From Flavobacterium sp. CECT 9288 (lineage in GTDB: Bacteria; Bacteroidota; Bacteroidia; Flavobacteriales; Flavobacteriaceae), in contig NZ_OU957226.1 in NCBI RefSeq assembly GCF_918731615.1, forward strand, positions 2,357,501-2,421,500: DNA of 64,000 bases, written 5' to 3'. This document shows positions 1 to 64,000 of the stretch, piece after piece; position 1 is the first letter of the stretch; every line of letters starts with the position of its first letter. The notes beneath the pieces were generated by a model, which worked only from the letters and a program-made list of their open reading frames with translations, had not been told where the DNA came from and made no database searches. A program made the translations under genes and the position numbers.

Positions 1-1
1 T

Positions 2-385
2 CACCAGCAAATGATTGTTGTAAAAGATATTGAAGTATACTCTATGTGTGAACACCACATGTTACCGTTTTTTGGGAAAGCACACGTTGCTTATATTCCA
101 AACGGAAAAATTGTAGGTTTAAGTAAAATACCGAGAGTTGTTGATGCATTTGCTCGAAGAATGCAAGTGCAAGAACGATTGACAGACCAAATAAAAAACT
201 GTATTCAAGAGGCCTTAAATCCGCTAGGAGTAGCAGTTGTCATTGAAGCACAACACATGTGCATGCAAATGCGTGGAATTCAAAAACAAAATTCTGTAAC
301 AACTACTTCTTCTTTTACAGGTGCTTTTGAAAAAGACAAAACCAGAAAAGAGTTTATCAGTTTGGTATCTAATAAACTAAGTTAA
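2..385 (+). CDS. folE: GTP cyclohydrolase I, 3' part (start lies outside the window)
   Basis: Converts GTP to dihydroneopterin triphosphate, the first step of tetrahydrofolate and pterin synthesis, in the cytoplasm. The visible part has the zinc and active-site signatures CEHH and HMCMQMRG and the family segment [11 protein letters not shown]. The frame is open to the left edge (codons HQQ precede the first Met at 11) and family members are about 200 residues or longer, so this is the C-terminal two thirds and position 11 is not the real start. A hairpin with a T-run follows at 427-471. Reduced folate is one of the antenna cofactors used by photolyases, and a photolyase gene lies 1.6 kb downstream on the other strand; that link is an inference. 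Confidence 0.93.
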
Positions 386-426
386 TTGTATCTTTATATA
401 AAATTACAGTTCTACCATAAATTCAC

Positions 427-471
427 AAAAGGAAATTACAAGATTTAAATATTGCGTAGTTTCCTTTTTTT
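427..471 (+). terminator. Terminator after folE
   Basis: Arms GGAAATTAC and GTAGTTTCC pair with one mismatch and are followed by a run of seven T. It lies 42 bases after the folE stop and separates folE from the SDR gene. Confidence 0.6.
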
Positions 472-492
472 GTTAACCTAATTCATAAAGCC

Positions 493-1911
493 ATGAAAAT
501 TCTCTTAACTGGTGCCACAGGATACATAGGAAAAAGACTTTTACCCTTATTAGTAGAACAAGGTCATGAAGTAATATGTTGTGTACGAGATAAGAATAGG
601 TTTTATTGTCCTATTGAATTTCAAAGTAAAATTACAGTAATTGAGGTTGATTTTCTTGACGAGCTTTCGGTTCAAAATATCCCTAATACTATAGATGTAG
701 CGTATTATTTGATACACTCCATGTCAGGATCTGCCACAAACTATGACGAATTAGAAAGTTTATCAGCAAGAAACTTTGTTTCTAAGTTAAACCAAACTAG
801 CGTGCAGCAAGTGATTTACTTAAGTGGTATTGTAAACGATCAAGCCTTGTCAAAGCACCTTTCTTCCCGAAAAAAAGTTGAAGATATTTTAACTACTGGA
901 ACTTTTGCTACCACTACCCTAAGGGCTGGAATTATAGTAGGATCTGGTAGTGCCTCATTTGATATTATAAGGGATTTAGTGAATAAACTACCCGTAATGA
1001 TCACTCCAAAATGGCTCAATACAAGATGTCAACCCATAGCTATCACTGATGTGTTGGATATTTTAATGCGATCCTTATTGAATCCAAAAACGTTTGATCA
1101 AAGTTTTGATATTGGTGGGCCTGATATTTTAACGTATAAAGAGATGCTTTTAGGTTTTGCTGCAGCCAAAAATTTAAAAAGATGGATTTTCACAGTACCC
1201 GTAATGACTCCTAAGCTTTCCTCCTACTGGTTGTATTTTGTAACTTCAACATCCTACAGATTGGCATCGGCACTGGTAAGCAGTATGAAAGTGGAAGTGG
1301 TATGCAATGACAATAGAATTAATGACATTGTGCAAGTAAAACCTATGACGTACCAACAGGCATTAAAACGAGCTTTGATAAAAGTGGACGAAGATAAAGT
1401 AGCTTCCAGCTGGAAAGATTCTATGATTAGCGGGCGTTTCAACACGAATCTTTCTAATTATTTAAAAGTACCCAAAAAAGACTGCTTTATTGACCGCAGA
1501 AAAATGGAAATCATTGATCGGGAATTTACCATCAGTAGAATTTGGTCCATAGGAGGTGAAACGGGTTGGTATTATGGAGATTGGCTCTGGGATTTACGAG
1601 GTTTTATTGATAAATTATATGGTGGTGTAGGTTCCAGACGTGGACGAACCAACAGACATGAAATACATGCTGGTGATGCTCTTGATTTTTGGAGGGTTTT
1701 GTATGCCAATAAACAAGAGGGAAAACTTATCTTATTTGCCGAAATGAAACTTCCAGGCGAAGCTTGGCTCGAGTTTAAAATAATTGGAAATACCTTATAT
1801 CAATCGGCAACTTTTAGACCTGATGGAATATGGGGTAAATTGTATTGGTACAGCGTTGTTCCTTTTCATGGATTTATATTCAAAGGAATGCTTCAAAAAT
1901 TAATTTACTAA
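493..1911 (+). CDS. NAD(P)-binding SDR-family protein with C-terminal DUF2867-like domain
   Basis: The N-terminus is an extended short-chain dehydrogenase fold with the dinucleotide-binding motif GATGYIG at residues 7-13. The C-terminal third (about residues 320-472: EFTISRIWSIGGETGWYYGD, then a Trp- and Gly-rich stretch) looks like the DUF2867 domain that often follows such a fold. The total of 472 residues fits this two-domain family. The substrate is unknown. The gene converges on the leftward carotenoid/photolyase operon, from which it is separated by a terminator hairpin at 1932-1962. Proteins of this type often sit beside photolyase and SRPBCC genes, so a part in the same light or oxidative response is plausible but not shown. 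Confidence 0.85.
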   Translation: MKILLTGATGYIGKRLLPLLVEQGHEVICCVRDKNRFYCPIEFQSKITVIEVDFLDELSVQNIPNTIDVAYYLIHSMSGSATNYDELESLSARNFVSKLNQTSVQQVIYLSGIVNDQALSKHLSSRKKVEDILTTGTFATTTLRAGIIVGSGSASFDIIRDLVNKLPVMITPKWLNTRCQPIAITDVLDILMRSLLNPKTFDQSFDIGGPDILTYKEMLLGFAAAKNLKRWIFTVPVMTPKLSSYWLYFVTSTSYRLASALVSSMKVEVVCNDNRINDIVQVKPMTYQQALKRALIKVDEDKVASSWKDSMISGRFNTNLSNYLKVPKKDCFIDRRKMEIIDREFTISRIWSIGGETGWYYGDWLWDLRGFIDKLYGGVGSRRGRTNRHEIHAGDALDFWRVLYANKQEGKLILFAEMKLPGEAWLEFKIIGNTLYQSATFRPDGIWGKLYWYSVVPFHGFIFKGMLQKLIY

Positions 1912-1931
1912 TTCTGTCAAAAATCAAAAAA

Positions 1932-1962
1932 AATACGCGTTTAAAAACTTTAAACGCGTATT
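1932..1962 (-). terminator. Terminator of the crt-photolyase operon
   Basis: Perfect 14-bp arms (1932-1945 and 1949-1962) with a 3-base loop. On the minus strand they are followed by a run of T. The position fits the end of the leftward operon that finishes with the photolyase gene. Confidence 0.8.
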
Positions 1963-1974
1963 GTAAAATGTAAA

Positions 1975-3270
1975 CTATTTTAAAATTCCTGCTTTGTACG
2001 TTGCTATAGCTCTATCTCTAGCCATAGCATGCTCTACCATAGGTTTTCCGTATCCTAAATCAAATTCTTTAATCCATTTTCTAATGTAAGCTCCTTTTTC
2101 ATCAAACTTTTTTTGTTGAATATCTGGATTAAAAACTCTAAAATATGGCGCTGCATCACAACCAGTTCCAGCAGCCCATTGCCAGTTGCCAACATTTGCA
2201 GACATTTCGTAATCTAATAATTTTTCTGCAAAATAGGCTTCGCCCCATTGCCATTCAATTAATAAATGTTTGCATAAAAAACTAGCTACAACCATACGGA
2301 CTCTATTGTGCATGTAGCCGGTTTCATTAAGCTGACGCATACCTGCATCAACCATAGGATAACCTGTTTTTCCTTCGCACCAACGCTTAAAATCGGCTTC
2401 GTCATTGCGCCATTCAATACCGTCATACGCTGACTTGAAATTACGGTTGACCACTTTTGGGAAACTGTAAAGAATTTGCATAAAAAATTCTCTCCAAATC
2501 AATTCACTTAAAAAAACATCATTTTTATGAAAAGCCCAATTAACTAATTTGCGCACACTTACTGTCCCAAAACGCAAATGAGGTGACAAATAAGAGGTTT
2601 TATCCATAGCTGGAAAATCTCTTGTATCCTGATAATTTGATATAAACTTGAGATTATGCGGCTTAACAGTGATAGCACTTTTTTCAAAACCAATTTCGGC
2701 CAAAGAAGGCATTGCATAGGTATTCTTATGAAAATTAGCATATAATGATTCCGTATCATACTCAACAACGGGTGCCATCGTTTTGTATTTTTCTAACCAT
2801 TTATTTTTAAAGGGTGTGTATACAGTATAAGGTAACCCATCAGCTTTTGTGATTTCTTTTTCTTCGAAAATTACTTGGTCTTTAAAAGCTTGTGCTTTTA
2901 CATTACTTTGTGCTAACAACTCACAAATGGCAGCATCACGCTCTAGTGCATACGGCTCATAATCTTTGTTATAAAAAACATTTTGAATATCGTACTCTTG
3001 TAAAAGCGATTTCCAAACAACATGAGTTTGTCCTTTTTTCACAAGAAGTGAACTCCCTATTTGAGCTAATGCATCCTGAATGGTACTTAATGATTGATGT
3101 ATAAAGTTGACCCTAGCATCATTTACTGGCAGTTTATCCAGAATAGCTTCATCAAAAATAAACAAAGGAATTACAACTCTGCTTGACTGTAAGGCCTGAA
3201 ATAAACCTGCATTATCGTCTAGTCTTAAATCCCGTCTAAACCAAAAGAGAGATACTTGTTGCTTGCTCAT
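1975..3270 (-). CDS. phrB: Class I deoxyribodipyrimidine photolyase (cryptochrome/photolyase family)
   Basis: Uses blue light and reduced FAD to split cyclobutane pyrimidine dimers in DNA. It has the N-terminal antenna-domain opening LFWFRRDLRLDDN and the C-terminal FAD-domain block containing GNWQWAAGTGCDAAPYFR, followed by FNP. The 431 residues are normal for class I enzymes; which antenna cofactor is used cannot be read from the sequence. The ATG overlaps the TAA of the upstream SRPBCC gene (TAATG), so the two are translationally coupled and the enzyme is the last product of the light-response operon. A related cryptochrome is possible, but the conserved active-site block favours a repair enzyme. 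Confidence 0.93.
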   Translation of the reverse strand: MSKQQVSLFWFRRDLRLDDNAGLFQALQSSRVVIPLFIFDEAILDKLPVNDARVNFIHQSLSTIQDALAQIGSSLLVKKGQTHVVWKSLLQEYDIQNVFYNKDYEPYALERDAAICELLAQSNVKAQAFKDQVIFEEKEITKADGLPYTVYTPFKNKWLEKYKTMAPVVEYDTESLYANFHKNTYAMPSLAEIGFEKSAITVKPHNLKFISNYQDTRDFPAMDKTSYLSPHLRFGTVSVRKLVNWAFHKNDVFLSELIWREFFMQILYSFPKVVNRNFKSAYDGIEWRNDEADFKRWCEGKTGYPMVDAGMRQLNETGYMHNRVRMVVASFLCKHLLIEWQWGEAYFAEKLLDYEMSANVGNWQWAAGTGCDAAPYFRVFNPDIQQKKFDEKGAYIRKWIKEFDLGYGKPMVEHAMARDRAIATYKAGILK

Positions 3271-3731
3271 TATTTTGAATTAAAAATTTCATCAACTTTA
3301 GTTACACGGTATTCAAAAATTGATTTTAATTTATTTTTTACAACTAAGGTGTTCATGATGCGACCCAAAATACCTAATGGCAAGCCATAATGCACCACAT
3401 CAGTCATTTTTGTTCCTGAAGGGGTTTCTTCAAAGAAATGTTTGTGGTGCCAAAAGCTGTAAGGTCCAAAACGTTGTTCGTCTATGAAATAGCTGTTTTC
3501 TTTCACTTGAGTAATAATGGTCATCCAAGATAGGGTGATGCCAAAAAGTGGTGTCACTCTATATTGTATAACTTGTCCGGGATACATTGATTTTTGATCA
3601 AAATCAGTAATTTGAAAACCCATTCCTTCGGGTGTAATTTTTTGAAGGTTTTTTGGGTTCGAAAAAAAAATCCAACATTCAGCAACAGATGCATTAACAT
3701 GCTGAACGGTTTCTTGTTTGTATATTTTCAT
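3270..3731 (-). CDS. SRPBCC (START/polyketide-cyclase-like) ligand-binding protein
   Basis: A 153-residue protein that fits the SRPBCC superfamily: an N-terminal strand MKIYKQETVQHVNASVAECW, a central ITLSWMTIITQVKENSYFID region and a long C-terminal helix starting near LGRIMNTLVV. Members bind hydrophobic ligands, and the ligand here is unknown. The frame is open further upstream to 3950, but that extension runs through a dispersed repeat and has no SRPBCC character, so the ATG at 3731 is taken as the start. It overlaps the photolyase start by one base and lies in the carotenoid operon, so a carotenoid- or stress-related role is inferred. Confidence 0.8.
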   Translation of the reverse strand: MKIYKQETVQHVNASVAECWIFFSNPKNLQKITPEGMGFQITDFDQKSMYPGQVIQYRVTPLFGITLSWMTIITQVKENSYFIDEQRFGPYSFWHHKHFFEETPSGTKMTDVVHYGLPLGILGRIMNTLVVKNKLKSIFEYRVTKVDEIFNSK

Positions 3732-3765
3732 AATGGCTTTGTAAAAGAAATTGGTGTTTTTGTGC

Positions 3766-3883
3766 GCGTGAGGGATAGTAGTGGAGCTCTTTTTTTTGGG
3801 GTTGACTTTTTTGTCAAGCCAAAAAAAAAAGCGGGAACGGATAGCCCGACCCCGCTGTAACGCTAGTGGAAGCGAGGTCACGC
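3766..3883 (+). repeat. Dispersed flavobacterial intergenic repeat, copy 1
   Basis: A GC-rich, highly structured insert of about 120 bp between crtZ and the SRPBCC gene. Outer arms GCGTGA (3766-3771) and TCACGC (3878-3883) bracket an inner hairpin in which eight T, then GGGGTTGAC, face GTCAAGCC and A-rich sequence. The blocks GATAGTAGTGGA and ACGGATAGC recur in the same order and strand at 24698-24752 (GATAGCAGTGGA and ACGAATAGC), so the two are copies of one element. It lies inside the transcribed operon and would form a strong hairpin in the mRNA. Confidence 0.75.
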
Positions 3884-3897
3884 CCCAACGATTTTTA

Positions 3898-4338
3898 TTA
3901 CATTTTGTAGTATTTGAAGGGTACAAAAAGCATCCCGAAACATTCTCCATGTTCTTTACCTAAATGCTTGTGGTGTACTTTGTGTGCTTTACGCAAACCT
4001 ATTAAATACTTGTTGTTTGTGTGTTTGAACCACTTAAAACGCTGATGAATAAGGACATCATGGATTAAGAAATAGCACAAACCATAAAACATAATACCTA
4101 GACCTATGAAAAATTTATAATTCAATCCGCCCTCTACACCGTAGTAGAAAAGAGCTATGCTTGGAGCTGCAAAAATCACAAAAAAGATGTCATTTCTCTC
4201 AAAGATGTTTGCGTATTTTGGCTGATGATGATCTGCATGAAAATACCACATGGAACCGTGCATTACATACTTATGGGTACACCAAGTAATCCCCTCCATG
4301 GTTAAAAAAGTACCAAGAAAAATCAAAAAAAATATCAT
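3898..4338 (-). CDS. crtZ: Beta-carotene hydroxylase (CrtZ-type, fatty acid hydroxylase superfamily)
   Basis: Hydroxylates beta-ionone rings, turning beta-carotene into beta-cryptoxanthin and zeaxanthin. The 146-residue membrane protein has the four histidine clusters of the di-iron family: HKYVMH (22-27), HADHH (34-38), HDVLIH (93-98) and HKVHH (119-123), with hydrophobic segments at about 1-18 and 51-92. It follows crtB by 44 bases in the same operon. No lycopene cyclase gene is visible in the window, so its substrate must come from a cyclase encoded elsewhere. Confidence 0.92.
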   Translation of the reverse strand: MIFFLIFLGTFLTMEGITWCTHKYVMHGSMWYFHADHHQPKYANIFERNDIFFVIFAAPSIALFYYGVEGGLNYKFFIGLGIMFYGLCYFLIHDVLIHQRFKWFKHTNNKYLIGLRKAHKVHHKHLGKEHGECFGMLFVPFKYYKM

Positions 4339-4382
4339 TATATTATGTATTTAAGTGTAACAATTTTTATTAATGCTGAAAA

Positions 4383-5222
4383 TTATACTAGTTTTAATTT
4401 ATATGACACAAAAGATTTGGCTAGTAAACCTGCTTTTGAGTAATTTGAAACTCGAATTCTAGAACTTCCAATCTCACTACAAGGCGTATTCTCTAATTTT
4501 TTAAGTAGTTTTTTATAGTAGACAAAGGCAGTGTAAACACCAAACTTTGCCTCTATTGGAAGCTTTACAATTCCTTCATAAGCTACTCTAAAATCCTCTT
4601 CTATTTCGTTGATGATTTGTGTTTTTGCTTTTTCATCGAATGAATTGAGATCTACGCCTGGAAAATAATTACGGTTCAACACCAAATTATCATCTTTTAA
4701 ATCACGTAAAAAATTCACTTTTTGAAAAGCAGAACCTAGCCTCATGGCTTCGTCTTTAAGTTGCTCGTAACGTTTATCATCACCCGCTACAAAAACTTTG
4801 AGGCACATAAGTCCTACAACATCTGCAGAGCCGTATATGTAAGCATCATACTCTTCTTTACTGTGATAATCAGATTTGATTAAATCTAGTTTCATGCTTC
4901 GTAAAAAAGCCTGTACAAGATCATCGCTAATGTTGTATTGCTTAACCGTTTGTTGAAAAGAATTCAAAATAGGGTTTAAACTTATACCTCTTTCTAGGGC
5001 TTTGTAATATTCCTCTTCAAACTCGGTAATGAGATCTTCTTTGTTGTAGCCATGAAATGTATCTACAATTTCATCTGCAAAACGCACAAAACCATAAATG
5101 CTATAAATGGCGTCTCTTATGCTAGGTGATAACATGTATACCGCTAATGAAAAAGAGGTACTGTAATTTTTTGTAACTAACTTGCTACATTTAAAAGACA
5201 CATCGTCAAATAATTCTTTCAT
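4383..5222 (-). CDS. crtB: Phytoene synthase
   Basis: Condenses two geranylgeranyl diphosphates into phytoene, the committed step of carotenoid synthesis. It has both Asp-rich motifs of trans-isoprenyl synthases: DEIVD at residues 50-54 and DLKDD at 174-178. At 279 residues it has the usual length. It starts one base after the crtI stop, so the two are co-transcribed and probably coupled. The geranylgeranyl diphosphate synthase that feeds it is not in this window. Confidence 0.95.
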   Translation of the reverse strand: MKELFDDVSFKCSKLVTKNYSTSFSLAVYMLSPSIRDAIYSIYGFVRFADEIVDTFHGYNKEDLITEFEEEYYKALERGISLNPILNSFQQTVKQYNISDDLVQAFLRSMKLDLIKSDYHSKEEYDAYIYGSADVVGLMCLKVFVAGDDKRYEQLKDEAMRLGSAFQKVNFLRDLKDDNLVLNRNYFPGVDLNSFDEKAKTQIINEIEEDFRVAYEGIVKLPIEAKFGVYTAFVYYKKLLKKLENTPCSEIGSSRIRVSNYSKAGLLAKSFVSYKLKLV

Positions 5223-5223
5223 A

Positions 5224-6699
5224 CTATTGCTCTGAAAATTGCTTATTAATTAATTCTGACACTAATTTTCCAGAAATTAATGCCGGAGGTACCCCAGGAC
5301 CAGGAACCGTTAATTGACCTGTGAAATATAAATTTTTAACTTTTTTACTTTTTAACTTCGGTCTCAAAAACGCTGTTTGCAAAAGCGTATTTGCCATGCC
5401 GTATGCGTTTCCTTTGTATGAATTATACTCTGAAACAAAATCATTTTTACAAAAAGACTCTTTAAAAATAATACTTTCTCTAACATTTTGCTGTGTTAAA
5501 GTTTCAAAACGCTTGATAATTATTTCAAAATATTCCTCTCTTAAAGCCTCAGTATCATTTATTCCTGGTGCTAAAGGTACAAGAAAAAATCCAGATTCCA
5601 TACCCTCAGGAGCAGCAGTTTGATCTGTTACCGATGGGAAATTTGCATAAAACAAAGGCTCTTTAGGCCATTGCGGTTCATCATAAATATCCCTAGCATG
5701 CTGATAAAAATCAACATCAAAAAATAAAGCATGATGTGATATGTTATCTAGTTTTTTATTGAAACCAACATAAAACAACAATGATGATGGAGCAAAAACT
5801 CTGCTGTCCCAATATTTTTCTGAATAAGCTCTGTATTTTTGATCTAATAATGTTTCGGTGTGGTGGTAATCAGCACCACTCAAAATTAAATCAGATGCTA
5901 TGCGATCTCCGTTTATTTGAAGTGCAACTGCAGTTCCGTTTTCAACTATTATTTTGTCAACTCCCGCATTGGTTACAAATTGAACTCCTAATTCTTTTGC
6001 AAGATTTACCATGGCTCTCACCACATCAAACATTCCTGTTTTTGGATGCCAAGTTCCCAATCCGAAATCAGCAAAATTCATGAAACTATAAAAGGAGGGT
6101 GTATCTGATGGTTTTGCACCAAGGAACAATACAGGAAACTCTAAAATCTGGATTAGCCTTTCATTTTTAAATTTCTTGCGTACATCTCTACTTATGTTAC
6201 TAAAAAATTCACCTACTTTTAATGCTGTTTCGGTAGTGATTAACTCTAGAGCAGAAACTCCTGGACGATATACTAAATCTTTAATAGCGATATCATAGTT
6301 GCTTTTGGCACGTGCCATAAACTTTTGCAACTTTGCACCACTACCCTTTTCAATAGACTCAAAAGTGGCAACAATTTCATCTAAATTGTCAGCAATAGTA
6401 ATGAAATCATTGATTCCGTAGTATACCCTATATGCTGGTGCTAGTTTTATTAACTCATAATAATCAGTAGTTTTTTTGCCAAAATCAGCAAAAAAACGCT
6501 CAAAAACATCTGGCATCCAGTACCAGCTAGGTCCCATATCAAACGTAAAACCGTCTATTTTGAGTTGTCTTGCTCTACCTCCTAATGCATCGTTTTTTTC
6601 ATAAACTATCACATTATGACCACTTTGAGCTAAATAGGAAGCTGCAGCCAAAGCAGAAAAGCCAGATCCTATTATTGTTATTTTTTTTATATCTTTCAT
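5224..6699 (-). CDS. crtI: Phytoene desaturase (CrtI-type)
   Basis: FAD-dependent four-step desaturase that turns phytoene into lycopene. The N-terminal Rossmann motif IIGSGFSALAAASYL (from residue 9) and the GGRARQLKIDGFTFDMGPSW block bind FAD, and the C-terminal LYFTGQLTVPGPGVPPALIS segment is the carotenoid oxidoreductase signature. At 491 residues it is full length. It lies 36 bases downstream of the merR photoreceptor gene and directly upstream of crtB, giving the order regulator-crtI-crtB-crtZ. Confidence 0.95.
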   Translation of the reverse strand: MKDIKKITIIGSGFSALAAASYLAQSGHNVIVYEKNDALGGRARQLKIDGFTFDMGPSWYWMPDVFERFFADFGKKTTDYYELIKLAPAYRVYYGINDFITIADNLDEIVATFESIEKGSGAKLQKFMARAKSNYDIAIKDLVYRPGVSALELITTETALKVGEFFSNISRDVRKKFKNERLIQILEFPVLFLGAKPSDTPSFYSFMNFADFGLGTWHPKTGMFDVVRAMVNLAKELGVQFVTNAGVDKIIVENGTAVALQINGDRIASDLILSGADYHHTETLLDQKYRAYSEKYWDSRVFAPSSLLFYVGFNKKLDNISHHALFFDVDFYQHARDIYDEPQWPKEPLFYANFPSVTDQTAAPEGMESGFFLVPLAPGINDTEALREEYFEIIIKRFETLTQQNVRESIIFKESFCKNDFVSEYNSYKGNAYGMANTLLQTAFLRPKLKSKKVKNLYFTGQLTVPGPGVPPALISGKLVSELINKQFSEQ

Positions 6700-6735
6700 T
6701 TGTTTAGCAAATATACAAATTGTTTAAACAAAAAA

Positions 6736-7632
6736 TTAAATCCAATCGACTAATTCTGAAATAGAATTGAAAATTGTTATTTGTTCTGGAAGTTTGTCTT
6801 TATTTATGAACTCTACCATGCGACCAATATACCATAATTCTGTGCTGTCGTCTAATAACTCTTCTGACATCTTCTGAATATAATTATCCAGAAGATCTCG
6901 TTCTGGTTGAACCGTCATGTAAGACACATATACAATAGAGTTAAAGTGTTTTTTTAAGTCTTTTAGGTTTTCAATAGGCATACTTTCACCCAGATAAATC
7001 GTTTTGTATCCGTGTAATAACACTTCATAGTTTAAATACATCAAACCAAGTTCATGAATCTCGTTCATAGGCAAAGACAAAACAAAAACTTTATCATTCT
7101 TGGTTTGCTTCAAAACTTGAAGTTTCTCTGTATTAATTAGTAATTTTTGTTTGATTAAATAACTAATAAAATGCTCGTGTGCTGGAGTAATGGTATCGGA
7201 TTGCCACAAAAGTCCTAATTCATTCATCAATGGAATAAAAACTTGATGAAAAATCTCTTTAAATGATTTCTCAGCTATTAACCAATTGTATGTGTTAAAA
7301 AACAACTCTTGATCAAAGTTCATCATAGCCATCTTAAACTCACTGATGGCGTGACTTTTTGCAGTTTTACTCGAAATTATTTCACGTACAAGCGACGGAA
7401 TTTTTTCCTGAGGATAGGTTGCAATTTTTGATATCTTGTACCCATAATCATGGAGCAAGGTTATGTTTAAAAGTTTTTGTAAACTAGCCAAATCATACAA
7501 ACGAATGTTAGTATCTGTACGCATGGGCTGAAGAATATCGTAACGTTTCTCCCAAATTCGTATCGTATGAGCTTTGATCCCTGAGAGGTTTTCAAGATCC
7601 TTGATACTGAATACATTTTTTACATTGTTCAT
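6736..7632 (-). CDS. MerR-family regulator with cobalamin-binding photoreceptor domain (CarH/LitR type)
   Basis: Residues 8-75 form a MerR winged helix (FSIKDLENLSGIKAHTIRIW). The rest matches the CarH light-sensing part: W143-x9-E153-H154 in the helical cap (LLWQSDTITPAHEHF) and ExHxxG at 191-196 (EIHELG, with His193 as the presumed lower cobalt ligand) in a Rossmann-like fold. In Thermus and Myxococcus CarH, adenosylcobalamin holds a DNA-bound tetramer in the dark, and light breaks it up and relieves repression. The gene opens the operon merR-crtI-crtB-crtZ-SRPBCC-phr, and a palindrome lies just upstream at 7638-7653. Light-relieved autorepression is inferred from intact motifs and context. 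Confidence 0.9.
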   Translation of the reverse strand: MNNVKNVFSIKDLENLSGIKAHTIRIWEKRYDILQPMRTDTNIRLYDLASLQKLLNITLLHDYGYKISKIATYPQEKIPSLVREIISSKTAKSHAISEFKMAMMNFDQELFFNTYNWLIAEKSFKEIFHQVFIPLMNELGLLWQSDTITPAHEHFISYLIKQKLLINTEKLQVLKQTKNDKVFVLSLPMNEIHELGLMYLNYEVLLHGYKTIYLGESMPIENLKDLKKHFNSIVYVSYMTVQPERDLLDNYIQKMSEELLDDSTELWYIGRMVEFINKDKLPEQITIFNSISELVDWI

Positions 7633-7661
7633 CGTTTTTCAATATTTATTGAACAAATGTA
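7625..7661 (-). promoter_or_regulatory. Putative promoter and CarH-type operator upstream of merR
   Basis: On the minus strand TACATTTG (7654-7661) fits the Bacteroidota -7 element TAnnTTTG. Directly downstream lies a near-perfect 16-bp palindrome, TTCAATA-AA-TATTGAA (7638-7653). A second inverted pair, TTGTTCA and TGAACAA (7650-7656 and 7625-7631), encloses it and reaches into the start codon. A repressor bound here would cover the transcription start. No TTG is visible at the -33 position. Assigning this to the MerR protein is inference. Confidence 0.55.
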
Positions 7662-7719
7662 AAATAAAATTTATTATAAATGATACTAAAAAGTCCAAAA
7701 CAAACAAAAAGAGTCATTT

Positions 7720-8664
7720 TTATTTAAAACTCACAGGCTTTATAGCATTCAAAAGGTCTAAATGCAGAATTGTCTTAGAATTATCTTCATTTCTAGTGTA
7801 CATAGGTTCAAACTTAGCACCATAAATTAATTCGTTAAATGTATATGATGTTCTTGTGGCAACTGTATTGCTAAACATGTCATCAAAGGCAGTTAAGAAT
7901 ACAATAATTTCTCCATTGGTAGATTTGAAATCCTCTTCGGTAAAACCATATAGCGGGCTGCTCTCTGTTATAGGATGAACGAGTGTCCAGCTTAAAGTGA
8001 GCACATTTATTCTTTCTAATTCTAGGTCTAATGCAAAAAATTTATTGATATAAACCTCATTTTCTTTTATGCTCATTCTAATGGTGACCTTCGCAAAAGC
8101 ATCGGTAAGATTGGTATTTTTAAAAGGGGTTACTCGCATCATCAAACCCGTACCTTCTCTATACGGTGCAATGATAGCATTATGAGAAAACTTAAGAAAA
8201 GCGGTGGGCTTACTAAACCTTCCAAAAAATAAACCTGTTGCAATGGCAAAACTAAGTAATCCAATCAAGGCTTCGGCTGCAGCCAATAAACTACTCAAAA
8301 AACCAATAGGACTTATATGACCATATCCCACTGTAGTAAAGGTTTGTGCACTAAAAAAGTACGCTTGACCAAATTTACCTAACTCTGTACCAGAAATATC
8401 AATACCATTTAAATATTCTATTCCAATGAGGTAATACAAACAGGCAAAAATAAAATTCATACCAATATAAAAAAGGAGTAAGGTGCATAGAAAACGCCAT
8501 CGAGGCATCTCAATCATGGTGTGGTACCAACTGATTCTATTTAAGATAAACATTCCTCTTTTTTCAACATTGGCACTTCCATCCTTGTTAATAAAACGGC
8601 CACCGTAATTATTGGCATTCGTACCAAAACCCGTATTTTGTTGTCCTTCACCTTTTAATTTCAT
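7720..8664 (-). CDS. Inward-rectifier-type potassium channel (KirBac family)
   Basis: Inner-membrane K+ channel. With the ATG at 8664 the protein has 315 residues: a cytoplasmic N-terminus, membrane helix 1 at about 57-81, a pore loop with the selectivity filter TVGYG at 111-115, membrane helix 2 at about 121-148, and a C-terminal beta-rich domain typical of Kir channels. The frame is open upstream to 8793, but those 43 residues are Cys-rich and unlike the family, so the start at 8664, which opens MKLKGEGQQNTGFGTNANN, is preferred. It is transcribed away from the dienelactone hydrolase gene. What gates the channel is unknown. Confidence 0.9.
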   Translation of the reverse strand: MKLKGEGQQNTGFGTNANNYGGRFINKDGSANVEKRGMFILNRISWYHTMIEMPRWRFLCTLLLFYIGMNFIFACLYYLIGIEYLNGIDISGTELGKFGQAYFFSAQTFTTVGYGHISPIGFLSSLLAAAEALIGLLSFAIATGLFFGRFSKPTAFLKFSHNAIIAPYREGTGLMMRVTPFKNTNLTDAFAKVTIRMSIKENEVYINKFFALDLELERINVLTLSWTLVHPITESSPLYGFTEEDFKSTNGEIIVFLTAFDDMFSNTVATRTSYTFNELIYGAKFEPMYTRNEDNSKTILHLDLLNAIKPVSFK

Positions 8665-8863
8665 AGCTTGTAGTATAAAACATAGACAAGAACAACCCTT
8701 AAAAGGTTTCCTTGCATGTGTTATTGAAACACCAAAAATAGAAATATTAAAAATAAGTAAGTAGCTGTAGTGTGTAAAAACATTTTTTATCAATTAATCC
8801 ACTAAGATTTACAACGGTAATTCTTTACCACTTTTTTTATACATTAGTGCAAACTAAAAAACT

Positions 8864-9757
8864 ATGAAAAAAATAACCAAAGAAGATATCAGTCAAGAGG
8901 TATTTGACTTATATGACGATTATGCACACAATAAAATTGATCGTCGCGGATTTGTAGAAAAACTATCCTTATTTGCTGTCGGTACCTTAACGCTTCCATC
9001 ATTATTGAGTTTCATGTCGCCTAATTATGTGGACTCTATTTTGATACAACCCGAAGACCCCAGAATAAAATCGGGATTTATTACTTACAACTCAGATAAA
9101 GGTGGCGGACCAATAAAAGGACTTTTATCTCAACCTACTAAAACCCGAAAAAAACTACCCGGAATTATTGTAGTACATGAAAACCGAGGTCTTAATCCGT
9201 ACATTGAAGATGTAGGTCGTAGAGGAGCTGTTGAAGGGTTTATAACACTTGCGCCAGATGCTTTATCTCCATTAGGTGGTTATCCTGGTAATGATGATGC
9301 AGGACGCGAACTTCAAAAGAAACGTACGCGCGAGGAAATGCTCGAAGATTTTATTGCTGCCTACCATTTTTTAAAATCGCACAAAGATTGCAACGGACAT
9401 ATAGGAGTTGTAGGGTTTTGTTTTGGAGGTTGGATTGCAAATATGATGGCGGTAAAAATACCAGAACTTGGTGCCGCAGTTCCTTATTATGGAGGGCAAC
9501 CCACAGCTGCCGAAGCCGAACTGATTAAAACCCCTATCCTAGCCCAATACGCAGGCTTAGACACCCGTGTGAACGAAGGTTGGCCTGCTTATGAAACCAT
9601 CTTAAAAAAGAACAATGTACAACATGTTGCCTATTTTTATGATGGTGTTAACCATGGTTTTCACAACAATACCACACCAAGATACGATGAAAAAGCCGCT
9701 ACTTTATCTTGGACCAGAACCATTGATTTTTTCAAGCAGGAATTAAAGAAGAAATAA
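8864..9757 (+). CDS. Dienelactone hydrolase family protein with Tat signal
   Basis: Alpha/beta hydrolase with the dienelactone-hydrolase triad readable as Cys186 (GFCFGGW), Asp233 (GLDTRV) and His264 (VNHGFH). Residues 26-52 start with a twin-arginine motif (DRRGFVEKL) followed by a hydrophobic stretch, so the protein is probably exported folded through the Tat system; about 25 residues precede the twin Arg, which is longer than usual. The substrate is unknown, and many homologues are general carboxylesterases. A terminator hairpin follows at 9772-9801, so this is a single-gene unit. Confidence 0.88.
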   Translation: MKKITKEDISQEVFDLYDDYAHNKIDRRGFVEKLSLFAVGTLTLPSLLSFMSPNYVDSILIQPEDPRIKSGFITYNSDKGGGPIKGLLSQPTKTRKKLPGIIVVHENRGLNPYIEDVGRRGAVEGFITLAPDALSPLGGYPGNDDAGRELQKKRTREEMLEDFIAAYHFLKSHKDCNGHIGVVGFCFGGWIANMMAVKIPELGAAVPYYGGQPTAAEAELIKTPILAQYAGLDTRVNEGWPAYETILKKNNVQHVAYFYDGVNHGFHNNTTPRYDEKAATLSWTRTIDFFKQELKKK

Positions 9758-9771
9758 TGAAATACAAGATT

Positions 9772-9801
9772 AAATTCCCAAATCATCTTTGGGAATTTTT
9801 G
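9772..9801 (+). terminator. Terminator after the dienelactone hydrolase gene
   Basis: Perfect arms AAATTCCCAAA (9772-9782) and TTTGGGAATTT (9788-9798) with a 5-base loop and a short T-run. It starts 14 bases after the stop codon. Confidence 0.8.
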
Positions 9802-9890
9802 TTTTGGTCTATAAAAATAAGTGCTTAAACTTTTCAACTGAACGTATCATTAACGTGAATTCCTAATAAATAAAAAGAATTATATCAAAA

Positions 9891-11180
9891 ATGAAACTAA
9901 AAATACTATCTCTCTTTGCTGTTTTATGGAGTATTAATGGAATGACGCAAGAATCCAAAGGATTGATCATAAAAGACATTAACTTAATAACAATGACCAG
10001 TCCAAATATTACTGAAAGAAAAAGCGTTTTAATTGAAAATGGCAAAATTGTAAAGATTGATGATTTCAATAAACTTTCAAAAAAATCAAACCATGAAGTA
10101 ATTGAGGGTTACAACAAGTTCTTGATGCCAGGATTAGCTGAAATGCACAGCCATGTCCCTGAAGAAAAAGATGTAGAGAATTATCTTTTAGAAAATATTG
10201 CCGCAGGAGTAACTCATATTAGGGTTATGAATACAAAAACACCTCAACTTTTATTAAAAAATAAAATTGAGACAGATAGCAATATAAGTAGCCCAAAAAT
10301 GCATTACAGTCATATAATATCACGTGAGGATAAATATACAGAACCGCAATTTGACAGTTTGATGGTTGCAATAAAAAAGAATAATCTTAATTTTATAAAA
10401 GTTTTTAGCATAGCTAATGAAGAAGTTTTTGACAACTTGATGAAATCGGCTAATAGAAATTCTATTATCGTTTGTGGACACTATCCTAAGGAAGTTGCAC
10501 TTGAAAAAGTACTGCAATCTGGTTACAAAAGCATTGAACATCTTGCTGGCTACGAAAAAATTAATGACCAAAGTGCTCTAGCAAATGCTATTTTATTAAC
10601 CAAAAAATATAGCGTTTACAACTGTCCTACGCTAGATTGGGATATTATGTCAGTAAAACTAAGTTATCCTAATGACTATAAAAATAGACTGGTTTATTTT
10701 AATGCTCCTAAAACGTATCTCGAAAAATGGGAAAAAGAATTAAACGATTATATAACTGCAAAAGGAAATGACCAAATCATACAAGCTGCAGAAAAATACA
10801 AACCTCAATTTCAATACAAACAAAAAATTCTAAAACAACTCAATGATAACAAATGCCTTTTGTTACTAGGTAGTGACCCTGCAGGCAGCTTTCAAATGAA
10901 CGGATTTAATATGTACGAAGAAATGGTAAATTGGTCAAATGCTGGAATTGATACCTTTACTATTTTAAAATCGGCCACTTCAACGCCTGCATCCTTTTTT
11001 GGTGAAACCAAAAATTGGGGGACAATTGAAATAGGTAAATCTGCTGATCTAATAATTCTAGACAAAAATCCATTACAAGATATCACCAACATCAAAACAG
11101 TTGCAATCACAATCATTGAAGGTAAAGTTTATGTAAAATCAGACCTACTAAAAAAGTTAGAATCAAATTCTAAGAATTAA
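9891..11180 (+). CDS. Exported amidohydrolase family protein
   Basis: Metal-dependent hydrolase of the amidohydrolase superfamily, close in layout to imidazolonepropionase- or prolidase-like members. A signal peptide (about residues 1-20) precedes a small beta domain. The TIM barrel then shows the HxH metal site at His86 and His88 (EMHSH), further His in CGHYP and IEHLAG, and the closing Asp in LLGSDPAGS. The C-terminal GKSADLIILDKNPLQDI is the usual return of the beta domain. The family motifs make activity likely, while the substrate (amide, dipeptide or cyclic) cannot be told. It stands alone, with 160 bp of featureless AT-rich sequence downstream. Confidence 0.85.
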   Translation: MKLKILSLFAVLWSINGMTQESKGLIIKDINLITMTSPNITERKSVLIENGKIVKIDDFNKLSKKSNHEVIEGYNKFLMPGLAEMHSHVPEEKDVENYLLENIAAGVTHIRVMNTKTPQLLLKNKIETDSNISSPKMHYSHIISREDKYTEPQFDSLMVAIKKNNLNFIKVFSIANEEVFDNLMKSANRNSIIVCGHYPKEVALEKVLQSGYKSIEHLAGYEKINDQSALANAILLTKKYSVYNCPTLDWDIMSVKLSYPNDYKNRLVYFNAPKTYLEKWEKELNDYITAKGNDQIIQAAEKYKPQFQYKQKILKQLNDNKCLLLLGSDPAGSFQMNGFNMYEEMVNWSNAGIDTFTILKSATSTPASFFGETKNWGTIEIGKSADLIILDKNPLQDITNIKTVAITIIEGKVYVKSDLLKKLESNSKN

Positions 11181-11339
11181 AAAATTGTGTGTTTCAAAAT
11201 ACTATCCTACGCTTACCAAAAAAATAAACAGCAAGCCAAACAAAAATTACTAAAGCTAGAACCCATTATATAACAACTCACAAGTAAATCCTAATTTTTA
11301 CTTTACTGGTTTTTAATAGCCTACCTTTCCAAGAAAGTC

Positions 11340-11948
11340 ATGGCTATAGCTCAAAAGGTTCAATTGGTAGAAGCATTATTTGACCGTCTTGAAAAGGAAA
11401 TTATAGTCTTTCAGGCCCAATCACAATTAAACTGTTGTAGCGGTTGCGGCGCATGTTGCAGTACTCCTGAAATAGAAGCGTCGCCATTAGAGTTTTTGCC
11501 TTGGGCACTGCATTTATTTTTGAATGGAGAAGCTGAAAAAAAGCTGGATATGTTAAAACATAAGTCCAATACTTTTTGTTACTTGTATCAACCTCTAACC
11601 TTAGTAGATCGAGCTATGGGGCGTTGCAGCAATTACCGATATCGCGGTTTAATCTGTAGGCTTTTTGGATATGCAGCCACGAGAGACAAATACGGTCAGC
11701 TACGATTAGCGACTTGCAAAATCATAAAAGAAGGACAAAACGAACACTACAAAACTACTGAAGAAGCTATAAGTAAAGGGCTTTACATTCCTGTTTTTAC
11801 AGACTATTACATGCAACTTTCCCAGATTGATGCACGTCTAGGCATTACCATGATGCCTATCAATAAAGCTTTAAGAACCGCTATTGAAGAAGTTCTACAC
11901 TATTATGCCTACCGTCCTTTTCCAAAAGATTTGGGTAATATTGCTTAA
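11340..11948 (+). CDS. YkgJ-family cysteine cluster protein
   Basis: A 202-residue protein with the N-terminal cluster CCSGCGACC (near residues 32-40) and further Cys in the CSNYRYRGLICRLFG and LATCK blocks, the arrangement expected for a metal- or Fe-S-binding CxxCxxCC-type protein. The function of the family is unknown. It ends just before a two-way terminator shared with the convergent carB gene. Confidence 0.8.
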   Translation: MAIAQKVQLVEALFDRLEKEIIVFQAQSQLNCCSGCGACCSTPEIEASPLEFLPWALHLFLNGEAEKKLDMLKHKSNTFCYLYQPLTLVDRAMGRCSNYRYRGLICRLFGYAATRDKYGQLRLATCKIIKEGQNEHYKTTEEAISKGLYIPVFTDYYMQLSQIDARLGITMMPINKALRTAIEEVLHYYAYRPFPKDLGNIA

Positions 11949-11967
11949 TCCAAAAACACAGTCCCAC

Positions 11968-11994
11968 AAAAAAAAGCCCCATTTGGGGCTTTTT
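11968..11994. terminator. Two-way terminator between the ykgJ-like gene and carB
   Basis: AGCCCC-ATTT-GGGGCT hairpin with an A-run on one side and a T-run on the other, so it can stop transcription from both convergent genes. Confidence 0.85.
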
Positions 11995-12014
11995 CAATAT
12001 AAATATTTAGAGTT

Positions 12015-14867
12015 TTATTTACTCAAATACATTTTTCTTCTAGAGTACAATTCATAAAACTGATCGTCTTTCAAGTCATCAATAAATAAAATACTTTCCC
12101 CTGTTGATTTCATTTCAGGTCCTAAAGCTTTGTTCACATTGTGGAACTTACTAAAAGAAAACACGGGCTGCTTAATGGCAAATCCTTTCAACTGCGGATT
12201 GAAGTCAAAATCAGTTACTTTATTGTGGCCTAACATCACTTTTGTTGCATAATTCACATACGGTTCTCCATAGGCTTTTGCAATAAACGGCACCGTACGA
12301 GATGCTCTTGGATTAGCTTCTATAATGTATACAATATCATTTTTTATCGCAAACTGAATGTTAATTAATCCAACTGTTTTAAGTGCCAAGGCAATTTTTT
12401 GAGTATGATCTTTTATTTGTTGCATTACAAACTCACCTAAGTTGAATGGAGGTAAAGTAGCATTACTGTCTCCAGAGTGTACACCACAAGGTTCAATATG
12501 TTCCATGATCCCTATGATGTATACATTTTCACCGTCGCAAATAGCATCTGCTTCAGCTTCAATAGCACCATCTAAGTAATGATCTAAAAGTAATTTATTC
12601 CCTGGAATAGTTTTCAATAAATTAATTACGTGTTCCTCAAGTTCTTGCTTGTTGATCACAATTTTCATTCCTTGCCCCCCTAAAACATAGGATGGACGAA
12701 TCAATAATGGAAAATCCAGTTGGTCTGCCAGCGCCGATGCTTCATCAGCAGTTTCTGCAATACCAAATTGCGGGAATGGAATAGCTAATTCTGTTAAAAG
12801 TTCAGAAAAACGCCCTCTATCTTCGGCTAAATCCAGTGCATCAAAACTAGTTCCTATGATTTTGATTCCGTACTTAGATAATTTTTCTGCTAATTTCAGA
12901 GCTGTTTGACCCCCTAGCTGAACAATAACCCCTTCTGGTTTTTCGTGTTGAATGATATCATAAATATGCTCCCAAAAAACAGGTTCAAAATACAATTTAT
13001 CGGCTGTATCAAAATCCGTCGAAACCGTTTCGGGATTACAGTTGATCATGATGGTTTCATAGCCGCACTCTTTGGCAGCTAGTACTCCGTGTACGCAAGA
13101 ATAATCAAATTCTATACCTTGCCCAATTCGATTTGGCCCTGAGCCCAAAACAATAATTTTCTTTTTATCAGTTACAATACTTTCATTATCCACATAACGT
13201 GTACCATCTGCTTTTTCAATTTCAGCTTCAAATGTAGAATAATAGTATGGTGTTTGCGCTTTAAACTCTGCAGCACAAGTATCTACCAGTTTAAATACGC
13301 GGTTGATATTTTTAGCGGTACGCAAATCATGAACTTGGCTTTCTAAGCAACCCATCATGTGCGCAATTTGTCTGTCAGCAAACCCTTTTTGTTTGGCTTC
13401 AAGTAATAATTCTCTTGGCAAAGTTTCAACTTTATAGTTTGAAATTTCTTTTTCTAAAGTATAAAGTTCTTCATATTGCTTCAAGAACCACATGTCTATT
13501 TTAGTGATTTCATGAATGCGGCTCAACGGAATTCCCATGGCAATAGCATCATAAATCACAAACACACGATCCCAACTTGCAAAAGTTAGTTTCTCAATAA
13601 TTTGTTCGTAGTTGGTGTATCCTTTTCCGTCAGCTCCTAAACCATTTCTTTTTATTTCCAATGATTGAGTGGCTTTATGAAGAGCTTCTTGAAACGAACG
13701 CCCAATTCCCATTACCTCACCAACAGATTTCATTTGAAGTCCTAAAGTTCTGTCAGCTCCTTCAAACTTATCAAAGTTCCAACGTGGTATTTTTACAATA
13801 ACATAATCTAAAGTCGGTTCAAACAAAGCCGAAGTTGACTTGGTAATTTGATTTTGTAATTCATCTAGATTGTAACCCAACGCCAGTTTAGAGGCGATTT
13901 TTGCAATTGGATATCCTGTTGCTTTTGATGCCAAAGCAGAAGAACGAGATACACGAGGATTGATCTCAATGGCTACAATATCTTCTTTATCATCTGGAGA
14001 AACAGCAAATTGTACGTTACATCCACCCGCAAAATTCCCTATGCTACGCATCATCAAGATAGCATAATCACGCATTTTTTGAAATGTTGTATCAGATAAA
14101 GTCATCGCTGGCGCAACTGTGATCGAATCTCCAGTGTGAATCCCCATCGGGTCCATATTTTCGATAGAACAAATGATAACTACATTATCGTTTTTGTCTC
14201 TCAAAAGTTCCAATTCATATTCTTTCCATCCCATCAAAGCTTTGTCAATCAAAACTTCATGTATAGGAGAAGCTTCTAAACCTCTAGTTAAAAGCTCATC
14301 AAAATCTTCTTTTTTGTATACAATAGCCGCTCCTGTTCCTCCTAAAGTAAATGAAGGACGAATTACCAATGGAAAACCAAATTCCTGTGCAATTTCTTTT
14401 CCTCTTAGGTAGGACGTACAAATTTCGGCAGGTGCAGTAGGTACATTGATTCTTTTTAGCAAAGCTTTAAATTGATCTCTATCTTCTGTAATATTGATGG
14501 CATTAACATCAACCCCAATTAATCGTACTCCAAAATCTTCCCAAATTCCCTTTTCTTCTGCCTCAAGACATAAATTCAAAGCCGTTTGTCCTCCCATAGT
14601 TGGCAATACCGCATCAATTTGAGGATGTGCTTTTAAAATTTCAATGATTGACTTTGTTGTCAATGGCTTCAAATAAACATGATCAGCCATTGAGGGGTCA
14701 GTCATAATTGTAGCTGGGTTAGAGTTGATTAAGATGACCTCAATTCCTTCTTCACGAATAGAACGTGCCGATTGTGAACCTGCATAATCAAATTCACAAG
14801 CTTGACCAATTACTATAGGACCTGAGCCTATTATCAAAACGGATTTTATAGATGTATCTTTTGGCAT
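12015..14867 (-). CDS. carB: Carbamoyl-phosphate synthase large subunit, short form without the allosteric domain
   Basis: Makes carbamoyl phosphate from bicarbonate, ammonia and two ATP for pyrimidine and arginine synthesis. Two homologous ATP-grasp halves are seen, each opening with GSGP-[IN]-x-IGQ and EFDY (about residues 12-32 and 540-565). The family start MPKDTSIKSVLIIGSGP places the ATG at 14867; a more upstream ATG at 14915 gives only low-complexity residues. The product has 950 residues, against about 1073 in Escherichia coli, and ends with KMYLSK right after the second ATP-grasp domain. The C-terminal MGS-like domain that binds UMP and ornithine is therefore missing. The small subunit carA is not in the window. 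Confidence 0.96.
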   Translation of the reverse strand: MPKDTSIKSVLIIGSGPIVIGQACEFDYAGSQSARSIREEGIEVILINSNPATIMTDPSMADHVYLKPLTTKSIIEILKAHPQIDAVLPTMGGQTALNLCLEAEEKGIWEDFGVRLIGVDVNAINITEDRDQFKALLKRINVPTAPAEICTSYLRGKEIAQEFGFPLVIRPSFTLGGTGAAIVYKKEDFDELLTRGLEASPIHEVLIDKALMGWKEYELELLRDKNDNVVIICSIENMDPMGIHTGDSITVAPAMTLSDTTFQKMRDYAILMMRSIGNFAGGCNVQFAVSPDDKEDIVAIEINPRVSRSSALASKATGYPIAKIASKLALGYNLDELQNQITKSTSALFEPTLDYVIVKIPRWNFDKFEGADRTLGLQMKSVGEVMGIGRSFQEALHKATQSLEIKRNGLGADGKGYTNYEQIIEKLTFASWDRVFVIYDAIAMGIPLSRIHEITKIDMWFLKQYEELYTLEKEISNYKVETLPRELLLEAKQKGFADRQIAHMMGCLESQVHDLRTAKNINRVFKLVDTCAAEFKAQTPYYYSTFEAEIEKADGTRYVDNESIVTDKKKIIVLGSGPNRIGQGIEFDYSCVHGVLAAKECGYETIMINCNPETVSTDFDTADKLYFEPVFWEHIYDIIQHEKPEGVIVQLGGQTALKLAEKLSKYGIKIIGTSFDALDLAEDRGRFSELLTELAIPFPQFGIAETADEASALADQLDFPLLIRPSYVLGGQGMKIVINKQELEEHVINLLKTIPGNKLLLDHYLDGAIEAEADAICDGENVYIIGIMEHIEPCGVHSGDSNATLPPFNLGEFVMQQIKDHTQKIALALKTVGLINIQFAIKNDIVYIIEANPRASRTVPFIAKAYGEPYVNYATKVMLGHNKVTDFDFNPQLKGFAIKQPVFSFSKFHNVNKALGPEMKSTGESILFIDDLKDDQFYELYSRRKMYLSK

Positions 14868-14965
14868 TTTATGTAGTGTTGTGTTGTTGTTGTTTATAAT
14901 TATTAAAAGTATCAAAAATAGACACTTAACTGTAAAATAACCTGTCCTTTTTTAACGAATAGGTA

Positions 14966-14999
14966 TAAAAAAAGGCGATACTAAAAAAAGTAACGCCTT
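14966..14999 (-). terminator. Terminator of rpmH
   Basis: Arms AAGGCGATACT and AGTAACGCCTT pair with one internal mismatch around an A-rich loop (T-rich on the minus strand), followed on the minus strand by seven T. It starts 20 bases after the rpmH stop. Confidence 0.8.
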
Positions 15000-15018
15000 A
15001 ATTATGTTTATAAAAACA

Positions 15019-15180
15019 TTATTTTTTGTGTCTTGGTTCACTAGAAACAGTCAATTTATGTCTTCCTTTAGCTCTTCTACGCGCAAGAACTTTTCTTCCA
15101 TTAGCAGAAGCCATTCTGTCCATAAATCCGTGCTTATTTCTTCTTTTTCTTTTCGATGGTTGAAATGTTCTTTTGCTCAT
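15019..15180 (-). CDS. rpmH: 50S ribosomal protein L34
   Basis: A 53-residue, strongly basic protein of the large ribosomal subunit. It starts [19 protein letters not shown] and continues with the L34 segment [21 protein letters not shown]; the length is right for the family. It lies on the minus strand opposite a spurious 71-codon frame. It has its own promoter (15251-15280) and terminator (14966-14999) and is therefore a single-gene unit, not next to rnpA or dnaA here. Confidence 0.96.
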
Positions 15181-15250
15181 TGCTTTGTATCTTTAAAATC
15201 TTATTTATATGTCTACTAATTTGAATAATTGTTTATTCGAAAACCGAGTG

Positions 15251-15280
15251 CAAATATACAAAGACTTTTTTTCCTCACAA
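15251..15280 (-). promoter_or_regulatory. Bacteroidota-type promoter of rpmH
   Basis: On the minus strand TTG (15278-15280), a 19-base spacer and TATATTTG (15251-15258) match the TTG-N19-TAnnTTTG consensus exactly. The implied leader before rpmH is about 65 bases. Confidence 0.8.
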
Positions 15281-15343
15281 GTAGTTTTGCAAAATTATTT
15301 TCAATTCATTTTACTATATTTGTAATCTTAAATTAAACATACT

Positions 15344-15859
15344 ATGTTTCACAGAAATATCAAACTTATTATTGCCGGACTTATTGTAGCTACTGGCATT
15401 TGGCAATTCACAGAGAGCAATATTGGTAATGGAATTTTTCTTTTACTAATCAGTGTTATCCCCGTATTTTTATACTTTAAAAATGAATTTATCCTTTTAG
15501 CATTTCTAAAATTAAGAAAACAAGACTTTGAAGGTGCAAAAAAATGGTTAGCATACATTAAAAATCCAGAAACAGCATTGATACAAAAACAACAAGGTTA
15601 TTTCAATTACCTTCACGGAATTATGCTTTCTCAAACCAATATCAATCAAGCTGAGAAATATTTCAAAAAAGCAATTGAATTGGGGTTATCAATGGATATG
15701 GATTTGGCTGTAGCCAAATTAAACCTTGCTGGTGTAGCCATGACGAGACGTCGTAAGTTAGAGGCAACAACATTATTGAACGAAGCTAAAAAATTAGACA
15801 AACAAAACATGCTGAAGGAACAAATTGTAATGATGAAAGAGCAAATGAAAAAGATGTAA
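15344..15859 (+). CDS. Membrane-anchored TPR-like protein
   Basis: A 171-residue protein with two predicted membrane helices at about 8-24 and 28-46, then a soluble helical region. Pairs of helices around EKYFKKAIELGLSMDMDLAV and AVAKLNLAGVAMTRRRKLEA resemble tetratricopeptide repeats, so a scaffold role in protein-protein contact is likely; the partner is unknown. A TATATTTG element at 15315-15322 lies just upstream, without a well-placed -33 TTG. A strong terminator follows. Confidence 0.65.
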   Translation: MFHRNIKLIIAGLIVATGIWQFTESNIGNGIFLLLISVIPVFLYFKNEFILLAFLKLRKQDFEGAKKWLAYIKNPETALIQKQQGYFNYLHGIMLSQTNINQAEKYFKKAIELGLSMDMDLAVAKLNLAGVAMTRRRKLEATTLLNEAKKLDKQNMLKEQIVMMKEQMKKM

Positions 15860-15885
15860 CTCTTTTTTTTAATAAATTAATTACG

Positions 15886-15914
15886 AACCACTTACAATTG
15901 TAAGTGGTTTTTTT
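15886..15914 (+). terminator. Terminator after the TPR-like gene
   Basis: Perfect 10-bp arms AACCACTTAC and GTAAGTGGTT with an AATT loop, then a run of T. Confidence 0.88.
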
Positions 15915-16009
15915 ATGCCTATTACAGTTTATCGATTTTTTTGGTAATTGAACGATTTTTTTAACATCAATAAACTTATTAACATACTTTTAAACAATAA
16001 TTGAAATAT

Positions 16010-16702
16010 ATGTGGAGAAAATTATACTTATTGTTGTTTTTCCTCTTTACCACAGGCAACTATGCTCAAGATAGTATTGTCTATTTTTCCGATGCGGTAA
16101 AACGCAATATAAAACCTTATAAATCAGCAAGTGCAATTGCTTTTGAAAACAAAGACTTCACAGAGGGCAAGCGGTTATTTGACTCACTAGTTCAACACAA
16201 ACTAAATGGAACTCTATTTGATGATTTTACCATAAAAGGATATAATTCAAAAAAAGTAATACTCCATAAAATAAACAAACCCATTTTATTAGTCACTTAT
16301 GCCAGCTGGTGCGTACGTAACAAAGGAGATGCTCCAGCTTTGAATACCCTAGCAAATAAATATGGTAATGATTTACAAATAGTCATAGTTTTTTGGGATA
16401 AAAAGAAAAATTTAAAAAAAACAGTAAATCAATTTAATTCTAAAATCAAGATTTGTTACGCTAATGAAGCCTATCAAAATGATTTTAAAATAGTAGCCAC
16501 TTTAAAGCACACATTAGGAATGCCTACCGTTTACTACATAGACGAAAATAAAAAGGTGGTAACTATTAACCGAATTAAAAATCAAAATAAAATAAAAATT
16601 TCTAAGGACGCAGCATTTGCTATGAGTTATTCTCTTTTTGAAGATATGATACGCACAACAAATACTAAATTAAGCCTCAATACAACTACAAGAAAACATT
16701 AA
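16010..16702 (+). CDS. Exported thioredoxin-fold protein with a degenerate active site
   Basis: With the ATG at 16010 the product has 230 residues and a signal peptide ending near NYAQ (residue 20). A TTG nine bases earlier would also start the frame but is less likely. The middle and C-terminal part looks like a TlpA/AhpC-type thioredoxin fold: PILLVTYASWCVRN, an ALNTLANKYGNDLQIVIVFW strand-helix-strand, and a cis-Pro region GMPTVYYIDENKKV. Where thioredoxins have CxxC it has C101-V-R-N, so the second Cys is missing and disulfide exchange by the usual route is unlikely. The role is unknown. Confidence 0.7.
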   Translation: MWRKLYLLLFFLFTTGNYAQDSIVYFSDAVKRNIKPYKSASAIAFENKDFTEGKRLFDSLVQHKLNGTLFDDFTIKGYNSKKVILHKINKPILLVTYASWCVRNKGDAPALNTLANKYGNDLQIVIVFWDKKKNLKKTVNQFNSKIKICYANEAYQNDFKIVATLKHTLGMPTVYYIDENKKVVTINRIKNQNKIKISKDAAFAMSYSLFEDMIRTTNTKLSLNTTTRKH

Positions 16703-16725
16703 ACACACTGTTTACACACAATATT

Positions 16726-17394
16726 TCAAATCTCATAACTATCCGTAATTATAAGTGGTAATTTCTCATTCAACCATTTGTATTTATTTAAAATCATAAT
16801 GTGAGTACCTCCTTTTACAACAATACATTTTTTTATATTTTTTATAGGAAAAACATCATCTTGATCGCCATGAATGTGCACTACGCTTTCATCAATTGTA
16901 ACTCTATCCCAAAGCACCACCTGCTCTACAGCCCAGGTTAAATAACGAATATCCCTTACCGATAAAAATTTCTCATACAACTTGAGTCTTTGATTCACTT
17001 TTTCACCAAAAGAGAATTTAGCTAAAGTTTCTATATTCAAAATCAAGTTCATCGGGATTAATTTATAAGCTTTAGTAGATTTCGCTACCTTTAATCTAAG
17101 AGGGAACTCAGCATTACTCTTGACACTGGAAATAATAATAACTTTGCTAACCTCAATATGTTTGGCCATTTCCTGAACTAAAATACCTCCAAAAGAGACC
17201 CCTACTAAAACAGGATTTCTATGAACTATTTTATCTGCTATTCTCTTGGCGTATGCTATTAAGGTTTCATTATCAAATGGAATTTCCCACTCCAAGTAAT
17301 GCATTTCAAAATCTGTCTCAGGTAATTTTATACGCTCAAAAATAGTTGTACTAGCTGCCAACCCAGGCATAAAATAGACATGTGTTTTACTCAT
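16726..17394 (-). CDS. Small alpha/beta hydrolase
   Basis: A 222-residue alpha/beta hydrolase. The nucleophile elbow is GVSFGG (in LVGVSFGGILVQEMAKHI), an early FMPGLAASTTIFERI loop can form the oxyanion hole, and the C-terminal VVKGGTHIM supplies the catalytic His. The Asp is probably in HIHGDQDDVFP. No signal peptide is seen. The substrate is unknown, and the gene lies head-to-head with pirin. Confidence 0.8.
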   Translation of the reverse strand: MSKTHVYFMPGLAASTTIFERIKLPETDFEMHYLEWEIPFDNETLIAYAKRIADKIVHRNPVLVGVSFGGILVQEMAKHIEVSKVIIISSVKSNAEFPLRLKVAKSTKAYKLIPMNLILNIETLAKFSFGEKVNQRLKLYEKFLSVRDIRYLTWAVEQVVLWDRVTIDESVVHIHGDQDDVFPIKNIKKCIVVKGGTHIMILNKYKWLNEKLPLIITDSYEI

Positions 17395-17508
17395 AATTGC
17401 TTTTAACTTATTTATAACATCTTTAAGGATTATAATCCCGAAATTTGTTTAAAATTAATTTTTTTTTAGAAAATACACCCATATCAAATCATATATTAAT
17501 ATTAAATT

Positions 17509-18228
17509 ATGACTTCGCAACTATATAAAGCAAATACAAGAGGTACTGCCGATTTTGGTTGGCTTCAAGCTAATTTTTCTTTTTCGTTTGGAAACTATTT
17601 CAATCCAGAACGTGTACAATTTGGAATGTTGCGCGTACTAAATGACGATACCATTGCTGCAGGCGCAGGTTTTGGTACGCACGGTCACGCCAATATGGAA
17701 ATCATCACGATTCCACTTGAAGGTGGCTTGATGCACAAAGACAGCATGGGTAACGAAGGTATTATTCGCTTTGGCGAAGTGCAAGTAATGAGTGCCGGTA
17801 GCGGAGTGGAACATTCTGAAATGAACGCCAGCAAAACAGAACGCACTAAGACTTTACAGTTATGGGTTTTTCCAGATACAGAAGAAGTAACACCTCGCTA
17901 CGACCAAAAATCATTTGACCTAGAACAGCACAAAAACACTTTCATAAACGTAGTTTCACCAAAAGACCAAAACGATGGAAACGCGCTTTGGGTGCACCAA
18001 AAAACGTTTTTCAACTTAGGTATTTTTGACGAGAACACTGCGGTAAACCACCCGATTCAGATTCCTAACAACGGGGTTTATTTATTTTTGATAGAAGGTG
18101 AAATTGAAATAAACAACCAAATTCTGACTGCAAGAGATGCAATCGGAATAACCGCGACAACTGCAATTGACATTAAAATTAATAGTACAGCTAAAATACT
18201 GTTGATTGAAGTACCAATGCAGCAGTAA
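17509..18228 (+). CDS. Pirin family protein (bicupin)
   Basis: A 239-residue cupin-fold protein of the YhhW/pirin group, some members of which have quercetin 2,3-dioxygenase activity. The metal-binding residues of the first cupin are visible in HGHANMEI and EHSEMNAS (His, His, His, Glu). The second cupin half (about 130-239) is less conserved. The biological substrate is not known. A small GNAT gene follows after 14 bases and is probably co-transcribed. Confidence 0.88.
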   Translation: MTSQLYKANTRGTADFGWLQANFSFSFGNYFNPERVQFGMLRVLNDDTIAAGAGFGTHGHANMEIITIPLEGGLMHKDSMGNEGIIRFGEVQVMSAGSGVEHSEMNASKTERTKTLQLWVFPDTEEVTPRYDQKSFDLEQHKNTFINVVSPKDQNDGNALWVHQKTFFNLGIFDENTAVNHPIQIPNNGVYLFLIEGEIEINNQILTARDAIGITATTAIDIKINSTAKILLIEVPMQQ

Positions 18229-18242
18229 CCATCCTTATTTTT

Positions 18243-18527
18243 ATGGAAATTAAAGACAATACATTTTCGAGACAATTTGAAACCAATAGCCCACAAGGTT
18301 TACTAGCTGTGGAGTATTCTTTTCAAGAAAAGAAAATCTTTCTCACCAAAATTCACAAACCAGAAGGATTTAATGATGAAGATTTTTTGAATGATTTCCT
18401 AAAAAGTATCTTAGAAAATGCCATCGAGCAAAAGTGGAAAGTAGTTCCTATTTTACCACGAATTGTGCAGTTTTTTAAAAAATTTCCACAATACAAAGAA
18501 TTACTTCCTCCCGGAATTAGACTATAA
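18243..18527 (+). CDS. Small GNAT-like N-acetyltransferase (COG2388/YidJ type)
   Basis: A 94-residue protein with the compact GNAT-related fold: a strand pair NSPQGLLAVEYSFQEKKIFL, a linker with KPEGFNDEDFLNDFLKSILE, and the C-terminal VVPILPRIVQFFKKFPQYKE typical of this small family. It may bind acetyl-CoA; the acceptor is unknown. It sits 14 bases after the pirin gene and before a strong two-way terminator. Confidence 0.75.
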   Translation: MEIKDNTFSRQFETNSPQGLLAVEYSFQEKKIFLTKIHKPEGFNDEDFLNDFLKSILENAIEQKWKVVPILPRIVQFFKKFPQYKELLPPGIRL

Positions 18528-18530
18528 ACT

Positions 18531-18563
18531 AAAAGCGACTGCATTATTCCTGCAGTCGCTTTT
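18531..18563. terminator. Two-way terminator between the GNAT and ABC-F genes
   Basis: Perfect 13-bp arms AAAAGCGACTGCA and TGCAGTCGCTTTT with a 7-base loop; it serves both convergent units. Confidence 0.9.
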
Positions 18564-18582
18564 CTATTTTAGATCAAAAATT

Positions 18583-20217
18583 TTACTTTTCGATTTCACG
18601 CATATTTTCCATTTTCTTATTTGCTAAGAAACCGGTAATATCTTCAAAGTGCTCTACAACACGTTTGTTCCCAAATTCAAAGACCTTTGTTGCTAATCCG
18701 TCAAGGAAATCACGATCGTGCGACACCAAAATTAAAGTACCATCAAAATCACGCAAGGCATCTTTGATAATGTCTTTGGTTTTCATGTCTAAGTGATTAG
18801 AAGGCTCATCCAGAATTAATAAATTCACTGGCTCTAGCAACAATTTAATCATCGCCAAACGCGTTTTCTCTCCACCTGAAAGTACTTTTACTTTTTTGGT
18901 CACATCGTCACCATGAAACATGAATGCACCTAAGATATTTTTTATTTGAGTTCGCACATCTCCTACTGCAATGCCGTCAATTGTTTCAAAAATAGTAGCA
19001 TTTTCATCTAATAAAGCAGCTTGGTTTTGAGCAAAATAACCAATTTGCGCGTTGTGCCCAATTTCTACACTTCCAGAATCAATACCAATTTCCTTCATGA
19101 TGGCTTTGATCATGGTCGATTTACCTTCACCATTTTTACCTACAAAGGCTACTTTTTGACCTCTTTCGATCACTAAATTTGCATCTTTAAAAACCACATG
19201 ATCGCCATACGATTTTGACATTTCTTTCACTATGACAGGATATTGTCCCGAACGAGCTGCTGGCGGAAATTTCAAACGCAAAGCAGAAGTATCAACCTCA
19301 TCTACTTCAACAATAACTAATTTTTCTAACATTTTAACTCGTGATTGAACTGCATCTGTCTTAGAGAAAGTACCACGAAATCTATCAATAAAAGCTTGAT
19401 TGTCTGCAATAAATCGTTGTTGCTCATCATACGCTTTTTGCTGGTGAATACGACGGTCTTTGCGCAATTCTAAGTAATGCGTATACTTGGCTTTGTAGTC
19501 GTAAATACGTCCCATTGTTACTTCAATAGTACGATTGGTAATATTATCTACAAAAGCTCTATCGTGCGAAATTACCACAACTGCTTTGGCTGAATTAATC
19601 AAAAAGTCTTCTAACCATTGAATACTTTCGATATCCATGTGGTTAGTAGGCTCATCTAATAATATTAAATCCGGTTTTCTCAAAAGAATTTTAGCCAACT
19701 CAATTCGCATTCTCCATCCTCCTGAAAACTCCGAAGTTTGACGAGTAAAATCAGCACGTTCAAAACCCAAACCAGTTAAGATTTTCTCTACTTCGGCTTC
19801 GTAATTGACTTCTTCAATAGCGTAAAACTTCTCGCTTAAGTCTGAAACTCTTTCGATTAATTTCATATACGCATCACTTTCATAATCCGTTCGAATAGTC
19901 AACTGCTCGTTGATTTCATCAATCTCGGCTTTCATTTGAAAAATTTCACCAAAAGCTTTTGATGCTTCCTCCATAACAGTAGCACCATCAGTTGTTAGCA
20001 AATGCTGAGGCAAATAAGCTACTACTGCATCTTTTGGCGCAGAGATATTTCCTGTTGAAGGCTTACTTTGTCCTGCAATAATTTTAAGTAAGGTAGATTT
20101 ACCCGCGCCATTTTTACCCATAAGGGCGATTTTGTCATTTTCATTAATGGCAAAAGAAACATCACTAAAAAGCGTTGTACCACCAAATTGCACCGAAATA
20201 TCGTTTACTGTAATCAT
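18583..20217 (-). CDS. ABC-F family ATP-binding protein
   Basis: Soluble tandem ABC ATPase of the ribosome-associated ABC-F class. The first domain has Walker A GKNGAGKST and signature SGGWRMR; the second has GKNGEGKST and SGGEKTR, and both have LLDEPxNHLD/NHMD Walker B blocks. The two domains are joined by the charged helical linker typical of ABC-F proteins, and there is no membrane segment. The 544 residues fit the YbiT/YkpA-like housekeeping group rather than the drug-resistance subgroups, though the exact subgroup is not settled by eye. A minus-strand TACTTTTG element lies at 20242-20249, 25 bases before the start. Confidence 0.92.
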   Translation of the reverse strand: MITVNDISVQFGGTTLFSDVSFAINENDKIALMGKNGAGKSTLLKIIAGQSKPSTGNISAPKDAVVAYLPQHLLTTDGATVMEEASKAFGEIFQMKAEIDEINEQLTIRTDYESDAYMKLIERVSDLSEKFYAIEEVNYEAEVEKILTGLGFERADFTRQTSEFSGGWRMRIELAKILLRKPDLILLDEPTNHMDIESIQWLEDFLINSAKAVVVISHDRAFVDNITNRTIEVTMGRIYDYKAKYTHYLELRKDRRIHQQKAYDEQQRFIADNQAFIDRFRGTFSKTDAVQSRVKMLEKLVIVEVDEVDTSALRLKFPPAARSGQYPVIVKEMSKSYGDHVVFKDANLVIERGQKVAFVGKNGEGKSTMIKAIMKEIGIDSGSVEIGHNAQIGYFAQNQAALLDENATIFETIDGIAVGDVRTQIKNILGAFMFHGDDVTKKVKVLSGGEKTRLAMIKLLLEPVNLLILDEPSNHLDMKTKDIIKDALRDFDGTLILVSHDRDFLDGLATKVFEFGNKRVVEHFEDITGFLANKKMENMREIEK

Positions 20218-20348
20218 TATTTGAGTTTAAAGTTTAATGTTCAAAAGTATAAAGGATTCAATATTTTATGAAACCCTTTTTTTGAAGGTGCAAAGATAGA
20301 TTAAATAAGGAATTGAGCAATTTTTAATTTTTTATGCCAGAAACTAAA

Positions 20349-20389
20349 AACCGCTAATTCACGAATTTAAAATTTGCGAATTAGCGGTT
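20349..20389 (-). terminator. Terminator of the GlmU-like gene
   Basis: Long hairpin with arms AACCGCTAATTC and GAATTAGCGGTT, continuing imperfectly inward, followed on the minus strand by a T-rich stretch. Confidence 0.8.
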
Positions 20390-20424
20390 ATTTAATGGCT
20401 TTTTATTTTTCAAACAAGAAGTAT

Positions 20425-21600
20425 TTATTCTTTTCTCCACTTTTTAGTTTCCTCAAAAACATGTTCTAAAATAGCCGCTTCTCTTTCATCAAACTCTATA
20501 TCTCTGCGGCTCATAACTAATCGGGCTGTTTCAAAAGCTTTTTTAGTAATGTACGTTGTAAATCCAGCTGCACCACCCCATGAAAAACTTGGTACAAAAT
20601 TGCGTGGAAAACCACTTCCAAAAACATTAGCACTCACACCTATCACTGTTCCTGTATTGAACATCGTATTAATACCACATTTACTATGATCGCCCATCAT
20701 CAAACCACAAAACTGAAGTCCTGTTTTAACAAATCCCTCTGTTTCATAGCTCCATAATTTTACTTCCTCATAATTGTTTTTCAAATTAGAGTTGTTGCTA
20801 TCGGCACCTATATTACACCATTCTCCAAGAACCGAATTTCCTAAAAATCCATCATGACCTTTATTAGAATATCCAAATAAAACTGAATTATTAATTTCCC
20901 CACCTACTTTAGAATAAGGTCCAACAGTGGTTGCACCATAAATTTTGGTCGCTAATTTCACCTTTGCATTATCACATAAAGCAAATGGACCTCTAATCAC
21001 AGAGCCTTCCATAATTTCTGCATCCTTACCTATATAAATAGGACCTGTAGATGCGTTCAAAGTTACAAACTCTAACTTTGCTCCTTCCTCAATAAATATA
21101 TTCTCGGGTGCAATTACATTTACACTCTTCGGAATGGGTTGTGATTGTCTGTCTTCGGTTAAAAATTCAAAATCTTCTCTAATAGCAGCATCATTTTTAG
21201 CAAAAATATCCCATGGATTATGAACCGTCAAACAATCTTCATTATACTCTATTATCTCATAAGTATCAAAATCTACTTCTTCTTGTTCTTCTGTAGTGTA
21301 AAAAGCAATTACTTCATCTCCTTTAAAAATAGCTTGATTAGGCTCTAAGTTGCTTACCATCTCTGCTAAAACCGCATTAGGAAGATACGAAGCATTAATC
21401 ATTACATTGACTTCAAGTTCCACCATTGGATATTTTTCTGATAAATATTCCTCTGTAAGCGTTGTGGTAGTTGACCCTAGATGCAATTCCCATTTTTGTC
21501 TAATAGTCATGATACCAATCAAGATATCAGCAACAGGACGAGTAAATGTAAAAGGCAACAAGGCATTTCTTGAAGGTCCGTCAAAAAGGATGTAATTCAT
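20425..21600 (-). CDS. GlmU-like sugar nucleotidyltransferase / acyltransferase family protein
   Basis: The N-terminal half resembles a nucleotidyltransferase but is reduced: it opens MNYILFDGPSRNALLPFTFT and lacks the usual GxGTRM loop of GlmU. The C-terminal half is a left-handed beta-helix of hexapeptide turns (about 170-340), as in acyltransferases that use acetyl-CoA. Bacteroidota carry this 391-residue family widely, and it is usually annotated as a GlmU family protein, so a role in amino-sugar nucleotide synthesis for the envelope is likely. Without the canonical loop, uridyltransfer activity is doubtful. TAACTTTG at 21663-21670 on the minus strand may be its -7 element. Confidence 0.8.
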   Translation of the reverse strand: MNYILFDGPSRNALLPFTFTRPVADILIGIMTIRQKWELHLGSTTTTLTEEYLSEKYPMVELEVNVMINASYLPNAVLAEMVSNLEPNQAIFKGDEVIAFYTTEEQEEVDFDTYEIIEYNEDCLTVHNPWDIFAKNDAAIREDFEFLTEDRQSQPIPKSVNVIAPENIFIEEGAKLEFVTLNASTGPIYIGKDAEIMEGSVIRGPFALCDNAKVKLATKIYGATTVGPYSKVGGEINNSVLFGYSNKGHDGFLGNSVLGEWCNIGADSNNSNLKNNYEEVKLWSYETEGFVKTGLQFCGLMMGDHSKCGINTMFNTGTVIGVSANVFGSGFPRNFVPSFSWGGAAGFTTYITKKAFETARLVMSRRDIEFDEREAAILEHVFEETKKWRKE

Positions 21601-21693
21601 AGTGTAGATTATTTATAAGTATATCGGTGTCAACTTCACCTGCATGTTTCTAATATTGACTTCAAAGTTACAAAGTTTTCAAATAAATAGCAT

Positions 21694-21720
21694 AAAAAAA
21701 GCCTTTCATAAAGAAAGGCT
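21694..21720 (-). terminator. Terminator of rpmE2
   Basis: Arms AGCCTTTC and GAAAGGCT with a 5-base loop and a minus-strand run of seven T, 27 bases after the rpmE2 stop. Confidence 0.85.
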
Positions 21721-21746
21721 TTGCTATTATAAAAAACAAGTTAAAA

Positions 21747-21998
21747 TTATTTAACGTGTTTAGCGTATTTAGTTTTGAATTTATCAATACGTCCTGCAGT
21801 ATCGATAAGTTTAGATTTACCTGTGTAAAAAGGGTGAGATGTTCTAGAGATCTCCATTTTTACAACTGGGTATTCAACACCATCAACAGTTATTGTTTCT
21901 TTAGTATCTGCAGTAGATTTAGTAATAAAAACTTCTTCATTTGACATGTCTTTGAAGGCTACTAATCTGTAATTTTCTGGGTGAATTCCTTTTTTCAT
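21747..21998 (-). CDS. rpmE2: 50S ribosomal protein L31, type B (zinc-free form)
   Basis: An 83-residue L31. It starts [20 protein letters not shown] and has the conserved [20 protein letters not shown] block. It has no Cys at all, so it is the zinc-independent type B form. It is transcribed alone from a well-formed promoter (22110-22138) through a leader of about 100 bases that holds a small hairpin at 22043-22062. Confidence 0.96.
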
Positions 21999-22042
21999 CT
22001 TGTAAATCTTTTTTATTTGTTAATTATAAGTTGCTTTGAAGC

Positions 22043-22062
22043 TTTTCTTCTTACAGAAAAGG
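22043..22062 (-). promoter_or_regulatory. Leader hairpin of the rpmE2 mRNA
   Basis: Perfect 7-bp stem CTTTTCT/AGAAAAG with a 6-base loop, inside the rpmE2 leader 45 bases before the ATG. It could be a ribosomal-protein feedback site or only a small stable hairpin. Confidence 0.3.
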
Positions 22063-22109
22063 TATAAACTCCTCATAACTTTTTGTTTTATACTTTTATT
22101 TTGAGTGTG

Positions 22110-22138
22110 CAAATTTACACTATTTTTTCAATAAACAA
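22110..22138 (-). promoter_or_regulatory. Bacteroidota-type promoter of rpmE2
   Basis: On the minus strand TTG (22136-22138), an 18-base spacer and TAAATTTG (22110-22117). Confidence 0.78.
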
Positions 22139-22239
22139 ATCTTTGTCGCGTTTTTTTTAAAATGATGTAAAAAGTTATTTTTAGCTATGTATATATTGGG
22201 AATTACTATATTTGTAGATTAATTTTAAAACTAACTAAA

Positions 22240-22770
22240 ATGATCAACGAAATTATTAAAAAAAACGCAGTTAAATACGGTATTATTTCTGCTTTATTTG
22301 GAGTTTTCGCAACCACATTTATGTATGTGATTGACATAAATTTATTTGTAAACATCGGTCTTGGATTTGGAATTCTTGGTGTATATTTATTAATAGGTAT
22401 CATTTTACTAAGCGCTACAAAAAAAGAAATGCAAAACAAATTTTCTTATAAAGAAGCGTTTACTACATACTTTTTATCAGCATTGATTGGAATTACTATA
22501 TCAACTGCATTTAGCTTACTACTTTTTAATGTAATCGATACTGAAGCTAGAGATTTAGTAAGTGAAATTTTTATTAAAAATCAGATAAAAATGTTTGAAA
22601 GTTTTGGAATGCCACCAAGTCAAATTAAAGAAACAGTTGAAGAGTTAGAAAAAAACTCCCAATTTTCTGTAAAAGGATTGTTTTTTGGTTTTCTTCAGTC
22701 TCTATTAGGTGCAATAATTTTTGGTTTAATTTTAGCAGCATTTTTTAAAAGCAAATCTACACAAGAATAA
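22240..22770 (+). CDS. DUF4199 integral membrane protein
   Basis: A 176-residue membrane protein with four predicted helices (about 13-29, 33-56, 72-92 and 148-168) and a polar stretch between the third and fourth, as in the DUF4199 family common in Bacteroidota. Its function is unknown. It lies 6 bases upstream of a GT2 glycosyltransferase gene, and the pair recurs in this phylum, so a lipid-linked sugar role is a fair guess. A TATATTTG box at 22207-22214 lies upstream but has no clear TTG partner. Confidence 0.8.
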   Translation: MINEIIKKNAVKYGIISALFGVFATTFMYVIDINLFVNIGLGFGILGVYLLIGIILLSATKKEMQNKFSYKEAFTTYFLSALIGITISTAFSLLLFNVIDTEARDLVSEIFIKNQIKMFESFGMPPSQIKETVEELEKNSQFSVKGLFFGFLQSLLGAIIFGLILAAFFKSKSTQE

Positions 22771-22776
22771 AAATTA

Positions 22777-23736
22777 ATGAATTTATCTATACTAATTCCT
22801 CTTTTAAACGAAGAGGAATCACTTCATGAACTTTACTCATGGATCATTAAAGTGGTTCAATCCCACAATTATACCTATGAAATCATTTTTCTGGATGATG
22901 GTAGCATTGATAATTCTTGGGCACTCATTGAAGGCTTTTCAAAAGAGAATCCTCATGTAAAAGGAGTACGTTTTATGAAAAACTTTGGAAAATCACAGGC
23001 ATTACATGCTGGTTTTGCTAAAGCTCAAGGAGATGTCATCATTACCATGGATGCTGATTTGCAAGATAGTCCTGAAGAAATTCCGGGATTGTATGATATG
23101 ATTACCAATGGCAAATACGATTTGGTTTCGGGTTGGAAAAAGAAACGCTACGACTCTGTAGTAGCTAAAAATTTACCATCGAAACTATTTAATTGGGCAG
23201 CAAGAAAAACATCTGGAGTTGAATTGAATGATTTCAATTGCGGCTTGAAAGCGTACAAAAATATTGTTGTTAAGAATATCGAAGTTTCTGGTGAAATGCA
23301 CCGTTATATTCCGGTATTGGCTAAGAATGCAGGATTTGGCAAAATTGGTGAAAAAGTGGTACAACATCAAGCCAGAAAATATGGTGAAACTAAATTTGGG
23401 ATGGAACGTTTTATTAACGGATTCTTAGATTTAATTACCATTTGGTTTTTGTCTCGCTTTGGCAAAAGACCCATGCACCTTTTTGGCGCCATAGGATCTT
23501 TGATGTTCATCATCGGTTTTATGCTTGCTGGTTACATCGGTATTTCAAAGTTATACCACATGTACAACGATATGCGTTATAGCCTAGTGACCAATAATCC
23601 TTGGTTTTATATTGCCTTGACCACAATGGTTTTGGGAACACAATTATTTCTAGCTGGATTTCTGGGAGAAATCATTTTGAGAACAAAAAACAATGAAGAG
23701 CGTTATAAGATTTCTGATACCGCTAATTTTGATTAA
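22777..23736 (+). CDS. GT2 glycosyltransferase (polyprenyl-phosphate sugar synthase type)
   Basis: A 319-residue inverting GT-A enzyme of the DPM1/GtrB type, which moves a sugar from a nucleotide donor to undecaprenyl phosphate. The metal and donor motifs are FLDDGSIDNSW and MDADLQDSPEEIP, followed by the DFNCGLKAY acceptor-side block. Two C-terminal membrane helices (about 230-255 and 270-292) anchor it in the inner membrane. It forms a two-gene unit with the DUF4199 gene. Which sugar it moves is unknown. Confidence 0.9.
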   Translation: MNLSILIPLLNEEESLHELYSWIIKVVQSHNYTYEIIFLDDGSIDNSWALIEGFSKENPHVKGVRFMKNFGKSQALHAGFAKAQGDVIITMDADLQDSPEEIPGLYDMITNGKYDLVSGWKKKRYDSVVAKNLPSKLFNWAARKTSGVELNDFNCGLKAYKNIVVKNIEVSGEMHRYIPVLAKNAGFGKIGEKVVQHQARKYGETKFGMERFINGFLDLITIWFLSRFGKRPMHLFGAIGSLMFIIGFMLAGYIGISKLYHMYNDMRYSLVTNNPWFYIALTTMVLGTQLFLAGFLGEIILRTKNNEERYKISDTANFD

Positions 23737-23785
23737 AGAAAATTATTTATAAAAATAAACAATAAATATAACGGAAATTCAATAA

Positions 23786-23932
23786 GTAATAAAGTACTTA
23801 CGTAAATTAAAAAGAGAACTTATACCATACTTTACAGCAATATGGCTTTGGAAAATACAAAAACAAAATCCAACACTTATCAATAGAGGTGGAATTGAAA
23901 AAGTATTTGAAAATAATGAGTTTTTTTTTTAG
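23786..23932 (+). pseudogene. Short coding-like remnant without a start codon
   Basis: In the 445-bp gap between the glycosyltransferase and ORF6N genes, 48 sense codons (23786-23929) run from an upstream TAA to the TAG at 23930-23932. They read like real protein (VIKYLRKLKRELIPYFTAIW, then further charged and aromatic residues up to VFENNE) but contain no Met. It looks like the tail of a lost gene; no family was recognised. The rest of the gap is AT-rich and shows nothing else. Confidence 0.35.
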
Positions 23933-24181
23933 AAATTTATAAAATAGTGTAGTGATACTAAAGGTAAATTTTAATTGTATAAAAAGTGGAAGCCATTCGG
24001 TAAAAAAAATTTGGTCAGCAAAAAAAATTTAATTTGACTTAGTTAATATAGTCTAATGCAAGCACTGTAAAACTTAATCCTCATCCTTTAAAAAATACTT
24101 CAAAGCAGCACCCTTTCATTTTGAGATAACATTTTAAAATCAGATTTTAAGTATATTTTTTCACTTAACATTTACAAATAA

Positions 24182-24694
24182 ATGGAAATAGAGATCATAC
24201 AAAACAAAATATTTGAGATTAGAGGTCAAAGAGTAATGCTTGATTTTGATTTAGCCTTGTTGTATAACGTAGAAAATAAAGCATTAAAACAAGCAATTAG
24301 AAGAAACATTACTCGATTTCCTGAAGATTTTATGTTTGAACTATCAGAAATAGAGTTTAATAGTTTGAGGTCACAAATTGTTACCTCAAAAAGAGGAGGT
24401 GTTAGGTACATGCCTTTTGCCTTTACAGAACAAGGAATAGCGATGCTTTCAAGTGTTTTAAGTAGTGAAAAAGCAATAGCAATAAACATCTCAATAATAA
24501 GAGCTTTTGTTACGCTCAGACAATTTAATTTGACCTACAGTGAACTAAAAGAAAGAATTGTGGCAATAGAAAGCCAATTTCCAGATATTTATAAAGCTTT
24601 AAATTATTTAGTTGATAAAGATAAAAATATTATCAATGAAATTGAAAGAAATAAAATTGGTTATAAAAACGACATACAACGGGACGAACCCTAG
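24182..24694 (+). CDS. ORF6N domain-containing protein
   Basis: A 170-residue protein whose first 115 residues match the ORF6N domain (IFEIRGQRVMLDFDLALLYN, then FTEQGIAMLSSVLSSEKAIA), a DNA-binding-like module first described in phage and found in many Bacteroidota chromosomes. A coiled tail follows. The last residues (about DIQRDEP) and the stop codon are supplied by a dispersed repeat that begins at 24680, so the original 3' end seems to have been replaced. The function is unknown; a phage-derived regulator or defence accessory is possible. The remnant upstream and the repeat downstream mark a disturbed locus. Confidence 0.85.
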   Translation: MEIEIIQNKIFEIRGQRVMLDFDLALLYNVENKALKQAIRRNITRFPEDFMFELSEIEFNSLRSQIVTSKRGGVRYMPFAFTEQGIAMLSSVLSSEKAIAINISIIRAFVTLRQFNLTYSELKERIVAIESQFPDIYKALNYLVDKDKNIINEIERNKIGYKNDIQRDEP

Positions 24695-24768
24695 CCCTGA
24701 TAGCAGTGGAAATCCTTTTAGCGCCGCGGCGAATAAAAGATTGTAACGAATAGCAGGAAATAGCTCCT
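24680..24768 (+). repeat. Dispersed flavobacterial intergenic repeat, copy 2
   Basis: Begins GGGACGAACCCTAGCCCTGA and ends GCAGGAAATAGCTCC, with an inner palindrome TTTTAGCGCCGCGGCGAATAAAA. It shares GATAGNAGTGGA and ACGNATAGC in the same order and orientation with the element at 3766-3883. The copy overlaps the 3' end of the ORF6N gene and ends 22 bases before the phosphohexomutase gene. Confidence 0.78.
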
Positions 24769-24790
24769 AAAAAATTAAAAAATACATCAA

Positions 24791-26518
24791 ATGGAAATCA
24801 AACAAAACATTCTAGATGCGGTAAATGAGTGGCTTACACCAACATTTGATAACGCTACACAAGTGGCTGTAAAAGAGATGATATCTAATTCTCCAAAATA
24901 TTTAGAGGAAAGTTTTTACAAAAACTTAGAATTTGGAACTGGAGGAATGCGCGGTGTAATGGGCGTAGGAAACAACCGTATTAATAAATATACACTTGGA
25001 AAAAGCACACAAGGATTGTCAAATTACTTGCACACTACTTTTCCGAACCAACCATTAAAAGCAGTTATTGCTTACGATTGTAGAAAAAACAGTGATACGC
25101 TTGCAAAGGTGGTTGCTGATGTTTTTTCGGCAAACGGGATTGAAGTATATTTATTTTCGGAATTGAGACCTACACCAGAATTGTCTTTTGCAGTAAAACA
25201 TTTGGGATGTCAATGTGGTATTGTACTTACGGCATCTCACAACCCACCTGAATACAACGGATACAAAGTATACTGGCAAGATGGTGGTCAAATTGTTCCG
25301 CCACAAGACAAAGGTATTATTGATGTTATTGAAAAATTGACCTACGATCAAATTCAGTTTACAGCAAATGAAGATTTAATTCATTATGTTGACACCGCTA
25401 TTGATGCCGCATTTATAACCTCATCTATTGCAAATGCAAGTTTTAACACTTCGCAGACAGCAAAAGACGATTTAAATATTGTGTTTACCTCATTACACGG
25501 TACCTCAATAACTATCATTCCAGAAACTTTAGCTCAAGCTGGTTATAATAATGTACATATTGTTGAGGAACAACGAGTGCCAAATGGAGATTTCCCAACA
25601 GTAAAATCGCCAAATCCTGAAGAGCCAGAAGCATTGACGATGGCACTTGAATTGGCAGATAAAACCCAAGCAGATATTGTTGTGGGTACTGATCCAGATT
25701 GTGACAGATTAGGAGTTGCTGTGCGAAATAACGAGGGTAAAATGGTATTGTTGAACGGAAATCAAACTATGGTTTTGATGACCGCATTCTTGCTAGAGCA
25801 ATGGAAAAAAGCTGGAAAAATTAACGGAAAACAATTTATTGGTTCTACGATTGTATCGACTCCTATGATGATGGAACTTGGCACTAATTACGGCGTAGAA
25901 TGCAAGGTAGGTTTGACCGGTTTTAAATGGATTGCCAAAATGATCAAAGATTTCCCAGAACTAGAGTTCATAGGTGGTGGCGAAGAGAGTTTTGGATATA
26001 TGGTGGGAGATGCTGTACGCGATAAAGATGCTGTTGCAGCAACACTTTTGGTTTGCGAAATGGCGGCTCAAGCCAAAGCCAATGGAAGTACTGTATACCA
26101 AGAACTAGTTAAATTGTATGTAGACAACGGTTTTTACAAAGAACACTTGGTATCAATCACTAAAAAAGGAATGGAAGGTTTGCAAGAAATCACACAAATG
26201 ATGATTGACTTACGTGAAAATCCTTTGAAAGAAATCAACGGAGAAAGAGTGATCATGGTAGAAGATTACCAATCAAGTATTGCTAAAAACTTATTGGATG
26301 GTGCTGAATCAACCATGACGATTCCAAAATCGAATGTATTGATTTACTATACCGAAGACGGTTCTAAAATATGTGCTCGACCAAGTGGTACCGAACCAAA
26401 AATTAAATTTTATATCAGTGTAAATACTACACTAAATGCTGTTGAAGATTTTGAAGAAGTAGAAGCAATTCTGGACCAAAAAATCGCCAACATTATTACT
26501 GCAATGCAATTGAACTAA
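24791..26518 (+). CDS. Phospho-sugar mutase (phosphoglucomutase/phosphomannomutase family)
   Basis: A 575-residue alpha-D-phosphohexomutase that interconverts hexose 1- and 6-phosphates. The phosphoserine loop is [13 protein letters not shown], the metal loop is TDPDCDRLG, the sugar loop is [13 protein letters not shown] and the phosphate-binding loop is [13 protein letters not shown]. The length and the extended linkers fit the PGM2-like group common in Bacteroidota, so glucose is the likely substrate; mannose cannot be excluded. Its TAA overlaps the ATG of the following ABC exporter gene (TAATG). Confidence 0.92.
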
Positions 26519-28347
26519 TGGATCAAAACATAAAAAAATTAATACCCTTTACAAAACCTTATCAATCACATATTGTATGGAACATTATATACAACATTTT
26601 GTATGCTTTGTTTAGTACAATATCTATGTTGACTTTGTTTCCTGTTTTACAGGTACTTTTTGGAAAAACTGAAAAAGTATTCAAAGAGCCAGTTTACTCT
26701 GGAATTGGTAACTTAAAGGATTATGTAACAGAATATATAAACTTTAAAGTTTCATCTTTATCAGATAATGAGAGTACTGAAGTAGTATTGTTGTTTGTGG
26801 TAGCTATGGTTATCACTACATTTTTCATTAAGAATTTGTTCAACTACTTGGCTTCCTATCACATCATGCACTTAAAAAACGGTGTTTTGAAGGATTTGAG
26901 ACGATCGATGTATGCCAAAATCATTGAATTGCCTATCTCCTACTACTCTGAAAAAAGAAAAGGTGATATGATGGCGCGCATGCTAGGCGATGTAAACGAA
27001 GTTCAAAACTCTTTTTTCTCCATTTTAGAATTGGTAGTAAAAGAACCCTTGACTATTATTTTTGCATTAGGAATGATGTTTGCCATAAGCACCAAATTAA
27101 CATTATTCGTACTGATTTTCATGCCTATTTCGGGTTATATCATTTCTAAATTGGCTAAAAATTTAAGAAGCCAATCCAGAGAAGCACAGAAAGAAAGTGG
27201 CTCTTTAATTTCTGTTGTTGAAGAAACATTAGGTGGTTTAAAAGTGATAAAAAGCTATAATGCCGAACCTACTTTTAAAGGTCGCTTTAATGAATCTGTA
27301 ACCCGTTTATTAAATCTAACCAACAGCATAGGAAGCCGCAACAACTTAGCTACACCATTGAGCGAATTTCTGGGAGTAACCACAATTGCTATTTTACTTT
27401 TTTACGGAGGAATTTTAGTTTTGAATGACAAAACGCTTGACGGAGCTTCGTTTATTGTATATTTAACGCTAGCTTTCAATATTTTAACTCCTGCAAAAGC
27501 TATTTCAAAAGCATCTTATTCTGTGAAAAACGGATTGGCTGCTGCTGAACGTGTTTTTGAGGTTTTAGATGTAGAAAACGAAATCACATCCAAAGAAAAT
27601 GCTATTCAAAAAGACGCATTTGAATCGGATATTACCATTTCAAATATCAACTTTAAATACGAAGACGAAAAAGTGTTAAAAAACTTTTCGTTACAAGTAA
27701 AAAAAGGACAAACGGTGGCACTCGTAGGACAATCTGGAAGTGGAAAAAGTACCATTGCTAATTTACTAACTCGTTTTTATGATGTAAATGAAGGTACAAT
27801 TTCAATTGATGGAACAGACATTAAGGATCTTGATTTGCAATCGTTACGTGGTTTAATGGGATTGGTAACACAAGACAGTATTTTATTTAATGATACCATC
27901 AAAGCCAATATTGCATTGGGAAAACCAAATGCTACCGATGAGGAAATTATTGAAGCTTTGAAAATTGCGAATGCCTTTGAGTTTGTACAAGATCTACCAA
28001 AAGGAATTCACTCGAACATTGGCGACAGTGGAAATAAATTATCTGGAGGACAAAAACAACGTTTGTCTATCGCTCGTGCGGTTTTGAAAAATCCACCGAT
28101 CATGATTTTGGATGAAGCAACCTCAGCATTAGATACCGAAAGCGAAAAATTTGTTCAAGTAGCCCTCGAGAACATGATGCAAAATAGAACTTCAATTGTT
28201 ATTGCTCATAGATTATCCACAATTCAAAAAGCAGATGTAATTGTCGTGATGCAAAAAGGAAAAATTGTTGAGCAAGGAAACCACGAAGAATTGATTGCGC
28301 TGCAAGGTGTTTACAATAAACTGGTGAGTTTGCAATCGCTTGAGTAG
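26518..28347 (+). CDS. MsbA-type ABC exporter (permease fused to ATPase)
   Basis: A 609-residue half-transporter that acts as a homodimer in the inner membrane. The N-terminal domain has about six membrane helices (residues 20-330). The ATPase domain has Walker A GQSGSGKST, Q-loop VTQDS, signature LSGGQKQR, Walker B ILDEATSALD and switch His in VIAHRLSTI. Homologues flip lipid A-core, glycolipids or drugs; the coupling to a sugar mutase gene favours an envelope glycolipid, which is inference. A terminator hairpin follows at 28398-28437. Confidence 0.9.
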   Translation: MDQNIKKLIPFTKPYQSHIVWNIIYNILYALFSTISMLTLFPVLQVLFGKTEKVFKEPVYSGIGNLKDYVTEYINFKVSSLSDNESTEVVLLFVVAMVITTFFIKNLFNYLASYHIMHLKNGVLKDLRRSMYAKIIELPISYYSEKRKGDMMARMLGDVNEVQNSFFSILELVVKEPLTIIFALGMMFAISTKLTLFVLIFMPISGYIISKLAKNLRSQSREAQKESGSLISVVEETLGGLKVIKSYNAEPTFKGRFNESVTRLLNLTNSIGSRNNLATPLSEFLGVTTIAILLFYGGILVLNDKTLDGASFIVYLTLAFNILTPAKAISKASYSVKNGLAAAERVFEVLDVENEITSKENAIQKDAFESDITISNINFKYEDEKVLKNFSLQVKKGQTVALVGQSGSGKSTIANLLTRFYDVNEGTISIDGTDIKDLDLQSLRGLMGLVTQDSILFNDTIKANIALGKPNATDEEIIEALKIANAFEFVQDLPKGIHSNIGDSGNKLSGGQKQRLSIARAVLKNPPIMILDEATSALDTESEKFVQVALENMMQNRTSIVIAHRLSTIQKADVIVVMQKGKIVEQGNHEELIALQGVYNKLVSLQSLE

Positions 28348-28397
28348 TTAAAATCAACAACTCAGCATTGAGGTAAGACATTTCAGTATACATTTTT

Positions 28398-28437
28398 TAA
28401 AGGTTACGTAAGATAGCAATATATTTACGTAACCTTT
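28398..28437 (+). terminator. Terminator after the ABC exporter gene
   Basis: Arms AAAGGTTACGTAA and TTACGTAACCTTT with a loop of about 14 bases, then T-rich sequence. Confidence 0.8.
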
Positions 28438-28456
28438 TCATTTAAAACAATCTGTT

Positions 28457-29104
28457 ATGCTATTCAAAATTATCTTAGTGCTGCACATTCTTTCTGGTTT
28501 TACCGGTTTACTATTGGGTACCGTTGTTTTAATTCGTAAAAAAGGGGACCGAATTCATAAAAGAATTGGTTTGATTTTTACCGTAGCAATGGTCAGCACC
28601 GGATTGTGTGCTTTTTACTTATCGTACGTACATCCTAATTTATTTCTTTTTATCGTGGGTGTTTTTACAATCTACTTGGCGGTTTCGGGATACAGAATGA
28701 TACAATTAAAAAAAGCCCATTTGGGTCAGAAACCGCAACTTGGCGATGCATTGTTAACGATTGCCATGTTGATTTGTTCAGCGATTTTTTATTACATTGG
28801 CATTCGTTATGTATTAGCCAAACAAGTTTTTGGTATCGTATTTCTACTATTTGGAACTGCTAGTTTACGATTGTGCTACATAGAGTATAAAGCCTACATA
28901 GGCAAAGTTACCGATTCTTTATACAGTTTAAAAAATCATATTGGCCGCATGACAGGTGCCTATATTGCTGCGTTTACGGCTTTTATTGTAGTCAACAATA
29001 CTTTTTTACCTGATGTAGTAGCTTGGAGTTTACCTGGAATTTTAGGCGGTATTTTTATATCGAGATCCATCCAAAAACTAAAATCAAATCCAAAAAATAT
29101 TTAG
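28457..29104 (+). CDS. Polytopic membrane protein (DUF2306-like)
   Basis: A 215-residue protein with about seven predicted membrane helices. The pattern HILSGFTGLLLGTVVLIRKK, followed by HKRIGLIFTVAMVSTG and a later LKNHIGRMTGAYIAAF, places His residues near the ends of helices, as in the DUF2306-like membrane family. Function unknown. The exported aspartyl protease gene starts 2 bases after its stop, so the two are co-transcribed. Confidence 0.65.
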   Translation: MLFKIILVLHILSGFTGLLLGTVVLIRKKGDRIHKRIGLIFTVAMVSTGLCAFYLSYVHPNLFLFIVGVFTIYLAVSGYRMIQLKKAHLGQKPQLGDALLTIAMLICSAIFYYIGIRYVLAKQVFGIVFLLFGTASLRLCYIEYKAYIGKVTDSLYSLKNHIGRMTGAYIAAFTAFIVVNNTFLPDVVAWSLPGILGGIFISRSIQKLKSNPKNI

Positions 29105-29106
29105 TT

Positions 29107-30243
29107 ATGAAAAGAATTTTTGCAGCAATATTATTCTTGAGTTTTACAGTTGTCAATTACGCTCAAAACACAAAAATAGATTCGATTCCGTTTAGCTTAA
29201 AATCAAGTTTACTGATTTTTAAAGGAAAACTAAACGGAGTACCAACCGACTTTATGTTAGACACTGGTGCTGCATTGGGTGTGGTTCCAACAAGCAAAGC
29301 GAGCGCGGCTAATATTAAGATTTCTGGAATAAAAAATATCACTGATAGTAACGAAAATCAAAACAGCATGCAATCAGCAGTTATAGAAACGGTTACTATT
29401 GGTACATTTAATATACATAACGTAAAAAGCATCGTACATGACATGCCTTTTCTATCTTGCACAGAAACCTATTTGCTTGGCGCCAATGCCATTAATAAAC
29501 TAAATTGGAAAATTGATTTTGACAAAAAACTGTTATACGTTTCTGACGCTGTGTTTGAACCCTCTATCGAAATGCTAGAAGTACCAATTGTTTATAAAAG
29601 CAACAGGCATTTTACTGCCATTACGATTCAAGGTACTACATTAAAAAATTGTTTGATCGATACTGGTTACAACGATTTTCTTGAAGTTCCAACTAATGAA
29701 CCTGTACTTAAAAAGCTGAAAAAAGACCTTAAAAATGATATTATTAGTAGTTCAAGAATAAGCATGAGCCTTTCTGAGATGAAAATCAATACTTTTGAAA
29801 CGCTTTCCTTTGACAACTTAGTACTTGGAAATAAACGCTTTGACAATGTAAAAACAGATAGTAGACCCGATATTGAAAAAAAGATAGGAATTAAATTTTT
29901 CTCCCAATTGACTTCTGTTACAATAATGAATAACAGTACGTCAACCTATCATTTGCAATTGTCTAACAAACCTATTTCCTTGCAATTGAGTTTTGATGCT
30001 GATGTGTTTCTGAAAAATGGCAAATTGGTAATCACCGGAAAAAGCAATCTAGCAGAAAGCACAGCAAAAGACTTAACAATTGGAGAAGAAATTCTATCAG
30101 TTAACGGACGCAAAGCAGCCGACTTTAAAAATGAATGCGATTTTATTTCTTGGCGTATAGAAGCTAATACAAATGACACAATGGAACTAATACTGGCAAA
30201 TGGCAAAAAAATAACGCTAAAAAAACAAATTCTTAAATCGTAA
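29107..30243 (+). CDS. Exported retropepsin-like aspartyl protease with C-terminal PDZ-like domain
   Basis: With the ATG at 29107 the product has 378 residues and a signal peptide ending near NYAQ; the frame is open upstream to 29023, but that part overlaps the preceding gene. Two aspartyl-protease half-sites are seen: FMLDTGAALGVVP in the first lobe and CLIDTGYNDFLEVP in the second. The C-terminal region (about 300-378; LTIGEEILSVNGRKAADF) resembles a PDZ domain. Such proteins are probably periplasmic or surface peptidases in Bacteroidota. The substrate is unknown, and catalysis is likely but not certain because both motifs sit in one chain. Confidence 0.82.
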   Translation: MKRIFAAILFLSFTVVNYAQNTKIDSIPFSLKSSLLIFKGKLNGVPTDFMLDTGAALGVVPTSKASAANIKISGIKNITDSNENQNSMQSAVIETVTIGTFNIHNVKSIVHDMPFLSCTETYLLGANAINKLNWKIDFDKKLLYVSDAVFEPSIEMLEVPIVYKSNRHFTAITIQGTTLKNCLIDTGYNDFLEVPTNEPVLKKLKKDLKNDIISSSRISMSLSEMKINTFETLSFDNLVLGNKRFDNVKTDSRPDIEKKIGIKFFSQLTSVTIMNNSTSTYHLQLSNKPISLQLSFDADVFLKNGKLVITGKSNLAESTAKDLTIGEEILSVNGRKAADFKNECDFISWRIEANTNDTMELILANGKKITLKKQILKS

Positions 30244-30295
30244 GTAAAAAAAATTGATGAACTTTACATAAAAGCATTTCCTATAAATTAAAGCT

Positions 30296-30997
30296 ATGTA
30301 TGTTAACAACGCATCGATTAAACTTCCAGATGACCCAAACACAGTAGTTTGGAAATACCTAGACTTATCTAAATTTCTGGATTTATTACTTTCGCAAAAG
30401 CTATTCATGTCGCGCTCTGATAAGTTTGAAGATCAATACGAAGGTACTTTTAGTGAGCCCACTTTTGAAGAAATCAAAAAATTATCTCAAGACAATCCTG
30501 ATTTTTTAAATTACTACAAAAAGCATCGCGAAAAAGTAGCGATTAGCAGTTGGCACATTAATGAATACGAATCGTTTGCAATGTGGCAAATTTTTACACA
30601 AAATACCGAAGGACTTGCCATACAATCTACTTTGGGCCGTTTGCAAAAGGCACTGCATTTAGAAAACGACCACAAACAATTTATTGGCGAGGTCAACTAT
30701 ATCGATTATAAAAAAGAACACATTCCGTTTGATGATTTGTTTTTCCCGTTTTTGTTCAAAAGAAAAAGTTTTCAGTATGAGCGCGAAGTACGCATCATAA
30801 CTGATATTGGCGAAAGTGAAATCAAATTAAACGAAGGGCTTAAAATAAATGTCGAGGTGACTACTTTGATTGAAAAAATATACATTCACCCAAAATCTGA
30901 GAATTGGTACAAAAACCTAGTTATTCAACTAGTTAAACAACTTGGTTTTGATATTGAAATAGAAAAATCAGATTTAGAAAGTGATATCTTGATTTAA
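30296..30997 (+). CDS. DUF2971 family protein
   Basis: A 233-residue soluble protein. The segment WKYLDLSKFLDLLLSQKLFM, then SRSDKFEDQYEGTFS, AISSWHINEYESFAMWQIFT and YEREVRIITDIG follow the DUF2971 pattern. Members occur near defence and mobile loci and have no firm function. Its last 87 bases (30911-30997) recur at 32657-32743, downstream of three unrelated genes. The segment 30912-30949 within its 3' end is an imperfect palindrome. Confidence 0.75.
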   Translation: MYVNNASIKLPDDPNTVVWKYLDLSKFLDLLLSQKLFMSRSDKFEDQYEGTFSEPTFEEIKKLSQDNPDFLNYYKKHREKVAISSWHINEYESFAMWQIFTQNTEGLAIQSTLGRLQKALHLENDHKQFIGEVNYIDYKKEHIPFDDLFFPFLFKRKSFQYEREVRIITDIGESEIKLNEGLKINVEVTTLIEKIYIHPKSENWYKNLVIQLVKQLGFDIEIEKSDLESDILI

Positions 30998-31238
30998 TCA
31001 CAACATGAAAAAAATTAAAAATTTTATCTATTTTACTTAATTTAGATTCCTTAAAATTTAAAGGTAAACTTTCATAATCACTTTATTTCATGTATAATCA
31101 TTTAAGATATTGTTAAATCAATCATAAAAAACAATCAAACCACAACTATAATTTACTTAAAATAAGTATAATTTATTTATTAAATTGCTGTATTTTCGTA
31201 TCCAAACTGTAACAAATTCTAAACCTAAATAAATATAA

Positions 31239-31481
31239 ATGATTCTAAAGAACTTGACTAACGAGGAACTAATTATAGAATACAAAAAAAGAAAATCAGC
31301 TTTCACATTTGCGTGCCTTTATATTGGAATTTTTATTGGTATTGCAGTTTGGAGTACCGTGACAAATGGACTCGGATTTTTCACTTTCTTACCTATTTTA
31401 GTGGGATATTTTTTTAGAAAAGCAGCTTTAGATCACAACGAGATTAAACAAGAAACGTTATTAAGAAAAATTAACTTGTAA
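31239..31481 (+). CDS. Small two-helix membrane protein
   Basis: An 80-residue protein with a short polar head (LTNEELIIEYKKRKS), two predicted membrane helices (about 21-37 and 44-60) and a charged tail. It resembles the 85-residue product of the next gene in layout: NE-x-L, a KKR-like basic patch, two helices with FLPI, and a basic tail. Function unknown. The 240-bp gap upstream is AT-rich and shows no feature. Confidence 0.55.
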   Translation: MILKNLTNEELIIEYKKRKSAFTFACLYIGIFIGIAVWSTVTNGLGFFTFLPILVGYFFRKAALDHNEIKQETLLRKINL

Positions 31482-31549
31482 GACAGAATTTTAAACTATT
31501 GAAAATCAAAAAAATAAAATAACTATACTATTCAAACCAAATCAAAATT

Positions 31550-31807
31550 ATGAAAAAAAATACTTTGGTAGAATTATCAAACGAAGCACTTTTAAAAAAG
31601 AGAGATTTTATGAAAGGCGTGACAATTGGCTTTTCGATTATATACTTTTTTTTACTTTCCTTTATCATTTACCTTGTTGTGGTTAGGGGTTTTAAAAACA
31701 TTTCAGGAGTTGTATTCTTGCCTATTTTCGTTTTCCCTACAACATTTATGCCTTTACTGATCTATTTCGGGCTAATAAAAAAAGAAATAAAATCAAGACA
31801 ACTTTAA
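31550..31807 (+). CDS. Small two-helix membrane protein, likely paralogue of the preceding one
   Basis: An 85-residue protein: a polar head (ELSNEALLKKRDFMKG), two predicted membrane helices (about 24-46 and 56-76) and a basic tail. It shares the head motif, the FLPI step between helices and the overall size with the 80-residue neighbour. It lies 15 bases before the DUF3667 gene and is probably co-transcribed with it. Function unknown. Confidence 0.55.
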   Translation: MKKNTLVELSNEALLKKRDFMKGVTIGFSIIYFFLLSFIIYLVVVRGFKNISGVVFLPIFVFPTTFMPLLIYFGLIKKEIKSRQL

Positions 31808-31822
31808 TTTACCTCACAATCA

Positions 31823-32620
31823 ATGGAACAAAATTGCCAAAACTGTAATACATTAATTTTAAATAACTTCTGCGATAATTGTGGTCAGAAAAAATTTAAA
31901 AAAATAGATAGAAAATATATTTGGGATGAAATTCAATATACTTTTTTACATACTAACAAAGGTTTTTTATACTCTGTAAAAAACATTATCAAGAATCCAG
32001 GAAAAACAGCCCGTTCGTTCATTGACGGCAATAGAGTAAATCATTATAAACCAATATTGTTAGTATTTGTTCTCACTGGTATCTCCACATTTATCTCTGT
32101 AAAGATAATTGGTTTCGAAAAAATTATGAGTACACTTTATGCAAAGGAAACACTCAACTCTGAATACATGAATGATGTGATGACTTCTCTTAAAAGTTAT
32201 AACTCCATTTTGATGCTATTACTTATACCTGTCTTTGCATTATCTACCAAACTTGCGTTTAGAAAATGGGGCAATAACTATTATGAACACGTAGTTATCA
32301 ATGCTTATATCGTTTGCGTTTACACTCTCTTTAGCATTATTATAATCAGTCCGTTACTATATCTATTTAAAAATAATATGGACTACTTTAAAATGATTTC
32401 GAGTTTGACCATCCTATGTGTTCCTTTTATTTTAGTTTGGTTTTTCAGAGGATTTTATCCCACGAGACCTCTAAAAAACATAATTGGCCGTGTACTATTA
32501 ACTTTAACTTTCTTATTTATTTTGTTTTTACTTTTAATGCTACTTGCAGTTTTAGGTGGAGTTGTTTATGCCATAATCGCTGGACCAGAATCACTAGAGT
32601 ATTTCAAGCCAAAACAATAA
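31823..32620 (+). CDS. DUF3667 membrane protein with N-terminal zinc ribbon
   Basis: A 265-residue protein. The N-terminal CQNCN and CDNCG pairs form a short zinc-ribbon-like module, followed by the family block FLHTNKGFLYSVKNIIKNPG with its RSFIDGNRVNHYKPI continuation, and about five membrane helices. DUF3667 proteins are widespread in Bacteroidota and uncharacterised. With the two small upstream genes it forms a three-gene membrane cassette lying between the DUF2971 gene and the remnant of its 3' end. Confidence 0.85.
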   Translation: MEQNCQNCNTLILNNFCDNCGQKKFKKIDRKYIWDEIQYTFLHTNKGFLYSVKNIIKNPGKTARSFIDGNRVNHYKPILLVFVLTGISTFISVKIIGFEKIMSTLYAKETLNSEYMNDVMTSLKSYNSILMLLLIPVFALSTKLAFRKWGNNYYEHVVINAYIVCVYTLFSIIIISPLLYLFKNNMDYFKMISSLTILCVPFILVWFFRGFYPTRPLKNIIGRVLLTLTFLFILFLLLMLLAVLGGVVYAIIAGPESLEYFKPKQ

Positions 32621-32656
32621 TTCTGTTAAAATATATAAAGCGAAATCCCTTATATA

Positions 32657-32743
32657 AAAAACCTAGTTATTCAACTAGTTGAATAACTAGGTTTTGATTT
32701 TAAGATAGAAAAATCAGATTTAGAAAGTGAGATTTTAATTTAG
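32657..32743 (+). pseudogene. 3'-end remnant of a second DUF2971 gene
   Basis: These 87 bases align without gaps to the last 87 bases of the intact DUF2971 gene (30911-30997) with about a dozen differences. In the matching frame they read KNLVIQLVE, stop, LGFDFKIEKSDLESEILI, stop, so the frame is broken. Weaker similarity extends about 25 bases further left. Either an old tandem copy was mostly lost, or the three-gene cassette arrived by a duplication that left this tail. Confidence 0.8.
32658..32695. repeat. Perfect 38-bp palindrome
   Basis: Two 19-base arms meet without a spacer at 32676/32677, starting AAAACCTAG and ending CTAGGTTTT. It lies in the DUF2971 remnant, and the intact gene has an imperfect version at 30912-30949. 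Followed by T-rich sequence, it may serve as a terminator for the cassette. Confidence 0.85.
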
Positions 32744-32752
32744 AAAAACCAA

Positions 32753-33475
32753 TTAAACTGGCTCGTAAGCAGTAATCTTCCACTCTTTACTGGTCAAATC
32801 AGTAAAGTAATAATGAACCAAATCATTTTTATCAAACTGACCATTTTTATTAGTATCCTCAACCGTTCTAAAATACAAACGATTGCGAGAGGCTAGAAGT
32901 TTCCAATCTATTAATTCCTGAAAGTCAGGCGAAATTTTAGTGAGTCGCTCCCCGCTTATGGTGCTCAAATGCAAGGATTTTATATCGCTAGTATCTAATT
33001 TACCATCTTTGTTGGTATCCATATCAACCATAGTGTACACCATGATTTGATTTCTGGTTCTATCTGCAACCGTTTTCAAATACGTTGCTGTTTGTATCAA
33101 AACTGGTTTGTCTGTTAATTTGGTTATAGAGTCTGAATCGATTTTTTGGAATTTAATATTTTGTAAAAAACCTGTAATTTCATATTCTCCATAATTGGAA
33201 ATCGTAAAGCTCAAATCATTCACACTTGATGAACCATAACGCGATTTAACGCCGCGATCACGAATACTCAAATCAGCAATAGGATGAATTAAATAATCCG
33301 TACCTTCCATTTGCCAAGGCAAATCAGCTATTTCTATTTGGGTTGAGTCTGCCTTTACAATCGACTTTGCTTTATTAGCCGCATCGTAAGTCACTTTTGG
33401 CGTTGCCGAATCCTCTTTACAACTTGCTAAAAATAGCAATGCAATTCCTAAACAAGTGAAATGTATTTTTTTCAT
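32753..33475 (-). CDS. Lipoprotein with two EF-hand-like calcium loops
   Basis: A 240-residue predicted lipoprotein: the signal peptide ends in LFLASCKED, with the lipidated Cys near residue 19. The C-terminal half holds two 12-residue EF-hand-type loops, DTNKDGKLDTSD and DTNKNGQFDKND, with acidic or amide residues at loop positions 1, 3, 5, 9 and 12 and Gly at 6. Both occur in similar strand contexts (MVDMDTNKDG and TVEDTNKNG). Calcium binding is likely; the role is unknown. No family was recognised. It is transcribed toward the DUF2971 remnant. Confidence 0.7.
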   Translation of the reverse strand: MKKIHFTCLGIALLFLASCKEDSATPKVTYDAANKAKSIVKADSTQIEIADLPWQMEGTDYLIHPIADLSIRDRGVKSRYGSSSVNDLSFTISNYGEYEITGFLQNIKFQKIDSDSITKLTDKPVLIQTATYLKTVADRTRNQIMVYTMVDMDTNKDGKLDTSDIKSLHLSTISGERLTKISPDFQELIDWKLLASRNRLYFRTVEDTNKNGQFDKNDLVHYYFTDLTSKEWKITAYEPV

Positions 33476-33581
33476 GTGCTGATGGTATTAAAACTCAAAT
33501 GTAATCATTTTTAAAAATAGCAACCTTATACCTTGTACAATTTAATGAATAAAAAGAATGAAACTGGGTATTAAAAAAACC

Positions 33582-36050
33582 TTACAACTTAGCAGTCAAT
33601 TTCACATTAAAAACTCGTGTGGTCATGTAATTTGGTATTGCATATTGATTTTTAGAATATACGTCCCTAACCCAAGTATTTGTAATAGCATTTTGATTGT
33701 TAAAAAGATTAAAAATTTCTAATCCTAGAGCTAATTCTTTACAATCTTTAAATAAACCCGAACTTCTTTTCTTTGTGGTATTATCAATAAATACTTTAGA
33801 AAAGCCTACATCAACTCTACGGTAATCATTCAATCGGTTTTGATACAAATAAGGATCTGCATAAGATGGTGATCCGCCTGGTAATCCCGTATTGTAGACT
33901 AAATTCAAATACAATTTTACACTTGGAATATTAGGCATGTAATCTTGAAAAAGCATCGCAAACTTCAATCTTTGGTCTGTTGGTCTAGCAATAAATCCAC
34001 GGTCATTGCTATTTTCCTCGGTTTTTAAATACCCAAAACTGATCCACGATTCGGTTCCGGGTACAAACTCACCATTCAAACGCACATCTACACCTTGGGC
34101 GTAAGCCACTGCATTGTTATTAGCTGCATAGCGTATGCGTACATTATCAATCGTGTAAATATTAGCATCCGTTATAGATTTGTAATATACTTCAGAAAGT
34201 AACTTAAAAGGACGATCCCACAATTTAAAACTATAGTCATTCCCTAAGACAATATGAAAAGATTGTTGCGCTTTAGTGTTGGGCTGTACAATGCCGTCTC
34301 CATCCCTAAGCTCTCTATAGAAAGGCGGTTGATGATAAAGACCTCCAGAAATACGAAAAACAACATCTTGTTTCCAATTTGGTTTAATGGCAAACTGAGC
34401 TCTTGGACTTATTGTAAATTGAGACTTACCCAATGAACTGGCGCCAGAAACTTCCCAATTGTGCATTCGGATTCCTGCATTATACCAAACTTCATTCGTT
34501 CCTAAATTTGATTTTAAACTCCATTGTCCGTAACCTGAAAACCGATTTATAGAATTGAAATTTGTAGCTCGTATGTCTTGATAAGGAACCAACTGTCCCG
34601 TGTAAGGAGTATAAGGCTGATCGTTTTTTGGCAAATTTAAAATAGGTGGATTCAAAGCAAAACCAGCAGAATCAATGACCTCCCACTCTATTATTCTATC
34701 TCTAATAGATTCACGAGTATACTTAACACCCCATTCTATTTGGCTGTTTTTCCAGTCCTGAAATCCTTTTATTTCAGTATTTACAATTAAGGCATCAAGA
34801 TCATTCCTCGCGTGACTTAGCTGTGATCCAATACCTCTTGTGAATGAAACGTCACCTAGAGTTTCTGAACCAATATTAGTATCTACTTCACCCAGTCTAT
34901 ATTGCGCCAATATATCAAAATATTCTTGTTCTAACGTATGGAAGATGGAACCTATAAATTTTAACGTAAAATTATCCGAAACATTAAAGACTGATTTTAT
35001 TGCTCCAAAATAAGTATCGTATTTGTCTTTCTCTTGTCCCTCATAAAAAACCGTAAGTGCCATAGGGCTGTCAAGTGTTCCAAAATTTGAAACGCGTGAT
35101 AAAGGACGATATTGGTATTTATTTTGAGAAATGTTTCCTAAAAAACTCCACTGCCATTTAGCCGAAGCCTGATAATTAATATTGGTTTGAATATCAGCAA
35201 ACGTTGGTGTAAAATTAGTTTGCGTTTCCTGACTGTTCACAAGTAGTGAATTATTTCTATAGCGTAATCCTGTTACAGCTGACCATTTTTTATCTTTAGA
35301 AACCGCATCAACAGCTATGCTTCCGCCAAGAAAACTAGCTTCAAGGCTTGCGCCAAAAGTGGTTGGCTTTCTATAAGTAATATCTAATACCGAAGACAGT
35401 TTGTCTCCGTACTTTGCTTGAAAACCTCCAGCAGAGAAATCGACATTATGAACCAAATCAGTATTGGTAAAACTCAAACCTTCTTGCTGACCTGAGCGAA
35501 TCAAAAATGGACGATAGACTTCAATCTCGTTTACATAGACTAAATTTTCATCATAATTCCCACCACGCACAGCATATTGGGTGCTTAACTCATTATTGGA
35601 ATTCACACCTGGCAAGGATTTTAAAATATTTTCAACTCCTGCATTGGCACCCGGAATTTTTCGAATCATTTCGGGTTCTAGATTTACTATTCCCTGAACC
35701 ACACTCCTATTCCCAGTCACTACAACAACCTCTCCCATTTGCTCTGCCTGACTGTTCATTATAGGGTTAAATTCCTTTTGCTCATTAGCCTCAAGCATAA
35801 AAACAACAGTAATTTTTTTAAGAGAAACGTGTGTAAAAACAACTGTTACTTTTTGATTTGCCGGGACTTTAACATCATAAAAACCATTCTCATTAGACTG
35901 TGTATTAAAACCGTCAAATGTAATATTGACATTTTCTAAAGGTTGCTTGTTTTCATTCAAAACAATACCGCGAATTCTTGCAGTTTGTGCAGTTGAAGAA
36001 AAACCAAGACAAATAATCGATAAAAGAAAAAAGAATTTAGTGGTACTCAA
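33582..36050 (-). CDS. TonB-dependent outer-membrane receptor with N-terminal carboxypeptidase-regulatory domain
   Basis: An 822-residue outer-membrane transporter. A signal peptide is followed by an Ig-like CarboxypepD_reg domain (about 23-105; RIRGIVLNENKQPLENVNIT), a plug domain (VPGANAG-type LKSLPGVNSNNELSTQYAVR) and a 22-strand-type beta-barrel ending in VFNVKLTAKL with a terminal hydrophobic strand. No SusD gene lies beside it, so it is not a glycan-utilisation pair; the substrate (metal chelate, peptide or vitamin) is unknown. It starts 11 bases after the M23 peptidase stop and is probably co-transcribed with it. Confidence 0.92.
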   Translation of the reverse strand: MSTTKFFFLLSIICLGFSSTAQTARIRGIVLNENKQPLENVNITFDGFNTQSNENGFYDVKVPANQKVTVVFTHVSLKKITVVFMLEANEQKEFNPIMNSQAEQMGEVVVVTGNRSVVQGIVNLEPEMIRKIPGANAGVENILKSLPGVNSNNELSTQYAVRGGNYDENLVYVNEIEVYRPFLIRSGQQEGLSFTNTDLVHNVDFSAGGFQAKYGDKLSSVLDITYRKPTTFGASLEASFLGGSIAVDAVSKDKKWSAVTGLRYRNNSLLVNSQETQTNFTPTFADIQTNINYQASAKWQWSFLGNISQNKYQYRPLSRVSNFGTLDSPMALTVFYEGQEKDKYDTYFGAIKSVFNVSDNFTLKFIGSIFHTLEQEYFDILAQYRLGEVDTNIGSETLGDVSFTRGIGSQLSHARNDLDALIVNTEIKGFQDWKNSQIEWGVKYTRESIRDRIIEWEVIDSAGFALNPPILNLPKNDQPYTPYTGQLVPYQDIRATNFNSINRFSGYGQWSLKSNLGTNEVWYNAGIRMHNWEVSGASSLGKSQFTISPRAQFAIKPNWKQDVVFRISGGLYHQPPFYRELRDGDGIVQPNTKAQQSFHIVLGNDYSFKLWDRPFKLLSEVYYKSITDANIYTIDNVRIRYAANNNAVAYAQGVDVRLNGEFVPGTESWISFGYLKTEENSNDRGFIARPTDQRLKFAMLFQDYMPNIPSVKLYLNLVYNTGLPGGSPSYADPYLYQNRLNDYRRVDVGFSKVFIDNTTKKRSSGLFKDCKELALGLEIFNLFNNQNAITNTWVRDVYSKNQYAIPNYMTTRVFNVKLTAKL

Positions 36051-36061
36051 TTGATTTGGAT

Positions 36062-37759
36062 TTATTTTTTCTGACCTCTATAAAAACGCGTTTCAAAAGT
36101 AGTTGAATTTCCCATATTATCAGTAACGTCTACTTTTAAAATATTAGCACCCTCTTGTAAAAATTCTGGATTGAAAATATGAGTGATTTTTCGAGTTTTA
36201 TTATCGTATTCAAAAAGCACCCATTTCCCATTCAAGTATCCGTTATAGGTTTTAATTCCGGATAAAGCATCACTTATAGTAAGCTGCAAAGACTTTTGCT
36301 CATTAATCCATTTGCCTTCAATAGGATTTGCCATCGTTACTGTAGGCGCCACCGTGTCTGATACCAACTTGTAATTTCCCAAAACCTTTACTTTCGTAGA
36401 AAAAACACTATCCTTTCTGTAAGTAGAATTGTAACTTACTTTACCGCCTTGCACTTTGCCAATAAACATTTTTTGACGTTGCTCTTCAGTACTCTTTGCA
36501 TCTTCAATTGTAATTGTAAAATTAGAATGAGCTGGAACAGTATCATCATGTAAAAACAAAGTATCATTAACCACATTAAAATTCATATTGAAATCTTCAT
36601 AAAAAGTGCCTGCAGGAAAAAATACTGACATGTTTCCAAGTTCAAAATTACTGTCATTTAACGCTTTTACAAAATATTTAGACTGCGGCTGATCTGTGCC
36701 AATAATTGTAGGTAACAAATCATAATGTATGGGTATAGAAATGGTTCTCTTATTACCAAAATAATCTGAAACTTCAATTCTATATAATGAGGCTAAGTTA
36801 GGAGAAACCTGCAAAACCCCTTTATTTTCATCGGCTTGTATAAAACGTAAATCATAAGGAGCTTTCATAAAAAGTTTTTGCACTCGCTGTTGCATTTTTT
36901 TATATCGAGAATAATCAATTAAAGCATTGATATACCTCATATCAGTAAAAGAATAGGTATTAAATTCATACCCAAAATTTGGTTTGCCGTTCAAAAATGT
37001 TTGAACCTTATAAACACCATTATTATTAAATGACACATCATCAATGTCATGAGCTGTTATACCAAAACCAATCACACCATTTGACAAGACTTTATCAGCC
37101 ATGTACGTTCCATCTTTTTGTAAAGAAACGTTCAACAAAACAGGGCGCTTTGCATTATTTACGGTAGTTTTACTATCAAGAGGATAGACATAAACACCCG
37201 TAACAATAGGCTTTTTAGTGTCTTTTAAAAAAGCATCAAAACCAAAAAGTAGTGGGTTTATAACAAATTCTGTTTTTGTATCTCTAAATTCAAAATGCAA
37301 ATGTGGACCTTCAGAAGCTCCTGTATTTCCAGACAAAGCAATCACATCTCCTTTTTTTACAGGCAATTCTTCAGGTTTTAAAAACATTTCAATCTCAAAA
37401 GATTGCTCTTTATAGTGAGTTTTTTTTATGTACGATTCAATTTCACCTTCAGCCTTATTTAAATGCCCATAAACAGAAGTATACCCATTAGGATGATTAA
37501 TATAAATTGTTTTTCCGTTACCAAAAGTAGAAATTTTAATTCTAGACACATATCCATCAGCTACGGCATAAACCTTTAAACCTTCCTTTTGTTGGGTTTT
37601 CAAATCAAAACCCGCATGAAAATGATTGGGTCTTAATTCCCCAAAATTTCCAGACAATTGCATAGGAATATCAAGAGGTGAACGAAAATAATCTTTTGGA
37701 TATTCATTTTGCGCTTGAATAGAGCTGCAAAAAAACACAAAAAGGACAAAAAATCTCAT
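36062..37759 (-). CDS. Exported M23-family metallopeptidase
   Basis: A 565-residue protein with a signal peptide (to about residue 17) and an LytM/M23 zinc peptidase domain at about 30-160. The zinc ligands are in HFHAGFDL (His and Asp) and HLHFEF (His), with the glycine-rich KISTFGNGKTIYINHPNGY strand pair and a YGHL motif between. This domain cuts peptide cross-links in peptidoglycan or signals to such enzymes. The remaining 400 residues look like Ig-type beta domains. It shares an operon with the TonB receptor. All metal ligands are present, so it is probably active. Confidence 0.92.
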   Translation of the reverse strand: MRFFVLFVFFCSSIQAQNEYPKDYFRSPLDIPMQLSGNFGELRPNHFHAGFDLKTQQKEGLKVYAVADGYVSRIKISTFGNGKTIYINHPNGYTSVYGHLNKAEGEIESYIKKTHYKEQSFEIEMFLKPEELPVKKGDVIALSGNTGASEGPHLHFEFRDTKTEFVINPLLFGFDAFLKDTKKPIVTGVYVYPLDSKTTVNNAKRPVLLNVSLQKDGTYMADKVLSNGVIGFGITAHDIDDVSFNNNGVYKVQTFLNGKPNFGYEFNTYSFTDMRYINALIDYSRYKKMQQRVQKLFMKAPYDLRFIQADENKGVLQVSPNLASLYRIEVSDYFGNKRTISIPIHYDLLPTIIGTDQPQSKYFVKALNDSNFELGNMSVFFPAGTFYEDFNMNFNVVNDTLFLHDDTVPAHSNFTITIEDAKSTEEQRQKMFIGKVQGGKVSYNSTYRKDSVFSTKVKVLGNYKLVSDTVAPTVTMANPIEGKWINEQKSLQLTISDALSGIKTYNGYLNGKWVLFEYDNKTRKITHIFNPEFLQEGANILKVDVTDNMGNSTTFETRFYRGQKK

Positions 37760-37876
37760 AATTTACATTTTGGCTAAGATAAAAAAAAACAACGGAAACC
37801 AAATGAGAAAAACAAAAATGTACTCCACTGAAATTGAGTTAATTAATTTATTTAATGCAAAAAAAATAATAAATTA

Positions 37877-37906
37877 TTGCAAAATTAAAAAGGAATAGTA
37901 ACTTTG
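37877..37906 (+). promoter_or_regulatory. Bacteroidota-type promoter of the zapB-like/zapA unit
   Basis: TTG at 37877-37879, a spacer of exactly 19 bases and TAACTTTG at 37899-37906. The start codon follows 27 bases later. Confidence 0.82.
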
Positions 37907-37933
37907 TAAGATATGTAATGAAAAGGATAAACA

Positions 37934-38224
37934 ATGAGTACAATTGCAGAAATTATTGATACTCTTGAAAATAAGGTTCTAAAAATTTTCAACAAAATGA
38001 AAACTTTAGAACAAGAAAATCAAGATTTAAAAAACAAATTAATAAGTTCAGCAACCACAATACAAACTCAATCACGAGAGATTGAGGCACTAAAAATGCA
38101 GTATGAAACACTCAAGATGGCAAACTCATTACTGGGCAGTGACGAAAATAAAAGAGATACAAAGCTAAAAATAAATTCATTAATTCGGGAAATTGACTAC
38201 TGTATAGCCCAGCTATCAGATTAA
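37934..38224 (+). CDS. Coiled-coil protein, ZapB-like
   Basis: A 96-residue protein that is almost entirely a predicted coiled coil (heptads across about 5-75, LEQENQDLKNKL in the middle). It directly precedes zapA with 5 bases between them and shares a promoter with it. In enterobacteria the coiled-coil protein ZapB works with ZapA on the FtsZ ring; size, fold and linkage suggest an analogous role here, but sequence similarity to ZapB itself is not evident. Confidence 0.6.
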   Translation: MSTIAEIIDTLENKVLKIFNKMKTLEQENQDLKNKLISSATTIQTQSREIEALKMQYETLKMANSLLGSDENKRDTKLKINSLIREIDYCIAQLSD

Positions 38225-38229
38225 GAAAT

Positions 38230-38523
38230 ATGGACGAAAAGCTAAAAATTAAAATATCAATAGCAGATAGAATCTATCCTTTAACGGTAGATCTTTCTCA
38301 AGAAGAGGGTCTTAGAAGCGCTTCAAAAAAAATTGATATAATGATTAAGCAATTTGAAGAAAACTATGCTGTACGTGATAAACAAGATGTTTTAGCCATG
38401 TGTGCGTTACAATTTGCATCGCAAACAGAACAAAAACAAATTGACAATCAAATAAATGGCGAAGAAACCATGGAGCGAATTAAAAAAATTAACGCACTTT
38501 TAGACCAATATCTCGACAAATAA
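38230..38523 (+). CDS. zapA: Cell division protein ZapA
   Basis: A 97-residue FtsZ-ring protein. The N-terminal KIKISIADRIYPLTVDLSQE matches the short strand pair of ZapA, and a C-terminal coiled coil (about 50-95) provides dimerisation. ZapA bundles FtsZ filaments at midcell. It is encoded just before the candidate 6S RNA, a linkage also known in gammaproteobacteria. Confidence 0.88.
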   Translation: MDEKLKIKISIADRIYPLTVDLSQEEGLRSASKKIDIMIKQFEENYAVRDKQDVLAMCALQFASQTEQKQIDNQINGEETMERIKKINALLDQYLDK

Positions 38524-38547
38524 ACGTTCTTTACAAAAACTAAGATA

Positions 38548-38710
38548 CTGCCTACATTAGTTCATATTTGGTAAACTCAACACTAACAATTTAGAATGAG
38601 CAAATCATCGTTACTATAGCAAGCCAATTCAGTTTGGAAGCTTGAACAACGAGTTAGCTCAAAACTTGTCTTTTCGAGTTTATACAAGCAATCTAATGTA
38701 GGCTTTTTTT
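38548..38710 (+). ncRNA. ssrS: Probable 6S RNA (6S-Flavo type)
   Basis: The 208-bp gap between zapA and rny holds a structured RNA candidate. A perfect 11-bp closing stem, GCCTACATTAG (38550-38560) with CTAATGTAGGC (38693-38703), is followed by a run of T. The interior contains the hairpins CAAGCCAA/TTTGGAAGCTTG and CTTGT/ACAAG around large unpaired stretches, in keeping with the open-bubble shape of 6S RNA, which binds housekeeping RNA polymerase. Its position after zapA matches the zapA-ssrS order in other bacteria. Identification rests on shape and context. Confidence 0.65.
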
Positions 38711-38730
38711 ATATATAAATTTTAACAAAC

Positions 38731-40296
38731 ATGGACAACATATTAACGATCGTTATTACAGGTATTATAGGTATTGCAGCTGGTTTTGGAATCGCAAAAC
38801 TAATTGAGAAAAGCAATATCTCAAACCTTATAAAAAATTCAAAAAAGGAAGCTGCTTCTATACTTAAAGATGCTAACCTAGAAGCCGAAAACATTAAAAA
38901 AGACAAGATTCTTCAGGCAAAAGAAAAATTTATTGAACTTAAAGCTGAACATGAACAAGTAATTCTTGCTCGTGATAAAAAAGTTGCCGAGATAGAAAAA
39001 AGAGTACGTGACAAAGAATCTCAAGTTTCTAATGAATTATCTAAAGCTAAAAAAGTAAATGATGATTTTGAATCGAAAACACAAGAATACACCTCTAAAA
39101 TTGAACATTTAGAAAAGAAACAAGCCGAAATTGATCGTTTACACAAAAGCCAATTACAACAACTTGAAGTCATTTCTGGTCTATCAGCCGAGGAAGCAAA
39201 AAGCCAACTTGTAGAAGGACTAAAAGCAGAGGCAAAAAGTAAAGCCATGTCTCACATACAGGACACTATTGAAGAAGCTAAACTTACTGCACAACAAGAG
39301 GCTAAAAAAATCATTATCAATACAATCCAAAGAGTTGGAACTGAAGAAGCTGTTGAAAACTGCGTATCAGTATTTAATATTGAATCTGATGATGTAAAAG
39401 GTAGAATCATTGGTCGTGAAGGAAGAAATATACGTGCTCTTGAAGCCGCAACCGGTGTTGAAATTATTGTAGATGATACTCCTGAGGCTATTATCCTTTC
39501 TTGTTTTGATCCTGTACGTAGAGAAATTGCACGTTTGGCATTGCATAAACTGGTTACTGACGGACGAATTCACCCAGCACGAATTGAAGAAGTTGTTGCA
39601 AAAACAGCAAAGCAAATTGACGATGAAATTATTGAGGTTGGAAAACGTACTGTAATTGATCTTGGTATTCATGGTTTACACCCTGAATTGATAAAGGTTG
39701 TGGGTAGAATGAAATACCGTTCTTCTTATGGACAAAACTTACTACAACACTCGAGAGAAGTTTCTAAACTATGTGGTATCATGGCCGCAGAACTAGGATT
39801 GAATGTAAAACTAGCTAAAAGAGCTGGATTATTGCACGATATAGGTAAAGTTCCTGATACTGAAAGTGATTTACCACACGCATTATTAGGAATGCAATGG
39901 GCTGAGAAATATGGTGAGAAAGAAGAAGTTTGTAACGCAATAGGTGCGCACCATGACGAGATAGAAATGAAATCTTTACTTTCACCTATAATTCAGGTTT
40001 GTGACGCAATTTCAGGAGCAAGACCTGGAGCACGTAGACAAGTTCTTGATTCTTACATTCAACGTTTAAAAGATCTTGAAGAAGTTGCCTACGGATTTAA
40101 TGGCGTGAAAAATGCTTATGCCATCCAAGCTGGTAGAGAACTTCGTGTAATTGTAGAAAGCGAAAAAGTATCAGATGAAAATGCCGCTAATTTATCTTTT
40201 GATATTTCACAAAAAATTCAAACCGAGATGACCTATCCAGGACAAGTAAAAGTTACCGTAATTCGTGAAACAAGAGCTGTAAATATTGCCAAGTAA
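38731..40296 (+). CDS. rny: Ribonuclease Y
   Basis: A 521-residue membrane-anchored endoribonuclease that starts mRNA decay. One N-terminal membrane helix (about 4-22) is followed by a long coiled coil (about 25-210), a KH RNA-binding domain ([20 protein letters not shown]), and an HD domain with the metal motif LLHDIGK and a later AHHDE. Length and order are those of the family. It follows the 6S RNA terminator by 20 bases. A hairpin terminator lies at 40317-40364. Confidence 0.95.
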
Positions 40297-40316
40297 AATA
40301 TTAAATTCTATAAAAA

Positions 40317-40364
40317 AATTCCAAATGCCAATACTAATTTATTGGAATTTGGAATTTTTTTTTT
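40317..40364 (+). terminator. Terminator after rny
   Basis: Long hairpin AAATTCCAAATGCCAATA with TATTGGAATTTGGAATTT (one bulge), followed by a run of about ten T. Confidence 0.85.
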
Positions 40365-40376
40365 GAAGTTCAATTT

Positions 40377-41273
40377 CTACTTCCTAGGGTGAAAACTATT
40401 AATTACTTCAGTCAAAAATGTTCGATCAAGGTGCACGTATATTTCAGTGGTTGTAATAGACTCGTGTCCTAACATGAGTTGTATAGCACGTAAATCGGCA
40501 CCATTTTCTAGTAAATGAGTTGCGAATGAATGCCTAAGTGTATGAGGACTTATGGTTTTATTGAGATCAATAGAAACGGCTAAATTTTTTATAATAGTAA
40601 AAATCATAGCCCGTGTAAGTTGTTTTCCTCTTCTATTTAAAAAAAGAGTATCCTCAAAACCTTTTTGAATAGTGATATGGGTTCTTACGGTATTTTTATA
40701 AAGGAGAATGTATTTTTGAGTAACATTACTAATTGGGACTAAACGTTGTTTATTTCCTTTACCCGTGATTTTGATAAAGCCTTCCTCAAAAAACAAATCC
40801 GATATCTTTAATGTTACCAACTCCGAGACTCTTAAACCACAACCATACAATGTTTCTAGCATGGCACGATTGCGTTCGCCCTCATTAGTAGACAGGTCAA
40901 TTGCCTGTATTAAACGATCAATTTCTTCTACTGTAAGCGTGTCAGGAAGTTTTCGACCAGTTTTGGGTGTTTCAATTAGCTCCATAGGATCATCGTTGCG
41001 ATAATCTTCAAAAACTAAATATTTAAAAAAGCTTTTTAAACCCGAGATAATACGAGCTTGCGATCTTGGATTTACCTCTTTAGCTACGCTGTAAATAAAT
41101 TGCTGGATGGTTTCGTCAGTAATTTTTAAAGGCGATACGACAATTTCATTTTGAAATAAAAAAAGCAATAAACGCTCTAAATCAAACGAGTAATTTTCAA
41201 CGGTATTCTTTGACAATCCCCGCTCAATCTTTAAGTACGACTGATAACTTTTTATAATACTATCCCAATTCAT
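40377..41273 (-). CDS. xerD: Tyrosine recombinase XerD
   Basis: A 298-residue site-specific recombinase for chromosome dimer resolution at dif. The N-terminal SAM-like core-binding domain opens SYQSYLKIERGLSKNTVENY. The catalytic domain shows Arg in GCGLRVSEL, the HTLRHSFATHLLENGAD block, LGHESITTTEIY with His and the nucleophile Tyr. The upstream ATG at 41303 falls in the T-run of the neighbouring terminator, so the ATG at 41273 (MNWDSIIKSY) is preferred. This is a housekeeping recombinase, not a sign of a mobile element. Confidence 0.92.
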   Translation of the reverse strand: MNWDSIIKSYQSYLKIERGLSKNTVENYSFDLERLLLFLFQNEIVVSPLKITDETIQQFIYSVAKEVNPRSQARIISGLKSFFKYLVFEDYRNDDPMELIETPKTGRKLPDTLTVEEIDRLIQAIDLSTNEGERNRAMLETLYGCGLRVSELVTLKISDLFFEEGFIKITGKGNKQRLVPISNVTQKYILLYKNTVRTHITIQKGFEDTLFLNRRGKQLTRAMIFTIIKNLAVSIDLNKTISPHTLRHSFATHLLENGADLRAIQLMLGHESITTTEIYVHLDRTFLTEVINSFHPRK

Positions 41274-41307
41274 ACTTACAAAGGAACGTAATTTTTTAAG
41301 CATAAAA

Positions 41308-41332
41308 AAACCTCCTTTTTAAAGAGGAGGTT
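41308..41332 (-). terminator. Terminator of the first beta-barrel gene
   Basis: AACCTCC/GGAGGTT hairpin with a minus-strand run of seven T, 21 bases after the stop at 41354. It insulates xerD from this gene. Confidence 0.82.
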
Positions 41333-41353
41333 ATAACATTATCTTTATTCTTA

Positions 41354-41971
41354 CTAGAATTTGTAAGCTAAAGAAAGAGAAAGAACTGAGTTTGTAATTT
41401 TTGAATCATCACCAGCTTCTGTTTTACCAATATTTGCCAACCCTAAATTATATCTTAAACCTGCAGATATATTTTTAGTAAAATCGTAACCAGCTCCAAA
41501 ATTCAAACCAAAATCAACCGATTCAAAATTATCTTTTACATCATCTTCAGCCTCGTTACTATTTACTTTGGCAACAGTCTTTGCACTTAATAAAAATCCT
41601 ATTTGTGGTCCTACTTCTAAATTGAACTTTTCAGCAGCATAATATTTCATCATAACTGGAATGTTTAGATAAGATAAATTTATACTTACATCTCCAGTGT
41701 AAATTTGGTTATCAACTACAACTTCAAAATCATCTGTTTTTGCTCCTTGCATAGAATATAATAATTCAGGTTGTAAAGAAACTTTTTCAGATAATTTTAC
41801 CTCTACAAAACCACCTACATTTAACCCTGCCTTAGATTTTAAATCCAAACCATCAGTATCTCCTGCAAATGTTGCAAGATTTAAACCTCCTTTTATTCCA
41901 AATTTTGCTTCTTGAGCATTAGCAAACCCAAAAGCACATACAGCCGCAACTGTTAAAATAATTTTTTTCAT
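41354..41971 (-). CDS. Outer-membrane beta-barrel protein (PorT-like), paralogue 1
   Basis: A 205-residue porin-family protein: signal peptide MKKIILTVAAVCAFGFANA, then alternating amphipathic strands of an eight-strand-type barrel (KFGIKGGLNLATFAGD, VQPELLYSMQGAKTD-like segments) and a terminal strand ending YKF. It is closely similar to the product at 42348-42956 and shares layout with that at 43455-44018. The ligand is unknown. The 376-bp gap upstream holds a perfect inverted repeat (42031-42072) and a box shared with the neighbour (42140-42152). Confidence 0.88.
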   Translation of the reverse strand: MKKIILTVAAVCAFGFANAQEAKFGIKGGLNLATFAGDTDGLDLKSKAGLNVGGFVEVKLSEKVSLQPELLYSMQGAKTDDFEVVVDNQIYTGDVSINLSYLNIPVMMKYYAAEKFNLEVGPQIGFLLSAKTVAKVNSNEAEDDVKDNFESVDFGLNFGAGYDFTKNISAGLRYNLGLANIGKTEAGDDSKITNSVLSLSLAYKF

Positions 41972-42030
41972 TTTGTTTTTTATTTGTTAAAATAGTACTC
42001 AAAATTAAATAAACAATTAATCTTAAAAAA

Positions 42031-42072
42031 CTTTTTTATACTATTTTTCTAATTTAAAATAGTATAAAAAAG
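42031..42072. repeat. Perfect 17-bp inverted repeat upstream of beta-barrel gene 1
   Basis: Arms CTTTTTTATACTATTTT (42031-42047) and its exact complement (42056-42072) with an 8-base spacer, 60 bases before the start codon. It could be an mRNA leader hairpin, an operator or an attenuator. It has no equal upstream of the paralogue. Confidence 0.75.
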
Positions 42073-42139
42073 TAATAACAGAAGTACTAAAAAATGATAA
42101 AAAACTATTAATCAATACATTACAAAACAACTATGTCAG

Positions 42140-42152
42140 GGAAATTAGTGAG
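42140..42152 (-). promoter_or_regulatory. Box shared by the upstream regions of two paralogues, copy 1
   Basis: GGAAATTAGTGAG lies 169 bases from the start of beta-barrel gene 1, in about 50 bp of wider similarity to the region near 43135. It may be a regulatory site or a trace of the gene duplication. Confidence 0.4.
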
Positions 42153-42301
42153 CTAAATATTAGCATATAAGTTTATTGCAAATTAAGATAAAACTTATAA
42201 AAACACTGATTAAAGTTTCTTTTAAACCATAGCTAGATACTGCTTTGACTAGAATATAATAAACTAATAAACTCAAGAAAACACACTTTAAAGCATAAAA
42301 A

Positions 42302-42325
42302 AACCCCCTTTATTAAAAGGAGGTT
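42302..42325 (-). terminator. Terminator of beta-barrel gene 2
   Basis: AACCCCCTT with AAAGGAGGTT (one mismatch) and a minus-strand T-run, 23 bases after the stop. It resembles the terminator of the paralogue at 41308-41332, as expected of a tandem duplication. Confidence 0.78.
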
Positions 42326-42347
42326 AGAAATATATTATATTTTAATA

Positions 42348-42956
42348 TTAGAATTTATATCCAAAAGATAAAGATAAAACGCTGTTATTAAGCTTAGAAT
42401 CATCTCCAGCTTCAAATTTGCCAATATTAGATAAACCTAGGTTATATCTAAGACCTAAAGATAATTTTTCTGTCAAATCATATCCTGCTCCGAAATTTAA
42501 ACCAAAATCAATTGATTCAAAGTCGTCTTTAACATCTTCTTTTCCAGATTCAGTAACTCCCGATTCAGTTGCAGTAAAATCAGCTTTTGCTGAAGTTAAA
42601 AATCCAATTTGCGGTCCAAATTCCAAACTAAATTTGTCAGCAGCATAATATTTAGCCATTACTGGGATATTAAGGTAGGATAAATTATATTTAACTTCTG
42701 CAGAAAAACCAGAACCTGATTCCTCAAACTTTGTACCTTGTGTAGAGAACAATAATTCAGGTTGAACAGAAAATTTATCTGAAACCTTAATTTCTACAAA
42801 ACCTCCAACATTGAAGCCAATTTTTGAAGAATTATCTTCAACATCTCCAGAAATGTTCGCAAGGTTTAATCCTCCTTTAACACCAAATTTTGTTTCTTGT
42901 GCATTAGCAAATCCGAAAGCAAATACAGCCGCAACTGTTAAAATAATTTTTTTCAT
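42348..42956 (-). CDS. Outer-membrane beta-barrel protein (PorT-like), paralogue 2
   Basis: A 202-residue porin-family protein. The signal peptide MKKIILTVAAVFAFGFANA differs from that of paralogue 1 by one residue, and the strands KFGVKGGLNLANISGD, YLNIPVMAKYYAADKFSLEF and FGLNFGAGYDL are nearly shared. The ATG at 42956 is preferred; the frame extends to 43007, but that part is a poly-Lys run before the signal peptide. A minus-strand TATATTTG lies at 42994-43001, preceded by a T-tract instead of a clear TTG. The two genes are a recent tandem duplication, with differences clustered in the loops. Confidence 0.88.
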   Translation of the reverse strand: MKKIILTVAAVFAFGFANAQETKFGVKGGLNLANISGDVEDNSSKIGFNVGGFVEIKVSDKFSVQPELLFSTQGTKFEESGSGFSAEVKYNLSYLNIPVMAKYYAADKFSLEFGPQIGFLTSAKADFTATESGVTESGKEDVKDDFESIDFGLNFGAGYDLTEKLSLGLRYNLGLSNIGKFEAGDDSKLNNSVLSLSFGYKF

Positions 42957-43454
42957 TTTGTTTTTTTTTTGTTTTTTTTGTTCAATTATGAAACAAATAT
43001 AAATCAAACGTTATTTTAAAAAAAAAAAATTATAAGATTTTTATAGAAGAAGAAGATAAAAACACCGTACTAATTCAGACATACATTAATCATAAATATC
43101 TATCAATTAACAACTTAACAAACTAGCATATCACGGAAATTAGTGAGATAAAAAAAATTAAAAAACATTATAAAAAATAAGATAAATATTAATAATTTAT
43201 CTGTTTAAAAAATAATTTTAAACACAAAAGGTTTCGTTTTCATCAAAAATATAGCGTATTATTACACTTTAAGACAAACCTTTTTCCTGTAAGTTTAAAA
43301 ACAAACTTTTCACTAAAAAAAAGAACAATTAAAGACTACTTGGAACAGTTATTGAAACGTTAAAAATTGAGATTAGCAGCAATAATTTTGAAACAAAATA
43401 GTTTTCAACTAATGTGCTTTATCACTAACAACAATAATTATAAAAATATAAATT
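42957..43454. other. Divergent 498-bp intergenic region between beta-barrel genes 2 and 3
   Basis: Very AT-rich, with poly-T and poly-A tracts at 42957-42979 and 43017-43030. It holds the -7-like element of gene 2 (42994-43001) and the second copy of the shared box GGAAATTAGTGAG at 43135-43147, 179 bases from the gene 2 start. No open frame, RNA hairpin or clear promoter for gene 3 is visible in the right half. Confidence 0.6.
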
Positions 43455-44018
43455 ATGAAAAGAATACTTTTAGCAACAATCGTATTGTTTGCAGCTACTG
43501 CTAACATACAAGCGCAAGCCATTAAGTTTGGATTGAAAGCCGGTTTAAATTACGCAAATCAGTCAGGTAGTGATATTGGAACTAGCCTTGTTGATTATAA
43601 AAAAGAGGCTATTACTAGTTATCATGCTGGTTTAATTGCAGAAATAAAATTAACCGATGGATTTGCTGTTCAACCCGAACTATTATACTCAACTCAGGGT
43701 GCTACTTATGAAAATGCAGGAGAAGAATTTAAAAATGAATTAGGATATATTTCTATTCCTGTAATGGCAAAATTCAGCCTTAACAACAGCATTAGTTTAG
43801 ACCTTGGTCCTCAGGCTTCTTTTTTATTGAGTGAAAGAAAAAATGTTAATTTTAAAGAAGCAGAAACATTTGAATTTGGCGCTGCTGCAGGTTTGACCTT
43901 AAATATCACTAAAGGTTTATTCATACAAGGTAGATATGTACTAGGATTAACCGAAGCTACTAAAGATGCTGAAGTTAAAAATTCAGTAGTCCAGTTATCT
44001 GCTGGTTTTAAATTCTAA
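43455..44018 (+). CDS. Outer-membrane beta-barrel protein (PorT-like), divergent paralogue 3
   Basis: A 187-residue porin-family protein with signal peptide MKRILLATIVLFAATANIQA and the same strand order as its two neighbours (IKFGLKAGLNYAN, FAVQPELLYSTQGATYE, YISIPVMAKFSLNNSISLDL, GPQASFLLS). It is transcribed the other way and is clearly more distant in sequence, so it is an older paralogue. A terminator lies at 44041-44070. Confidence 0.86.
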   Translation: MKRILLATIVLFAATANIQAQAIKFGLKAGLNYANQSGSDIGTSLVDYKKEAITSYHAGLIAEIKLTDGFAVQPELLYSTQGATYENAGEEFKNELGYISIPVMAKFSLNNSISLDLGPQASFLLSERKNVNFKEAETFEFGAAAGLTLNITKGLFIQGRYVLGLTEATKDAEVKNSVVQLSAGFKF

Positions 44019-44040
44019 AAATATTTATAATTAAATTGTA

Positions 44041-44070
44041 AAACCGTTCTATAAATTAGAACGGTTTTTT
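44041..44070 (+). terminator. Terminator after beta-barrel gene 3
   Basis: AAACCGTTCTA with TAGAACGGTTT hairpin (short loop) and a run of T. Confidence 0.85.
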
Positions 44071-44092
44071 TATTTTTACCAAAATCAATATT

Positions 44093-44512
44093 ATGAAAAT
44101 AGGTATTATCAATGGTCCAAACCTAAATTTATTAGGAAAACGCGAACCTGAAGTTTATGGAAACCAAACATTTGAAGACTACTTCTCTATTTTAGAAAAA
44201 AAATACATGAACGTTGAGTTCCGTTATTTTCAGAGCAATATTGAAGGTGAATTGATTGATAAAATACAAGAATTTGGTTTTTCATTTGATGGTATCATTC
44301 TCAATGCTGGAGCATACACACATACCTCTATAGGAATAGGAGATGCTGTAAAAGCAATAACAACTCCCGTAATTGAAGTTCATATTTCGAATACGTTTTC
44401 TAGAGAAAGCTTTAGACATCAATCCTATATTTCTGGAAATGCTAAAGGTGTTATTCTAGGTTTTGGTTTGCAAAGTTATGATTTAGCTGTACTTTCTTTT
44501 GAACAAAAATAA
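44093..44512 (+). CDS. aroQ: 3-dehydroquinate dehydratase, type II
   Basis: Third step of the shikimate pathway. The 139-residue protein opens MKIGIINGPNLNLLGKREPE and has the catalytic Tyr in VYG, the NAGAYTHTS loop, the HISN motif with the active-site His, and the SYISG substrate loop. The length is typical of the dodecameric type II enzyme. No other aromatic-pathway gene is nearby. Confidence 0.95.
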   Translation: MKIGIINGPNLNLLGKREPEVYGNQTFEDYFSILEKKYMNVEFRYFQSNIEGELIDKIQEFGFSFDGIILNAGAYTHTSIGIGDAVKAITTPVIEVHISNTFSRESFRHQSYISGNAKGVILGFGLQSYDLAVLSFEQK

Positions 44513-44597
44513 TTAACAATTTACTAAGACATTGTTTAACAAATAATTAAGAAGCTATTTTAAATGTACTGCTATTTTTGTGGAAGAAAAAACTTTC

Positions 44598-47084
44598 ATG
44601 AAAAAAAACTACCTCTTACTCTTATTAGTTTCAACATTTGTTTGCCAAGCGCAAATAAAAGGAAATGTCACTGACGAAAAAGGCAATCCGTTAGCATTTG
44701 TAAACATCTTTCAAGAAGATACTTATAATGGAACTACCTCAAACGAATTAGGGAATTACGAATTTAATGTACTCCCAAAGGGAAAACAAACATTAGTTTT
44801 TCAATTTTTAGGATTCAAAACTCAAAAAATTGCTATTGAAACTGCAAAGCTACCTTATACTTTGAATGTTAAACTAGTTGAGGAAAGTTTTTCACTAAAT
44901 GAAGTAATCATAAACACCAAAAGTAATCCCGCCATTGCCATTATAAAAAATGCTATTGCAAATAGGGATTTTAATACTAAAAACACCAATAAATACCGTG
45001 CAGATTTCTATTCCCGTGGTATATTCAAACTGAAAAATGCTCCTAAAAAAATCTTTGGCCAAAAAATAGGCGATTTAAATGGCGCATTAGACTCAACAGG
45101 GACAGGAATTATATCTTTATCTGAAACATTTTCTAAAATTGTTTATGAAAAACCCAATAAACTGAGTGAAGTAGTAATGGCATCAAAAGTAAGCGGTAAC
45201 AATAACGGCTACAGTTACAATACCGCACGATCCTCTTTTTATGATTTTTATGATAATACAATTGACTTTGGCATAGCCATGATTTCGCCAATTGCCAGCA
45301 ACGCATTGAATTACTACAATTACAAACTAGAAAGCACTTTTTTTGATGACAAGAATAAGATGGTAAATAAAATTAAGGTTAGTGCAAAACGAGATAGCGA
45401 ACCGGTTTTTGAAGGATATATCTACATTGTTGAAGATTCTTGGGCTATTTATGCCGTAGAACTTGACATTAAAGGATATAGAATAAAAGAAGATTTTCTT
45501 GATGTAATGACTTTAAAACAAAATTTTAGTTACAATAATAATTCGAAAATTTGGACAAAAAACACGCAGAGTTTAGAGATTACGGCAGGAGCCTTTGGAA
45601 TAAAATTTAACGGGAAATACAACTATGTGTATAGTAATTATGAATTTGTAACTTCTTTTGCTCCCAAAACATTTACTAATGAAATTACAAAAATTGAACT
45701 AAATGCTAACAAAAAAGACAGCACGTTCTGGAATAGTAACAGACCAGTTCCCTTAACAAGTGAAGAAAATTTAGATTACTATAGAAAGGATAGTATTTAC
45801 ACCGTTCGAAATTCAAAAAAATATTTAGATTCCATTGATAAGAAAAACAATAAATTTAATCCACTCAAACTGCTTACTGGGTATACATTTAAAAACAGTT
45901 CACAAAAATATAGTTTTAGTTATAATGGCTTAATCAATATAGGTACTCTCAGTTTTAATACTGTTCAGGGGTACAATCTTGATTCGGGTTTTAAATATAC
46001 AAACTGGAAAAATCAAGAAAAAAAAGGTATTTACACCTCATTGAGTACCACATTTAACTATGGTTTTTCAGAGGATAGGCTGCGTGTAACGGGGCAATTC
46101 CTTCATAGGTTTAACAATCAAAATTATGCAACCGTTTATGTAATTGGTGGAAGTTCTGTAAAACAATTTAACCCAAGTGAACCTATCAGTAAAGCCATAA
46201 ACAGTGTAAGTACTCTTTACTTTAAGAATAATTTCATGAAATTGTACAACCTAGAATCTATGGCTATTGGGTTTACACAAAATATTGCAAATGGCGTTAA
46301 CCTAAATAGTAGAATAGATTATCAACAACGCAAACCTTTATTCAATACAACTGGTTATTCGTTGTTTAATAAATCTGATTTATATACTTCTAACAACCCT
46401 TTAGATCCTACTAATTATAGTACAACTGCTTTTGAAAAACATCATTTAACTAAATTAAATTTACTTTTTAAAATCAATTTTGGTAATAAATATTCCTCCA
46501 GACCTGATGGTAAATTCAATATTAGAAACGAAAAATATCCTACGCTTTATGTAGCCTATGAGAAAGCCATTGGCGCAAGCGATAAAAAATATGAATATGA
46601 CTATTTCAATCTGCGCGCTACTTATGATTTAAAATTAGGTAACAAAGGAGTTCTTGGCGTGAATGCAAAAGCAGGTGCATTTTTAAATGCTCAAAATATT
46701 GCTTTTATGGATTACAAACATTTTAATGGAAACCAAACAAGCATAGGGCAAACTGAACGTTATTTGAATGTTTTTAACTTGCTACCCTACTACTCTAGCA
46801 GTACTAACAATCGTTTTGCAGAAGCCCACGCTGAATATAATGACAAAGGGTATATTATGAATAAAATTCCATTATTAAATAAATTAAAAGCTACTTTAAA
46901 TATAGGAGCTCATGCACTTTCTATACCAGATAAAAAACCGTATTCTGAAATGAGTATTGGTCTAGATAATATAGGAATTGGGAAATTTAAAATGTTTAGA
47001 ATAGATTATGTTCGCTCCTATCAAAATTGTTTCAAAGGTGACGGAGTGGTATTTGGACTTAAATTTTTAAACATAATTGATTAA
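44598..47084 (+). CDS. DUF5686 family protein with N-terminal carboxypeptidase-regulatory domain
   Basis: An 828-residue exported protein: signal peptide (to about VCQAQ), a CarboxypepD_reg Ig-like domain (IKGNVTDEKGNPLAFVNIFQ onward), then a long DUF5686 region with beta-barrel-like C-terminal strands. A GTG at 44580 extends the frame by six codons, but the ATG at 44598 sits right before the signal peptide. A TATTTTTG at 44573-44580 would make transcription start about 10 bases before the ATG. The function is unknown; an outer-membrane location is inferred from the C-terminal strands. Confidence 0.85.
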   Translation: MKKNYLLLLLVSTFVCQAQIKGNVTDEKGNPLAFVNIFQEDTYNGTTSNELGNYEFNVLPKGKQTLVFQFLGFKTQKIAIETAKLPYTLNVKLVEESFSLNEVIINTKSNPAIAIIKNAIANRDFNTKNTNKYRADFYSRGIFKLKNAPKKIFGQKIGDLNGALDSTGTGIISLSETFSKIVYEKPNKLSEVVMASKVSGNNNGYSYNTARSSFYDFYDNTIDFGIAMISPIASNALNYYNYKLESTFFDDKNKMVNKIKVSAKRDSEPVFEGYIYIVEDSWAIYAVELDIKGYRIKEDFLDVMTLKQNFSYNNNSKIWTKNTQSLEITAGAFGIKFNGKYNYVYSNYEFVTSFAPKTFTNEITKIELNANKKDSTFWNSNRPVPLTSEENLDYYRKDSIYTVRNSKKYLDSIDKKNNKFNPLKLLTGYTFKNSSQKYSFSYNGLINIGTLSFNTVQGYNLDSGFKYTNWKNQEKKGIYTSLSTTFNYGFSEDRLRVTGQFLHRFNNQNYATVYVIGGSSVKQFNPSEPISKAINSVSTLYFKNNFMKLYNLESMAIGFTQNIANGVNLNSRIDYQQRKPLFNTTGYSLFNKSDLYTSNNPLDPTNYSTTAFEKHHLTKLNLLFKINFGNKYSSRPDGKFNIRNEKYPTLYVAYEKAIGASDKKYEYDYFNLRATYDLKLGNKGVLGVNAKAGAFLNAQNIAFMDYKHFNGNQTSIGQTERYLNVFNLLPYYSSSTNNRFAEAHAEYNDKGYIMNKIPLLNKLKATLNIGAHALSIPDKKPYSEMSIGLDNIGIGKFKMFRIDYVRSYQNCFKGDGVVFGLKFLNIID

Positions 47085-47127
47085 AACAGTAAATAGTTTT
47101 CTCTCGAAATAAAAATTCACGATACAT

Positions 47128-47164
47128 AAAAAAGGCACCTGAAAATAATTCGGTGCCTTTTTTA
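47128..47164. terminator. Two-way terminator between the DUF5686 and cation exporter genes
   Basis: AAAAAAGGCACC and GGTGCCTTTTTT arms, flanked by A- and T-runs so that both convergent genes are served. Confidence 0.88.
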
Positions 47165-47175
47165 ATGGTGTAAAT

Positions 47176-48045
47176 TTACTCATGAGGTTCTACATGTATC
47201 AGAACATGTCCTAATTCTGGGATTTGTTCTCTTAAGGTATCTTTGAGTTTGTGAGCAAGGTCATGACCTTCTTTTACGGTTATATTTGAGTTCACTGTTG
47301 CATGTAAATCAACATGGTATTGCATGCCTGCCTTTCGGATAAAACATTTTTCGGTATCTAAAATTCCGTCAACTTGAACAGATACCTCTCTAATATGTTC
47401 AATCAAGTCATCGTATAAATGTTCATCCATGATTTCGCCAAGAGCAGGTCGGAAAATTAAATAACTATTATACAATATAAATCCAGATGCAAAAAGTGCT
47501 GCCCAATCATCAGCTGCTTCGTAACCATTCCCTAAAATTAAAGCAATAGAAATCCCTAAAAAAGCAGCTACCGAAGTGATGGCATCACTCCTATGGTGCC
47601 AAGCATCGGCTTTTAATGAAGAACTATTAGTCTCTATACTGCGTTTCATAACTACTCGAAAGGAATACTCTTTCCAGATAATTATGGCGCCAAGAACAAT
47701 TAGTGTCCAAGGCTTAGGCAATTGATGCGGTGTACCAATATTGATTATGCTTTCATAAGCTATAATTGTTGCCGAGGTTATCAAAAACCCCACTACCAAG
47801 AACGTAATCAATGGCTCAGCCCTACCGTGTCCGTAAGGATGATTCTCATCAGCAGGTTTATTGGAATATTTAATTCCGAACAACACTAAAAATGACGCAA
47901 AAATATCTGTTGTAGACTCGATAGCATCAGCAATCAAAGCGTATGAATTGCCAAAAAAACCTGCAAATCCTTTTATAATGGCCAGTATTGTATTGCCCAC
48001 AATACTAAAATAAGTAGCCCTAATTGCTGTTTGTTCTCTTGACAT
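47176..48045 (-). CDS. Cation diffusion facilitator family transporter
   Basis: A 289-residue inner-membrane metal/proton antiporter with about six helices and a C-terminal cytoplasmic domain. The metal-site motifs are ADAIESTTD in helix 2 (with Asp at both ends) and the HHRSD of KADAWHHRSDAITS in helix 5 (His and Asp), with the family's HPYGHGRAEPL between. Zn, Fe or Mn export is likely; which metal cannot be told by eye. It lies behind murA and its terminator. Confidence 0.9.
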   Translation of the reverse strand: MSREQTAIRATYFSIVGNTILAIIKGFAGFFGNSYALIADAIESTTDIFASFLVLFGIKYSNKPADENHPYGHGRAEPLITFLVVGFLITSATIIAYESIINIGTPHQLPKPWTLIVLGAIIIWKEYSFRVVMKRSIETNSSSLKADAWHHRSDAITSVAAFLGISIALILGNGYEAADDWAALFASGFILYNSYLIFRPALGEIMDEHLYDDLIEHIREVSVQVDGILDTEKCFIRKAGMQYHVDLHATVNSNITVKEGHDLAHKLKDTLREQIPELGHVLIHVEPHE

Positions 48046-48064
48046 TTGTTTCGTTTAAAAAAGA

Positions 48065-48120
48065 ATCGTTTAAATAAACCACTTGCTTTTTTGTATTGCT
48101 AGATGGTTTATTTAAACGAT
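48065..48120 (-). terminator. Large terminator hairpin after murA
   Basis: Perfect 17-base arms (48065-48081 and 48104-48120, starting ATCGTTTAAATAAACC) around a 22-base loop, followed on the minus strand by TTCTTTTTT. It is stronger than most terminators in the window. Confidence 0.8.
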
Positions 48121-48140
48121 GTATTAAGAATTGAGTAGGT

Positions 48141-49451
48141 TTACGCTCTAACGATTTGAGCTCCAATTGCTCTTAAACGTTCGTCAATACGCTCATACCC
48201 TCTATCTATTTGTTCAATGTTTTGTATGGTACTTGTTCCTTTTGCAGAAAGTGCGGCAATTAATAATGATATACCAGCGCGAATATCTGGTGATGACATA
48301 GTTGTAGCCTTCAATTGTGATTTAAAATCATGTCCCATAACTACAGCACGGTGTGGATCACATAACATGATTTTAGCACCCATGTCAATTAGTTTATCAA
48401 CAAAAAACAAACGACTTTCAAACATTTTTTGGTGAATCAAAACATCACCTCTTGCTTGTGTAGCCACTACAAGTACAATACTCAATAAATCTGGTGTAAA
48501 TCCAGGCCACGGTGCATCAGCAATAGTAAGAATAGAACCATCAATATCAGTTTTTACTTCATACCCATTTACATGAGCAGGAATATAAATATCATCTCCA
48601 CGACGCTCTAGGGTAATTCCTAATTTTCTAAATGTATTTGGGATTACTCCAAGGTTATCCCAACTAACATTTTTTATAGTAATTTCAGATTTTGTCATGG
48701 CAGCAAGACCAATCCAACTTCCTATTTCAATCATATCTGGAAGAATTCTGTGCTCACAACCACCTAAGCTTTCTACCCCTTCAATAGTCAATAAATTTGA
48801 TCCTACTCCGGTAATATTTGCGCCCATTGAGTTCAGCATTTTACACAATTGCTGTAAATAAGGCTCACAAGCAGCATTGTATACCGTTGTTCTTCCTTTT
48901 GCTAAAACGGCTGCCATTACAATATTTGCAGTTCCCGTAACTGATGCTTCATCTAATAACATATCAGCTCCAACTAATCCGTCAGCAGCTTCTACACCAT
49001 AAAAGTGATCCTCTCTGTTGTATCTAAACTTAGCTCCAAGATTTATGAAACCTTCAAAGTGCGTATCTAATCTTCGTCTTCCGATTTTGTCGCCACCCGG
49101 TTTTGGAATATATCCTTTTCCAAATCTTGCTAACAAAGGTCCAACAATCATGATAGACCCTCTAAGTGATCCACCTTCTTTTTTGAATGCCTCGGTTTCT
49201 AGATAATTTATATTTACCTCATCAGCTTGAAAAGTGTAAGAACCTGAACCTGTTTTTTGAATTTTTACACCCAAATTACCTAATAAAGTGATCAATTTAT
49301 TAATGTCAATAATATCTGGAATATTATTAATAATAACTTTCTCAGGTGTTAATAAAACAGCACACAATATTTGTAATGCTTCATTTTTTGCACCCTGTGG
49401 AGTGATTTCTCCTTGAAGACTTATGCCTCCCTCTATTTTGAAAATTCCCAT
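48141..49451 (-). CDS. murA: UDP-N-acetylglucosamine 1-carboxyvinyltransferase with Asp in place of the catalytic Cys
   Basis: First committed step of peptidoglycan synthesis: transfers enolpyruvate from PEP to UDP-GlcNAc. The 436-residue length is normal. Lys22 (AKNEAL) and the late DIRAGISLLIAALSAKG block are in place. In the mobile loop, where the Escherichia coli enzyme has GGCTIG with Cys115, this protein has PGGDKIGRR with Asp121 (codon GAC at 49089-49091). Cys-to-Asp at this site makes MurA active but insensitive to fosfomycin, as in Mycobacterium and Chlamydia. The DUF4290 gene lies 94 bases upstream in the same direction. Confidence 0.95.
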   Translation of the reverse strand: MGIFKIEGGISLQGEITPQGAKNEALQILCAVLLTPEKVIINNIPDIIDINKLITLLGNLGVKIQKTGSGSYTFQADEVNINYLETEAFKKEGGSLRGSIMIVGPLLARFGKGYIPKPGGDKIGRRRLDTHFEGFINLGAKFRYNREDHFYGVEAADGLVGADMLLDEASVTGTANIVMAAVLAKGRTTVYNAACEPYLQQLCKMLNSMGANITGVGSNLLTIEGVESLGGCEHRILPDMIEIGSWIGLAAMTKSEITIKNVSWDNLGVIPNTFRKLGITLERRGDDIYIPAHVNGYEVKTDIDGSILTIADAPWPGFTPDLLSIVLVVATQARGDVLIHQKMFESRLFFVDKLIDMGAKIMLCDPHRAVVMGHDFKSQLKATTMSSPDIRAGISLLIAALSAKGTSTIQNIEQIDRGYERIDERLRAIGAQIVRA

Positions 49452-49545
49452 CTTTTATGGTTATGAGTTATGAATTATTTGTTTGAACGTAATGATTTTA
49501 AAAAAAGTACCAATGAGGTAATAAGTCACTAATTCTAAAATTAAA

Positions 49546-50271
49546 TTACAAGGGTTTTCTGTTTTGGTTTTTGTGAGGTAGATTTGGCTTACCTGTTTTC
49601 AAATTTTTGTTGCTTAGTATTTTAGGCTGACCTGTAGGAGCTATTTTATTAGAAACTCGTTTATTAGTTCTCAACAAATCAGTAGTATTAAGCAATTCTT
49701 CTGAACTTTGTATTAAATTTAATTTTCCATCAGATAATTCGTATAAGTGTTCAAAGATTACATCATCTTTTACCGTATCTTTATTCCAACTTAAATATGA
49801 TTTTTTCATGTGATTGGCAATAACTTTTACCAATGCTTTTTTCATATCTCCATCTTCCCATTTATTAGCAACATCAATCATATATTTAATGTTATTACCG
49901 TAAAACCTATATTTTGGAAAATTTTGAGGATATTTTAAAACATCTGGCTTTAATTGTAATACTTCGCGTGACGGAATAGGATAAGGAGAATCAGCAACTA
50001 ATTTAAAATCAGACATTATAAACAACTGATCCCATAATTTATGTTGAAAATCTGGAACATCCCTTAAATGCGGATTCAAACTACCCATAACTTGAATGAT
50101 GTATTTTGCAGCTTTGTTGCGCTCCAAATCATCTTGAATATTTGTAGCCAAGTCAATAAGTTTTTGCAAATGCCTGCCGTATTCTGGAATGATAAGGTGT
50201 GACCTTTCGGCATTGTACTCAAGATGATGCACTACATCATTCGAATTTTCTTTAATGTATTTTGAATTCAT
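49546..50271 (-). CDS. DUF4290 domain-containing protein
   Basis: A 241-residue soluble protein with the conserved YNAERSHLIIPEYGRHLQKL start and LNPHLRDVPDFQHKLWDQLF block of DUF4290, a family confined largely to Bacteroidota. The last 45 residues are basic and look disordered. Function unknown. It lies between the DUF493 gene and murA on the same strand; this neighbourhood suggests a cell-wall link but proves nothing. Confidence 0.85.
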   Translation of the reverse strand: MNSKYIKENSNDVVHHLEYNAERSHLIIPEYGRHLQKLIDLATNIQDDLERNKAAKYIIQVMGSLNPHLRDVPDFQHKLWDQLFIMSDFKLVADSPYPIPSREVLQLKPDVLKYPQNFPKYRFYGNNIKYMIDVANKWEDGDMKKALVKVIANHMKKSYLSWNKDTVKDDVIFEHLYELSDGKLNLIQSSEELLNTTDLLRTNKRVSNKIAPTGQPKILSNKNLKTGKPNLPHKNQNRKPL

Positions 50272-50352
50272 GTTTTGAATGTATCTATTTTAATTCGGTT
50301 GCATTATCGAGAAGTTCACCCAATCGAGAAGCACATCAAAAAAATTATGTTT

Positions 50353-50637
50353 TTATAAAGAAATAATGCCTTCAATTGTAGAAACTTCTAAGTATTTATC
50401 TACAATTTCTTGTGAATTTTTCATGGTCACATCAATAGATATGCTTGTAAACTTACCCGTTTTAGATTTTGTTGTTTTTATAACAGCACCCATACAATCA
50501 AAAGCAGTCTGTACTTTTTCAATATTTTTAGCATCACTTGGCACTATAAATTTAAACAAGTATTCTGCAGGCCAAGTATTGTTTAGGTCTAACTCTACTT
50601 TTAATCTATCATAAAATTCTTCAGTCTTTTTATCCAT
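50353..50637 (-). CDS. DUF493 (YbeD-like) family protein
   Basis: A 94-residue protein with an alpha-beta ferredoxin-like fold expected from the family; the core WPAEYLFKFIVPSDAKNIEK and the following strands fit. Members are thought to bind small ligands, and no function is established. It is first in the run DUF493-DUF4290-murA. A minus-strand TATATTTG (50656-50663) lies 19 bases upstream, and next to it a 14-bp palindrome ACGGTT-TC-AACCGT (50663-50676). Confidence 0.8.
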   Translation of the reverse strand: MDKKTEEFYDRLKVELDLNNTWPAEYLFKFIVPSDAKNIEKVQTAFDCMGAVIKTTKSKTGKFTSISIDVTMKNSQEIVDKYLEVSTIEGIISL

Positions 50638-50783
50638 TTTGATTTAAAATAAAGGCAAATATACGGTTTCAACCGTTAATTATGAATTTTTGATTTGTGA
50701 ATTTTTATCTATTTGCATTTTATATGTGTTGAATTTTTATAATCCCAATAAGTTTAAGTAAATTTGCCCCTTATTTTTTAAAA

Positions 50784-51323
50784 GTGCAAAAAGAAATCAT
50801 TGTTATCATAGGTGGTCCTGGTACAGGAAAAACTACTATTATAGACGGATTGGTCGCAAAAGGCCATTGCTGTTATCCCGAAATTTCACGTGAAGTTACC
50901 ATGGAGGCAAAAAAACAAGGAATAGAACAATTATTCCTTGAAAAACCATTGCTTTTTAGTGAATTATTGCTTGAAGGTAGAATAAAACAATTTTACAACG
51001 CTCAAAACGAAGCTCATAATGTAGTTTTTATAGACAGAGGAATCCCTGATGTTTTGGCTTACATGCACTACATAGGCGATAGTTACCCTGCAAGTTTTGA
51101 TGTTGCTTGTAAAGAACATACGTATTCAAAAATATTCATCTTACCACCTTGGGAAGAAATCTATATAAGTGATGATGCTCGCTACGAAAATTTTGAGCAA
51201 GCAAAACTCATTCACAGTCATCTTATTGAAACGTATAAAAACTATGGCTACGATTTAATTGAAGTTCCGAAAGACACAATGGAAAATAGAATTCATTTTA
51301 TCTTAAACACTATCTCGAATTAG
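50784..51323 (+). CDS. AAA-type ATP/GTP-binding protein (P-loop kinase-like)
   Basis: A 179-residue P-loop protein. Walker A is GGPGTGKTTIID near the N-terminus, Walker B-like VVFIDRGIPDVLAYM lies in the middle, and a lid-like segment follows. The family is usually labelled AAA family ATPase or putative ATP-binding protein in Flavobacteria; size and motifs resemble small nucleoside or thymidylate kinases. The start is a GTG at 50784, with TAAATTTG at 50759-50766 as a likely -7 element. It precedes recQ by 50 bases on the same strand. Confidence 0.75.
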   Translation: MQKEIIVIIGGPGTGKTTIIDGLVAKGHCCYPEISREVTMEAKKQGIEQLFLEKPLLFSELLLEGRIKQFYNAQNEAHNVVFIDRGIPDVLAYMHYIGDSYPASFDVACKEHTYSKIFILPPWEEIYISDDARYENFEQAKLIHSHLIETYKNYGYDLIEVPKDTMENRIHFILNTISN

Positions 51324-51373
51324 TTGCATCAACAAGGAGTTATATTTTTTCATGGTAATAAAACAAATACTTT

Positions 51374-53269
51374 ATGAATGATGCTCTTGCTGTTCTTCAA
51401 AAATATTGGAAACACAACTCCTTTAGATCGCTTCAAAATGAAATCATTCAATCTGTCTTGCAAGGTCAAGACACCTTTGCAATATTACCAACAGGAGGTG
51501 GAAAATCAGTGTGCTTTCAAGTCCCAGCGCTTTTAAACAAAGGAATATGCCTTGTCATTTCGCCACTAGTAGCATTAATGAAAGATCAAGTAGCTAATTT
51601 ACAATCAAAAGGCATCAAAGCAATAGCCTTGACAGGAGGCATTAGAAGCGAAGAAATGATAGATTTGCTAGACAACTGTCAATACGGTGATTATAAATTT
51701 CTTTACTTATCACCCGAGCGCTTACAATCAGACTGGATTATTGACCGCATAAAAAAACTACCTATAAATTTAATCACAATTGATGAAGCGCATTGTGTAT
51801 CCCAATGGGGACATGATTTTAGACCCGCATACCTAAAAATTTCTACACTTAAAGAGTACTTCCCAAAAACTCCTTTTCTGGCCTTAACCGCAAGTGCAAC
51901 TCCCCGAGTAAAAACAGATATCATACAACAACTTAGTCTTGAGAAGCCAATATTATTTGAAAAATCTTTTTCAAGACCAAACATTGCTTACATGGTTTTT
52001 GAAGTTGAGGATAAATTGTTTAGAGTGGAACAAGTTTTAAAAAAAAATCCAGAACCTTCTATTATTTATGTTCGAAACAGAAAATCAACCCTTGATATTG
52101 CTTCCCAATTGCATAGTTTAGGATTTAAAGCTACTTACTATCACGGAGGTCTCACTACGAAAGAGAAAGATAAAAACATGCAGGCCTGGATGCAGGAAGA
52201 GGCACAAGTCATTGTAACAACAAATGCTTTTGGAATGGGAATAGACAAGCCTAATGTAAAAACGGTAATACACATACAATTACCAGAAAACATGGAGAAT
52301 TATTACCAAGAAGCGGGTCGTGCGGGTCGAAATGAAGAAAAAGCTTTTGCAATTCTTCTCACGAGTCCATCAGATATAATTCATGCCGAAAATCAATTTT
52401 TAAACAGTTTGCCTGACAAGAAATTTCTAAACCTAATGTATGTAAAGCTTTGCAATTATTTTCAAATTGCCTACGGCGAAGGTATTGACGAGCAATTTAC
52501 ATTTAATTTGAATCAATTTTGCATCAAGTATAAATTTCCTACCTTAAAAACGTATGCTGCAATGCAGTTTTTAGACCGCCAAGGAGTCATTACTTTATCA
52601 CAAGAATTCTCAGAGAAAATCACTTTGCAATTCACCATACCGTCAAAAGAAGTAATTCGATACATGAGTTTGAATCCAAATGATGAAGAAATAATTTTAG
52701 CTATTTTGCGCACATATCCAGGTATATACGAGATGCAAACCCCTTTCAACCTGCAGCTTGTAGCAAAAAAATCAAATCATAAGGAAGCTCAAGTACAAGC
52801 TGTTTTACTCAAATTAAAAGAAAAAAATATAGTAGAATACCACTCTAAAAATAATGACACTACATTAGTTTTTAATGAAATTAGAGAAGACGAGAGAACA
52901 ATAAATAGAATATCCAAACATTTAGAACATCAAAACCAATTAAAAAAAACTCAGCTAGAGTCTGTAATTGCGTACATAAAAAATAAAAACACTTGCAAAA
53001 GTCTACTAATCCTAGACTATTTTGGAGAGAAAAACATACAGAATTGTGGTCACTGCTCCTATTGTATTACCCATAAAATAAAGAAAAAAGACAGTAAGAA
53101 TCTTGCTCAAGAAATAGTAACTTTGCTCAAGCAAGGAGATTTAAGCTCCAGAGATATTCAAAATAAAACCAATAGTTCAACCGAAGACGTTTTTTCCGTT
53201 TTACAAGATTTATTAGAAAACAACATCATATTGGTTCAACCAAACAATACTTACACATTACGATTATGA
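51374..53269 (+). CDS. recQ: ATP-dependent DNA helicase RecQ
   Basis: A 631-residue 3'-to-5' DNA helicase for recombination and fork repair. Motif I is PTGGGKSVCFQVPAL and motif II is IDEAHCVSQWGHDFRP; FGMGIDKPNVKTVIH and the QEAGRAGRNEEKA region with the arginine finger come later. The zinc-binding Cys lie in the CKSLLILDYFGEKN block and the CGHCSYC that follows. A winged-helix-like tail follows, and there is no clear HRDC domain. Its end overlaps the fmt start by four bases. Confidence 0.94.
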   Translation: MNDALAVLQKYWKHNSFRSLQNEIIQSVLQGQDTFAILPTGGGKSVCFQVPALLNKGICLVISPLVALMKDQVANLQSKGIKAIALTGGIRSEEMIDLLDNCQYGDYKFLYLSPERLQSDWIIDRIKKLPINLITIDEAHCVSQWGHDFRPAYLKISTLKEYFPKTPFLALTASATPRVKTDIIQQLSLEKPILFEKSFSRPNIAYMVFEVEDKLFRVEQVLKKNPEPSIIYVRNRKSTLDIASQLHSLGFKATYYHGGLTTKEKDKNMQAWMQEEAQVIVTTNAFGMGIDKPNVKTVIHIQLPENMENYYQEAGRAGRNEEKAFAILLTSPSDIIHAENQFLNSLPDKKFLNLMYVKLCNYFQIAYGEGIDEQFTFNLNQFCIKYKFPTLKTYAAMQFLDRQGVITLSQEFSEKITLQFTIPSKEVIRYMSLNPNDEEIILAILRTYPGIYEMQTPFNLQLVAKKSNHKEAQVQAVLLKLKEKNIVEYHSKNNDTTLVFNEIREDERTINRISKHLEHQNQLKKTQLESVIAYIKNKNTCKSLLILDYFGEKNIQNCGHCSYCITHKIKKKDSKNLAQEIVTLLKQGDLSSRDIQNKTNSSTEDVFSVLQDLLENNIILVQPNNTYTLRL

Positions 53270-54216
53270 CAGATAAATTACGAATTGTATTTATGGGAAC
53301 TCCAGACTTTGCAGTTGGGATACTTGATACTATTTTAAAAAACAACTATAATGTAGTAGGTGTCATCACTGCAGCTGACAAACCTGCTGGACGCGGTCAA
53401 AAAATAAAATTTTCGGCTGTAAAAGAATTTGCGTTACAAAATCAGCTTCCATTATTACAACCAGTAAGCTTGAAAGATGAAGCTTTTTTATCCGAATTAA
53501 AAAATTTAAACGCTAATTTACATATTGTAGTAGCATTTAGAATGTTGCCAAAAGTTGTTTGGGACATGCCCGCATTAGGAACATTCAACCTACACGCTTC
53601 CCTACTTCCTGAATATAGAGGAGCTGCTCCCATAAACTGGGCAATTATCAATGGCGAAAGTAAAACAGGAGTCACTACCTTTTTCATTGATGATAAAATT
53701 GATACAGGTGCCATGATCATGAGCGATGAAATCCATATTGATGACAATGAAAACGCAGGACAGCTTCACGATAGACTAATGGATCTAGGAAGTAAAACGG
53801 TAATCAGAACATTAGAAATGATTACAAAGGGTGATGTTTCTACTCAAATTCAAGAAGATCATAAAGACATAAAAACTGCTTACAAATTACACAAAGACAA
53901 TTGTAAAATAGACTGGTCAAAACCCGCTAGTGTGGTGCACAACCTAATACGAGGACTTAGCCCTTATCCATCCGCATGGTGCTATATCAAAGACAATGAA
54001 GAGGAATGGAATGTGAAAATTTACGAATCTGAGGTGATTATTGAGAAGCATGGTCTTGAAATAGGAAGTATACATTGTACCAAGAAAGAATTAAAAATTG
54101 CTGTTTCTGACGGATTTGTAAAAATACTCAGCTTACAATTTCCCGGAAAGAAAAGAATGAATACAGGTAATTTATTAAATGGAATTGTTTTTTCTGCTTT
54201 TGCAAAAGCGTATTAG
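53266..54216 (+). CDS. fmt: Methionyl-tRNA formyltransferase
   Basis: Formylates the initiator Met-tRNA using 10-formyltetrahydrofolate. The 316 residues include the N-terminal IVFMGTPDFAVGILDTILKN, the catalytic LHASLLPEYRGAAPINWAII block and the C-terminal tRNA-binding barrel (about 205-316). The ATG overlaps the recQ stop (ATGA), so the two are translationally coupled. No def gene is adjacent. Confidence 0.95.
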   Translation: MTDKLRIVFMGTPDFAVGILDTILKNNYNVVGVITAADKPAGRGQKIKFSAVKEFALQNQLPLLQPVSLKDEAFLSELKNLNANLHIVVAFRMLPKVVWDMPALGTFNLHASLLPEYRGAAPINWAIINGESKTGVTTFFIDDKIDTGAMIMSDEIHIDDNENAGQLHDRLMDLGSKTVIRTLEMITKGDVSTQIQEDHKDIKTAYKLHKDNCKIDWSKPASVVHNLIRGLSPYPSAWCYIKDNEEEWNVKIYESEVIIEKHGLEIGSIHCTKKELKIAVSDGFVKILSLQFPGKKRMNTGNLLNGIVFSAFAKAY

Positions 54217-54310
54217 CCCCTACAAAACAAGGGAATCACAGTGAGAAACCTAGATTTATCAACAAAAAAAGCAAGTTATCAACAAATTAAACTAAATTAA
54301 CACAAAACAC

Positions 54311-54340
54311 TTGCGAGGAAAGGAAATCCACTTAAATTTG
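54311..54340 (+). promoter_or_regulatory. Bacteroidota-type promoter of the HU gene
   Basis: TTG at 54311-54313, a spacer of exactly 19 bases and TAAATTTG at 54333-54340; the start codon is 43 bases further on. Confidence 0.82.
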
Positions 54341-54383
54341 TATATTAACAATATTTGATAACCAACAATTAATAACTATTATT

Positions 54384-54656
54384 ATGAACAAATCAGAATT
54401 AATCGATGCTATCGCTGCAGATGCAGGAATAACAAAAGCTGCTGCAAAATTAGCTTTAGAGTCTTTTTTAGGTAACGTGGGAGAAACCTTGAAAAAAGGT
54501 GGTAGAATTTCATTAGTAGGTTTTGGATCTTGGTCAGTATCTGCTAGAGCTGCAAGAGATGGTAGAAATCCTCAAACAGGTAAAACAATTCAAATTGCAG
54601 CAAAAAATGTAGTGAAATTTAAAGCTGGAGCTGAACTTGAAAGTGCAGTAAACTAA
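54384..54656 (+). CDS. HU family DNA-binding protein
   Basis: A 90-residue nucleoid protein that bends and compacts DNA. It opens MNKSELIDAIAADAGITKAA and has the beta-arm block GRNPQTGKTIQIAAKNVVKF with the Pro that kinks DNA. The length is typical of HU. It is a single-gene unit between a consensus promoter and a strong terminator, as expected of an abundant protein. HU and IHF cannot be told apart fully by eye. Confidence 0.95.
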   Translation: MNKSELIDAIAADAGITKAAAKLALESFLGNVGETLKKGGRISLVGFGSWSVSARAARDGRNPQTGKTIQIAAKNVVKFKAGAELESAVN

Positions 54657-54679
54657 TTTTAGAACACCATATATAGACA

Positions 54680-54708
54680 AAACCTTCCATTTGGAAGGTT
54701 TTTTTTTG
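54680..54708 (+). terminator. Terminator after the HU gene
   Basis: AACCTTCC-ATTT-GGAAGGTT... hairpin followed by nine T. The next gene's frame is open through it, which argues against the upstream start at 54691. Confidence 0.9.
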
Positions 54709-54774
54709 CATTTCAACGAAAATATTTATGAATTAAATAATAAAAACCTTAATTTTAATAAAAAAATTATCCCA

Positions 54775-55335
54775 ATGATTACAGATAAATTAAAAAAAGG
54801 ACATTTGCTCATTGCAGAACCTTCCATAATTGGCGACTTATCATTCAACAGATCAGTAATTTTACTAGCTGATTACAACCAAGAAGGCTCAATAGGTTTT
54901 ATCATTAATAAACCCTTAAAATACACTATTCACGATTTAATTCCTGAAATTGACGCTTCTTTCAAGATTTACAATGGCGGACCTGTAGAACAAGATAACT
55001 TATATTTTATTCATAACATTCCTGATTTGATTCCAAATAGCATTGAAATATCAAATGGTATTTATTGGGGTGGTGATTTTGAATTCACAAAAGAACTTAT
55101 CAATAAAGGATCTATTAACAACGACAACATTCGTTTCTTTTTGGGCTATACAGGCTGGCATGAAAACCAACTGGAAACCGAAATGAAAAGCAATTCATGG
55201 ATCATAACAGCAAATAGTTATGAAAACAAGATCATTGGAAAATCTGCAACTCATTTCTGGAAAGAACAAATAATGGAACTTGGGGGTGATTACCTAATAT
55301 GGTCAAATGCACCTGAAAACCCTTATTTAAACTAA
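54775..55335 (+). CDS. YqgE/AlgH family protein
   Basis: A 186-residue protein of the UPF0301 family: KKGHLLIAEPSIIGDLSFNR, GFIINKPL, then YNGGPVEQDN, LGYTGWHENQLETEM and WSNAPENPYLN are the conserved blocks in order. Function not established; Pseudomonas AlgH is linked to alginate control. The start is set at the ATG at 54775 because the upstream part of the frame crosses the HU terminator. The stop overlaps the convergent aminotransferase stop by two bases. Confidence 0.88.
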   Translation: MITDKLKKGHLLIAEPSIIGDLSFNRSVILLADYNQEGSIGFIINKPLKYTIHDLIPEIDASFKIYNGGPVEQDNLYFIHNIPDLIPNSIEISNGIYWGGDFEFTKELINKGSINNDNIRFFLGYTGWHENQLETEMKSNSWIITANSYENKIIGKSATHFWKEQIMELGGDYLIWSNAPENPYLN

Positions 55336-56168
55336 TTTTGCACAAGCTTATTTATTTCATCAAGTAACTGTAAAGCTATTATTGAAACATATGTTTTTTT
55401 ACGATAGTGTGTTATTGGTTGAATTCCTTTTATTACATTGGTAACAAATAATTCATCTGCTTTTTGAAGATCAAACGGAGAAATTACCTCTTCAAATACT
55501 TCAAGATTATCTATTTTTTTTGCTATTTGCAAAATTTGTTTTCGCATAATACCATTCAAACAACCTTCAGAAATGGGCGGCGTTATTAGCTTATGTCCTT
55601 GCACCATAAATATATTTCCTTGAAGTGCTTCGGCTACATTTTTACTGTCATTGAGCAAGATACAATTGTCTAAGCCATTCTCACTAGCAAAAATACTACC
55701 CGTTATATTGATAATTTTATTTGTTGTTTTAATACTCGAAAGTAATTGTTTAGAAATATAAAAATCCTTGTATAAATCTACTTCATACTTTTTATCTTCA
55801 ATATAGTAACGAGAATTTTCAATTGAAACTACTTGAATCAAATATGATACGGTTTGATTTTGTGGCAAATAATACCCGCCTTCGTTTCTAAAAACTGTAA
55901 TTCGGGCTCTTGCCGAACTAGACATTTCATTTTTAAGTACCAAAGAGATAATTTCTTCTTCAAGAAACTCCATGGTGAAATTCATAGGAATCTCCATTCG
56001 CAACACACGCATGGACGCCATTAATCTGAAATAGTGATCCTCTAGAAAAAGAATTTTATTATTTACAATTTTGACTGTTTCAAAAACACCATCACCATAC
56101 AAAAAAGCACGGTTTTGTCCCCATTTGCAATCATCTTGAGAAACAATTGTTCCGTTAAAATTAACCAT
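55332..56168 (-). CDS. Class IV PLP-dependent aminotransferase (aminodeoxychorismate lyase or branched-chain type)
   Basis: A 278-residue fold-type IV enzyme. DDCKWGQNRAFLYGDGVFET is the usual opening, the PLP Lys is in SIKTTNKI, and NVAEALQGNIFMVQGHKLIT and GCLNGIMRKQIL are the phosphate-binding blocks. The closest groups are PabC (folate branch), branched-chain and D-amino-acid aminotransferases; the motifs do not decide between them. The gene is followed by the convergent yqgE-like gene, and the START-like gene lies 51 bases upstream on the same strand. Confidence 0.85.
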   Translation of the reverse strand: MVNFNGTIVSQDDCKWGQNRAFLYGDGVFETVKIVNNKILFLEDHYFRLMASMRVLRMEIPMNFTMEFLEEEIISLVLKNEMSSSARARITVFRNEGGYYLPQNQTVSYLIQVVSIENSRYYIEDKKYEVDLYKDFYISKQLLSSIKTTNKIINITGSIFASENGLDNCILLNDSKNVAEALQGNIFMVQGHKLITPPISEGCLNGIMRKQILQIAKKIDNLEVFEEVISPFDLQKADELFVTNVIKGIQPITHYRKKTYVSIIALQLLDEINKLVQN

Positions 56169-56218
56169 AAAAAAAGCCCTAAAATTAGTTAGGGCAAATA
56201 TAGTTATAAATACTATTT

Positions 56219-56611
56219 TTAAACAGAACCTATGAGATGTTTTAAATCAGAAATTTGATTTTCCCATAATAAAGTAGCTTCGCTAACCTCTCCTTTTTCG
56301 GCAAAGTCAACTACCATTAGTGATACATCTTTAGTAAGCTCATCAACCAGAATGTGTAGTTCAAAAAAGTACTCTGTATCCTTACTATTCTCATCAACCC
56401 ATTTGAATTTCACTTTTTCACCCGTTTTTTTTGAAGCAAGTCTAGCCTTTTCCTCTGAATCATTCCAAATAAAGGTAAAAAATTCTCCTCTAGAGTTAAC
56501 GTTATCTGCAAACCATTCTGACAACCCTGATGGAGTTGATATATATTGATACAGTAATTGAGGTGATGAATTTATGGGAAACTCGATTTCGTAACGTACT
56601 TTTTGATCCAT
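56219..56611 (-). CDS. START-like/AHSA1 domain protein
   Basis: A 130-residue SRPBCC-superfamily protein: KVRYEIEFPINSSPQLLYQY, then LSEWFADNVNSRGEFFTFIW and a C-terminal helix starting SEATLLWENQ. It lies upstream of, and reads toward, the class IV aminotransferase gene. This small stand-alone form is common in Flavobacteria and has no known function. Confidence 0.8.
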   Translation of the reverse strand: MDQKVRYEIEFPINSSPQLLYQYISTPSGLSEWFADNVNSRGEFFTFIWNDSEEKARLASKKTGEKVKFKWVDENSKDTEYFFELHILVDELTKDVSLMVVDFAEKGEVSEATLLWENQISDLKHLIGSV

Positions 56612-56700
56612 GAGATACTTTTGTATTTTTTTGGAAATATATAGATAATTACCACATAAAAAAAGGATTTTGAAAAATATTTTTTTTTATTAATTTATGC

Positions 56701-56730
56701 TTGCAAGCTCTAAATTTATTTCTATATTTG
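56701..56730 (+). promoter_or_regulatory. Bacteroidota-type promoter of tRNA-Met
   Basis: TTG at 56701-56703, a spacer of exactly 19 bases and TATATTTG at 56723-56730, 36 bases before the tRNA. Confidence 0.85.
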
Positions 56731-56765
56731 CACCCGCAATGAGGGACAGTTAACCACCCTCCTAT

Positions 56766-56839
56766 GGCGAGATAGCTCAGTTGGTTAGAGCGCAGGATTC
56801 ATAACCCTGAGGTCCCGAGTTCAAATCTCGGTCTCGCTA
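56766..56839 (+). tRNA. tRNA-Met (anticodon CAT)
   Basis: Full cloverleaf: acceptor GGCGAGA with TCTCGCT (G-T at pair 1), D stem GCTC/GAGC, anticodon loop TTCATAA, T stem CCGAG/CTCGG and discriminator A. The top pair of the anticodon stem is an A-C mismatch. CCA is not encoded. The sequence is not of initiator type; a CAT-anticodon tRNA-Ile modified by TilS cannot be fully excluded. A recombinase gene follows 65 bases later, a common arrangement at integrated elements. Confidence 0.92.
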
Positions 56840-56870
56840 CAAGTTTTAAAAATCATAAAGTCTAGATTTT

Positions 56871-56904
56871 AAGCGGTATTAAAGCAATTTAATACCGCTT
56901 TTTT
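56871..56904 (+). terminator. Terminator between tRNA-Met and the integrase gene
   Basis: AAGCGGTATT and AATACCGCTT arms with a 10-base loop and a T-run that ends at the integrase ATG. Confidence 0.85.
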
Positions 56905-58122
56905 ATGTCGAATTTATTACGATATTTACAATCTGAACACGATTTTGAACACGATTTGAAAGAAAAGAAGAAATACTCCGAACCAAAGATCTACGATGCA
57001 GACGGTGATTTGTCAAAACGTTGGTATGTTTATTTTTCTTTTAGAAAAACTGCTGATCTAACCCTAACTAGATTTCCTAGTAACATTTATGCTCCGCAAC
57101 ATCTTGATAAAAAAGGGAGACTTCAATGGTTAAAAAGTATCCAACGTAACTTATCGATACTTTTAAAGGACGGCTTCAATCCCTATGACCCAAATAACAA
57201 CTTTGAATTTGAAAGTGAAGAAAGTTTAAGCCATTCTATAAGAGAAGCTTTTGAATTTGCTTTGAACATTAAAAAAAGTACCTTAGCAGGTACGTCCTAT
57301 CAGGGATTAGAGGGCAGAATGCTGCGATTTGAAAAATGGCTAAATGAAAATGGGTTTAAAAACAGCCTAATTACATCTGTAAACAAGAAAGTGGTCACAT
57401 CCTACTTAAACGAAATTTTAATTGCTACATCGGCTAAAAACAGAAATAACACGCGTACTGACATCAGTTCTATGTTTACTGTTTTAGCAGATAATGAAAT
57501 CATTCCTGACAACTTTATTCATAAGATTCCAGTTTTAAAAAGTACTCCTGAGAAAAATAAATCTTTTACTAGTGATCAAGAAACTGAAATTTTTAAATAT
57601 TTAAACGAGAACAATAAGTTACTATCCCTGTATGTTAAATTCATTTCATTTAACTTTTTAAGGCCAGTGGAAGTGAATCGTATTAAAATTGGCGACATTG
57701 ATTTAAATGATAAAATTTTAAAAATTAAAACCAAAACAGGATTCAAAGTAAAGAGGATACCTCAACTGCTTATTGAAGAAATTCCTGATCTCTCCATTTA
57801 TAAAAGTGATGCCTATTTATTTGGAAGAAAAGATTTTGGCCAATACTGGAAAGCCTCAGAAAATAGCAGAAGAAATGATTTTTCGGATTATTTTTTAGAA
57901 GTCAAAAAGAAATTTGGGTTCGATAAAAATTATGGATTATACAGTTTCAGACATACTTTTATAACTAAACTTTACAATACTTTCATAAAAGAAATGACAC
58001 CTGATGAAGCCGAATCAAATATAATGTCTATCACTGGCCACACCAGTAAAACGGCTCTTAGAAAGTACTTAAGGGAGATCAATGCCTATATACCTGATGA
58101 TTATTCTAAGTATATTAGGTAG
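56905..58122 (+). CDS. Tyrosine-type integrase/recombinase next to tRNA-Met
   Basis: A 405-residue tyrosine recombinase of the Bacteroidota phage/ICE type: an N-terminal region (about 1-110), a core-binding helical domain (110-220) and the catalytic domain. Arg in FNFLRPVEVNRI, Arg349 in LYSFRHTF, His379 in ITGHTS and the nucleophile Tyr388 in ALRKYLRE are present; the first His of the usual HxxR box is replaced by Tyr. The ATG lies directly after the T-run of a terminator, so its own promoter is not obvious. It has no excisionase or mobilisation genes within the window. Confidence 0.88.
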   Translation: MSNLLRYLQSEHDFEHDLKEKKKYSEPKIYDADGDLSKRWYVYFSFRKTADLTLTRFPSNIYAPQHLDKKGRLQWLKSIQRNLSILLKDGFNPYDPNNNFEFESEESLSHSIREAFEFALNIKKSTLAGTSYQGLEGRMLRFEKWLNENGFKNSLITSVNKKVVTSYLNEILIATSAKNRNNTRTDISSMFTVLADNEIIPDNFIHKIPVLKSTPEKNKSFTSDQETEIFKYLNENNKLLSLYVKFISFNFLRPVEVNRIKIGDIDLNDKILKIKTKTGFKVKRIPQLLIEEIPDLSIYKSDAYLFGRKDFGQYWKASENSRRNDFSDYFLEVKKKFGFDKNYGLYSFRHTFITKLYNTFIKEMTPDEAESNIMSITGHTSKTALRKYLREINAYIPDDYSKYIR

Positions 58123-58335
58123 TTTATTCTCTTTGTAGAATTACTTAGCATAATTTTGCTTTTTAGTAAAGTACAACTGGTTATAATTGGTCTATAAAGA
58201 AAAGAAAAGCAACTTCAAAGGATAGTGGTTTTGCTTGCTCTATAAGCGCTAAAACGCTGTTAATTGTTTGTCCTAATTTATCTAGACATTAGTTGCAAAC
58301 ATGAGGCTAAGTAAGCCCTCAAAATACATCCTTAG

Positions 58336-58785
58336 ATAAAGTCAGGAGACTTTATAACGTTTACAGCTTTCAACACGATCTAAAAAAGCTCGAAGTCGGA
58401 GACGTTCGAGCAGCACACACAAGAAATTTATTTATAAATAAGAACACTGCGCGTAGTGTGGTATTAAAAAAATTGCGCAAAGTCAGAACCATTTGCGCAG
58501 CTTTTCATGAGAACACTTCAGTTAGCGGGGACATTCGCACAGCACGCCCAACTTTTAATAACCTTTTCGTTTTAGAAAAGACTTCGGACAGCTGGGGAAG
58601 ACTTCGGACAACCTGAAAAATGAATTGCAATTGTAGTTTTTTTCCTTAACATATAGACTTACTGTGTAGGCACGGAATGCAATTCCGCGCTATCTAACCG
58701 AAGAAATTTATGCCATATCCGAGCGATCGGGATTTTTTTTGATTTTGCTTATGTTCACGAGCGAGACGCTCGCGCCAGCAGGGGG
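58336..58785. repeat. Array of degenerate hairpins in the 693-bp gap between integrase and RHS locus
   Basis: At least five short hairpins with different stems share a loop like AGTC-GGAGAC and often a CAGC tail: ATAAAGTC/GACTTTAT (58336-58355), CTCGAA/TTCGAG (58389-58410), GCGCAAA/TTTGCGC (58475-58498), a weaker GGGGACATTCGCACAGCAC (58527-58545), and CGAGCG/CGCTCG (58758-58772). Also present are a 13-base direct repeat AAGACTTCGGACA (58578 and 58598) and a CGGAAT/ATTCCG hairpin (58673-58687). No open frame of note is seen. The rest of 58123-58815 shows nothing else. Confidence 0.6.
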
Positions 58786-58815
58786 ATACTTGCGCCAGCT
58801 GTTTTTTTATTCACA

Positions 58816-59331
58816 CTAACTGAGTTTTATTAAGTTCTTGTTTTGTGTCCATTCAGCAAGATTTTTTTTAAATAAAATATTTATATCTTCTGTAAAAAAC
58901 CAATTGCCACTATATTCCGTTTTCTTTAAAAATTCTTTTTTAAATTCTTTTAAAAGTTTATTAGCTTCACTTATAAAATCATCGCTCTTAAGAGTAAACT
59001 TGCCATCTTCGTAATATTTCGGTGTGTAATATAATCGACCCGCTTCGATTGTGCTTTCTTTCGATGGAATACATTTTAAAAACTCTACCACATATGATTT
59101 TTCAGGATTACATAAATAATAACCTTGCTTTTCAATAAATTTATATTCAGTTTGATTTGAATCAAACACAATCTCTACCTTACTTTGGTTAGATAAATTT
59201 TTTTCTTGTTTTATTTCGTCTAAATGCTTTATTAAGTTTGGATATAATTCGAAGCCTTTACTTTTAAAGAAAGCAACAAACCTTTCCTCGTCGTCATTAG
59301 AATGAAAAAAATTAATTTGTTTTGAAATCAT
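58816..59331 (-). CDS. Candidate immunity protein to the RHS toxin
   Basis: A 171-residue soluble protein of no recognised family. It is Lys-, Glu- and aromatic-rich, with a mixed alpha-beta pattern, no signal peptide and no membrane helix. It starts 9 bases after the stop of the RHS toxin gene on the same strand, the usual place and size of an immunity gene, so binding and blocking the C-terminal nuclease-like toxin is the inferred job. It could instead be an unrelated passenger gene. Confidence 0.6.
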   Translation of the reverse strand: MISKQINFFHSNDDEERFVAFFKSKGFELYPNLIKHLDEIKQEKNLSNQSKVEIVFDSNQTEYKFIEKQGYYLCNPEKSYVVEFLKCIPSKESTIEAGRLYYTPKYYEDGKFTLKSDDFISEANKLLKEFKKEFLKKTEYSGNWFFTEDINILFKKNLAEWTQNKNLIKLS

Positions 59332-59340
59332 AATTTTAAA

Positions 59341-62300
59341 TTAATTATATGGAACAAATATCGTCCTATTGCTACCATTTGGCGCACCTTTTGTTGAATT
59401 ATTTATATCTTCAATGGCTCTTCGCTCTCTTGCTACAGGTGTTCCGTTTTTATTTTGTTTTCCCACCTGAACATTTAAGGTCTTCCCATCTTTTTTGGCG
59501 GTTATGTCTGTATAACGGGTATTTTTATGACCTCCTTCCGTATTAACCCTTCTTTCCTTAGTTACTTCGTATCCTTTTTGTTCCAATTTCTTTCCATACT
59601 CATTTATTTTTTCCTGATGCTTTTGACCACCATTTTTTCCATTTGGATTAGGAACTTTTTTCTCAGAACTTTTTTCTGTAGTTTTTTCAACGGCTTTTTC
59701 TTTTGCAGGAGTACTCTTTGAACTACTCGCTATTTTTGTAGCAAGCCCAGCACCTGCCGTAGATAAAAGGATATTTCCTTTCATTGCTTTAGACTCACCA
59801 ACGGCTTTACCATCATTTTTCCAATTGCCTGTTGGAGCTACAGCCGTTTCAGGAGTTAATAAATAAACTAATAAAATCGGAATACACCAAGGACATCTAC
59901 CATCAGGGTCGTCAAAAGAAACAGGGTCGTTGTAGCCATAACCATACGGATTTAAGTTATTGGTATTATATATACCGTCAGCAGTTTCAAGTTTAGTAAC
60001 TAATGCTTCATATACTTCATCTTCGTCATCTTCATCAACTTTACTATCATCAAAAGCAAATTTTAAATCATTTAACAATGGATCCATTGTTGTCCATCTA
60101 CCAATTGCAGGGTCGTAATGCCTGTAGCCATAAGCATACAAATTCAAACCTAGTTCATCCTGATATTCTTTGGAGTTATATCGATACTTTAACGCATCAT
60201 TCGTAGAAACAATTACAGACACACTGTAACTACTGTGCTTCAATCCAAAAGGATAATAATTATTCTCCTCTTGTATGGCTAAGGTTTTATCATAACTCAA
60301 ACGTACGTTCCCTAAATGGTCTTTGTACTGATACACATATTTATAAGAATTTCCAACAGGTTCTACATAACCTTCGGAAGTCGGGAAAAACTTTAATGCG
60401 GCGTTACTGTATTGGTACCCTCCTAAATAGTCCGTAGTTATGGTTGTTTTCCCAGGTTCCACTACTACTTTCTGTACTTTTTGTCCCGTTGCATTGTAAA
60501 TGTAACTAATATTTCCTGCGCTGCCAAATGTAATTTGGGTAGGCAAATTCAAGTGGTTGTAGGTTATGGCTGTGATGTTTTTGTTGTTGTCCTTGGTCAT
60601 ATTACCATTGGCATCATAGTCATAATCATCTACGGCGTTAGTAGCGCTGTCTTTGAACTCGTCCCTAAAATTAGCATTGTTCGCTTTGGTATCCGTAACT
60701 TTCATCAATTGATTACTTGCTGCGTTCTTATACGCATAGGTAAGTTCATCAATTACAACAGGTGCTGTATCATTTAAACTTCCATAACGAGTTAATGTCT
60801 TTATGTTACCATTGGCATCATACGTCAGCTTTTCGTCATAAGCATTCGACACCACAGTTCCTTTTTTGTACAAGGCATCATTCAAGCGGTTTAAGGCGTC
60901 GTACTTATAACCGTAGGTTCTCACAACGTTATCAGTACTTGAAGCCCAATGAGTTTCGGCTATGTTTCCGTTGTAGAGTGCACTTACTCCTGCAATTCCA
61001 CTTGATATGGTGTTGTAATTAATTTTAAAGGCAAATAAATCTTTGGGATCATTTACTTGTTGCAAAGCCGCCACTTTATTGATCTCCGTTAACCATCCAC
61101 GAATGTTGTAACTGTAGTCTATTTTTTGGGTATTAGCCCCTACTTTCTTTGCTTTGAGTTGCCCTAATTCATCATAATCATTTTCTACCAGCAATTCAGG
61201 AGTAGCGGTCCCAATTTGGTGGGTTTGGCTCAACAACCTGCCTTGTGGTGAGTAGGTAAAAACTTCTTTGGTCTTCAACTCACCGTCACTAGAGAGTCGT
61301 TTGTGGTACGTTATGGTATATTCTGGTTTACCTGTAAAATCAAGCTTGCTATCAGTATACGTATAGCCTCCTAAAAAGTTTTTAGTGTAGGTTCTTATCG
61401 TTCTGCCCTTTACATCATACAAGGAGTAAGCCAACTCATTGGCATAGTCTGTACTTGCCTGTAGTACGCGTGTATAAGACCCCGTTGGTAAACCTTTTGG
61501 TTGTACTGTGCTATTAAAAAAAACGGGTTCTGTCTCAATAATAGTAGGTATCGTTGGGGGATTAGGATAATTGTAATCATCAAAATAAGCAACCGTCAAC
61601 ACATGATAGCCGGATGTTGGCCAAGCCACATTGCTATATCTGAAACTTACTCCATTGATGGTGGTATCTGTGGCCGCACTTTTGGTTTCGCTAAAATTAA
61701 CCGTGTTAGCATTTTGAGTGTTTTGCAAGGCTGCTCTTGCCTCAGAAGTAACAGTTGCTGGCATCCAAGCCGTAAGCACAGGACGATTAAACGCATCGTA
61801 CTTGGTAATCATCCAACCATTTGCTTGTCCTAGATTATTGAAAGGTGCTAATGCAGGACCTGTAGCCACTACTCTATCTAATTTATCATATACTATATAC
61901 TCCCACTGTTTACCCGGTAGTTTCTTTTCTACCAGACGGTTGCGGTAATCGTATTTGTATTGGTAGCATAAATCATTTAAAATAGAACCCATGTCACTTC
62001 CTGAGGCTATTGTTGCCGAGAAAGTACTGCCTGCTTGTGCATAAAAAGGTTCTTTTAGCGTTATAGATTGTGAGGCATTCAGCTGCAAATTCGTTCCTGA
62101 GGACACAATGGCGGTAGAGGTCATTGTTACTTGTGAGGTCCCAGAGTTCAATACCTCCATTGCATTAGGGGGAAGCACATACGTCAAGTTACCATAAACA
62201 TCATACACATAATAAGTATCATGTGCCGTATTGTTATTGTAGGTTCTTTTTAAAACTACTCGCCCTTCTTTGTCTTTGAACTCTTCGGTGGTTTTATTGT

Positions 62301-62952
62301 TACCATCTGCTACGCTCCAGTTTTCGTCTTTGGTGATGGTTTTATACAATTGTCCCACACCATAGGTAGTCGATTGACTAAGGGTTGGATTGTACAAGCC
62401 TGAAACAAAGTTTGTTGTTGCTTGAAACAATTTTACCTCATTGGCTATGTTGGTTTGATACTCCATCTTGATGGTGCGATTGTTTAACAAGGACCAATCA
62501 TTTCCTGGAGCGGCTTGTTGCAACACTCGATTCAATGGAGATGCTTCAAATTGTTTTTGACTATAGGGGTTTAACGTATTTTCATATTTTACGGTATTGT
62601 AAAAATTAGCAACACCTGTTAATGCATCCGTGCGATAGGCTCCTGTACTCGATGCTGTATAAGGCAAATAGTCTTTATCTTGTCTGCCAAAACCATCATA
62701 GGTAACTGGAGTGATGATATCTTCTCCATTTCCGCCTTGACCAATAGCAATAGTTTGCATAGGGCGACCTAAGCCATCAAAATACGTTACGGTCTTTTGC
62801 TTCTGTGATGCCGGCAAACTGCTATAATTAGCACTAGTGAACGGCTTTTGCGGTGCCTCAGTATAGATGAAATTCTCATCACTTAAGGTTTGAGAGTGCA
62901 TCTGTACCTGAGAAAGAAATAGTATTAGTATTAGATAAATATGTTTTTTCAT
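59341..62952 (-). CDS. RHS-repeat polymorphic toxin with DUF6443 N-terminus and nuclease-like C-terminus
   Basis: A 1203-residue secreted or surface protein. A signal peptide (to about residue 21) and a DUF6443 domain (FIYTEAPQKPFTSANYSSLP onward) precede many YD/RHS repeats. The core-associated stretch GLNLYAYGYRHYDPAIGRWT, with DPDGR ending near residue 1019, marks the junction after which the variable toxin begins. The tail, from about 1105 (NGKNGGQKHQEKI), has a PD-(D/E)xK-like pattern with Asp in RYTDITAKKDGKTLNVQVGK (Gln in place of the usual Glu) and a RERRAIEDI helix. A DNase role is inferred. A 49-bp gap separates it from the second RHS gene. Confidence 0.88.
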   Translation of the reverse strand: MKKHIYLILILFLSQVQMHSQTLSDENFIYTEAPQKPFTSANYSSLPASQKQKTVTYFDGLGRPMQTIAIGQGGNGEDIITPVTYDGFGRQDKDYLPYTASSTGAYRTDALTGVANFYNTVKYENTLNPYSQKQFEASPLNRVLQQAAPGNDWSLLNNRTIKMEYQTNIANEVKLFQATTNFVSGLYNPTLSQSTTYGVGQLYKTITKDENWSVADGNNKTTEEFKDKEGRVVLKRTYNNNTAHDTYYVYDVYGNLTYVLPPNAMEVLNSGTSQVTMTSTAIVSSGTNLQLNASQSITLKEPFYAQAGSTFSATIASGSDMGSILNDLCYQYKYDYRNRLVEKKLPGKQWEYIVYDKLDRVVATGPALAPFNNLGQANGWMITKYDAFNRPVLTAWMPATVTSEARAALQNTQNANTVNFSETKSAATDTTINGVSFRYSNVAWPTSGYHVLTVAYFDDYNYPNPPTIPTIIETEPVFFNSTVQPKGLPTGSYTRVLQASTDYANELAYSLYDVKGRTIRTYTKNFLGGYTYTDSKLDFTGKPEYTITYHKRLSSDGELKTKEVFTYSPQGRLLSQTHQIGTATPELLVENDYDELGQLKAKKVGANTQKIDYSYNIRGWLTEINKVAALQQVNDPKDLFAFKINYNTISSGIAGVSALYNGNIAETHWASSTDNVVRTYGYKYDALNRLNDALYKKGTVVSNAYDEKLTYDANGNIKTLTRYGSLNDTAPVVIDELTYAYKNAASNQLMKVTDTKANNANFRDEFKDSATNAVDDYDYDANGNMTKDNNKNITAITYNHLNLPTQITFGSAGNISYIYNATGQKVQKVVVEPGKTTITTDYLGGYQYSNAALKFFPTSEGYVEPVGNSYKYVYQYKDHLGNVRLSYDKTLAIQEENNYYPFGLKHSSYSVSVIVSTNDALKYRYNSKEYQDELGLNLYAYGYRHYDPAIGRWTTMDPLLNDLKFAFDDSKVDEDDEDEVYEALVTKLETADGIYNTNNLNPYGYGYNDPVSFDDPDGRCPWCIPILLVYLLTPETAVAPTGNWKNDGKAVGESKAMKGNILLSTAGAGLATKIASSSKSTPAKEKAVEKTTEKSSEKKVPNPNGKNGGQKHQEKINEYGKKLEQKGYEVTKERRVNTEGGHKNTRYTDITAKKDGKTLNVQVGKQNKNGTPVARERRAIEDINNSTKGAPNGSNRTIFVPYN

Positions 62953-63001
62953 GTGCTGTGTTTCTATATTTTTAAGAATCTTAAAATGAACTACTACTTA
63001 C

Positions 63002-64000
63002 TTATTGACAGTTAACAGTTTCACCATTGTAGTTGTAACAGTATTTTTGCAACACATTTCCATCCTGATCTTTCACCCATTTTAATCTATTGAAAGCATC
63101 ATACTCATAGGTGGTTTTTAGTCCTTTAGGATCTGTAATGGTACTCACTCCCACTAATGGGATATGAGTGTAGGTAGAAATCATAGCGTTAGGTAAATTT
63201 GTTCTTAAGGCATTTAATGCAGCTATTAAAGAATTTTCATCAATGCCATTTGATAACGCTTGCAAATTTGCTTCGTATTGTTGAACTTGAGCATAGGTTG
63301 CATTTTCTATTTTTGCTATGGGTTGCGTTTTATTATAACCCCAAATTATAGAAACTGGAGTGCCGTTTTCGGGAGTGTATTGCAACAAATTACCATTACT
63401 ATCATATTGGTCGTAAGTAAGTTTTTTCTCTAGATTTCCAACATTAGGAATTGACGGCAATACGTTCGGAAACTTTGCGGAATAAACACTTTTAGTTAGT
63501 AAAAGATTTCCTGTTGAAGCCTCTTTTGTAAAGATTGTCTTTTGCTCGGATAATTTATTCTCTAAAACAGCTGAGTTTTTATATGTTTCTGTTCGAACTG
63601 GAGCAGATATTCTGTTTTGAGCTATCAATTCAGACATAAATGGCTCATTGCTTAAATCATCCGGGTAATACATTTTTGATATCAACAACTCATCCTTGCT
63701 ATTCTTTGTTTCGGTTCTAGTAATTTGATTATGAGCTGGATTCTCAAAGAAATAATTTGTAGTTTTAGTTGTCGTTGGCTTCTCATTTTTATCATAATCT
63801 GTTTCTATAGTGCCAGTCATGACTTTTTTTCCTAAAGAAACTCCACCAGAAAAATAGAAAAAACGACCACTTGCGTAATCATTTCTCTGGTCGTAAGGCT
63901 CTGGATGCATATAATCACCAGGACGAAGTTCATTTTTTACCATAGTATTAAAAATTACATTATAAGGTAAAATTTTTAATTTTAGAATAGAATACTTATT
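63002..64000 (-). CDS. RHS/YD-repeat protein, C-terminal part (start lies outside the window)
   Basis: The visible 333 residues read without a stop to the window edge; the first Met at 63943 is therefore internal or only a possible start. The sequence has YD-type repeats (LTYDQYDSNGNLLQYTPENG, TTYEYDAFNRLKWVKDQDGN) and ends in CYNYNGETVNCQ. In many Bacteroidota an RHS/YD protein of this kind is encoded just upstream of the DUF6443-RHS toxin and the two probably work together at the surface. Its size and start cannot be told from this window. Confidence 0.82.
   Translation of the reverse strand, partial: NKYSILKLKILPYNVIFNTMVKNELRPGDYMHPEPYDQRNDYASGRFFYFSGGVSLGKKVMTGTIETDYDKNEKPTTTKTTNYFFENPAHNQITRTETKNSKDELLISKMYYPDDLSNEPFMSELIAQNRISAPVRTETYKNSAVLENKLSEQKTIFTKEASTGNLLLTKSVYSAKFPNVLPSIPNVGNLEKKLTYDQYDSNGNLLQYTPENGTPVSIIWGYNKTQPIAKIENATYAQVQQYEANLQALSNGIDENSLIAALNALRTNLPNAMISTYTHIPLVGVSTITDPKGLKTTYEYDAFNRLKWVKDQDGNVLQKYCYNYNGETVNCQ

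Follow-up and report, generated by a model that had tools for sequence, protein, structure and literature searches.

A candidate CarH-like regulator and a shared inverted repeat at pigment, photorepair, and rhodopsin genes in Flavobacterium

Among described systems, CarH/LitR of Thermus thermophilus (PDB 5C8D) is the best sequence and fold match to the regulator analyzed here. The two proteins share a MerR helix-turn-helix and B12 domain, the W-x9-EH motif, and the lower histidine, and the neighborhood of the Thermus carH gene includes crtB and a stretch resembling photolyase (32.5% to phr), as in Flavobacterium. However, they are only about 19% identical, and His132 of the Thermus protein, which becomes a cobalt ligand after illumination (bis-His), is Gln in Flavobacterium. 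In the available part of one source, TtCarH H132A stays mostly tetrameric in light (PMC10442372). The operators also differ: those of Thermus/Bacillus CarH are tandem 11-bp direct repeats, whereas the Flavobacterium site is an inverted repeat with a gap of 16. Myxobacterial CarH/CarA operators are likewise 11-bp direct repeats, unlike the Flavobacterium site; as proposed here for Flavobacterium, these proteins repress the crt promoter in the dark by operator overlap. The accessible portion of that source reports one myxobacterial CarH to be a dimer and describes no photolyase or rhodopsin target (PMC9304148).

Class II LitR of Pseudomonas (PplR/PmlR) controls phrB, folE, and cryB through two spaced half-sites, T(G/A)TACA-N12-TGTA(C/T)A, and no rhodopsin target is described in the part of the source available (PMC9758184). 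It thus resembles Flavobacterium in the control of photolyase, folE, and cryptochrome genes by a LitR-family protein and in having spaced half-sites, but both half-sites and spacing differ, and class II LitR, as partially documented there, is a helix bundle without a Rossmann B12 domain that works with a partner LOV protein, whereas the Flavobacterium model has a Rossmann domain. CtMerR and SasPcob, which have Arg and Gln, respectively, at the His132 position, both respond to light (PMC11796333). Photoreceptors that naturally have Arg or Gln there have been suggested to work without bis-His. CtMerR and SasPcob are both among the structural matches of the Flavobacterium model at 11-15% identity; SasPcob, unlike the Flavobacterium protein, is a photocobilin rather than a MerR regulator. 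In a relative, Chryseobacterium lacus, crt transcripts rise in light, the available text identifying neither a regulator nor an operator (PMC7064467), and in the Nonlabens spongiae crt cluster merR comes first, the accessible text only naming it (PMC11855829).

We analyzed a 64,000-nt window of Flavobacterium sp. CECT 9288 (GCF_918731615.1, contig NZ_OU957226.1, 2,357,501 to 2,421,500). A sequence-only reading had described a run merR-crtI-crtB-crtZ-SRPBCC-phr; this run is real, its coordinates are correct, and all six genes lie on the minus strand. The CarH-like regulator gene merR (6736-7632; 298 aa; PF13411 and PF02607) is followed by crtI (5224-6699; phytoene desaturase; NF058655 at 724.6 bits, cut-off 640), crtB (4383-5222; phytoene synthase; PF00494), crtZ (3898-4338), a gene for an SRPBCC protein (3270-3731; 153 aa), and phr (1975-3270; DNA photolyase; PF00875 and PF03441, with matches to PDB photolyases). 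From merR to SRPBCC the intergenic gaps are 36, 1, 44, and 166 bases, and SRPBCC and phr overlap by 1 base. Family-profile searches including NCBIfam returned no match above cut-off for crtZ, and the SRPBCC protein had a weak PF03364 match below cut-off; both identities rest on likeness to relatives and position, crtZ being called a crtZ-like carotene hydroxylase by its place and conservation in relatives and the SRPBCC gene adjoining phr in relatives. An SRPBCC reading frame reaching 3950 was rejected as over-extended, the start that agrees with relatives being 3731. Because crtI lies directly 3' of merR in 77 of 80 named loci, the merR-crtI order is not a matter of chance. A terminator-like hairpin lies 3' of phr (1932..1962, minus strand), from a scan that found 4 hairpins in the region versus 3.0 expected by chance. 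On the plus strand, an SDR/DUF2867 gene (493..1911; PF11066) is the possible end of a convergent cryptochrome-folE run that begins outside the window and includes the C-terminal part of folE (11..385; PF01227), a gene that begins before the window.

Sequence and model comparisons support assigning the MerR protein as a CarH-like regulator. It has W143-x9-E153-H154 and E191-x-H193-x2-G196; the W-x9-E-H motif is kept in all 41 relatives of a smaller set and all 80 named relatives of a larger one, ExHxxG in 80/80, and W143, E153-H154, E191, and H193 individually in 80/80. The claim that every readable CarH signature is present therefore stands for these two motifs, including His193; it fails elsewhere. 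The TtCarH His132 position, a His in many though not all CarH proteins, is Gln144 (Q in 77, H in 2, and L in 1 of the 80 named relatives), Asn190 stands where the published GxxH signature has Gly, and the rest of the B12 motif (ExHx2G-x41-SxV/T-x22-27-GG) is partly kept, as S237-x-M at spacing 40 and a single G (270) for GG. The protein scored 76.3 bits against NCBIfam CarH NF052513 (cut-off 400; Thermus CarH, 505.1), so we term it CarH-like rather than CarH, and a family-profile search found no PF02310 match in it. The five best of 14 matches in a PDB sequence search were Thermus CarH/LitR. The AF2 model (pLDDT 87.3) shows the CarH fold, with a helix-turn-helix, helix bundle, and Rossmann domain with the lower His; Foldseek placed 5c8d/5c8e first (TtCarH, E 4.3e-14), and the B12 domain superposes on that of TtCarH at about 2.2-2.6 A over about 190-196 residues. 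The same genome encodes a PduO-type adenosyltransferase.

Given Gln144 in place of the bis-His ligand, light would have to act without bis-His ligation, and since TtCarH H132A remains mostly tetrameric in light, the Gln protein might not let go of DNA. Alternatively, the regulator might bind B12 and control its targets but sense B12 supply or redox state rather than light. The Gln, the partial Rossmann motif, and the loss of most light-driven dissociation in TtCarH H132A, as given in the available part of that source (PMC10442372), point this way; we nevertheless consider it unlikely, as the adenosyl-capping W and the EH are invariant, the targets are light genes, SasPcob (Gln) and CtMerR (Arg) respond to light (PMC11796333), and crt genes are light-induced in C. 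lacus, whose regulator is not named in the accessible text (PMC7064467).

The candidate operator is a 30-bp inverted repeat of the form TGTTTAA-N16-TTAAACA. In the window, a copy with one mismatch, TGTTTAA-N16-CTAAACA (6701..6730, minus strand), occupies the crtI promoter in the merR-crtI gap, and the -7-like box of crtI, TATATTTG (6708..6715, minus strand), lies inside it. A weak copy with three mismatches, TGTTCAA-N16-ATGAACA (7626..7655, minus strand), spans the merR start codon, its right half being partly coding; in the window, no repeat as strong as the crtI one was found at the merR promoter (best, three mismatches). A -7-like box of merR, TACATTTG, lies at 7654..7661 (minus strand). 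With ≤2 mismatches, a repeat like that at the merR start occurs in 66/80 named loci (shuffles, 2.9%). The proposal of a single transcript headed by merR is not supported as it stands, since a -7-like box and a repeat are present at merR and again at crtI, those of crtI within the 36-base gap. A 17-bp pattern, TAnnTTTGTTWAACAAA, was found with ≤1 mismatch in 21/30 crtI gaps (shuffles, 0%) and 15/30 merR upstreams (shuffles, 0.5%) of genus loci; with two mismatches it was not enriched in the strain's own genome (243 vs 236) and gave way to the bipartite repeat. In upstream comparisons, the merR upstreams of L056, L058, and L061 are unreliable, their merR start codons being mis-called.

The right half of the repeat and the end of the -7-like box overlap at both crtI and the rhodopsin gene, so a bound protein should block polymerase. 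This overlap argues against the regulator being a classical MerR activator that twists the DNA between promoter boxes. MerR proteins often act as activators, and the repeat is a dyad near a promoter; however, characterized LitR/CarH proteins repress, according to the available part of a published account (PMC9758184), and activation seems distinctly improbable here.

Across 61 congeneric genomes, we counted 174 exact copies of the repeat versus 19 for the reversed pattern. Genomes with merR (52) average 3.23 exact repeats versus 0.67 in those without (9), with p 1.9e-5 when genome kinship is ignored. With gaps of 11-21 allowed in 15 of the 61 genomes, 50/73 copies had a gap of 16; pooled over those gaps, the reversed pattern outnumbered the repeat (91 vs 73), which leaves only the gap-16 peak as evidence. 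In the own genome, with up to one mismatch, the repeat occurs 13 times versus 9 for the reversed pattern. Distinct exact repeats were readable at 77 sites: 67 from genome-wide sites (5 from the own genome, the first one in every other genome from which a locus was taken, and additional ones in 9 genomes) and the rest from rhodopsin loci. Sixty-five of the 67 lie outside any spanning ORF ≥100 aa, and 69 of the 77, which include 11 rhodopsin sites fetched partly on purpose, adjoin 11 target classes. Among 288 other ORFs at 39 loci, only six had the repeat, and five of these face SRPBCC from the other side of a shared gap.

The five exact copies in the own genome precede proteorhodopsin/blh, a flavin-reductase-photolyase pair, a fasciclin gene, a DUF2452 gene, and the cryptochrome/photolyase-folE run that extends into the window; this last copy (G000:C1:2351240-2351269) precedes the window by about 6.2 kb. 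Another protein, most likely the TetR_C_23 protein whose gene heads the cryptochrome-folE run, might bind the repeat, with merR merely co-traveling. The TetR gene is directly behind the repeat, which lies 37-40 bp upstream of it; TetR-type operators are typically palindromes, and TetR and merR mostly co-occur across genomes. However, the repeat is found at merR and crtI themselves, exact repeats average 1.67 in six genomes with merR and without TetR versus 0.62 in eight with neither (p 0.012), and in three TetR-less genomes (G009, G011, and G024) one repeat site is the merR-crtI gap. We regard TetR as an improbable binder.

The own-genome rhodopsin (PF01036, 141.7 bits) has proteorhodopsins 9jov and 9jou as its best PDB matches, and its RYVDW..T...E and INK align with theirs; we take these to be the proton-pump residues and the retinal lysine. 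After exclusion of L220 (below cut-off) and L222 (a fragment), 16/21 rhodopsin genes had the repeat upstream with ≤1 mismatch (shuffles, 0.57%), and 5/21 had none even with one mismatch allowed. In G066, no merR was found, yet a 1-mismatch repeat is present at rhodopsin. In the literature searched, proteorhodopsin and CarH are named together in the body text of some papers but in no title or abstract.

That crt and photolyase genes are controlled together, as the sequence-only reading suggested, is supported by the presence of the same repeat at crtI and, in sister species that have SRPBCC-phr at another place, at the promoter of that pair. That reading was too narrow in scope, as photolyases other than phr, rhodopsin/blh, and the cryptochrome-folE run have the repeat as well. 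The 'inserted repeat' of that reading exists and is an Rfam Flavo-1 RNA element (RF01705; 3757-3855, plus strand; 49.6 bits, gathering 42), the sole element in an Rfam scan of window positions 1-12000. The element carries a terminator-like hairpin followed by ten U, situated past crtZ and ahead of SRPBCC-phr and oriented with transcription (3821..3856, minus strand; -16.1 kcal/mol, z -3.5; 1/200 shuffles equally stable); read-through to phr is therefore uncertain. This hairpin was absent from the output of a simple terminator scan. The hairpin might end the crt transcript, with phr expressed separately, and Flavo-1 occupies the same gap in 6/16 relatives with this arrangement. Nonetheless, no repeat or -7-like box was found upstream of SRPBCC in the window, and the crtZ/SRPBCC gap of L038 is only about 14 bases. 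A phr-proximal repeat was found in none of 15 crtZ-linked SRPBCC-phr pairs, as expected if such pairs use the crtI promoter, versus 10/21 pairs apart from crtZ; it was absent at SRPBCC of L140, L142, and L150, where merR is present, and of L152. Separate expression of phr is thus conceivable, if rather doubtful.

Judging from these sequence patterns, a CarH-like repressor probably governs pigment, photorepair, and rhodopsin genes as one regulon. In the dark, this putative photoreceptor-repressor would bind adenosylcobalamin and sit on the repeat at the crtI promoter and, less strongly, on that at its own promoter; light would break the Co-C bond, and the repressor would leave the DNA. With copies of this repeat ahead of several unlinked genes, a single light signal would raise all targets: carotenoid enzymes, photolyases/cryptochromes, folE, and the proteorhodopsin-Blh pair. 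SRPBCC-phr in this clade may have joined the regulon through its place behind crtZ, whereas the pair in sister species would respond through its own repeat. We give roughly even chances to the fuller proposal that a B12 photoreceptor without a bis-His switch gates proteorhodopsin, retinal synthesis, carotenoid, and photorepair genes via the repeat, that the photolyase behind crt lost its own operator, and that light, oxygen, and B12 supply jointly set when the pump is built. Should the regulon be real, a single sensor of the B12 type would link phototrophy, pigmentation, and DNA repair across a large bacterial group and make all three depend on the supply of vitamin B12. The locus also tests whether a CarH-like protein can function when the bis-His position carries a conserved Gln, and the shared repeat makes the flavobacterial light switch directly testable. 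Fasciclin and DUF2452 genes, for which we know of no light role, account for 22 of the 77 readable sites.

The repeat TGTTTAA-N16-TTAAACA, a 30-bp operator-like inverted repeat, was recognized from a motif first seen by reading the sequence upstream of merR and the merR-crtI gap in 40 loci; the shared motif starts from a -7-like box. Within the genus Flavobacterium, that motif, TAnnTTTGTTWAACAAA (≤1 mismatch), is present in the crtI gap at 21 of 30 loci (shuffles 0.00%) and upstream of merR at 15 of 30 (shuffles 0.50%); outside the genus, the corresponding figures are 1 of 11 and 0 of 11. Among 80 named loci, the fuller form occurs in the crtI gap exactly in 26 (shuffles 0.00%) and with ≤1 mismatch in 37 (shuffles 0.19%). 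It occurs upstream of merR with ≤2 mismatches in 66 of the 80 (shuffles 2.9%), where its right half covers the start codon and is hence partly coding. The -7-like box is followed 8 bases later by the start codon of crtI (window 6699-6715), so the crtI mRNA may be leaderless.

All genes named in the sequence-only reading (merR-crtI-crtB-crtZ-SRPBCC-phr, 7632 down to 1975) are present where that reading placed them, all on the minus strand. Profile searches identified the regulator as a MerR protein that has a helix bundle of the B12 type, placed CrtI among desaturases with a score over the NF058655 cut-off, and recognized CrtB and photolyase; CrtZ and SRPBCC were assigned from their resemblance to relatives and their position among the genes. 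The nearest named locus is that of F. psychrolimnae (merR, 92%). The regulator was matched in 47 of 60 relatives (E threshold 1e-3), and merR is followed directly by crtI in 77 of 80 named loci. The order crtZ-SRPBCC-phr, found in 14 of 40 fetched and 19 of 80 named loci, is a clade trait; photolyase identity is ≥70% in 17 of 60 genomes and ≤60% in the remaining genomes that possess one. Immediately upstream of merR, and sharing its strand, is an inward-rectifier-type potassium channel gene (7720-8700, minus); 7 of 40 loci have a relative in that position.

In alignment with Thermus thermophilus CarH (TtCarH), W143, E153, H154, and H193 of the 298-aa regulator correspond to W131, E141, H142, and H177, and Q144 to H132. 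W143, E153, H154, and E191 are invariant among 41 sequences, with H193 in 40 of 41, and all five are invariant across the 80 named loci, where position 144 varies, with Q in 77, H in two (Kordia), and L in one. The AF2 model (built from 28 sequences; pLDDT 87.3) has TtCarH chains as its closest structural matches. We call the protein CarH-like because its NCBIfam CarH score is 76 bits (cut-off 400; Thermus CarH 505) and the family search gave no match to PF02310. As described in PMC10442372, TtCarH H132A was reported to disassemble in an earlier study and to remain mostly tetrameric in a later one; PMC11796333 describes light responses in CtMerR (Arg) and SasPcob (Gln), which have no His at this position.

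Five exact copies of the repeat were located in the strain's own genome: before a Flavin_Reduct gene and DPRP photolyase, with a penicillin amidase gene facing; before a fasciclin gene; between rhodopsin (PF01036) and Blh (PF15461) genes, face to face, with a second, 1-mismatch site; before an epimerase/DUF1731 gene; and before a DUF2452 gene. On the other side of the fourth is a run encoding TetR_C_23, ABC1 kinase, two photolyase/cryptochromes, DUF2805, SDR, and FolE, which extends into the window. The run begins with the TetR_C_23 protein and the ABC1 atypical kinase (L074:5810-7776), and this order behind the repeat is conserved.

Across 61 genus genomes, we counted 174 exact repeats versus 19 of the reversed pattern. 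When gaps of 11-21 were allowed (15 genomes), gap 16 accounted for 50 of 73 sites and the ten other gaps together for 23; the reversed pattern was found 2 times at gap 16, but pooled over all gaps it was commoner than the repeat (91 versus 73), so it is the peak at gap 16 that counts as evidence. Within the own genome, the repeat with ≤1 mismatch occurs 13 times versus 9 for the reversed pattern, and single-mismatch matches there are therefore weak evidence by themselves. Genomes with merR (n=52) carry a mean of 3.23 exact copies versus 0.67 in those without (n=9; p 1.9e-5, a statistic that ignores relatedness). Two sites read in merR-less genomes adjoin no light gene: one (G022) is within an ORF, and the other (G020) has genes that read as endonuclease III-like on one side and sigma-factor-like on the other. 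Binding of the repeat by the TetR protein, whose gene leads the cryptochrome run, is less likely than binding by the MerR protein. A sole, divergent regulator (44%) in G033 (L057) adjoins an SDR gene away from crt, and that genome has no exact repeats.

Among 77 distinct exact sites that could be read, the targets were rhodopsin/blh (11, inflated because rhodopsin loci were fetched deliberately), the TetR-cryptochrome run (10), flavin reductase-DPRP (6), SDR/DUF2805 (6), crtI or merR (4), SRPBCC-phr (4), folE (3), and other photolyase (2). Independently of the exact copies, the 260 bp upstream of the gene contain the repeat with ≤1 mismatch for 16 of 21 rhodopsins (shuffles 0.57%) and an exact one for 10 (shuffles 0%). 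Of 288 other ORFs (≥150 aa, 39 loci), 6 carry it; five of those six share the gap with a facing SRPBCC gene, and the sixth resembles a gene that faces fasciclin elsewhere. The commonest class is fasciclin-domain genes (12 sites; L159, L168, and others), for which we know of no light role. DUF2452 genes, candidate photoprotection genes, lie behind the repeat at 10 sites (e.g., L162), some 90-315 bp distant. At one site (G083), the repeat precedes a heme oxygenase gene (L192:756-1355, minus) and then a PAS_2 (phytochrome-like) gene (L192:1-753, minus), hinting at a second photoreceptor within the regulon of that genome. Eight sites fall in none of these classes; CHRD-type lipoprotein-like and methionine sulfoxide reductase-like genes, so named from reading, are among the sites outside the main classes (L235, L175, L253, L178).

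Of 21 loci in which SRPBCC-phr lies away from crtZ, 10 carry a repeat belonging to the pair. All 10 are among the 13 genus loci with merR; the three merR-less loci (L149, L154, L155) and the five remaining loci, which lie outside the genus, have none. Behind crtZ, none of 15 loci has one. Regulon membership therefore seems to persist while the means changes, with control of phr shifting from its own operator to the operon. This distribution is stronger support for the earlier proposal of joint control of crt and photolyase than is the operon by itself. The gap from crtZ to SRPBCC contains an Rfam match to the Flavo-1 RNA element, which on the coding strand gives a hairpin of -16.1 kcal/mol with a run of ten U behind it; judged by position, the same gap holds a match in 6 of 16 relatives sharing the arrangement. 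This hairpin, a putative polymerase stop, is the weak point of the proposed crt-phr operon.

At crtI, and in the proximal copy at rhodopsin, the repeat and the -7-like box overlap, an arrangement that fits a repressor. By analogy with the family, the regulator would bind adenosylcobalamin, would bind DNA, and would let go in light; the genome encodes an adenosyltransferase. Carotenoid control by LitR/CarH is described for Thermus, Bacillus, Streptomyces, and Myxococcus in PMC6739363; in Pseudomonas, photolyase, folE, and cryptochrome are described as being under such control (PMC9758184, PMC11417400). Neither the repeat nor a CarH-rhodopsin link was described in any title or abstract found by full-text searching of a literature library with few subscription papers. 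The flavobacterial regulator also occurs in public genome bins titled Bifidobacterium breve (L272), Klebsiella pneumoniae (L276), and Rhizobium (L278), which are probably mislabelled.
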